Origin: Treponema sp.
GTDB taxonomy: Bacteria > Spirochaetota > Spirochaetia > Treponematales > Treponemataceae
Direction: 5' to 3'
DNA length: 37,445 bases
Assembly (NCBI GenBank): GCA_016282835.1
Contig: JAEELR010000024.1
Coordinates: 1-37,445, forward strand
A program made the position numbers and the translations under genes. Under the pieces are notes generated by a model. The model was not told the DNA's origin. It saw nothing but the letters and a program-made list of their open reading frames with translations, and did no database searches. Of the stretch, positions 1 through 37,445 are shown piece after piece (within the stretch, counting starts at the first letter, position 1; every line of letters begins with the position of its first letter).

Positions 1-117
1 ATCGACGGGATTTCTTCAAACTGGGTAAAAGTAGAAATTATCTCTGGAAATGACAGAGATGGTAATAAATTAAAAGTAGGAATGACTGGCTGGTGTTACA
101 GCGGTTATTTAGAGTAA
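1..117 (+). CDS. C-terminal fragment of a small SH3-like domain protein (5' truncated by window)
   Basis: Frame 1 reads IDGISSNWVKVEIISGNDRDGNKLKVGMTGWCYSGYLE* with stop TAA at 115-117; bacterial SH3-like pattern (GWCYSGYL). Confidence 0.5.
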   Translation: MDGISSNWVKVEIISGNDRDGNKLKVGMTGWCYSGYLE

Positions 118-122
118 AATAG

Positions 123-188
123 CACATAACAAAGCTTCAAATCGGATGTCGGGTCAAGCCCGCTGCGGTACAACCAGTTGTTACACGG
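123..188 (+). mobile_element. attC-like integron recombination site (site 1)
   Basis: Outer arms CACATAACAA...TTGTTACACG (TAACAA/TTGTTA complementary), inner stem CGGG-tcaag-CCCG, R'-like GTTACAC core at 180. Lies directly after the stop of the preceding ORF. Confidence 0.55.
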
Positions 189-219
189 ACGTCCGCATTG
201 GGGCGCATAATTTGAAAAA

Positions 220-924
220 ATGAAAAAAATTGATCTAATAAATGAATTGCAAAAAATAGGCTTAGAAAAGAACATGAAAATTTTACTTCATGTTTCGCTT
301 TCAAAAATTGGTTACCTTAATAATGGGCCTAAAGATCTTATAGACGCAATCGAAGATATAATAACTACAGACGGTATTCTTGTTATGCCAGCGTATAATT
401 CATATGGCAATTACAAACCAACTCTAAGCATCGTAAATGAATATTTTAGAAATCAAGAAGACGTAACTTGTACAAATCAAATAATTGCCAGCTTTGCTGT
501 ATGGGGAAATCAAAAAGGAAAAATTGCCGCAAATATTGAATATACAGAAGAAGGGCTTTCTTTTGAGGCAGGAGAACAAAGTACACTAGCCCGGCTATAT
601 GAAAATGATGGATGGTCTTTATTTCTAGGAACCGATTATTCAACTTGTACAATTCTCCATCTCGCAGAAAATAGAGCCAACTGGCCATCAAAAATTATTT
701 TCACAGAAGAATTTACTACTTCAGAAGGAAATAAAATCCCTTTTCATGATGTTGCATATCAAGATGAAGATTTTAATAAAATCGGTTTAGAATTCGAAAA
801 AGAATTCCAAAATAATCCAACAGTTTTTCGTCAAGGAAAACTTGGAAATGCTGAATGTAAATTAATTAATCAGAAATCATTTGTAGACTTTGCCGTTAGC
901 TGGATGAATAAAAATAGAACTTAA
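220..924 (+). CDS. AAC(3)-family (Antibiotic_NAT) N-acetyltransferase
   Basis: ORF 234 aa; MKILLHVSLSKIG, DAIEDIITTDGILVMPAYN and CTILHLAENRANWPSK match the family pattern (HSSL..., DGTLVMP, HLAE). Confidence 0.8.
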   Translation: MKKIDLINELQKIGLEKNMKILLHVSLSKIGYLNNGPKDLIDAIEDIITTDGILVMPAYNSYGNYKPTLSIVNEYFRNQEDVTCTNQIIASFAVWGNQKGKIAANIEYTEEGLSFEAGEQSTLARLYENDGWSLFLGTDYSTCTILHLAENRANWPSKIIFTEEFTTSEGNKIPFHDVAYQDEDFNKIGLEFEKEFQNNPTVFRQGKLGNAECKLINQKSFVDFAVSWMNKNRT

Positions 925-931
925 TTTTTTC

Positions 932-960
932 TTGACACCATATATAACACCACTTATAAT
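932..960 (+). promoter_or_regulatory. Consensus sigma70-type promoter TTGACA-17-TATAAT
   Basis: TTGACA 932-937, 17-nt spacer, TATAAT 955-960; hicA ATG at 967. Confidence 0.8.
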
Positions 961-966
961 TCAATT

Positions 967-1224
967 ATGGCTCAATGGGACAAACTTTTAAGCAAAATAA
1001 AATCCCTCGATAAAAACATGCGATTTTTAGAACTTAAAAAAGTTTTGGAAAGCTATGGTTATACGGTTTCTCAGCCAAAAGGCGGAAGCAGTCATTATAT
1101 CTTCAGAAAACCTGGCTGTAATCCAATTACCATTCCAAGTCATGAACCAATAAAAGTTGTTTATGTAAGAATGGTAAAAGAAATAGTTGAGGCAGAAGAA
1201 ACTAACAAGAAAAAGGAAGACTGA
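967..1224 (+). CDS. hicA: HicA-type toxin (mRNA interferase)
   Basis: 85 aa, LKKVLESYGYTVSQPKGGSSHYIFRKPGCNPITIPSHEPIKVVYVRMV: HicA dsRBD-like fold with G-S-H motif; adjacent hicB. Confidence 0.88.
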   Translation: MAQWDKLLSKIKSLDKNMRFLELKKVLESYGYTVSQPKGGSSHYIFRKPGCNPITIPSHEPIKVVYVRMVKEIVEAEETNKKKED

Positions 1225-1225
1225 A

Positions 1226-1618
1226 ATGAGAACTTTTGAAGAATATATGAAATTACCTTACAAATTGGAAATAATTCCAGATACAGAAGAATCAGGTTTC
1301 GTTGCTTCATATCCAGAACTTCCTGGCTGTATTACTTGTGGTGAAACTTTAGCAGAAGTCGTTGCAAATGCTGAAGATGCGAAAAAAGAATGGTTAACCG
1401 CTGCAATTGAAGACAATATAGAAATTGCAGAACCAGAAACAGCTGATTCCTATTCCGGTCAGTTCAAACTTCGTCTTCCAAAGACATTGCACAAAACTCT
1501 TGCTGAAGATTCAAAAAAAGAAGGCGTAAGTATGAATCAATATTGCGTATACCTTCTTGCTAAGAATTCAGAAAAAGAACATATATCTACTGCAAAGAAG
1601 CAAGCAGTACTCGTATAA
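1226..1618 (+). CDS. hicB: HicB-type antitoxin
   Basis: From ATG 1226: YKLEIIPDTEESGFVASYPELPGCITCGETLAEVVANAEDA plus C-terminal RHH-like FKLRLPKTLHKTLAEDSKKEGVSMNQYCVYLLA. Confidence 0.9.
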   Translation: MRTFEEYMKLPYKLEIIPDTEESGFVASYPELPGCITCGETLAEVVANAEDAKKEWLTAAIEDNIEIAEPETADSYSGQFKLRLPKTLHKTLAEDSKKEGVSMNQYCVYLLAKNSEKEHISTAKKQAVLV

Positions 1619-1676
1619 CAAAAGTTTAAAGTCGACACGGTCTTAATGTCTGTGCGGGTTAAATTAATGTTATGTG
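1613..1676 (+). mobile_element. attC-like integron recombination site (site 2)
   Basis: GTATAACAAAAGTTTAAAGTCGACAC...GTGCGGGTTAAATTAATGTTATGTGG; TAAC/GTTA outer cores and imperfect inner stem; overlaps the hicB stop codon; followed by GTTATGTGGGCGTCCGCA. Confidence 0.55.
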
Positions 1677-1708
1677 GGCGTCCGCACATGGATGTTTAGG
1701 AGACAGAA

Positions 1709-2572
1709 ATGAAAAAATTGTTTGTTTTTTTGTTCTTAATTAATTATTGCAGTTTATTTGCAGAGTCAAATCATGAAAAAGTAATTAAAGCGTTAAAGAA
1801 TGGAAAATATAATTCTGCTAAAGAAATTCTTACTGAATGGGAAAAAACTGAACCTGAAAATCCTGATTTATTAACCGGGTGGTTTAATTACTATCAGTTA
1901 CGGAATCAAGAATCTAGTTGTCGTATAGGTCCGTCGAAATTGACAGGTCGTGGAATTTATGATTACGGAGTTACAATTTATAATGAAGATGATTTAAAGA
2001 TAGCCATTGGTTATCTTGATAAGGCTTTATCTTTATACCCATACAGACTGGATATTCAGTTTGGAAAAGCAAGGTGTCTTCTTGATGCAGAACATTATGC
2101 AGAAGGAACAAATCAATTAATTTCAGTTTTAAAACTTTATGAAAAGTCTCCATCTCATGATTGGTATTGGACTCTTGATGAGTCTTTTAAGGAAAATGGT
2201 TGGGATGTAAAAGATACTTTTTTTGGCTGTTATCAGGATTATATTAATATGATGGATTTTGGAGTGGACCGTACAAAAACACAGGAGTTTTTTGAATGTA
2301 TGCTAAAAATCCTAGGAGAAAATCCAGTAATTTTGAATTATTATTCTATTTTTTACAAATATGTAGATGATAATGAAAATTCGTTAAAGTGTCTTTTAAA
2401 GGCTTACGAACTAGATAATGATGATTTTATTATAATGACAAATATTTGTTATACTTATCATAATTTAAAAAATGAAAAAGAAGCAAATTACTGGTATCAA
2501 AAAATTTTAAGTTATGATACAGATGAATCAAAGTGGTATGCTGAAAAATGTCAAGAATACTTAAGTCACTGA
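1709..2572 (+). CDS. Secreted tetratricopeptide-repeat protein
   Basis: 287 aa with signal peptide (MKKLFVFLFLINYCSLFAES) and TPR-like helices (AIGYLDKALSLYPYRLDIQFGKARCLLD; SLKCLLKAYELDNDDFIIMTNICYTYHNLKN). Confidence 0.7.
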   Translation: MKKLFVFLFLINYCSLFAESNHEKVIKALKNGKYNSAKEILTEWEKTEPENPDLLTGWFNYYQLRNQESSCRIGPSKLTGRGIYDYGVTIYNEDDLKIAIGYLDKALSLYPYRLDIQFGKARCLLDAEHYAEGTNQLISVLKLYEKSPSHDWYWTLDESFKENGWDVKDTFFGCYQDYINMMDFGVDRTKTQEFFECMLKILGENPVILNYYSIFYKYVDDNENSLKCLLKAYELDNDDFIIMTNICYTYHNLKNEKEANYWYQKILSYDTDESKWYAEKCQEYLSH

Positions 2573-2816
2573 AAACTGCTTAAATGCAGAGTATAAAAAA
2601 GAAATTGTAAATATAAAATTGAATAACACGAAGCTCGTTGGCGGTGTGGAATTGCTCAATAAATTCAAGCCGCTACGGAACCCCTTGACGACCGCAGGGA
2701 AACGAGGACGGTGACCGTTAGGGAAGGGTGGAGAAGCGGATGATGCTCAGAGTGTTTTCTTAGCAGAAGGAACATTCGTGTAGAATAAAATTGCGGTTCC
2801 AAATATGCTTGTTTAG

Positions 2817-2845
2817 TTGACTAGAAAAAAGATTTCTTGTATTAT
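2817..2845 (+). promoter_or_regulatory. Putative secG promoter TTGACT-17-TATTAT
   Basis: TTGACT 2817-2822, TATTAT 2840-2845, 17-nt spacing, upstream of secG. Confidence 0.6.
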
Positions 2846-2892
2846 CTATAAACTATATCTATACTTATGTAAAAAGGTTTTTGGAGAAAAAA

Positions 2893-3255
2893 ATGGGAGT
2901 TGTTAAAACAATACTTCTTATAGCATTTATTATTGTTTGTGTTCTTACAATTTTATTAGTTCTTATGCAGAATGATGAAGGAAACGGTATGGGAACTGCT
3001 TTTGGTGGTGGTCAGAGTGCTGCCTTTGGTTCACATAGCGCAAGTGTTTTAGTTAAGACTACAGGTGTTTTAGCAGGTTTTTTCTTTGTTATTGTTTTTG
3101 TTCTTCTTCTTTTGAATAAGCCTGAGAAGAGAGTTGATTTAACTGAAAAGGTTGAAGATGGTTCTGCTGTTGAAGAAACTGTTGAAGAGTCAAGTAACTG
3201 GCTTGATGAAGAGCTTAATGGTGCTGAAGAATCTGTAGAACTTAAGGCTGAGTAA
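2893..3255 (+). CDS. secG: Protein-export membrane protein SecG
   Basis: VVKTILLIAFIIVCVLTILLVLMQNDEGNGMGTAFGGGQSAAFGSHSASVLVKTTGVLAGFFFVIVFVLLLLNK; ATG 2893 preferred over the TTG at 2881. Confidence 0.9.
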   Translation: MGVVKTILLIAFIIVCVLTILLVLMQNDEGNGMGTAFGGGQSAAFGSHSASVLVKTTGVLAGFFFVIVFVLLLLNKPEKRVDLTEKVEDGSAVEETVEESSNWLDEELNGAEESVELKAE

Positions 3256-3279
3256 TTTTATTAAGTTCTAACTATAAGG

Positions 3280-3314
3280 TCCGGACAGGGATATTCCTGA
3301 GCCGGATTTTTTTT
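3280..3314 (+). terminator. Intrinsic terminator downstream of secG
   Basis: TCCGGaCAGGgatattCCTGagCCGGA followed by T8. Confidence 0.85.
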
Positions 3315-3426
3315 ATTTGTGAGATGTAATTTTCGGTTGAGATTTTTGCTTGAGATTTTCAGGTGGAATTTTTAAGGATATTACACATAGTGATTTAAAA
3401 TAATTTTATATGGTATAATCAATCTT

Positions 3427-3741
3427 ATGAGTTCAGAATTAGATGTAATACAGCACTTATTAAATATTGAAAATGCTTCTGCTTTGAAATTGAATGAAGC
3501 TTATGCTGAAGCTGATAAAATTTTGAATGAAGCAAAGACAGAAGTTGAATCGAAATTTGGTGAAATCTATAAGGCAAAAATTTCTGCTGAAGAAGAGAAG
3601 TTTTTAAAGCGTAAAAATGATGCTCTTGAAAATCATAAGAAGGTATTGGACTCTTATGAAAAAACACTGGAATCTTATGAAAAAAATTATGATGAGTTTT
3701 CGAAGGTTCTTGGTGAAAAACTCGCGGCTAATGGAAAATAA
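3427..3741 (+). CDS. V-type ATPase peripheral-stalk-like subunit (G/H-like)
   Basis: Short coiled-coil protein (NEAYAEADKILNEAKTEVESKFGEIYKAKISAEEEKFLKRKNDALENHKK) first in the V-ATPase operon. Confidence 0.6.
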   Translation: MSSELDVIQHLLNIENASALKLNEAYAEADKILNEAKTEVESKFGEIYKAKISAEEEKFLKRKNDALENHKKVLDSYEKTLESYEKNYDEFSKVLGEKLAANGK

Positions 3742-3745
3742 ATAA

Positions 3746-4729
3746 ATGTCAATGGATAAGTCTACGGCTGACTGCTATGTTTATTCTAAAGCAAGCGGGA
3801 GCCTTTCCAAAAGTTTTATTGGAAATAGAAAATCTGTTTTGTTTTCTCAAAGTTCAATTCCTCAGTTATGGTCGCTTTTGTTTTCTAAAGAAATTCCTTC
3901 TTTGCCGCAGTCACTGCTTGTAAAAGAATTTGAAAAAACGGCTTTAAATGAATTTGTAAATAAATTTATTTCACTGATGGAAAATTATGAAAGGCCAGAA
4001 AAAGTTTTAATTACAATGCTTCAGTTTTATGAGGTAGAAAATTTAAAAGAGATTGCAGCGACTTTATGTTTGGGAAATAAAGAAAAGCCGGAGCTTATAA
4101 ATATTTTTCCATATTCAAGACTGAATTATAATGCGTGGCCTTCGCTTAAAGAAATTACTTTGAACTCTCCTTATGAGTGGTATGCAGGTTTTGATTCTTT
4201 TGATGACGAGAAAGATTTTAATTACAGGATTGACTGCCAGTACATAAAGGAATTGTGGGCAAGCGTTAATGAAATAAAAAATGAAAGTGCTTCCGATTTA
4301 CAGAAATTGTTTTTACAGAAAATTGTTGTGCAGAATTTTGTGTGGGCTTTGCGTCTTAGAATTTTTTATAAAATGGAAAGTGAGCAGATTAAATCTTATC
4401 TGGTTTATGAAGGCGACAAAAAAAATGAAAAGGATTTATTTGCGGGCGAAGTAATAAAATCTTTAGACTGGAAGCTTGATGATTTTAATGTATGGAGTAA
4501 ATCTTCTATTAAAAAGTTTTTGAATCCGGATAGTGCTTCGTGGACTATAAACTGTGCATATATTAATAATGCTTTCCAGGACTTTTATGTTTTGCAGGCT
4601 AAGCATTTGTTTCATAAATATCCTTCTACATGCTGTCCGTTAGTGTGCTGGTTTATTATAAAGCAGGATGAAGTGGACAATATTCGTCACGCATGTCAAA
4701 GAATTAAGCTGGGGGTTAATAATGGCTAA
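3746..4729 (+). CDS. V-type ATP synthase subunit C (d-like)
   Basis: Operon position and C-terminal IIKQDEVDNIRHACQRIKLG typical of C/d subunits. Confidence 0.75.
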   Translation: MSMDKSTADCYVYSKASGSLSKSFIGNRKSVLFSQSSIPQLWSLLFSKEIPSLPQSLLVKEFEKTALNEFVNKFISLMENYERPEKVLITMLQFYEVENLKEIAATLCLGNKEKPELINIFPYSRLNYNAWPSLKEITLNSPYEWYAGFDSFDDEKDFNYRIDCQYIKELWASVNEIKNESASDLQKLFLQKIVVQNFVWALRLRIFYKMESEQIKSYLVYEGDKKNEKDLFAGEVIKSLDWKLDDFNVWSKSSIKKFLNPDSASWTINCAYINNAFQDFYVLQAKHLFHKYPSTCCPLVCWFIIKQDEVDNIRHACQRIKLGVNNG

Positions 4730-6692
4730 AACAGTTCCTATGAAATTGATTGAATTGATGATTCTAAAAAGAGACATTCACTCGGTGTTAAAGTATCTTG
4801 GAGAATTTGGTCAGTTTCAGTTTCAGCAGAATTTTGAAGAAAAAACTGAAGACGATAAAAAGAATCCTGATAAGGAATTGTGTGAAGCCCTTCTTTCTAC
4901 AAGAGCAAAATTGAATCTGAGTTCAGAGAATAAATATAACAGCGATATAAATCTTCCTTCTGAAGAGGAATACAAAGAAGCAGAAGAACTTATTTCTAAT
5001 GCGCAGGTTTTGTTTGATAAAGAATTAGAATTAAATGATAAGCTTAAAAGTGTAGAAAAAATTTATGATGAAACAATGGCATTTTCAAATCTGAAGGTTT
5101 CATACAGTCAGCTGGAAAGCATGTCGTTCTTAACTTTTAGAATTGGTTCTGTTCCGGATGAAAGCCGTGATTCATTGAAATATAAATTAGGCTCTCAGGC
5201 TTTACTGGTTCCTTTAGGAAATGATAATAAAAGCGTTTTAGTTGCATGTTCTAAAGCGAATAGAATTAGTGTAGATAAAGTTTTAAACGATGTACACTTT
5301 ATTGAATATGAAATTCCTTCTGACTTCAAAGGCGTTCCTGATGATGCGATTGAATCACTGGAAAAAGAAAAAGTTTCTCTTCTTGCAGAAATAGATGAAA
5401 TTGTAAAGCAGAGGAAAAATTTTGCGCAGACTCATGAAGCTCATTTACAGAGATTGATTGCAGAATTTTCTATAAGCGCACAGATTTATGAAGTTGAAAA
5501 TAAATTAGAGAGTACAGAATTTGTTTATAGGATTACAGGCTGGATCCCGTCTTATTTGAGTCATGATTTAATGAAAGATCTGGATAAGCTTACGGAAGGC
5601 CGTGTAGGCATCAGGTGTTATTTGCCGAGTGAAGTTGAATCTGTTGTTCGCGGAGAAGAAAAAATTCCTGTTCAGGTAAAGCATAAGGGAATTGTTAAAA
5701 ACTTTGAGCGCATGGTGTTCAGCTATGGTTCTCCTTTGTATGGAACTGTAGACCCGACACCTTTTGTTGCTCTTTTCTTTACTTTGCTTTTTGGAATTAT
5801 GTTTGGCGATTTAGGTCAGGGCTTAATATTTTTGCTCGTTGGAATTTTAATGAAACTGAAGCTGTTCAAGCTTTCCGGCTGGGAAAAATTTTCTACGATT
5901 TTTATTTGTATTGGTGTTTCAAGTTCGATTATGGGAATTTTAACCGGTGAGTTTTTTGCGAATGAAACAGTTTTACAGCCGTTTGCATATTGGGTAACAG
6001 GTTTATTTGGAGAGCCGCGCTCACAGATTCTTCCTATGATGCCGTCTCAGGATTCTTCTTCGATTACACGAATGTTTATGTTCTTCGGCTTTACAATTGC
6101 TGTTGGTTTCATAATTAATTCCACAGGTATTATTATTAACATTGTAAATCAGTTTACATTGGGTAAAAAAGGAAAGGCTATTTTTGGTAAGACAGGAATT
6201 ACCGGTTCAATTTTCTTCTGGTATGTTGTGTATTTTGCTTTGAAAGTTGCTTTGTTTAAGGGCAAGATTGCAGTTTACGACTGGATTATAATAGGTACTT
6301 CTTTATTCTTAACGGCATTCAGTGAGGTCTTTGAGCGCCTTGTAGATGGTAAAAGACCTGTGTTTGAAAATGGTGTGTTTAGTGCTTTAATTGCGGCTAT
6401 TGTTGAGCTGATTGAAATTATTTCGTCTTATCTTTCTAATACTGTAAGTTTTGTGCGTGTCGGAGCGTTTGCTTTGGCTCATGCAGTTTTGGGTTATATT
6501 ATTGAAAAACTGTCTCATTTGGCAGGTCCTGCAGGTGGTATTGCTGTAAGTATTGTTGGTAATGCAATTGTTGTAGTGCTTGAAGGAATGATTGTTGCAA
6601 TTCAGGTTGTGCGTCTTCAGTACTATGAGTTTTTTAGTAAGTTTTTCTTTGAAACTGGAAGAGAGTTTAAACCTTTCAGATTCGAATATTAA
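4722..6692 (+). CDS. atpI: V-type ATP synthase subunit I
   Basis: Multi-TM C-terminal half with FGIMFGDLGQGLIFLLVG and SFVRVGAFALAHAVL; ATG at 4722 overlaps the end of subunit C. Confidence 0.92.
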   Translation: MAKTVPMKLIELMILKRDIHSVLKYLGEFGQFQFQQNFEEKTEDDKKNPDKELCEALLSTRAKLNLSSENKYNSDINLPSEEEYKEAEELISNAQVLFDKELELNDKLKSVEKIYDETMAFSNLKVSYSQLESMSFLTFRIGSVPDESRDSLKYKLGSQALLVPLGNDNKSVLVACSKANRISVDKVLNDVHFIEYEIPSDFKGVPDDAIESLEKEKVSLLAEIDEIVKQRKNFAQTHEAHLQRLIAEFSISAQIYEVENKLESTEFVYRITGWIPSYLSHDLMKDLDKLTEGRVGIRCYLPSEVESVVRGEEKIPVQVKHKGIVKNFERMVFSYGSPLYGTVDPTPFVALFFTLLFGIMFGDLGQGLIFLLVGILMKLKLFKLSGWEKFSTIFICIGVSSSIMGILTGEFFANETVLQPFAYWVTGLFGEPRSQILPMMPSQDSSSITRMFMFFGFTIAVGFIINSTGIIINIVNQFTLGKKGKAIFGKTGITGSIFFWYVVYFALKVALFKGKIAVYDWIIIGTSLFLTAFSEVFERLVDGKRPVFENGVFSALIAAIVELIEIISSYLSNTVSFVRVGAFALAHAVLGYIIEKLSHLAGPAGGIAVSIVGNAIVVVLEGMIVAIQVVRLQYYEFFSKFFFETGREFKPFRFEY

Positions 6693-6728
6693 TAATTGTA
6701 GAAAAATTTGTTCTCGGAGGCAAAAAAT

Positions 6729-7073
6729 ATGAACAAGAAAATTTTATTTATTATTACACTTTTAGTGTTTGGTTCATTAGCAGTTTTCGCAAAAGGATCA
6801 AAAGCAAGTGATTCTGAAAATGCAGATAATCAGTCGGTAGAAGCTGCTGCAGATTCTGGATGGGCATCTTCTATTAAATATCTGGCTGCAGCTTTAGCTG
6901 TTGGAATTGCCTGTTTAGGTGGAGGAACTGCTGTTGCAAAAATTGGTTCAGCTGCTATGGGTGCAATGAGTGAAAATGCTGAACTTTCAGGAAAAGCTCT
7001 TCCTTTCGTAGGTCTTGCAGAAGGTATTTGTTTGTGGGGCTTTTTGGTTGCATTGTTCATTATCCTTATGTAA
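6729..7073 (+). CDS. atpK: V-type ATP synthase subunit K (proteolipid)
   Basis: AVGIACLGGGTAVAKIGSAAMG...LPFVGLAEGICLWGFLVALFIILM; ATG 6729 preceded by GGAGG. Confidence 0.88.
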   Translation: MNKKILFIITLLVFGSLAVFAKGSKASDSENADNQSVEAAADSGWASSIKYLAAALAVGIACLGGGTAVAKIGSAAMGAMSENAELSGKALPFVGLAEGICLWGFLVALFIILM

Positions 7074-7082
7074 AGAGTTTTA

Positions 7083-7421
7083 ATGGAATTTTTTGTAATA
7101 GCTGAGCGGGAAATTGTTCTGGGCTTTAATTTAGCAGGTGTAAAAGGCAGGGCAGTTTCTAACCGCCAGGAAGCACTGGATGCGTTTTATGAAGTGACTA
7201 ATCAAAAGGTTGATGAGCGCAGTTCTGGTGTTATAACTGAAAAAGTAAAAATTCTCATTGTTACAGAAGATGTTGCTGATATGCTTGGAAGTGTTTTTGA
7301 ATCCTGGCAGATGAAAGGTGTTGCTCCGGTTGCTGTGGAAATTCCAGGACTTCACGGGCATAATCCTCATAGAAAATCTTTGACACAGGCAATTTCTGAT
7401 GCAGTAGGAATAAAAGTCTGA
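7083..7421 (+). CDS. atpF: V-type ATP synthase subunit F
   Basis: MEFFVIAEREIVLGFNLAGVKGRAV..., ILIVTEDVADML; operon context. Confidence 0.85.
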   Translation: MEFFVIAEREIVLGFNLAGVKGRAVSNRQEALDAFYEVTNQKVDERSSGVITEKVKILIVTEDVADMLGSVFESWQMKGVAPVAVEIPGLHGHNPHRKSLTQAISDAVGIKV

Positions 7422-7437
7422 ATGGGAGCTTTGAATA

Positions 7438-8070
7438 ATGGAAGAATTAAGATCGACTCAAGTTCTAGATAGAGAAATAGAAGAACAGACTGAAGAAAAA
7501 ATTAAAGCAATTATAGAATCTGCTAAAGAGAATGCTCAGAGTTTAAGAGACGGACTGGACCTGCGCATTCAAAAAGCAGTTGATGAAGCTTGTAAAAAAT
7601 TTGAAGAAGACTCACTGACTTATGAGAAGAAGCTTGAAGCGTTAGTGGATTTGGAAGAAGAGAGACTGTATATTCAATATATCCATAATAGTGTTATTGA
7701 ATCTTTTAACAAATTTTTCAGCGGTTTATCTGAAGAGAAAATTTTTGAAATTTTAGGTAATCACTTTAAGTCAATGAAATCTTTTTTTACTTCTAATAAA
7801 GTTTCTGTAATGACTGTAAATCTTGAAGGTTCAAAGGTAAAAAAATATCTGGAAGGCGAGGGATTTATTGTGGATTCTTGTGAATCAATGAATGTTAAGC
7901 TTTTGGAAAATCAATTACCGGATTTTATGCATAACAAAGGTTTTTTTGTTGAATCAAAAGAATGTAAAATAAAAGCGAATGTTACTCTGGATGAAATTTT
8001 ATCTGAACTTTTAAAAGCAAATTCTTATGAACTTTCCTGCGCTTTGTTTGGTCAGGAGGTTATAAAATGA
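7438..8070 (+). CDS. atpE: V-type ATP synthase subunit E
   Basis: N-terminal coiled coil and operon position upstream of subunit A. Confidence 0.8.
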
Positions 8071-9833
8071 TTAAAGGAACAATTACCAGAATTAGTGGTC
8101 CTATAGTTTATGCAGAAGGTTTGGCATCCTGCGGTTTATACGATGTTGTTGATGTAGGAGAGAAAAAACTTATAGGTGAAATAATCCGCCAGAATAACGG
8201 TGTTTCTACAATTCAGGTTTATGAAGATGTTTGTGGCCTGCATATTGGAGAGCAGGTTGTTTCAAGCGGAAGACCTTTGTCTTTAAAACTTGGACCAGGG
8301 CTTGTTGGAACAATTTATGATGGAATCCAGCGCCCTCTAAAGCAAATGTATGAACAGTCTGGAATTTATATAAATGCAGGCCAGAGGGCAGAATGTATTG
8401 ACGGTGAAAAAAAATGGGACTTCGATTGTGTTGTTTCTGAAGGTGAAGAAATTTCTGCCGGAAAGATTTTAGGCTATGTGCAGGAAACTGGTTCTATAAA
8501 GCACTGCATTATGGTTCCGCCATATATAAAGGGAAAGGCTTTAAAATCTGTAAAGGGTTCAGGCTCTTACAATGTTGATGAAGTTATTGCCGTTACGGAT
8601 TTGGATGAAGAACTTTATTTAAGTCACTACTGGCCGCTTAGAAAACCACGACCATACGCAGAAAAGCTTGAAGTAAGTCAGCCGCTTATTACCGGTCAGA
8701 GAGTAATTGATGTTTTCTTCCCGCTAAGTAAAGGTGGAACGGCTGCAATCCCGGGTGGCTTTGGAACCGGTAAAACTATGACCCAGCATGCAATTGCTAA
8801 ATGGTGTGATGCAGATTTAATTGTATACATTGGTTGCGGTGAGCGCGGAAATGAAATGACAGATGTTCTTACTGATTTCCCAAAACTGATTGACCCTAGA
8901 ACAAACAGGTCTTTGATGGAAAGAACAATTTTAATTGCAAATACATCAAATATGCCTGTAGCTGCCCGCGAAGTTTCTTTGTATTCAGGAATTACTTTAG
9001 CAGAATACTACAGGGACATGGGACTTCATGTTGCAATCATGGCAGACTCAACAAGCCGCTGGGCAGAAGCCTTAAGAGAGCTTTCGGGACGTATGGAAGA
9101 AATGCCTGCAGAAGAAGGTTTCCCTGCTTACTTGCCAACGCGCCTGGCAGAATTTTATGAGAGGGCCGGCAGAGTAAAAACTTTTACTGGAAGCGAAGGA
9201 AGTGTCAGCGTAATTGGTGCTGTTTCGCCACCGGGAGGAGATTTTAGTGAACCTGTAACTCAGCATACAAAACGATTTATCCGATGCTTCTGGGCTTTAA
9301 ACAGAGAGCTTGCAAATTCAAGACATTATCCTGCAATTGGCTGGATTGATTCTTATTCTGAATATGCTGATGAAATTAAACTCTGGTGGAACGGAAAGGA
9401 TCCCCGCTATTCACAGGCCAGAGCCGAAGCGCTTGCACTTTTGAAAAAGGAAGACCGCCTGCAGCAGATTGTACGCCTTATTGGTTCTGATGCTTTACCG
9501 GAGAAAGATAATTTAGTTTTGATTGTTTGTGAAATGATTAAGAACGGATTTTTACAGCAGAATGCCTTTGATGAAATTGATTCTTATTCTTCTCCACAGA
9601 AACAGATTTTGCTTTTACTTTTGATTTTGACTTTCTACAATAAATCACTTGAGCTTTTAAAGATGGGCTGTCCTCTTTTAAAGATTCGTGATTTAGACTG
9701 CAGGAAAGAAATTATAAAAGCTAAGAGTGTTGTAAAAAATGATGACATAGAAGGCTTGAATAAAATTCAAACTGATATGGAAAATGAATTTAGCGGACTT
9801 GAAAATCTATACCGCAAGGATGCAATAGTATGA
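8067..9833 (+). CDS. atpA: V-type ATP synthase subunit A
   Basis: Walker [55 protein letters not shown]. Confidence 0.97.
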
Positions 9834-11218
9834 AAGGCATTGAACACAGCGGATTAACACTTGTAGACGGACCAATAGTTGCTGTAAAGAGAAGCGAGAA
9901 TTCTTTTTATGATGAAGTAGTTTATGTCCGCGATAAGACTGGTGAAAAAAGAACCGGAAGAATTATTGACCTGAATAAAGACATTGCCGTAGTTCAAATT
10001 TTTGGAAGCACAACAGGCCTTGATCTTGAATCAACAACAGTTGAGTTTCTGGAGGAGCCGATGGAGCTTGCTGTAGGTAAAGGTCTTTTAGGAAGAATTT
10101 TTAACGGACTCGGTGAAAGCATAGACGGTTATCCTCCGATTATCAGCAGTAAAAAATTAAACGTAAACGGAAACTCTATAAATCCTTATGCGCGCGTTTA
10201 TCCGAGGGATTTTATTCAGACAGGAATTTCTGCAATTGATGGAATGAATACTTTAATCCGTGGACAAAAGCTTCCTATTTTCAGTGGAAACGGTTTACCG
10301 CATAATAAACTTGCAGCACAGATTATCAGGCAGGCAAAGCTTTTAAATGACAGCGAAGACTTTGTAATGGTTTTTGCAGGCATGGGAATTAAATACGATG
10401 TAGCGCAGTTCTTTAAGCATACCTTTGAAGAAAGCGGTGTTTTGTCAAAGGTTGTAATGTTCCAGAGCTTAGCTGATTCTCCTTCAATCGAAAGAATCAT
10501 TACTCCGCGCTGTGCTTTAACTGCTGCAGAGTATCTGGCGTTTGAATGCAATATGCACGTTCTTGTTGTAATGACTGATATGACAAACTACTGTGAGGCC
10601 CTGCGTGAAATTTCTACTACAAGAGGTGAAGTTCCGGGAAGAAAAGGCTACCCTGGATATTTGTATTCTAATTTAGCAGAACTTTATGAAAGAGCGGGAA
10701 AGGTTCAGGGCAGTACGGGTTCTATTACACAGATTCCAATTCTTACTATGCCGAACGATGATATAAGCCATCCGATTCCAGACCTTACAGGATACATTAC
10801 TGAGGGCCAGATTGTTTTAGACCGCGAAATGGACCAGAAGGGTGTGTATCCTCCTGTGGCGGGCTTGCCAAGTTTAAGCCGACTCATGAAAGACGGTATT
10901 GGTGAAGGAATGACCCGCGAAGATCACGCAAGCGTTTCGAGCCAGTTGTTTGCCTCTTATTCGAAGGTAAAAAATATCCGTAACCTTGCATCAATTATTG
11001 GTGAAGAAGAGTTGTCTGAATTAGACAGAATGTACTTAAAGTTTGGTAGCGAGCTTGAATCAAAGTTTTTTACGCAGGGTGAATATGAAGACAGAAGCAT
11101 CTTTGAAACTTTGGATTTAGGCTGGAAGCTTTTGAGCATTTTACCACGCTCTGAATTGTACAGAATTAAAGATGAACTCATAGATAAGTATTTACCTGAA
11201 GAAGGCTATGCAGGTTAA
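9830..11218 (+). CDS. atpB: V-type ATP synthase subunit B
   Basis: [63 protein letters not shown]. Confidence 0.97.
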
Positions 11219-11232
11219 GATTTGGAGAGTTT

Positions 11233-11847
11233 ATGGCAAAACTTAATATTGCACCGACAAAATCGAATCTCTTGAGCATTAAGGAACAGCTTCAGATTAG
11301 TACTGAGGGCTATGACTTACTTGAGCAGAAGCGTGAGATTTTAGTAATGGAGTTGATGCATATTGTTGATAAGGTAAAAGTTCTGGATGCTAAAATCGAG
11401 GAGTGTATAAAAAAGTCTTATCCAAATCTTTTGAGAATGATTGAAGTTGTTGGTGAAGACCGTGTAGAAAGATTGTCGCATTCTGTAGATTACAAATTTG
11501 AAATAAAAGAAAAAAAAGTTTCTATTGCAGGCCTTGCGTTTGATTCGTTTGATGTTGAACTTCCTCAGAAACAGCTCTTTACTTCATTCTTAGGAACTTT
11601 TCCTGAAAGCGATCAGGTAATGGATGATTTCTTTGAGCTTCTAACTTTAATAACTCAAATGGCAACAATCAGAAATATTGCCTGGAGACTTGCTGTAGAA
11701 GTAAAGAAAACTCAAAGGCGAGTAAATGCACTTGATAAAATGATTATTCCTCAGGACAAAGAAACAGTAAAATATATTGAAAGCGTTTTAGAAGAAAGAG
11801 AAAGAGAAAATGTCTTTGTCTTAAAATCGTTGAAAAAAAACAGATAA
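11233..11847 (+). CDS. atpD: V-type ATP synthase subunit D
   Basis: LNIAPTKSNLLSIKEQLQISTEGYDLLEQKREILVMEL and C-terminal RRVNALDKMIIP...TVKYIESVLEERERENVFVLK. Confidence 0.95.
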   Translation: MAKLNIAPTKSNLLSIKEQLQISTEGYDLLEQKREILVMELMHIVDKVKVLDAKIEECIKKSYPNLLRMIEVVGEDRVERLSHSVDYKFEIKEKKVSIAGLAFDSFDVELPQKQLFTSFLGTFPESDQVMDDFFELLTLITQMATIRNIAWRLAVEVKKTQRRVNALDKMIIPQDKETVKYIESVLEERERENVFVLKSLKKNR

Positions 11848-11874
11848 GGCCAATGTATTAAGGAGAATTTTGAA

Positions 11875-12339
11875 TTGGAAGAAGATAGTTTTTTACAAAA
11901 AGTTTTGGTTGCGTATAATGGTTCTAAGGCTTCACTTAAAGCTGTTATGTATTCATTCAGGATGGCAAAGGCTATTGATTGTGCTGTAAAAGTTGTAGTC
12001 GTTGCTGATGTTTCATCTGTTACAAAGTTGAATCTGATTAAAATGATTACAAAAGAAGAAGCTGAAAGCGGTCTTGAGTGGATTGAACGCGATGCAAAAG
12101 TAAATATCAATTATGTAAAAAACTTAGCCCTCCAGAATCAAGTTCAAGTAGAAACTGAAATCAGGCACGGAAGCATCTGGTCAGAAATTGTTCTTGCCGC
12201 AGATGAGTGGGATGCTGATTTAATTTTGCTTGGAAGTGAAACTGTTGAAACTTCAAATGCTAGGCTTCATTCTGAAATCAGTTATCACTCCCGCGAAATT
12301 ATTGGCAGTGCCCATTGTAATGTTATGGTGGTGAAGTAG
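11875..12339 (+). CDS. Universal stress protein (UspA) family protein
   Basis: KVLVAYNGSKASLKAVMYSFRMAKA... WDADLILLGSE...SREIIGSAHCNVMVVK; TTG start, GGAGAATTT upstream. Confidence 0.82.
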   Translation: MEEDSFLQKVLVAYNGSKASLKAVMYSFRMAKAIDCAVKVVVVADVSSVTKLNLIKMITKEEAESGLEWIERDAKVNINYVKNLALQNQVQVETEIRHGSIWSEIVLAADEWDADLILLGSETVETSNARLHSEISYHSREIIGSAHCNVMVVK

Positions 12340-12382
12340 GGGTTATTTCAATTCTCTTAGTACGATAAGTATTAAATATCTT

Positions 12383-12410
12383 GTTATGTGGACGCCAGCA
12401 TTGGGGCGCA
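12383..12410 (+). mobile_element. Cassette left boundary: R'-like core plus conserved leader GTTATGTGGACGCCAGCATTGGGGCGCA
   Basis: 23/28 identical to 180-207 at the left end of the AAC(3) cassette. Confidence 0.6.
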
Positions 12411-12423
12411 AGTTGAAAAAAAA

Positions 12424-12825
12424 ATGAATTATAATCCAACAGAAAAAGAAATTAGTTTTATAAACAGGGCTCTAGAAAAATTCAATGAGAAAAAAGTTGG
12501 AAGCGATAATCATCAGCTTTTAAATATTATAGAATATGATGAAAATGGAAATATAATTGCTGGGATTCTTGGTGGAACTTACTGGGGCTGGATGCATATC
12601 GATATTCTCTGGGTACATGAAAACTTCCGTAAAAAAGGAATTGGAAGTCTGCTCTTAAAGTCAGCCGAAGAAGAAGCATATAAAAGAGGATGTCATTCTG
12701 TACATGTAGATACAATGTCCTGGCAAGCTCCTGAATTTTACAAGAAACACGGTTATAAAATGATCAGCGAACTTAATGATATTCCAACCGGATATAAAAA
12801 ATATCATTTAATCAAAGAACTATAA
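12424..12825 (+). CDS. GNAT-family N-acetyltransferase
   Basis: HIDILWVHENFRKKGIGSLLLKSAEEEAYKRGCHSVHVDTMSWQAPEFYKKHGYK; classical acetyl-CoA binding motif. ORF-track start 12388 lies in the cassette boundary; ATG 12424 more likely. Confidence 0.88.
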   Translation: MNYNPTEKEISFINRALEKFNEKKVGSDNHQLLNIIEYDENGNIIAGILGGTYWGWMHIDILWVHENFRKKGIGSLLLKSAEEEAYKRGCHSVHVDTMSWQAPEFYKKHGYKMISELNDIPTGYKKYHLIKEL

Positions 12826-12844
12826 AATCATTTTCTTGAAATTG

Positions 12845-12874
12845 TTGACATATTCAAAAAGATTTTTTTATAAT
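12845..12874 (+). promoter_or_regulatory. Promoter TTGACA-18-TATAAT
   Basis: TTGACA 12845-12850, TATAAT 12869-12874; followed by palindrome AACGAACTTCGTT 12882-12894 and ATG 12905. Confidence 0.7.
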
Positions 12875-12904
12875 AAAGACAAACGAACTTCGTTCAGTTT
12901 GATT

Positions 12905-13192
12905 ATGGATTATGTTTTTGTAAAAGATTCAGAAGGTTATGTTTTTAAGAAATTAGAAAATGAAGTTTCTCCAGATGAAAAAATAATTTCTGAAAAAGAA
13001 TATATGAAAAAATCTGGACTTACTTCATATGAAAAGAAATTTGGACATGGTGGTGCAAGAGAAAATGCAGGAAGAAAACAGAAATTTGCATTGCCTCTGA
13101 AATTTCAAATTCGTGTAACAAAAGAAGAAAAAGATTTTATTGCCTACGCAAGAGAACATAAAGTCGACTACTCTGCTCTGATGCAAATGTAA
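12905..13192 (+). CDS. Small antitoxin-like / RHH-like DNA-binding protein
   Basis: From ATG 12905: MDYVFVKDSEGYVFKKLENE...GGARENAGRKQKFALPLKFQIRVTKEEKDFIAYAREHKVDYSALMQM; basic linker plus RHH-like C-terminus. Confidence 0.5.
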   Translation: MDYVFVKDSEGYVFKKLENEVSPDEKIISEKEYMKKSGLTSYEKKFGHGGARENAGRKQKFALPLKFQIRVTKEEKDFIAYAREHKVDYSALMQM

Positions 13193-13195
13193 AAT

Positions 13196-13260
13196 CACAT
13201 AAGATGCACTTCAAATTGGATATTGCAGATAAGCTGCTCCACCGTTTAAGTGCGTATTAT
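13196..13260 (+). mobile_element. attC-like site at right end of orphan cassette (site 4)
   Basis: Arms ATAAGATGCACTT (13199-13211) / AAGTGCGTATTAT (13248-13260), 11/13 complementary; inner GCAGataagCTGC; shares CACATAA..TTCAAAT.GGAT with site 1. Confidence 0.55.
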
Positions 13261-13263
13261 ACA

Positions 13264-13333
13264 GATCCTGAAACAAGTTCAGGATGACAGTTTCGTCTTG
13301 TCATTTAGATCCTGTAACAAGTTCAGGATGACA
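13264..13333. repeat. Two direct copies of palindromic repeat GATCCTG(A/T)AACAAGTTCAGGATGACA
   Basis: Copies at 13264-13289 and 13308-13333, one mismatch; stem CCTGAA/TTCAGG in the first. Confidence 0.9.
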
Positions 13334-13354
13334 GGTGCTCATAGGTTTTCCCAC

Positions 13355-16300
13355 TTACTCCAATTCAACATAAGTTTTCCCAGAACCACCGTCTTCCGGG
13401 CGGGCAAAGTGGAAGTCTTTTATTCCCGGATAATTTGAGAGCAAATCTTTTACTGCCTGCTGTAAGATTCCGTCTCCCTTTCCGTGAATAATGCTGAACG
13501 ATTTAAAGCCTGTGATTGCACATAAATCCAGCTGCTTCTGAACTTCTTTTAAAGCCTGTTCACATCTCATTCCTAAAAGGCGCAGTTCAAATTTTGGTTT
13601 TTCAGTTTTGTATTCTGTGTTTGCATATTCAACACTCAGGTTTATTTTGCTTTGATTTGATGGAGCTTCTGCAGGAATAATTTCTTCTTCTTTAAAATTC
13701 ATTTTTATTGAACCAAAGTGTACGGTGTAGAAATTATTTTTTGTTTTGCTTCCAAGAATTCCTTTTCGTTTTTCTTTTCCTGCTAAGACTTCAATTCCTT
13801 CTTTAAGTTCAATCTTCTTTGTTTCATTAGATTTTCTTGCCGGAAGTTCGATTGCTGTAGCATATTCCAGGGCCTTTGAATTTGAAAGGCGGGCTTTAGT
13901 TTTTTTATTTGATTTTGACTTTGAATTTTTAGAAGTAAGTTTCATTCCGTTTTCAAAGATTTTAACTTCGCCTGAATGCTTTTCTTTTTCTTCTTCGAGT
14001 TTTTCTTTTTCACTTTCGAGGAGCATATCTCTTTCTGAAAGTTTTTCCTGTAAAGAAGAAATAAAGTTTTTTGCTCCTAAAGTTTTTTCTCTTGTTATTT
14101 CGCCTTCCCGTATTTTTCTGATAAGGTTTTCCAGTTCCTTTCGGCTTTCAGATAAAAATGCAAAGCTTTGTTTTTGTTCGATTGTCTTTAATTCTAACTC
14201 TTTTTCTTTTAGTTTTAGTTCTTTTTCCTGCTGCTTTAATTTTTTTTCTTCGAGTAAGATTTTTTCTTCTTTCTGTTCTTCAACTAATTTGTCCAGTTCA
14301 CTGTGTTTTTCTGTGAGGCCTTTTATGAGCGTGCTGACATCTGCCTGTTCTGTGTTCAAATAATTTTTTGCCTTGTCGATTACTTCCTGTGCAATTCCGC
14401 TTTCACCTGCAATTTCAAGAGCGTGACTTTCACCTGGAACTCCCATTAATAGCCTGTAGGTAGGGCGCAGAGTGTTTTTGTCAAAATCAACGCTGGCATT
14501 TATACAGTAAGGATTTGTGTATCCGTAGTTCTTTAAGATTCCGTGGTGGGTTGTAGCGATTACCCAGGATTTTCTTTCCAGGAATGTATCTAACTCTGCC
14601 ATTGCAAGAGCACCGCCTTCCTGAGGGTCTGTTCCGCTTGCAAGTTCATCAAGTAAAAGCAAAGTGTTTTCGTCTGCGTGTTCAAGCATTTGGGAGTGTT
14701 TTTTCATATGTGCCGAGAAGGTACTTAAGGAAGAATCGATTGACTGCTCGTCTCCAATGTCTGCAAAGATTTTTGTAAAGACTGGCAGCGCTGTTCCGTC
14801 TGAAGCAAGAACCGGGAAGCCTGCCTGATTTAATAGAGCGCTGAGTGCAATCGTTTTTAATGTAACGGTTTTTCCTCCTGTGTTTGGTCCTGTGATGATA
14901 AGAATTTTTTTGCCTTCCAGATATTCTATGTCGAGAGGAACACATTTTTCTCCCAGAAGCGGGTGGCGGACTTTTAATAATTTTAGTGTTTGTCCTTCAC
15001 TGCATTCTAAAGCGAAAACTCCTGAGTGCTGTATTTTGTATTTTGTTCCTGCAGCGTATGAGTCGAGTTTGATTAAAATTTTATGGTTTTCTTCTAATTC
15101 GTTTCTGTACAAAGAAATTTTTGAAGTAAGCTCGCGTAAGATTTTTTTTGTTTCCGAGATTAATTTGTATTCGGCTTCAACAAGCATATTGTTTGCCTTT
15201 ACAACTTCATCGGGTTCTATATAAACTGTCTGCCCTGTAGAACTTACTTCATGAACGATGCCTGAAATTTTTGAGCGGTTAGAAGCTTTTACTGCAAGAA
15301 GCTGTCTGTCGCTTCTGTATACGGGAACATTTGACTGTAATACTGTGTTCAGGCTTGAATCGCTTGTGTATTTTTTTATTGCGTTTTCAATCTGTTTCTG
15401 CAGGTTTAAAATGTTTTTTCTGATTTCTTTTAATGCAGGTAAATCCCTTATTTCGCCATAAGAATCAATTACAGAAAAGATTTCATTTTCTACGAATGAA
15501 AGATCTGACATTGCTTCTGCGTTTTTAGTAAGCAGGGGAAGCGTAAAGTTTTCAGATGAAGTTTTTATAATTTCTTTTAATTTTCGTGAACTGATACAAA
15601 ACTTTCCTATAGCAAATAATTCTTCTTTTGAAAGCTGAGTGCCGGAAACCTTTAATGCCTGGAAGGATTTTTGAACCTGCGGGAAATATTCTATCGGGTT
15701 GCTTCTTGTTGTTGTAAGAATTTTTTCCCATTCCATAGAAATGTTTTTGATTTCGTTTATTTTGTTTGAATCGCTTGAAGCTTCTCTTTTTAGAGTAAAG
15801 TCTTTGCCTTCTTCTGTGCTGCTTAAGCTTGCGATTTCATCTCTGATTCTGTAAAAATCTAATTCTTTTGCAATTTGTCCTTTCAGGAAAATGTCAGTTT
15901 CTTCTTCTGAGTCTGAATTTGTTTTGCTTTCAATTGAAAAGTATGAAAGGATGTCATTCGGTACCTGAGCAAAATTGCTGGCCCCGCAGGAAGTTAACTG
16001 CTCTTCGGTTCTAAAGCCCCACAAAACGCTTATGCAGTCGAGGCCCGCATTTAATGAAGTTTGATAATCTACATCGGAGTCTCCAGCGTAAAAGGCCTGG
16101 TCTTTGTTTACATTCAGGTTTTCAAGCACTTTATAAACAGAGTCAGGCTGGGGTTTTAGTTTTATTCCTTCCTGAGCGCCGATTGCACAAGTGGAGTCAA
16201 TATATTCGCTGAAAAATATTCTGTTTAATTCTTTAACCTGAGCGTCCGGTTTGTTTGAGACAATTCCCATTTTGATTCCGTTTGCTTTAAGGGTTTTCAT

Positions 16301-16582
16301 TAAGTCTAAAATGCCTGCGTAGGGTTTTGTTTTTACAAGGCAGTTTTTACTGTAAGTCTCCTGTAAAAAACTATATGCTTTTTCGAAATTTGGATTTTGA
16401 GTTCCGCCCGGGATGGCTCTTTCTAAAAGTTTTTTTATTCCGTTTCCAACAAATTTCCGCACCTCGTCTTTTGTTCTTTGTGGCGCGTTAAACTTTTTTA
16501 AAACAATGTTTGTGCTGTCAGTTAAATCGTCGAGAGTGTCCAGTATTGTTCCGTCCATGTCAAAAATGATTGCGTTTTTCAT
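13355..16582 (-). CDS. mutS2: Fusion: HAD phosphatase (Gph-like) + MutS2 ATPase with Smr domain
   Basis: One 1075-aa ORF: N-term MKNAIIFDMDGTILDTLDDL...GIVSNKP...GDSDVDYQTSLNAG (HAD); then MutS2 with GPNTGGKTVTLKT, LLLLDELASGTDPQEGGALA and Smr-like HGKGDGIL. Confidence 0.92.
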   Translation of the reverse strand: MKNAIIFDMDGTILDTLDDLTDSTNIVLKKFNAPQRTKDEVRKFVGNGIKKLLERAIPGGTQNPNFEKAYSFLQETYSKNCLVKTKPYAGILDLMKTLKANGIKMGIVSNKPDAQVKELNRIFFSEYIDSTCAIGAQEGIKLKPQPDSVYKVLENLNVNKDQAFYAGDSDVDYQTSLNAGLDCISVLWGFRTEEQLTSCGASNFAQVPNDILSYFSIESKTNSDSEEETDIFLKGQIAKELDFYRIRDEIASLSSTEEGKDFTLKREASSDSNKINEIKNISMEWEKILTTTRSNPIEYFPQVQKSFQALKVSGTQLSKEELFAIGKFCISSRKLKEIIKTSSENFTLPLLTKNAEAMSDLSFVENEIFSVIDSYGEIRDLPALKEIRKNILNLQKQIENAIKKYTSDSSLNTVLQSNVPVYRSDRQLLAVKASNRSKISGIVHEVSSTGQTVYIEPDEVVKANNMLVEAEYKLISETKKILRELTSKISLYRNELEENHKILIKLDSYAAGTKYKIQHSGVFALECSEGQTLKLLKVRHPLLGEKCVPLDIEYLEGKKILIITGPNTGGKTVTLKTIALSALLNQAGFPVLASDGTALPVFTKIFADIGDEQSIDSSLSTFSAHMKKHSQMLEHADENTLLLLDELASGTDPQEGGALAMAELDTFLERKSWVIATTHHGILKNYGYTNPYCINASVDFDKNTLRPTYRLLMGVPGESHALEIAGESGIAQEVIDKAKNYLNTEQADVSTLIKGLTEKHSELDKLVEEQKEEKILLEEKKLKQQEKELKLKEKELELKTIEQKQSFAFLSESRKELENLIRKIREGEITREKTLGAKNFISSLQEKLSERDMLLESEKEKLEEEKEKHSGEVKIFENGMKLTSKNSKSKSNKKTKARLSNSKALEYATAIELPARKSNETKKIELKEGIEVLAGKEKRKGILGSKTKNNFYTVHFGSIKMNFKEEEIIPAEAPSNQSKINLSVEYANTEYKTEKPKFELRLLGMRCEQALKEVQKQLDLCAITGFKSFSIIHGKGDGILQQAVKDLLSNYPGIKDFHFARPEDGGSGKTYVELE

Positions 16583-16691
16583 AAAGTCCTTTTTTGTTAA
16601 GCGATGTTTTTATTAGAGTAAATTTATAGTTTTATATTTCTTTATTCAATATTTGGTGTTGTTAGTTTTATATCAGCATCTGTATAGTACA

Positions 16692-16840
16692 GATTCCGAA
16701 ACAAGTTCGGAATGACAGATTTATTCTTCACTATAAAGAAGAAGTTTGTCATGCTGAATTCATTTCAGCATCTGTGTAGTACAGATTCTAAAGCCATGCT
16801 CAGAATGACAGGTTGTTGTGGTTTCGACAGGCTCAACCAC
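16692..16840. repeat. Cluster of dispersed palindromic repeats
   Basis: GATTCCGAAACAAGTTCGGAATGACA (16692-16717), inverted GTCATGCTGAATTCATTTCAGCATCTG (16748-16774), GATTCTAAAGCCATGCTCAGAATGACA (16784-16810), GTGGTTTCGACAGGCTCAACCAC (16818-16840). Confidence 0.88.
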
Positions 16841-17008
16841 CGTGTTATTCAATATTTACTAAGCCCGGTATGGAGCACCTGCGAAGCAGTCCGGAGGATG
16901 ACCGGAAGGGAAGTGCGTAACACCGGATGAAAAAGAAATGATTTGTCACAAGAAGAAATTTTTTGCGGGAGAGAAAACTGGCGTCCATAAAAATAAAAAT
17001 CAATTTAA

Positions 17009-17037
17009 TTGAAAAAATAACCTGTCTTTAGTATCAT
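17009..17037 (+). promoter_or_regulatory. Putative gpsA promoter TTGAAA-17-TATCAT
   Basis: TTGAAA 17009-17014, TATCAT 17032-17037, GGAAAGGA SD before ATG 17064. Confidence 0.5.
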
Positions 17038-17063
17038 AATAAAAATATTGGAAAGGAAATTAT

Positions 17064-18161
17064 ATGGATAAAAAAAATATTGGTATAATTGGTGCCGGAG
17101 CCTGGGGAACTGCTTTGGGAACTGCTTTGTCTCATGGCGGTCACTGTGTTGAACTTTGGGCTTTGGAAGAAGATGTAACTGATTCAATAAATAATGAACA
17201 CGAAAATAAACGCTATTTGCCTGGACTTCTTTTGGATGAAAATGTTAGGGCAAGCTGCGACATAAAAAAAGTTGCTGAAGGAAAAGATATTGTAATTATG
17301 GCAAGCCCTTCTTTGTACCTTGCTTCTACAATTTCGAAATTCTGCGATGTAAAAAATATTCAGGACGGCTCAACTATAATTGCTTCGTTGACAAAGGGAT
17401 TTGTTCCTTCTAAAGACAGTGAGCTTCCTGGTTTGGTTCTGGATACAATGGAAAGTGCACTGCCTGCGTGCTACAAAAACTGCACGGTTTATATTGCAGG
17501 TCCAAGTCATGCGGAAGAAGTTGCTGTTGGAAAAATTACGGGACTTATTTCTGCCAGTAACCATCACAGAAATGCGATTATTGTGCGCGATGTTCTTCGT
17601 GATGCAAAGGGTATTATGGCTTATGCTTCGTTTGACACAATTGGCGTTCAGATTTGTGCTGCTGCTAAAAATGTTATTGCTGTAATTTACGGTGCCCTGG
17701 ATGCGCTTGCTGAAACCAGTGAAATTTTTGGCGATAATACAGAGAGCCTTTTGATGGCTGCGGGATTAAATGAAATCCAAACGTTAGGTTTTGCAATGGG
17801 TGCTACTCACGCTCAGACTTTTACTTCTATAAGCGGGGTAGGTGATCTGGATGTTACCTGTAAGTCTAAGTTCGGCAGAAACAGACGGTTTGGTCATGAT
17901 ATTATTAAGACTGATATTTTGTCTCAGTTTAAAGATTTAGATGATTTGATTTTGAATGTTAAGAAGGTCGGATATTTGCCGGAAGGTGCTGTTGCCTGTA
18001 AGTATGTTCATCAGATTGCTGTGGCTAAAAATTTGAAGCTGCCAATCTGTGAGGCTCTGTTCCATCTTTTGAATAAGGAAATTACTCCTGAAAAATGTCT
18101 TGAGTCTTTGATTAACAGAGATAATATGAAAAAAATTCTTAAACGACACGAGGGAAGATAA
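17064..18161 (+). CDS. gpsA: Glycerol-3-phosphate dehydrogenase [NAD(P)+]
   Basis: IGIIGAGAWGTALGTALSHGGHCVELWALE; AGPSHAEEV; AAKNVIAV; GVGDLDVTCKSKFGRNRRFG. Confidence 0.96.
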   Translation: MDKKNIGIIGAGAWGTALGTALSHGGHCVELWALEEDVTDSINNEHENKRYLPGLLLDENVRASCDIKKVAEGKDIVIMASPSLYLASTISKFCDVKNIQDGSTIIASLTKGFVPSKDSELPGLVLDTMESALPACYKNCTVYIAGPSHAEEVAVGKITGLISASNHHRNAIIVRDVLRDAKGIMAYASFDTIGVQICAAAKNVIAVIYGALDALAETSEIFGDNTESLLMAAGLNEIQTLGFAMGATHAQTFTSISGVGDLDVTCKSKFGRNRRFGHDIIKTDILSQFKDLDDLILNVKKVGYLPEGAVACKYVHQIAVAKNLKLPICEALFHLLNKEITPEKCLESLINRDNMKKILKRHEGR

Positions 18162-19564
18162 TGCTTGAAAAAATTACCGGCACTTTTGCCAACATTATAA
18201 AAACGATTAGCGGCAAGTCTAAGATTACAGAGAAAAATATTGAAGAAACTGTTGAACAGATTAAGATGGCTTTGCTTGAGGCTGATGTTAATTTACGCGT
18301 TGTAAGAAGATTCGTTAACAGTACAGTAGAAGAAGCTAAGGGTGAAAAAGTTTTACGCTCTGTAGATCCTGGTCAGCAGTTTGTTAAAATTATTTACGAT
18401 AAAATCTGTGCAATGCTCGGCGACAAAAAAACTGACCTTGCTCTTAAAGGCCCGGACACTCAGTCTGTTATTCTTTTGCTTGGTCTTCAGGGTGCCGGTA
18501 AAACTACTGCAGCTCATAAGCTTGCATTTAAATTAAAGAAAGATGGTCGTCGTCCTCTGCTTGTTGCCTGCGACTTGGTTCGTCCTGCTGCTATGGAACA
18601 GCTTCGTGTTCTGGGAGAAAAAATTTCTGTTCCTGTTTATAAGGAAGATGGTGCAAAGGATGCAGTTAAAGTTGTAAAGAATGCAATTGATTACGCAAAG
18701 AAGAATGGGCTTGATACGGTTATTTTAGATACTGCCGGCCGACTTCAGATTGATACAGACATGATGAAGGAGCTTGTTGATATAAAGAAATGCTGTTCAC
18801 CTTCAGAAACAATTCTTGTTGCAGATTCAATGACGGGTCAGAATGCCGTAGACATTGCAAAAAGCTTTGATGAGCAGCTGGGCTTAACCGGTGTAATTCT
18901 TACCAAGTTCGATTCAGATGCCCGTGGTGGTGCGGCTCTTTCATTAAAGACAATTACCGGCAAACCAATTTTGTATATCGGTACAGGTGAAAAGACTGAA
19001 GACTTTGAGATTTTCCATCCTGACAGAATTGCAAGCAGAATACTGGGAATGGGTGATGTTGTAAGTCTTGTTGAAAAGGCTCAGGAAACTGTAGATGCAG
19101 AAGAGGCTTTAAAGCTTCAGAAGAAAATGCAGCGCAACGAGTTTTCTTTGCAGGATATGCTTGAACAGTTTGAATCTGTAGAAAAAATGGGAAGCATGTC
19201 GAGTCTTATGGATATGATGCCGGGGCTTGCAGGACAGGTTTCAGAAGATCAGATTGATAAGGCAGGGATTAAACATCAGAAAGCAATTATTCAGGCAATG
19301 ACCTATAAGGAAAGATTGAACCACTTGATTATAGGCCCTTCCAGAAGAAAGCGAATTGCAAAAGGAAGCGGTACCTCTGTTCAGGAAGTTAATAAGCTGA
19401 TTAAGCAGTTTGAAAAGATGAAGCTTACAATGAAAAAACTTACCCGCAACAAGGGAATGCAGGCACGCTTAATGCAGCAGATGGGCGGAATGGATATGAG
19501 TAAGCTTGGCGGTCAGCTTGGAGGAATGAAGCTTCCTAATGGGTTTAATTTCCCTGGATTTTAA
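18161..19564 (+). CDS. ffh: Signal recognition particle protein Ffh
   Basis: GLQGAGKTTAAHKLA, DTAGRL, TKFDSDARGGAAL, Met-rich C-terminal M domain. Confidence 0.97.
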   Translation: MLEKITGTFANIIKTISGKSKITEKNIEETVEQIKMALLEADVNLRVVRRFVNSTVEEAKGEKVLRSVDPGQQFVKIIYDKICAMLGDKKTDLALKGPDTQSVILLLGLQGAGKTTAAHKLAFKLKKDGRRPLLVACDLVRPAAMEQLRVLGEKISVPVYKEDGAKDAVKVVKNAIDYAKKNGLDTVILDTAGRLQIDTDMMKELVDIKKCCSPSETILVADSMTGQNAVDIAKSFDEQLGLTGVILTKFDSDARGGAALSLKTITGKPILYIGTGEKTEDFEIFHPDRIASRILGMGDVVSLVEKAQETVDAEEALKLQKKMQRNEFSLQDMLEQFESVEKMGSMSSLMDMMPGLAGQVSEDQIDKAGIKHQKAIIQAMTYKERLNHLIIGPSRRKRIAKGSGTSVQEVNKLIKQFEKMKLTMKKLTRNKGMQARLMQQMGGMDMSKLGGQLGGMKLPNGFNFPGF

Positions 19565-19649
19565 TTTTTTTGAATGATTGATTACTTTTGGTTTTAGAAT
19601 TGCTCACAGCTGATGCTTAAAAATCATAAATTAAACGGATTTATTTATT

Positions 19650-20834
19650 ATGGAATTTATTGAACAAAATATGCCGGAGCCTGGAAAAACTGTTCTGGTT
19701 GGAATGTCTGGCGGAGTTGATTCAACTCTTACGGCTTTAAGTTTAAAGAAAAATGGATGTAATGTAATTGGCGTTACTATGTCTTTGTGGGACGGTTCAA
19801 TTCCTGAAGTAAAGGCAAAGAATCCGGACAAGAAAATTAAAGAAGCGTGTTACGGTCCTGGTGAAGAAGAAAATATTGAAGAGTGCGAGAAATTCTGTAA
19901 AGAAAATGGCATTGAATATCATGTAGTTGATGTTCACTCTGAGTATAAAGAAAAAGTTCTTGAGTATTTCAAAAAAGAGTATCGAAGCGGACGAACGCCA
20001 AATCCATGCATCATGTGCAACAGAAATATTAAATTTGGTGCAATGCTTGACGCTGTAGAAAAGCTTGGGATTAAGTATGATTATTTTTGTACGGGACACT
20101 ATGCAAAAATTGTAAGACCAAAAGAGGGATTATACGGAACGGATAAAAGGCCTTTTATGATTGCAGGCGCTACGGATGTTTCAAAAGACCAGACATATTT
20201 TTTGTATCGCATTCCAAGTACAACCTTAGAAAAAGTGCGCTTTCCTTTAGCAACTAAATTGAAGTCTGAAGTTTTTGAACTTGCCCGTGAAGCAAATCTT
20301 GAAGCGGCAGCTCGTGAAGAAAGCCAGGATTTTGTTGGTGAAGAATATTTTGATCTTTTGTTTGCAGATAAACCTTCTGTTCCCGGCGATATAATTGATT
20401 TGGACGGACATATTTTGGGAAGGCATAAAGGAATTGAGCACTATACAGTGGGACAAAGAAAAGGACTGGGGATTGCCATGAAATATCCTGTGTATGTTCA
20501 TTCAATTGATGCTAAAAATAATGTAGTTGTTCTGGCTCCAAACGATGCCTTAAATTCTTCCGGTTTAATTGCAGATGATTTTGTCTGGCCGGCAGAGGTT
20601 GAACCTAACGAAAAAATTAAGGCCCTGGTAAAAATCAGGCTTGCAAGTAAACCTGTTCCCTGTACTGTAGAAAAATATATTCCGTCTGAGGATGACACTT
20701 TTGCTTACAATGGAACTGCATGGAAAATCACTTTTGATGAAAGCCAGAGGGCAGTTGCTCCGGGGCAGTCAGCAGTTTTGTATAATGACGGTGTAATTAT
20801 AGGCGGCGGAGTTATTGCCCGAACCATAAAATAA
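19650..20834 (+). CDS. mnmA: tRNA-specific 2-thiouridylase MnmA
   Basis: VLVGMSGGVDSTLTALSLKKNGCNVIGVTMSLWD; GRTPNPCIMCNRNIKFG; TGHYAKI; SKDQTYFLYRI; HYTVGQRKGLGIA. Confidence 0.93.
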   Translation: MEFIEQNMPEPGKTVLVGMSGGVDSTLTALSLKKNGCNVIGVTMSLWDGSIPEVKAKNPDKKIKEACYGPGEEENIEECEKFCKENGIEYHVVDVHSEYKEKVLEYFKKEYRSGRTPNPCIMCNRNIKFGAMLDAVEKLGIKYDYFCTGHYAKIVRPKEGLYGTDKRPFMIAGATDVSKDQTYFLYRIPSTTLEKVRFPLATKLKSEVFELAREANLEAAAREESQDFVGEEYFDLLFADKPSVPGDIIDLDGHILGRHKGIEHYTVGQRKGLGIAMKYPVYVHSIDAKNNVVVLAPNDALNSSGLIADDFVWPAEVEPNEKIKALVKIRLASKPVPCTVEKYIPSEDDTFAYNGTAWKITFDESQRAVAPGQSAVLYNDGVIIGGGVIARTIK

Positions 20835-20844
20835 GTATTGTCTT

Positions 20845-21531
20845 ATGCGTGAAGTTTGTTATAAATGTTTCAGGCCTCTTTCATCCTGTTATTGTAAGTA
20901 TGTAAAGAAAGTGGATTGCGGCGTAAAGTTTATTTTTTTAATGCATCCGAAAGAAGCTAAAAAGCAGAAAACAGGGACCGGGCGGCTTGCTCATTTGTGT
21001 CTGCCTGAAAGTGAAATTTTTGTCGGAATCGATTTTACGAATAATAAACAGCTTAATGATTTGCTGCAGAATCCAAAGTATTATCCGGTGCTAATGTATC
21101 CTAATGAAAACGCTATAGATGCTTCGAGTGAAAATCTGGCAGTTGAATTGAAAGATAAAATCTTAATGCCGATTATCATTGATTCGACATGGTTCTGTTC
21201 AAGAAAAATATTGAAGACCAGTAAAAATCTTATGACGCTTCCAAGATTTAGTTTTATAAATCAGTATAAATCTGTGTTTACATTTAAAACTGAGCCGAAA
21301 GAATATTGTGTTTCTACAATTGAGACCTGCTATTACTTAATCAATGAACTGAAGGAACAGAAGCTGGTAAATAAAGACTGTGATACACGGCCGTTAATGA
21401 ATGTTTTTACAAAGATGATTGAGTTTCAGTTAAAGAAAGAAAATGAAAGAATTGAGAGCGGGCTTCCCGGAGCTCATGCCTACGACAGTAAATACACAAA
21501 GCTCAAGGAAATCCCGACATTCAATTTTTAA
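20845..21531 (+). CDS. DTW-domain protein (tRNA-uridine aminocarboxypropyltransferase-like)
   Basis: N-term CYKCFRPLSSCYC, MHPKEAKKQKTGTGRLAHLCLPESE, IIIDSTWFCSRKI (DTW-like), TIETCYYLI. Confidence 0.8.
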   Translation: MREVCYKCFRPLSSCYCKYVKKVDCGVKFIFLMHPKEAKKQKTGTGRLAHLCLPESEIFVGIDFTNNKQLNDLLQNPKYYPVLMYPNENAIDASSENLAVELKDKILMPIIIDSTWFCSRKILKTSKNLMTLPRFSFINQYKSVFTFKTEPKEYCVSTIETCYYLINELKEQKLVNKDCDTRPLMNVFTKMIEFQLKKENERIESGLPGAHAYDSKYTKLKEIPTFNF

Positions 21532-21550
21532 GTTAAATGTCGAGTTTTTT
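21515..21550 (+). terminator. Intrinsic terminator overlapping the 3' end of the DTW gene
   Basis: CGACATT (21515-21521)...AATGTCG (21536-21542) then aGTTTTTT. Confidence 0.6.
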
Positions 21551-21563
21551 ATTAATCAGTAGA

Positions 21564-21705
21564 CAAAAATGTGTCCGCTCCCAGAAAAGACAGGCTGTTT
21601 CACACGGTTGAAGGGTATAAGGTGTTTGACTCACTCGCTTGCGCTCGTTCGCCCCTTCAAAGTGTTCAACAGCCTTCTGCTTTTCTTCGCGCTACCACAT
21701 TTTTG
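21564..21705. repeat. Large imperfect inverted repeat (about 142 nt) / MITE- or REP-like element
   Basis: Left arm 21564-21615 pairs with right arm 21652-21705 via blocks CAAAAATGTG, AGAAAAG, AGGCTGTT, ACAC, TTGAAGGG; loop about 36 nt. Confidence 0.8.
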
Positions 21706-21739
21706 AATTTCTTGTTAAATCAAACTCAACATTCAATTT

Positions 21740-22903
21740 CTAATTAATCGTTTTGCTGGAATTCAAATACCCAGGTGTTACTTCTTTTGTTTTAATCCAT
21801 TCGTCTTTTGAGTCTGCATAAATTGTTTCGTTAGAATCTGCTGCATCATCTTCTGCTTCTGCATTTGTTTCATCTAGAAGTCCACTAATGTTCTGTCGTG
21901 ACATGCTTCTTGCTGCTGCTGACTTTGTAATGCCGTTTGAGTCAAAATACGGGCCGTTCCAGATTTTGCTTTCAACCAGGACTGAAGCATAAGGTGTGTA
22001 TGAATCTTCGAGCATTCCGTCCTGTGTATAAATGAATCCATCAAGCGCTTCGTTTGTATAGGAATTTCTTACGATTACAACATCACCGGTTGCATTGAAA
22101 ACAGACTTTGTACTTTCTGCCCATAAGTCAATTGCCGTATCACAGGAATCAATGTGAGTTGAAATGCATTTGTCTTCATTTGTTTCGCTGAAAATTCCTT
22201 CTTCCACTTCATCCTTGTAAGTTGGTGTCCTTAAATGAACTGTAATGTAATCTCCTTTCTGTACATCGATTGCAGGGAATTTAAATTTTCTGTCCTCACC
22301 GCTGCTTGCACAAACTAATTCGATGCCGCTTAAGTTTCCGTCTTTTGTGCAGATAAGCTCAGCGAATTCACTTTTATGCACTGTTGTTTCACCGGATTTC
22401 ACTGAAGCATAGCCGATTCTGATTTCAGAAAGCAAAAGGCCTGCCATGTTTGTGTTGTAGCCTGTGAACGGTAAGCTTAGTGTAAGTGTATTTCCGCTTT
22501 CATCTGTTGCAACTGTGTCCAGAATGTATTCAATTCCTGTCTTGCAGATTGATTCAAAATCGTAGGTCACAGAGTTTTCTGTACTGTTGTAGGAATCTGC
22601 AGAAACATTCAGCTTTGTGTCTGAAGCTTTTTCTGAAAGGATTGAGTTTTCAAGCGTAACATTTTTGTTAAAGTACAAAACCAGGTTATTGCTGCTTGAA
22701 AGACTGAAATCCAGCAATACAGGAAGAACTGTGTTTTCTACAAAAGTGATTGGTTCTTCGGTAGTAATTGCCTTTACAACATCAGAAGGATTTGAACAAC
22801 CCGTTGGAATAAAACTTGCTGATACAGAAAAAGTAATGGCAAGTGTCGGTAGAATGGTTTTAAATAGAATTCTTTTAAACATATTTTTCTTTTGCATATA
22901 CAT
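21740..22903 (-). CDS. Lipoprotein, possible lamin-tail-like domain
   Basis: Signal peptide with lipobox SFIPTGCSNPSD; LLLSEIRIGYASV...KSEFAELICTKDGNLSGIELVC and terminal EWIKTKEVTPGYLN suggest an LTD-like fold; GGAGG upstream of start. Confidence 0.6.
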   Translation of the reverse strand: MYMQKKNMFKRILFKTILPTLAITFSVSASFIPTGCSNPSDVVKAITTEEPITFVENTVLPVLLDFSLSSSNNLVLYFNKNVTLENSILSEKASDTKLNVSADSYNSTENSVTYDFESICKTGIEYILDTVATDESGNTLTLSLPFTGYNTNMAGLLLSEIRIGYASVKSGETTVHKSEFAELICTKDGNLSGIELVCASSGEDRKFKFPAIDVQKGDYITVHLRTPTYKDEVEEGIFSETNEDKCISTHIDSCDTAIDLWAESTKSVFNATGDVVIVRNSYTNEALDGFIYTQDGMLEDSYTPYASVLVESKIWNGPYFDSNGITKSAAARSMSRQNISGLLDETNAEAEDDAADSNETIYADSKDEWIKTKEVTPGYLNSSKTIN

Positions 22904-23008
22904 ATACGCCTCCTATACATACATATATACATTCACCTGTAAAAATTATTAAAAGTTGAGAAAAAAAATGAATTTGGTCAGGGATGTCTAAAAAGATAAA
23001 TTTTTTTC

Positions 23009-23045
23009 TTGCATTAAATTGCATAAATTATGTATATTTATGCAA
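23009..23045. promoter_or_regulatory. ARG-box-like operator region upstream of argR
   Basis: Perfect 10-bp inverted repeat TTGCATAAAT-TATGTAT-ATTTATGCAA (23019-23045) plus an extra TTGCAT half-site at 23009-23014. Confidence 0.6.
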
Positions 23046-23100
23046 GATTAGAGAATTTCTATAAATTAGAGATTTTAGAGATTTTGATATATAAAAATGG

Positions 23101-23583
23101 ATGAGGTATATTTTGAAAGAGAGAAGTTCACGCTTAAAAGCTGTGCGTAAAATTATTAAGAATAACAGAATCGAAAGTCAGGATGAACTTTTAAGTCTTT
23201 TGCAGAAAGATGGATTTGAAGTAACACAGGCAACCTTATCAAGAGATTTAAAGCTTTTGAGAGTTGGAAAAATAAGTGACGGCAGATCAGGCTATGTCTA
23301 TACATTGCCGGAAGAAGAAGATACCCGCGAAACAGAACAGATTTATGTGCAGGACTTTTTACGGGGCTATGTAAGCATTGATTACAGCGGAAATATCGTT
23401 GTAATAAAAACTTTTGGCGGTCATGCAGATGCTGTATCCAACGCGATTGATGCAATGAATTTTGATGAAATCCTTGGAACTGTAGCCGGAGACAACTGTA
23501 TTTTTGCCTGCTTAAAAAGCGGCGTAACCGGTGAACAGTTCTTGAAAGCCTTACGAAAGCGCATACCAAATTTAGACGAATAG
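23101..23583 (+). CDS. argR: Arginine repressor ArgR
   Basis: RLKAVRKIIKNNRIESQDELLSLLQKDGFEVTQATLSRDLKLLRVGK; C-term GTVAGDNCIFACLKSG. True start may be TTG 23113. Confidence 0.93.
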   Translation: MRYILKERSSRLKAVRKIIKNNRIESQDELLSLLQKDGFEVTQATLSRDLKLLRVGKISDGRSGYVYTLPEEEDTRETEQIYVQDFLRGYVSIDYSGNIVVIKTFGGHADAVSNAIDAMNFDEILGTVAGDNCIFACLKSGVTGEQFLKALRKRIPNLDE

Positions 23584-23618
23584 TTTTCGTTAAGTTGTAT
23601 AGATTGTGGGAGAAGTGA

Positions 23619-25259
23619 ATGGTAAATAAAAATATAGAATGGAATAATCTGGATAAGACAGAAAGTTTTAAGCAGTTACTCACATTAAAAGATTCTGTTT
23701 CCATTAAAGATAAATTATCTGCTTCAGATGCGGCGGAAAGAGTTAAAGAATATTCTATAAGAATGGGCGGTAAGCTTGCATATAATTACGCAGCAAAACC
23801 TGTTGATGAAAGAACAATAAAAATCCTCCAGAAATTAGCAGATGAACAGCAGGCAGTTGATAAGTTTGAAGCCTTGTACAACGGCGAGGTTATCAATACC
23901 GGGGAAAACAGAAAAGTTTTACATCATCTTACACGTGCTCAATTGGGTGATGCCGTTATGGTTGATGGTGTCGATAAGAGATTATTCTATTTTACACAGC
24001 AGCTTGATTTCGAGAAATTTGCATCACAGATTCACGACGGTACCCTGGTAAATGAAGATCTGGAAAAATACACTACAGTTTGTCAGGTAGGAATCGGCGG
24101 TTCGGATTTGGGCCCTAGAGCAATGTATCTGGCGCTCGAGCAATGGTGTAAATCCGTTAACAAATTTAATCTGACTGCAAAATTCATTTCAAATGTAGAT
24201 CCTGATGATGCTGCCCAGGTTATAAACAGTCTGGATGTCAGAAAAACTTTGTTTGTAATCGTTTCAAAGAGTGGTACAACGCTTGAGACTTTGACTAACG
24301 AAGAGTTTGTAAAAGATGCCTTAAGAAAAAATGACTGTGATTTTTCAAAGCACCTGATTGCAGTTACTTCAGAAACTTCTCCTATGGCACACAATCCTGA
24401 TTACATGAAAGTGTTCTATATGGATGATTACATTGGCGGACGATATTCTTCTACTTCCGGAGTTGGTGGCGTTGTATTAAGTTTAGCTTTTACCCCTGAT
24501 GTGTTTGAACTATTTTTAGCGGGAGCTGCAGAAGAAGATGCACTTGCTAAAAAAAGAGACATCAGGAAAAACCCTGCGTTAATGGATGCTTTAATCGGTG
24601 TATATGAAAGAAATGTTTTGGGCTATGAATCTACAGCAGTTCTTCCTTATTCCCAGGGCTTGTCGAGATTTCCTGCGCATTTACAGCAGCTTGATATGGA
24701 ATCAAACGGAAAGTCTGTAAACAGATTCGGCGAAAAAATTTCATACCCGACAGGACCTGTAGTTTTTGGTGAACCGGGAACAAATGGCCAGCATTCGTTT
24801 TATCAGCTTCTGCATCAGGGAACAGATATTATTCCGTTACAGTTTATTGCATTCCAGTATTCGCAGATGTCTACGGATTTAACAATAGAAGGTTCTATAA
24901 GCCAGGAAAAACTGAATGCAAATGTTGTCGCCCAGATAATTGCTTTTGCGTGCGGAAAGAGTGATGAAAACCCTAATAAAAACTTTGAGGGCGGGCGACC
25001 TTCTTCATTAATTTATGGTGATGAATTGACTCCAAAAACTCTGGGTGCCTTACTGGCTCATTTTGAAAATAAAGTAATGTTCCAGGGATTTTTGTGGAAT
25101 CTGAACAGCTTTGATCAGGAAGGCGTACAGCTTGGAAAGAAACTCGCAAAGAATGTACTTTCAAAAAACATGGACGGTGCATTAAAAGCCTTTTCTGATT
25201 TGCTGATAAACCCCTTTCACGAGCTCCCGATTCTGGATTACATCCCGCAGAAGTACTAA
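23619..25259 (+). CDS. pgi: Glucose-6-phosphate isomerase
   Basis: QVGIGGSDLGPRAMYLAL; VIVSKSGTTLETLTNE; GRYSSTSGVGG; GEPGTNGQHSFYQLLHQGTDIIP. Confidence 0.96.
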   Translation: MVNKNIEWNNLDKTESFKQLLTLKDSVSIKDKLSASDAAERVKEYSIRMGGKLAYNYAAKPVDERTIKILQKLADEQQAVDKFEALYNGEVINTGENRKVLHHLTRAQLGDAVMVDGVDKRLFYFTQQLDFEKFASQIHDGTLVNEDLEKYTTVCQVGIGGSDLGPRAMYLALEQWCKSVNKFNLTAKFISNVDPDDAAQVINSLDVRKTLFVIVSKSGTTLETLTNEEFVKDALRKNDCDFSKHLIAVTSETSPMAHNPDYMKVFYMDDYIGGRYSSTSGVGGVVLSLAFTPDVFELFLAGAAEEDALAKKRDIRKNPALMDALIGVYERNVLGYESTAVLPYSQGLSRFPAHLQQLDMESNGKSVNRFGEKISYPTGPVVFGEPGTNGQHSFYQLLHQGTDIIPLQFIAFQYSQMSTDLTIEGSISQEKLNANVVAQIIAFACGKSDENPNKNFEGGRPSSLIYGDELTPKTLGALLAHFENKVMFQGFLWNLNSFDQEGVQLGKKLAKNVLSKNMDGALKAFSDLLINPFHELPILDYIPQKY

Positions 25260-25372
25260 TGGGGAGAGCGAAGAACTTGCGGTGATTGAGTAGCGAAGCG
25301 TATCGAAATTACCCCGGTGAAACATAAATTATTGAATGTCGGGTTTCGATTAGCCAGAGACTCAAAAATGCT

Positions 25373-25568
25373 GTAGCGAAAAAAAAATTGGGGTGGTTGA
25401 GCTAGTCGAAACTACCCCGTACATAGAGTGAAACACGTGGTGGCGGGCGTTGCCCCGATGAACTCAACCACCACACGCAATGCGAATTTCAAGCACCCCA
25501 GCTTCATACTTCATACTTCGTAGTTTATGCTTCATACTTCGTAGTTTCTGGGAGCGGATGCATTTTTG
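25373..25568. repeat. Composite intergenic repeat block bounded by inverted CAAAAATG motifs
   Basis: CAAAAATGctgtagcg (25373) and gagcggatgCATTTTTG (to 25568) flank GGGGTGGTTGAGCTAGTCGAAACTACCCC (25390-25418) and a duplicated CTTCATACTTCGTAGTTT (25509-25526, 25530-25547). Confidence 0.8.
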
Positions 25569-25652
25569 ACAGTTAATTTGGACTAAATCCGACATTCAAT
25601 CGCTTAAAAAAACATTCTAAACATTCAATAAAAAAACACCGAAAATTAACTT

Positions 25653-26381
25653 ATGAAAAAGAAATTTTTTATAAGCATGTGTGTTTTAATGTTCTGTGCA
25701 TTTTCAGTAAGTGCTGCGAAAAAAAATATTGAATACACTGACGAAGAATTAGACCTTGCAAATACTGCATCTCAAATACAGAAAGTCGAGAAACCTTATT
25801 TAAAGGGAAACGATGTAATCTTTACATTCCCATTTAATTGCCGCCATGTAGGAATTGCCTTCGATTTTGAAGATTATAAAACCGTTCATTCATATATGCT
25901 AAAAAAAATAACTGATATGGATGGCGAAGTTTCTGATTCATTTTATTTCTATGTGTTGAATCTGCCAAAAAATATAAAAGAGTTTAATTACAGAATTATT
26001 ACTGACGGGCTCTGGATTTTAGACCCGCTTAATTCTGAAACCGTTTATGATGAAAACACAGAGTTAATGCTTTCCCATTTCAATGCGAACCGGGAAATAA
26101 AACCTGTAACAGAAAAAACTTCTTCCGGAAGCATCAGGTTTGTTTATCAGGGTGAAACAGGAAAAATAATCAGATTAGCCGGAAGCTTTACTAACTGGGA
26201 TTCCTGGATTTATGAATTGCAGGAAGTTAAAAAAGGATTGTATACATTTGAATTAAATCTTCCGCCGGGTAAATATGAATACGCCTATTTTTCAGGATTT
26301 AATTCTTTTCCAGACATTTCTAATCCAAACAGATGTTATAGTAATGACGGAAAGGTTGCATCATTGCTAATAGTAGAATAA
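25653..26381 (+). CDS. Secreted protein with C-terminal CBM48 / AMPK-beta glycogen-binding-like domain
   Basis: Signal peptide MKKKFFISMCVLMFCAFSVSA; IRFVYQGETGKIIRLAGSFTNWDSWIYELQEVKKGLYTFELNLPPGKYEYAYF. Confidence 0.75.
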   Translation: MKKKFFISMCVLMFCAFSVSAAKKNIEYTDEELDLANTASQIQKVEKPYLKGNDVIFTFPFNCRHVGIAFDFEDYKTVHSYMLKKITDMDGEVSDSFYFYVLNLPKNIKEFNYRIITDGLWILDPLNSETVYDENTELMLSHFNANREIKPVTEKTSSGSIRFVYQGETGKIIRLAGSFTNWDSWIYELQEVKKGLYTFELNLPPGKYEYAYFSGFNSFPDISNPNRCYSNDGKVASLLIVE

Positions 26382-26429
26382 TGATGTAACATTTACTTTA
26401 ATGGGTTTAATGGGAGATTAAAATAAAAT

Positions 26430-29400
26430 ATGCCTGGTTTAAGTCAGCTTCAGAAACTAAATGCAGATTTACTTTCCTTGGGCGATGAAGAAAAAATTCG
26501 TGCGTTAAGAGGGGAAAAGCCTGTAACATATAAAGTGCCTCGTTCTGTTCCTGATAAGGATGATTCTGATGATTTTAAATTTGGCATGCCTGAAATTACA
26601 GAAGAAGATTTAGCCCAGTCAGAAGCGGCCGAAGCTGAACGTCTTAGAGAAGCAAATGATTTTTCAGATATTACCGGTGAATCAAAAACTGAAACTGCTG
26701 CCCAGCCAAAAAAAGTTGAAAAAGAAGTTGCACCGGATTTCTCTGAATTGATTCCTTCCGCAGCAGATTTAAGTGCTGATGATTTAGACTTAAGTGATTT
26801 CGAAACACCTGAAGAAGAAGTTCCTGAAGAGCCCGAAGAAGTTGCCATAGAAGATATGGATTTGGATTCGCTTTTAGCTATGAGCGAACCAGAAGAAGAA
26901 GCAGAAGAAATAGAAGATATTCCTGCAGAAGAAGTAATTGAAAGCGAGCCGGAACCTGAGCCAGTAAAAGAAGAGCCTAAAGTTGAAGACATTTTAAGCA
27001 GTGATGATCCTTTACAAAAAATAGATATGTCTCTTTTTAAGGATGAAAGTCCTGTAGAAGAAATCAATGCAAATGCTAATGCTTCCATTCCAAAAGAGAT
27101 GCAGGATTTCTTGTCTGACGCTGTCACAGATGAAGCTGCTGCTGAACCTGTAACTGCGGCAGAACCTGATGTTGAACCAAAGATTGAAGAAAATATTCCT
27201 CAGGCTGATGAAATAAGTGATTTAGAAGAAATTGCAGAAGCAGAACCTGTTGAAGAATTGCAGGAAGAAAGTTTAGAAGCTGCAGAAATTCCCGAGGCTG
27301 CTGAAACTGTAGAGCCGGCATATTCATACAATGATTTAAATGCAGACTTTGAAGACACTGGTGCAACCGGCGAAGAGAATAAAGCCATAGATATGAACGA
27401 TGGAATTCCTCTTGAGTTTAATGAAATTCCAGATGAAATTCCTGACGCAGTTGAAGAAAAGAAAGCTCCTGTCAGAGTAGAGAAAAAAGAAGAAGACACA
27501 CAGAATCTCGAAGGCTTTGATATTCCGGATCTGGATATGGATTTCACGGATGATGAAGCTGAAGAAAGCGGTGAAGCCGGGGAAGCTGGCGAAGAGATTG
27601 AGAATGTTGAGAATATCGAGGATATCGAGAATATAGAAGACATAGCCGGAGAAGAGACTCCTGCAGTTGATGATGCAGCAGTTGAAAGTTCTGCAGCCGA
27701 TGAAGAACTGAATAATTTCGATTTAGATTCAATTGGTGACATGGATTTTGATTCTGCAGAATCTTCTGGCTCTGCAGATTCCGCTGCAAGTGGAGAAGGT
27801 GAAAGCGGCTTTAATCTAGAAGATATACCTGGCACTGATTTTGAAACGCCTGTAGAAAACATCGCAGAAGAAAGTAAAAATGCAGAAGAAGCTCCTGCAG
27901 ATTTCGAGGCTGGAAGCGAAAATCCTTTAGACCAGATGGGAGACTTTAATTCATCAGATGCTTCAATCGATGACTTTGACTTTGCAGGTGACGCAGAAAC
28001 TCCAAGCCCTGACACAGTTGTTCCTGAATCAGAATTTTCATTTAATACAGATAATATAGAAAATTTAGATTTTTCTAATAACGATTCATCTCAGGATTTT
28101 GAAATGGGTGATGTTTCCGGAATGGGAGATGAAGGCGATGATGATGCCTTTAACATTCCGGGCTTCAGCGATACTACAACTGCAAATATTTATGCCAAGC
28201 GAAAGGTTGATACACCGGACTTTACTAACGCAGCAAAAGACTCTGAAAAGAAAGAAAAAAATACCTTTACAGATTCTGAATATGAGCGGTTCACAAAAAA
28301 TCTTGAAGAGTATCCTTTAAATGTCAGAAAGGCTGTAGAAGATTTAGTCAGAAGAAATGAGCTTACAGATGATGCTTTATTTGAAATCCTCGAAAAAGTT
28401 TTACGAAAAGTTCCTGCCCGTCAGTTAGCATCTAAGCTTGAAAAAATCCTTGATATCCAGCTCGATGTTCCTCGCGATTTTGAAAGAAGATCTGCAAAAG
28501 AATATGAAGCCTACAAGAAGACTGTTGAATATCATTTAAAGAACAAGATTATACCGGGAGCCATTTTATCTGTTGCTGCAGCAATAATGGTATTCTGTTT
28601 ATATACTTTGACAAACACATTTATCTATAAACCTGCACGAGCAGACTATCTGTATAAACAGGGCTATACACTCATTCAGGAAAATCAATATCCGCTTTCA
28701 GAACAGAGATTCAATGAAGCGCTTACCTATAAGCCTGTAAAAAAATGGTTCTACACCTACGCAAAAGAATACAGGGAACACAAGCAGTATGGTCGTGCAA
28801 GAATGATGTACAACGCAATTCTCCAGCGCTTTAATCATGAAAAAGAAGCAGGCCTTACTTTAGCTGACATGGAAGCAAATGAACTGTTTAATTATGAAGA
28901 GGGCGAGAGAGTTATAAAACGCGAAGTTCTTGACTATCACATAAATGATTCAACTGCAATGTTACAGCTTGGCGATTTGTATTTGGACTGGGGAACTGAT
29001 TTAGATTCTTCTAAGCTTGCACTTGCTAAACAGCAGTACGATTTACTGGAACAGCTTTATGGCGCAACAAATGAAATTTTAAGCCGCGAAATGAGATACT
29101 TTATCCGCACTGATAACTTGAGACAGGTTCTGATGTACAAGGAGTTGTTCTATCCTCAGAAAAAAGCCCTTGCAGGAAGTGACGTAACTGAATTAAGCGG
29201 ATATTTACTTGAGAAGCGCTATGGGCCATTAAAGTTTTCAGAAGAAGAATTAAGACCTCAGATTGAAGATTTAAAGAGCTTACTGGATCGCTCTGTAAAA
29301 TTAGATAAAGAAAATCCTTACGCATATTATAACTTTGGAAAATATTTTATTGAAATCGGAACCCGTGATGTAACAAAGGGTGAAGCTAAAAATGAACGCT

Positions 29401-30272
29401 ATTCAATCCTGTTCCTGAATCATGCAATTGAATTATTTGAAAATCAAAAGACAAGAAAGAAGCGCGATTTATATAAATACATTGATACCTACAGATTGCT
29501 TGGCGATGAATATTATGATGAAAAAGAATACTTGCTTTCAGAAGAAAACTATGTAAAGGGAATCAATTTATTTGAAAACGAAAGGGAAGTTTCTGGTTTT
29601 GAAAGCAACGAAAATATCGGTTTACTTTACAGCAAGCTTGCAGATTTGGATTTCTTCATTTCTACAGACAATGACGCTGCCCTGAGAAATTATATCAATG
29701 CTATAAAAAATAAATATGACACTTCAAAAGTCCGCTACAGAATCGGCTATATACAGTATCAGAATGAAAAATATCTTGAAGCGCTTGGTTCATTTAATGT
29801 ATGCCACGAAACAAATAATTCTGACACTCATTTACTTTTAGCCCTTGCAAACACTTTAACAAAACGCGACGACTTAGATGCTGCCCGGGGATATTATCAG
29901 AAGCTTATAGATGAACTAAATGTTGAGCGTGAAAAATATAGAAAGCTGTACGGTCCTTATATTGCAAATGAGCGCCAGAAAGAAGTTGCTGACCTTTATA
30001 TGAAAGCAACGAATAACTTAGGTGTAATCCTTTCTGAAATTGCAAGCAAAAAAGGTGACTCTTCATTGAATGCAAAAGCAATTGTTAATTTGCAGGAAAG
30101 CGTAGTTTCCTGGGATGCAATCAACAGAGATAAAAAAACAATGATCAGGGCACAAACTTCTAATCTTGCTGAACAGAATATAAAATATATCATTAACCCG
30201 ATATCAGAATACAAGCCTCAGATTTATTCAGAAATAAAAAGATTAATGCAGGGAGAAAAAGTTAGTAACTAA
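26430..30272 (+). CDS. Large acidic-region / TM / TPR protein, possibly spirochete flagellar collar protein FlcA-like
   Basis: 1280 aa: about 640-aa Glu/Asp/Ser/Ala-rich N-terminus, one TM near aa 706-728 (IPGAILSVAAAIMVFCLYTLTNTFIY), C-terminal TPR-like region. Confidence 0.6.
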   Translation: MPGLSQLQKLNADLLSLGDEEKIRALRGEKPVTYKVPRSVPDKDDSDDFKFGMPEITEEDLAQSEAAEAERLREANDFSDITGESKTETAAQPKKVEKEVAPDFSELIPSAADLSADDLDLSDFETPEEEVPEEPEEVAIEDMDLDSLLAMSEPEEEAEEIEDIPAEEVIESEPEPEPVKEEPKVEDILSSDDPLQKIDMSLFKDESPVEEINANANASIPKEMQDFLSDAVTDEAAAEPVTAAEPDVEPKIEENIPQADEISDLEEIAEAEPVEELQEESLEAAEIPEAAETVEPAYSYNDLNADFEDTGATGEENKAIDMNDGIPLEFNEIPDEIPDAVEEKKAPVRVEKKEEDTQNLEGFDIPDLDMDFTDDEAEESGEAGEAGEEIENVENIEDIENIEDIAGEETPAVDDAAVESSAADEELNNFDLDSIGDMDFDSAESSGSADSAASGEGESGFNLEDIPGTDFETPVENIAEESKNAEEAPADFEAGSENPLDQMGDFNSSDASIDDFDFAGDAETPSPDTVVPESEFSFNTDNIENLDFSNNDSSQDFEMGDVSGMGDEGDDDAFNIPGFSDTTTANIYAKRKVDTPDFTNAAKDSEKKEKNTFTDSEYERFTKNLEEYPLNVRKAVEDLVRRNELTDDALFEILEKVLRKVPARQLASKLEKILDIQLDVPRDFERRSAKEYEAYKKTVEYHLKNKIIPGAILSVAAAIMVFCLYTLTNTFIYKPARADYLYKQGYTLIQENQYPLSEQRFNEALTYKPVKKWFYTYAKEYREHKQYGRARMMYNAILQRFNHEKEAGLTLADMEANELFNYEEGERVIKREVLDYHINDSTAMLQLGDLYLDWGTDLDSSKLALAKQQYDLLEQLYGATNEILSREMRYFIRTDNLRQVLMYKELFYPQKKALAGSDVTELSGYLLEKRYGPLKFSEEELRPQIEDLKSLLDRSVKLDKENPYAYYNFGKYFIEIGTRDVTKGEAKNERYSILFLNHAIELFENQKTRKKRDLYKYIDTYRLLGDEYYDEKEYLLSEENYVKGINLFENEREVSGFESNENIGLLYSKLADLDFFISTDNDAALRNYINAIKNKYDTSKVRYRIGYIQYQNEKYLEALGSFNVCHETNNSDTHLLLALANTLTKRDDLDAARGYYQKLIDELNVEREKYRKLYGPYIANERQKEVADLYMKATNNLGVILSEIASKKGDSSLNAKAIVNLQESVVSWDAINRDKKTMIRAQTSNLAEQNIKYIINPISEYKPQIYSEIKRLMQGEKVSN

Positions 30273-30937
30273 TGCCTGAAAAGTTTAAAAAGTATACTCG
30301 CTTTATGCTTATTTACTCGAAGACAAAAATAAAACTTCTTGCAAAAGAATTTTTCAGAAAATCAATTCATATGTGTGCTGCGTTCATCCCGCTTTTTTTG
30401 AAAGTAAATTATCTGTTTACAGTAGTCGCCTTAATTGCTGCTCTGGTTGTTTATATAATTTGTGAAATACTCAGATTGAAAGGGATAAATGTTCCTGTCA
30501 TATCTGAAGTTACAGAAATAGCATCCAGAAAAAGAGATGAGAACAGATTTGTTTTAGGGCCGGTTACATTGGTTTTAGGAATTTTAGTTTCTGCAATTTT
30601 CTTTAAATCGCCTGCTTCTACAGTAGGAATTTTTGCACTTTCTTTTGGCGACGGGCTTGCAAGTTTAAGCGGAAAATGTTTTGGTAAAATTAAAGTTCCT
30701 CTTTCTCAGGGAAAAACTGTTGCAGGCTGCATTACCTGTTTTCTTGCAATTTTTATTTCCAGCTTTTTAGTTTTGTGGTTTTATTCGGGTACAATTGTAT
30801 ATCATTTTTCATACTGTGCAATTTCACTTATTCTTGCGTCAGTAGGAATGTTTATAGAGCTTTTGCCAATAAAGGATTTTGATAACTTAATAATCCCATT
30901 TTTAATTTCATTAATCTGCAGTCTTTGTTTAAATTAA
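30272..30937 (+). CDS. Dolichol/phytol kinase-like or CDP-diglyceride-synthetase-like membrane protein
   Basis: Multi-TM; LSFGDGLASLSGKCFGKIKVPLSQGKTVAGC resembles the FGD...G...KT/S.EG motif. Confidence 0.7.
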   Translation: MPEKFKKYTRFMLIYSKTKIKLLAKEFFRKSIHMCAAFIPLFLKVNYLFTVVALIAALVVYIICEILRLKGINVPVISEVTEIASRKRDENRFVLGPVTLVLGILVSAIFFKSPASTVGIFALSFGDGLASLSGKCFGKIKVPLSQGKTVAGCITCFLAIFISSFLVLWFYSGTIVYHFSYCAISLILASVGMFIELLPIKDFDNLIIPFLISLICSLCLN

Positions 30938-31753
30938 ATCAGCTTTATGAATTGATTTCAGATATAAAAACGAGCCGAAATAAAATGCTATTGTAGAAAC
31001 TATAAAGGCAAGGTAGTTGTCACTTAAGCAAAGTAAAAAATATCCTGAACACATAATTACATAAGAAACTGCAATTAAACCATATTCATTTAATTTTTTG
31101 TAAAAGCGGTTTAATAAAAGAATAACAAGCGTACTTAAAAAAATAGTGAATCTAAGAATTGAAAATATTTTTCTAAAGCTCCACAAAACTGTACAGGTAG
31201 AAGTTGTGGACTGTGTTTCAAGAGGAAATAATAATCCTGTTGCCATGGAAACAAATAAAAGGATTATAAAGTTTCTTTCTGCATTCTGTCTGTCTTCAAC
31301 TGAATTAAAAGCGAAGGAAAAGAATAAACTTAAAGGCACGAGAATTCTTCCGGCAATTACAACTTTTCCAATCACTAATAAAATAAACGAATAAGATTTG
31401 TGGAAAGAAAATAAGGTCATAAAGAATCTTACTTCTTCACATAAAATTCCAATCAGAAAGGCCTGGAAAAATAATATTTCAAGCGACGGTGTGTTTTCAA
31501 AGTTTTTATAGCAGGTTAAGGAAATAACCGGGACATAAACTGCAAAGGCTGAAATAGAAAGAAAGGCCGCAAGAAAATGATAATCAAATAATGGCAATTT
31601 AAAATTTGAAAAAAAGGTTCTTATGTAAAAAGCTGGTGGAGTAATCTGGTTTGTAATTTTTGCAACGGTTAAAGTAATCAGAAAAAACAGAAGTGAAAGA
31701 GTACTGATGATTGCAATTGTAAGAATTATTTTGTTTCGGCTTTTAATTGTCAT
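30929..31753 (-). CDS. Polytopic membrane protein of unknown function
   Basis: 274 aa, about 8 hydrophobic helices; 3' end overlaps the convergent 30272-30937 gene by 9 bp. Confidence 0.6.
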   Translation of the reverse strand: MTIKSRNKIILTIAIISTLSLLFFLITLTVAKITNQITPPAFYIRTFFSNFKLPLFDYHFLAAFLSISAFAVYVPVISLTCYKNFENTPSLEILFFQAFLIGILCEEVRFFMTLFSFHKSYSFILLVIGKVVIAGRILVPLSLFFSFAFNSVEDRQNAERNFIILLFVSMATGLLFPLETQSTTSTCTVLWSFRKIFSILRFTIFLSTLVILLLNRFYKKLNEYGLIAVSYVIMCSGYFLLCLSDNYLAFIVSTIAFYFGSFLYLKSIHKADLI

Positions 31754-31850
31754 AAAGTAACACTATCATTTATGGAAAAAAATTACCACTAAAGACTCAA
31801 TTTCAAATTCCGATAATTTAAGTGAAAGTGTTTTTTTTGAGAGAGGATAT

Positions 31851-32549
31851 ATGAAAAAGATTTTACTTTTACTTTTGTCAGTTTTTTTTGTTATGAATAC
31901 ATTTGCCGGTGATGCAGCAGTTTTTGATGATATAGGTTTCTCAGCTGACGGAAAATATTATCTGTTTGGTCAGTATGGTAAAACAGATAAGACTTATAAA
32001 GCCTGGGCAGAAATTTTTACGGTAGATGTCGTAAAAAATGATTTTGTTAAAGGCGAAGTATATAAAACTGTTTCTTCTGAAGCTGATGAAAGTTCAGGTA
32101 AAAAGTGCTATGAAAATTTAAAGGAAAAAAATGAATGGAAAATTTCTAAATACAAGGCAGCTCCTTCTGATGCAAAAACACTTTTATATTTAAGGGAATC
32201 AGAAACAAAAAAATCAGTAGAAGAAATTGTGTTCAAGGATTTTGAAAATTCAACTCCTGAAAAAAGCATTTACTATCATATAAAAATAGTTCCTGCCTTT
32301 GAAGGAAGCGGTAAAAACTGTAAGTCAAAGTATTACATTGATTTAAAAAGAACTGATGAAAATTCAAACGTAATCAGCCAGCATAAAATAGGTACTCCGG
32401 ACTTTAAGCGAAAGGGAATTACAGACTATCAGATTGATAAAATTTTCACGGATAAGAGCGGAAAGAATTTAGTCTTTATAATTCAAAAAACTCTGGAAGA
32501 TGAAAATGGAACTTCAATCCGCTACATGGTAGAAACCTTCTCTATGTAA
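31851..32549 (+). CDS. Predicted secreted protein (DUF2259-like)
   Basis: Signal peptide MKKILLLLLSVFFVMNTFA; AVFDDIGFSADGKYYLFGQYGKTDKTYKAWAEIFTVDV; GAGAGGA SD. Confidence 0.65.
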   Translation: MKKILLLLLSVFFVMNTFAGDAAVFDDIGFSADGKYYLFGQYGKTDKTYKAWAEIFTVDVVKNDFVKGEVYKTVSSEADESSGKKCYENLKEKNEWKISKYKAAPSDAKTLLYLRESETKKSVEEIVFKDFENSTPEKSIYYHIKIVPAFEGSGKNCKSKYYIDLKRTDENSNVISQHKIGTPDFKRKGITDYQIDKIFTDKSGKNLVFIIQKTLEDENGTSIRYMVETFSM

Positions 32550-32557
32550 AAATTCGC

Positions 32558-32680
32558 GGTGGTTGAGTCCAATCGGAACCACCCATCACGCCTCAGATTC
32601 AAAAATGTGGTAGCGCGAAGAAATAAGTGGTGGTTGAGTTCAATCGAAACCACCCGTCACATCATAAACTCAAAAATGTT
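32558..32680. repeat. Tandem intergenic repeat block (GGTGGTTGAG palindromes alternating with CAAAAATGTNNTAGCG)
   Basis: GGTGGTTGAGTCCAATCGGAACCACCC (32558-32584), ATTCAAAAATGTGGTAGCGCGAAGAAA (32597-32623), GTGGTGGTTGAGTTCAATCGAAACCACCC (32627-32655), then ACTCAAAAATGTTTTAGCGGACAC. Confidence 0.88.
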
Positions 32681-32777
32681 TTAGCGGACACTTTTGAAGC
32701 TCTTTTCTTAAAAAAAACTTTCAATAATATGAAAAAATTATTATGCGTTTTTTTAAAATATAGTGTATACTAATACT

Positions 32778-33452
32778 ATGAGAATTTTACTGGTAGAAGA
32801 TGAGGTACGCCTCTCACAGGCATTGGTTGAAATTTTTCAGAAAAACCGATTTGGTGTTGATGTAGTATTTACGGGGCTCGAAGGCTTAAAGTATGCTCAG
32901 AGCGGTACGTATGATGCTATCGTTTTAGATATTATGCTTCCTGGAATGGATGGAATTTCTATCTTAAAAAAACTGCGTGAAGATAGGAATCAGGTTCCTG
33001 TATTATTGCTTTCTGCAAAGGATGATATTAACGATAAGGTTAAGGGTCTGGATTGTGGCGCTGATGATTATCTTACAAAGCCTTTCAGCACAGAAGAACT
33101 TTTAGCCAGAGTTCGTGCACTTACCAGAAGAAAGGGTAATGTGAGGGAAAATTCTATTCAGTTTGGTGATTTGAAATTAAATAAGAGTACCTGTGCTCTA
33201 GAAAAAGTTGGTGGAGAAAATATTAAACTTTCACTAAAAGAATTTCAGATTGCAGATCTTTTATTTGAAAATCCTCACCAGGTTATTGATAAAGAAAAAA
33301 TCATTGCAAAAATCTGGGGTAGTGACACTGATGCTGAATATAATAACGTTGAAGTTTATATTTCATTCCTGCGAAAGAAAATTGAACAGCTGAAAGTAAA
33401 AACAAGAATCCGAACTGCACGCGGTATCGGTTATTCTCTGGAAGATTTATAG
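32778..33452 (+). CDS. OmpR/PhoB-family response regulator
   Basis: MRILLVEDEVRLSQAL...DAIVLDIMLPGMDG...GADDYLTKPFSTEELLARVRAL plus winged helix VYISFLRKKI...IRTARGIGYSL. Confidence 0.95.
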   Translation: MRILLVEDEVRLSQALVEIFQKNRFGVDVVFTGLEGLKYAQSGTYDAIVLDIMLPGMDGISILKKLREDRNQVPVLLLSAKDDINDKVKGLDCGADDYLTKPFSTEELLARVRALTRRKGNVRENSIQFGDLKLNKSTCALEKVGGENIKLSLKEFQIADLLFENPHQVIDKEKIIAKIWGSDTDAEYNNVEVYISFLRKKIEQLKVKTRIRTARGIGYSLEDL

Positions 33453-33471
33453 GCACTAAGATGCAAATACT

Positions 33472-33522
33472 AAAGGGTGTTTTTTTCTTTTGTCAAAAGA
33501 CATTGAAGAAAGCACCTTTTTT
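33472..33522 (+). terminator. Possible intrinsic terminator/attenuator between response regulator and kinase genes
   Basis: GGTG...TTTCTT...AAGAAAgCACC then T6, with internal TCTTTTG-T-CAAAAGA hairpin. Confidence 0.45.
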
Positions 33523-33547
33523 GTTTTATATAATTGCTGGGTAAAAA

Positions 33548-34948
33548 ATGAAAAAGGATTCTGAGTCTTTTGAAGTCTTACATAAAAAAATTACATTGAA
33601 TTCAGTGTATGTAATCTGTAGTTTTTTATTATTTTTAATCATTGCATTTAATATTTATTTTCATAATTCAAGAAAAAATGATGTTGAAGCTTTTATTCGT
33701 TCCGTTTTAAACAATGACGGCTATTCTCTTTTTAATTCAAGAGATTATATCGATATGTTAAAAAACGATATGATTTACGAAAGAAAACTTCCGACTGAAC
33801 CTGTAAAAATGCCCTACAGTTATAAAAGAAAAATAATGAAAAATTCTCTGGACGCATTTCATATAGAAAAAATTGTTCCGAATGGTTACAGGAATTTCTG
33901 CTCAGTAAGAATTGCTTTAGACAAGACTAAATACAGTTACATAACGAACTTTAAAAGCATAAGTTATCTGCTCTCTCAGGATTATCTTGTTTCGCGGATT
34001 GTTCCCCATATGACCCCGGAAAATGATTTTCATCAGAACCAGCGTGTTTATTGTTCCGACATTTTTAATTACGCATTTGTGAAAGAAAACGATTGCTATA
34101 TTCTTGTCATTGTTGACAAATCAAATGAAATAATCCAGCAGAGGGATTTAGCAGTTGTTTCAATATTGATTTTTATCGTTTCATTGTTTTTCGTGTTTAT
34201 TATTTCATGGTTTACAAGTTACACCCCGATTCACCCTATAAAAGTGTCCTTTGAAAATCAAAAGCAGTTTATTGCAGATGCCAGCCACGAATTAAAAACA
34301 CCGATTGCAGTAATTGGTGCAAATGTTGATGTTCTGAAAAATGAATATCCTGATAATAAATGGATTGAATATATCTGCACAGAAAATAAAAGAATGGGCG
34401 AGCTTGTAAAGGATATGCTTTATCTTGCAAAAAATGATGCAGGACGTATCCTGTACGAAATGCTGCCGTTCGATTTATCAGATGTGTGTGCCTGTGCTGT
34501 TCTGCCGTTTGAAAGTGTTGCCTTTGAAGGACACAAGGAATTTGTAATTGATATTCCAAAAGAACCTTTACCTGTTGTAGGCGATGCAGAAAAAATAAAA
34601 CAGCTGATTATTATTCTTGTGGATAATGCTTTTAAAAATTCCGAGAACAATGGAATAGTAAAAATCTCATTAAAGAAAGATGAAACTCATGCTTACATTA
34701 CCGTATACAACAGCTGCAGCGGTATAAGCAAAGAGGATATGAAAAAAATCTTTGACAGATTCTACAGGTCTGATGCTTCCAGGGCCAGAGTTTCAGGCGG
34801 TTCGGGCTTAGGTCTTTCTATTGCAAAAACAATTTCCGTTGCACATAAAGGAAGAATCGAAGTTGAAAGCGATGAAAAAACTTATGCTCAGTTTAAATTT
34901 TCAATGCCGCTTTCCTACAAAATAAAAACCACCGCAGATTTTGATTAA
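33548..34948 (+). CDS. Sensor histidine kinase
   Basis: Two TM segments, HisKA FIADASHELKTPIAVI, HATPase IILVDNAFKNSENNG, GGSGLGLSIAKTI. Confidence 0.94.
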   Translation: MKKDSESFEVLHKKITLNSVYVICSFLLFLIIAFNIYFHNSRKNDVEAFIRSVLNNDGYSLFNSRDYIDMLKNDMIYERKLPTEPVKMPYSYKRKIMKNSLDAFHIEKIVPNGYRNFCSVRIALDKTKYSYITNFKSISYLLSQDYLVSRIVPHMTPENDFHQNQRVYCSDIFNYAFVKENDCYILVIVDKSNEIIQQRDLAVVSILIFIVSLFFVFIISWFTSYTPIHPIKVSFENQKQFIADASHELKTPIAVIGANVDVLKNEYPDNKWIEYICTENKRMGELVKDMLYLAKNDAGRILYEMLPFDLSDVCACAVLPFESVAFEGHKEFVIDIPKEPLPVVGDAEKIKQLIIILVDNAFKNSENNGIVKISLKKDETHAYITVYNSCSGISKEDMKKIFDRFYRSDASRARVSGGSGLGLSIAKTISVAHKGRIEVESDEKTYAQFKFSMPLSYKIKTTADFD

Positions 34949-35016
34949 TAATTCTATTAGACAGCCTTTCTAATTATTACTATAATCAAGTAATAAATTT
35001 GGTGGAGGTTAAATTT

Positions 35017-36243
35017 ATGTTAGAACGAAACGAAGGCTTTGCAAATCTTGCAGCAGGATATTTATTTCCGGAAGTTGCAAAAAGAAGAAGAGAATTTCAG
35101 GCAAAGCATCCGGATGCAAAAATAATCAGTCTCGGTGTAGGAAATACAACTGAGCCTTTAACAAAACATATAACAAAAGCTATGACCGATTATGCAAAAG
35201 GTCTTGGAACAAGCAAAGGCTATTCAGGTTATGGCGATGAACAGGGACTTACAGAGTTAAGGGAAAAAATAGCAAAAGTAATCTACCCTGATTTAATAAA
35301 TGCAGATGAAGTATTTATTTCTGATGGTGCAAAATGTGATATAGCAAGAATACAGACACTTTTCGGAAGAAAAACACCAATTGCAGTTCAGGATCCTGCT
35401 TATCCTGTATATATTGACGGAAGTGTAATTTCTGGTGCAGCTGGAAAGGCAAATGCAAAGGGCGCTCACAAAAATGTTACTTACCTGCCATGTACTGCAG
35501 AAAATAATTTCTTCCCTGACCTTACAAAGATTAAGCCAAATACATTAATTTATTTCTGCTCGCCAAATAATCCTACAGGTGTTGCTTCTACAAAGAAACA
35601 GTTAAAAGCTTTAGTTGATTATGCAAATAAAAACGGCTGTATCATCATTTACGACAATGCATATTTTGCTTTCATCCGTGACCCTTCATTACCAAAAACA
35701 ATTTATGAAATCCCTGGAAGTAAAAAGTGTGCAATTGAAATCAACTCATTCTCTAAGCTTGCAGGCTTTACAGGAGTTCGTTTGGGCTGGTCAGTAGTTC
35801 CTTCTGCATTAAAGTTTGCTGACGGCACTCCAATTCGCCAGGACTGGAACCGCGTAATGACAACTTTGTTTAACGGTGCCAGCAATATTGCGCAGCATGG
35901 CGGACTTGCCTGCCTCGATGAAGAAGGACAGAAAGAAACTAAAGAGCTTGTAGATTATTATTTGGAAAATGCAAAGTTAATCAAAGAAGCTTTAACATCA
36001 AAAACCTTCAAGGATGCAAATGTAAAAGTTTATTATACCGGTGATTCTCCATATCTTTGGGTTCACTTCCCTGGATGGAAAAGCTGGGATATTTTCGACA
36101 AGATTTTAAATGACTGCAATATAGTTACAACTCCAGGTTCAGGCTTTGGTCCTTCCGGAGAAAGCTATATCCGCTTCTCAAGCTTTGGTCACAGAAACGA
36201 TGTTAAGGAAGCTTGCAAGAGACTTTTAAAATTCAAGTTCTAG
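35017..36243 (+). CDS. dapL: LL-diaminopimelate aminotransferase
   Basis: GYLFPEVAKRRREFQAKHPDAKIISLGVGNTTEPL, IYFCSPNNPTGVASTKKQL, EINSFSKLAGFTGVRLGWSVVP; GGTGGAGG SD before ATG 35017. Confidence 0.95.
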   Translation: MLERNEGFANLAAGYLFPEVAKRRREFQAKHPDAKIISLGVGNTTEPLTKHITKAMTDYAKGLGTSKGYSGYGDEQGLTELREKIAKVIYPDLINADEVFISDGAKCDIARIQTLFGRKTPIAVQDPAYPVYIDGSVISGAAGKANAKGAHKNVTYLPCTAENNFFPDLTKIKPNTLIYFCSPNNPTGVASTKKQLKALVDYANKNGCIIIYDNAYFAFIRDPSLPKTIYEIPGSKKCAIEINSFSKLAGFTGVRLGWSVVPSALKFADGTPIRQDWNRVMTTLFNGASNIAQHGGLACLDEEGQKETKELVDYYLENAKLIKEALTSKTFKDANVKVYYTGDSPYLWVHFPGWKSWDIFDKILNDCNIVTTPGSGFGPSGESYIRFSSFGHRNDVKEACKRLLKFKF

Positions 36244-36450
36244 AATTAAGTAAAAACTCTTCACATTAAGGTTATATATTTTCTTTTTAATCTCATTTTT
36301 GAGGGTTATAAAAAAATGTATAACCTTAAATATTTTATATTAATTTGTATTATCTGTGCTTTACAATTTACTTATGGTTTAAAATATTCTGCTTCATTAT
36401 TTAAAAGTGTTTTTTTTGTGTGGGCTTATAAACTTTTATGGGGGCTAAAT

Positions 36451-37445
36451 TTGGGTAATAAAAGTGTTCTGTTCTTTTTAATGATTTCCGTTTTATTTGT
36501 TTCCTGCGGTTCAAAATATAAGATGGAAGATTTTTTGGAAGCCGGAAAAAATGACGGCCGGTTTTTATTTGTAAATGGAGAAGCCCAGGCAGCTTATGAC
36601 TATCTGTCTATCTATAGAAAAGAAAACAATATAAAGAAATTTGTATATTCTACTGATAAACGTTATGTTGCAAATATTGCCAGAAAATCTAATCTGCAGA
36701 GTATTTATATGGACGCAAAAGTAAATAATTTAACAATGCGTTTTTATATAGATACAGGCGAGTTGTTTTCAGGCCTTTCGTATGCAGGCGTAAAAATTCT
36801 TGGAAAAGATTATGACAATTATACATACAATCCTGAGCTTAAAGATGATTTTGCATATTTTCCTGAGTCGTTTGAATTCGCAAATGTCAAATGTAATTAT
36901 CCGGTTTTTAATTCTGCTGTACTGAATGGAAATGTCGGTGCACTGGGCTTGATTGGTGTATATGATTTATTCAATGAAAGCAAAACCCTGTGCCTGGATT
37001 GTATCAATAACCGCTTAATCTATAACGGCTCTCTCCCGGAAGGAAATCCTGTGCCGTTCTATATAAACTACAATGGATACAGCCTTGTAATTCCTGTAAA
37101 AATAAAAAACAAAACCTATATGGCCCTGCTGAATACAGCATCATCTTTAACTGAAGTTTTTGTTGAATTAGAAAATGCAGCTGTCCTGAATGAATCTTTT
37201 ACTCCTGATGTTTACAGATTAACTGGAATCGTAAAGGATGAATCAAGCTATATCTTACTGGATGAACTTACAGTCGGTGATGCTACCCTAAACGATTTGA
37301 AATTTATTTATACAAAGGACGGCGGTACCTGGTATTCAAATCACGGCAGCGTTGATATGGTTCTTGGCGGAGATTTCTTCTATCACACAAAGCTTACCTT
37401 CGATATTGTAAACAGACTGTGTTACATTCAAAAGGCACAGAAAGA
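36451..37445 (+). CDS. Lipoprotein with two tandem aspartyl-protease (retropepsin)-like lobes, 3' truncated
   Basis: Frame open to the window end, hence not in ORF track. From TTG 36451: MGNKSVLFFLMISVLFVSCGSKYK (lipobox FVSC). Lobe 1 MRFYIDTGELFSGL...GALGLIGVYDLFNESKTLCLDCINNRLIY; lobe 2 VIPVKIKNKTYMALLNTASSLTEVFV...VDMVLGGDFFYHTKLTFDIVNRLCYI. Frame also open from ATG 36316. Confidence 0.65.
   Translation, partial: MGNKSVLFFLMISVLFVSCGSKYKMEDFLEAGKNDGRFLFVNGEAQAAYDYLSIYRKENNIKKFVYSTDKRYVANIARKSNLQSIYMDAKVNNLTMRFYIDTGELFSGLSYAGVKILGKDYDNYTYNPELKDDFAYFPESFEFANVKCNYPVFNSAVLNGNVGALGLIGVYDLFNESKTLCLDCINNRLIYNGSLPEGNPVPFYINYNGYSLVIPVKIKNKTYMALLNTASSLTEVFVELENAAVLNESFTPDVYRLTGIVKDESSYILLDELTVGDATLNDLKFIYTKDGGTWYSNHGSVDMVLGGDFFYHTKLTFDIVNRLCYIQKAQK

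Follow-up and report, generated by a model that had tools for sequence, protein, structure and literature searches.

A HAD-family phosphatase joined to MutS2 in one open reading frame, and its ancestry in a tandem gene pair

Why should a phosphatase and MutS2 be encoded as a single polypeptide, and does their union mean that they work together? The question is raised by a gene on the minus strand (13355..16582) of the window, the whole 37,445-nucleotide stretch of DNA analysed here. The preliminary description had presented this gene as one unbroken ORF that joins an intact HAD phosphatase to a complete MutS2, and this was borne out by Pfam, TIGR01069 and the conserved motifs, with HAD_2, MutS_V and Smr domains all found in the same ORF.

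Organization of the fused gene

The ORF starts with ATG and comprises 1075 codons plus a stop, with no stop codon inside it. A possible Shine–Dalgarno sequence, AGGA, is read directly 5' of the ATG (16587..16590, minus strand). The gene has no co-directional partners, as gpsA (17064, plus strand) diverges from it and an ORF at 12836-13192 (plus strand, 118 aa, no Pfam match) converges on it. Elsewhere in the window, an ORF at 21740-22903 (minus strand, 387 aa) also showed no Pfam match. The intergenic region between the fused gene and gpsA contains repeats (16650-16870), for example TTTATATCAGCATCTGTATAGTACAGATTC, present twice, 92 nt apart; 53 further matches across the genome identify these as a dispersed repeat family. 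Directly downstream of the fused gene, a 28-nt sequence, AGATCCTGAAACAAGTTCAGGATGACAG, occurs twice, 44 nt apart (13263-13334), and this pair resembles the upstream repeats in style.

The N-terminal module (residues 1–205; 15968..16582, minus strand) is a Gph-like phosphatase of the HAD-IA group. Its Pfam HAD_2 match covers residues 5–186 (E 2e-35) and spans the full length of HAD_2, and all four HAD motifs are present: DMDGT (residue 8), SNKP (109), KLKPQP (141) and GDSDVD (167). Assignment to HAD-IA is based on these motifs, the HAD_2 match and the cap fold in a confident structure model (pLDDT mostly above 90). The scores against the Gph equivalog models fell below their cut-offs (TIGR01449, 114.5 versus 180; NF009695, 131.3 versus 225), as did those of the stand-alone relatives of the fused HAD in the genus against the phosphoglycolate phosphatase equivalogs. 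The earlier label "Gph-like phosphatase" holds, with the correction that every phosphoglycolate phosphatase equivalog cut-off was missed, so that 2-phosphoglycolate is no more than a candidate substrate of the fused HAD. The other strong HAD_2 matches examined in the window's genome are different proteins, which suggests that the fused copy is the sole such phosphatase in the assembled 93% of that genome. A scan of a wider genome collection for named relatives returned only four distant HADs, from Firmicutes.

The remainder of the protein is a complete MutS2 (residues 223–1075; 13358..15916, minus strand). It matches the TIGR01069 mutS2 equivalog over residues 237–1074 with 715.8 bits (cut-off 400) and the B. 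subtilis MutS2 structure 8qpp with an E value of 2e-119. The MutS_V ATPase domain (PF00488, residues 561–743; 14354..14902, minus strand) contains the Walker A motif GPNTGGKT (residue 565) and the Walker B motif LLLDE (642). It is followed by a KOW-like domain (about residues 925–970; 13673..13810, minus strand), which aligns to the KOW domain of 8qpp and has strands with pLDDT near 90, and by an Smr domain (PF01713, residues 1002–1074; 13361..13579, minus strand). Pfam detected no MutS_I mismatch-recognition domain in the fused protein; a separate MutS-like ORF of 847 aa lies elsewhere in the genome.

The Smr domain keeps its HGKG motif (HGKGDG at residue 1033), but the DxH/DLR motif is replaced, with LRLLG found where LDLRG is expected (13361-13590 in the window). 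The change from DLR to RLL is genus-wide in the MutS2 alignment (consensus FELRLLGMR), with HGKG retained, so mRNA cleavage by this Smr domain is unlikely. The DxH/DLR motif is optional, many MutS2 proteins having already been reported without DxH, and DLR is dispensable for ribosome splitting by B. subtilis MutS2 (PMC10897456). Splitting of collided ribosomes is the best-studied role of MutS2; the B. subtilis protein binds collided ribosomes and splits them through ATP hydrolysis, without mRNA cleavage (PMC10897456). The parts used for splitting, namely the lever, clamp, ATPase, KOW and Smr, are all present in the fused protein.

In the structure model, a confident HAD module is followed by a confident MutS2 module that includes the KOW-like and Smr parts. 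Between them lies a linker (residues 206–222; 15917..15967, minus strand) that appears to combine the old C-terminus of the phosphatase with the old N-terminus of MutS2, and of which 13 residues (210–222) are predicted to be disordered (pLDDT below 50). The linker sequence, FSIESKTNSDSEEETDIFLKG, is similar to the N-terminus of a MutS2, such as MIQNETNETDIFLRG from the start of MutS2 in the tandem gene pair of genome G044, suggesting that a stop, a frame offset and an ATG were lost in the window's lineage. Between residues 150 and 330, the in-frame start codons are limited to GTG at 152, TTG at 187 and ATG at 283. As there is no in-frame ATG, GTG or TTG between codons 187 and 283, the window offers no standard initiation codon from which a nearly complete MutS2 could be made on its own, and the fusion stands against the objection that an internal start yields two complete proteins.

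Recurrence and origin of the fusion

The window's own fusion is known from one metagenome assembly of its species. Among 200 genomes of the same genus (probably Treponema), the full-length HAD–MutS2 fusion was found in three others (G123, G204 and G127). Such recurrence rules out a local frameshift or an assembly fault as a general explanation. Two of the carriers, G123 and G204, are sister species, and their fused genes align without indels over 3273 bp at 90.7% DNA identity. Both halves of the gene are under purifying selection in this pair (dN/dS 0.065 for HAD and 0.067 for MutS2; 0.12 over 36 junction codons). The fused lineages carry three different linkers, and the linker is thus not conserved. 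Other long frames in the genus were rejected as fusions: that of G052 (1146 aa) has a TAA between the two genes, and those of G003, G004 and G011 are only apparent, the search output having run through stops, with MutS2 frames of 847–874 aa.

A tandem arrangement, with the phosphatase gene immediately 5' of mutS2 and in the same orientation, occurs in about 24 further members of the genus. Some of these junctions overlap as ATGA (G021 and G027) and some are a few bases apart, while in G001, G052, G128, G135 and G140 the two genes share one frame, with a stop followed by an ATG. In the remaining genomes, which are the majority, the two genes lie apart or no close homologue of the phosphatase was found. 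Since the genes lie apart in most of the genus, their partnership is optional.

The MutS2 tree placed every tandem and fused genome in one clade (44 rows, support 99), together with 17 genomes in which the genes are unlinked. On this tree the fused state requires three changes. A single origin for all four fusions was rejected (AU p 2e-55); one event shared by the window and G127 was not (AU p 0.14). In outline the HAD tree gives the same picture: the tandem genome G203 stands beside G123 and G204, and G127 is nearest to the tandem genomes G196 and G001. Taken alone, the short HAD alignment does not reject a single origin (AU p 0.13), although at least two changes are required by the branches with support. 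From these sequences we conclude that there were at least two separate fusions, and probably three. Comparison with the tandem sister G203 shows a 47-nt deletion in G123 and G204 that spans both the TAG and the ATG and joins the two frames; this deletion explains the fusion in their lineage.

Across a phylum-wide sample (395 genomes), the matches listed included no HAD-fused MutS2 frame outside the genus. Among these, the only frame over 1000 aa outside the genus was the 1011-aa MutS2 frame of G076, from another family of the order. It carries no HAD fusion, and instead overlaps an rsgA-like GTPase ORF in another frame (L124, 17-3569). HAD relatives sampled across the order lie mostly in frames of ordinary length, and none of the three inspected adjoins mutS2; a HAD in a 909-codon frame (G249) had no MutS2 partner among the ORFs listed nearby. 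The possibility that the fusion was already well characterised was also considered, and no HAD–MutS2 or Gph–MutS2 fusion was found in the literature searched, which lay mostly outside subscription papers and domain-architecture databases.

Possible functional meaning of the fusion

We consider it likely that an ancestral operon of a gph-like gene followed by mutS2 underwent recurrent fusion in one clade, giving two independent enzymes. One polypeptide would result from small changes at the junction that removed the stop, the start of mutS2 and the frame offset. The HAD phosphatase would then be attached to the MutS2 homodimer by a disordered tether some 13 residues long, and the MutS2 part would keep its role in ATP-driven splitting of collided ribosomes or in recombination. 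Any benefit of the fusion would probably lie in fixed 1:1 co-expression, or the fusion may be near-neutral, rather than serving substrate channelling. We infer that the full-length protein is present in the cell, that both activities are retained and that the modules act independently; two independent enzymes in one chain is the most likely reading.

It had been proposed that the fusion suggests a functional link. The fusion itself is intact and recurrent, but it argues little for such a link, because, in tandem and often overlapping genes, the disappearance of one stop and one start is enough for fusion, and the two genes lie mostly apart in the genus. Selection for coupling, as opposed to neutrality, could nevertheless lie behind the repeated fusion. 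A real partnership, in which the phosphatase would act on a phosphorylated product made at the site of MutS2 action (collided ribosomes or recombining DNA) to detoxify or edit it, making a two-activity quality-control enzyme, is in our estimate unlikely.

That the chain is split in the cell, with internal initiation or proteolysis of the linker restoring the usual two proteins, is rather improbable. The predicted disorder of the linker would suit it, as would the in-frame GTG at the junction of G127 and the in-frame ATG just upstream of the junction in G123 and G204. The window itself, however, lacks a start codon in the relevant interval, and initiation at codon 283 would remove about 60 residues of MutS2.

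Two forms of coupling at the ribosome can be envisaged: the substrate of the phosphatase may be a phosphate on a tRNA, on a nucleotide or on cleaved RNA in the vicinity of collided ribosomes, or the phosphatase may modulate MutS2 docking by its bulk. The activity of B. subtilis MutS2 on collided ribosomes, the KOW and Smr parts and an RqcH-like NFACT protein encoded in the window's genome all point this way. Against it, the three lineages share no conserved linker, and we know of no HAD enzyme of the fused type at collided ribosomes. Taken together, the two forms are quite doubtful.

Coupling to DNA repair is very doubtful. On this view, MutS2 would recruit the phosphatase to sites of oxidative DNA damage for removal of the 2-phosphoglycolate released from 3'-phosphoglycolate ends. 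The Gph-like nature of the HAD and the recurrence of the fusion are compatible with this, and loss of mutS2 in Thermus reportedly gave an oxidative-stress-linked transcriptome (PMC3084264). However, 2-phosphoglycolate is a soluble product, so tethering would be unneeded; the HAD scores below the Gph equivalog cut-offs; linkage of the genes is absent from most of the genus and, where checked, from genomes outside it; and the organism is probably an anaerobe. The link to 2-phosphoglycolate and DNA ends is possible, and is not needed to explain the fusion.

A sequencing or assembly error that removed a stop or shifted the frame in a normal tandem pair is scarcely credible, despite the 287 contigs of what appears from its fragmentation and contamination figure to be a metagenome assembly and the in-frame stops at the same place in relatives, since the mutS2 start is missing as well, which a single error would leave unexplained, and full fusions occur in three other assemblies, including the indel-free sister pair.

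The HAD–MutS2 chain is a domain architecture that we have not found described, formed separately more than once, and intermediate operon stages persist in sister species, so that gene fusion is seen stepwise. Should the two halves prove to cooperate, a phosphatase of metabolite repair would be connected with ribosome rescue or with recombination control; otherwise the case warns against inferring function from the fusion of already overlapping neighbours.

Comparison with known systems

The closest comparison is with the tandem gph-like/mutS2 pairs of the genus (for example those of G203, G001 and G021), which contain orthologous genes in the same order and are the evident ancestor of the fusion; they differ in that the genes remain two ORFs, whose stop and start codons commonly overlap. 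The HAD module shares the HAD-IA fold and all four motifs with Gph (TIGR01449, NF009695) and with its best solved relatives, the established or putative phosphoglycolate phosphatases PDB 2hi0, 2yy6 and 2nyv. It differs from Gph in scoring below the equivalog cut-offs and in being joined to MutS2.

For the MutS2 part, the best structural matches are models of B. subtilis MutS2 and the MutS2 cores of Thermotoga and Thermus. The fused protein and B. subtilis MutS2 (8qpp, 7qv3) have the same order of core/lever, clamp, ATPase, KOW and Smr, with the Walker motifs and HGKG in both, whereas the N-terminal HAD phosphatase is an addition and DLR is RLL, as throughout the genus. Fusions of MutS-family proteins with nuclease domains, DPD1–MutS1 among others, are known in plants and algae (PMC12292046). 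In these fusions an enzyme is likewise added at the N-terminus of a MutS-family ATPase, but the partner is a nuclease, the MutS subfamily is a different one, and the fusions belong to eukaryotic organelles (PMC12292046).
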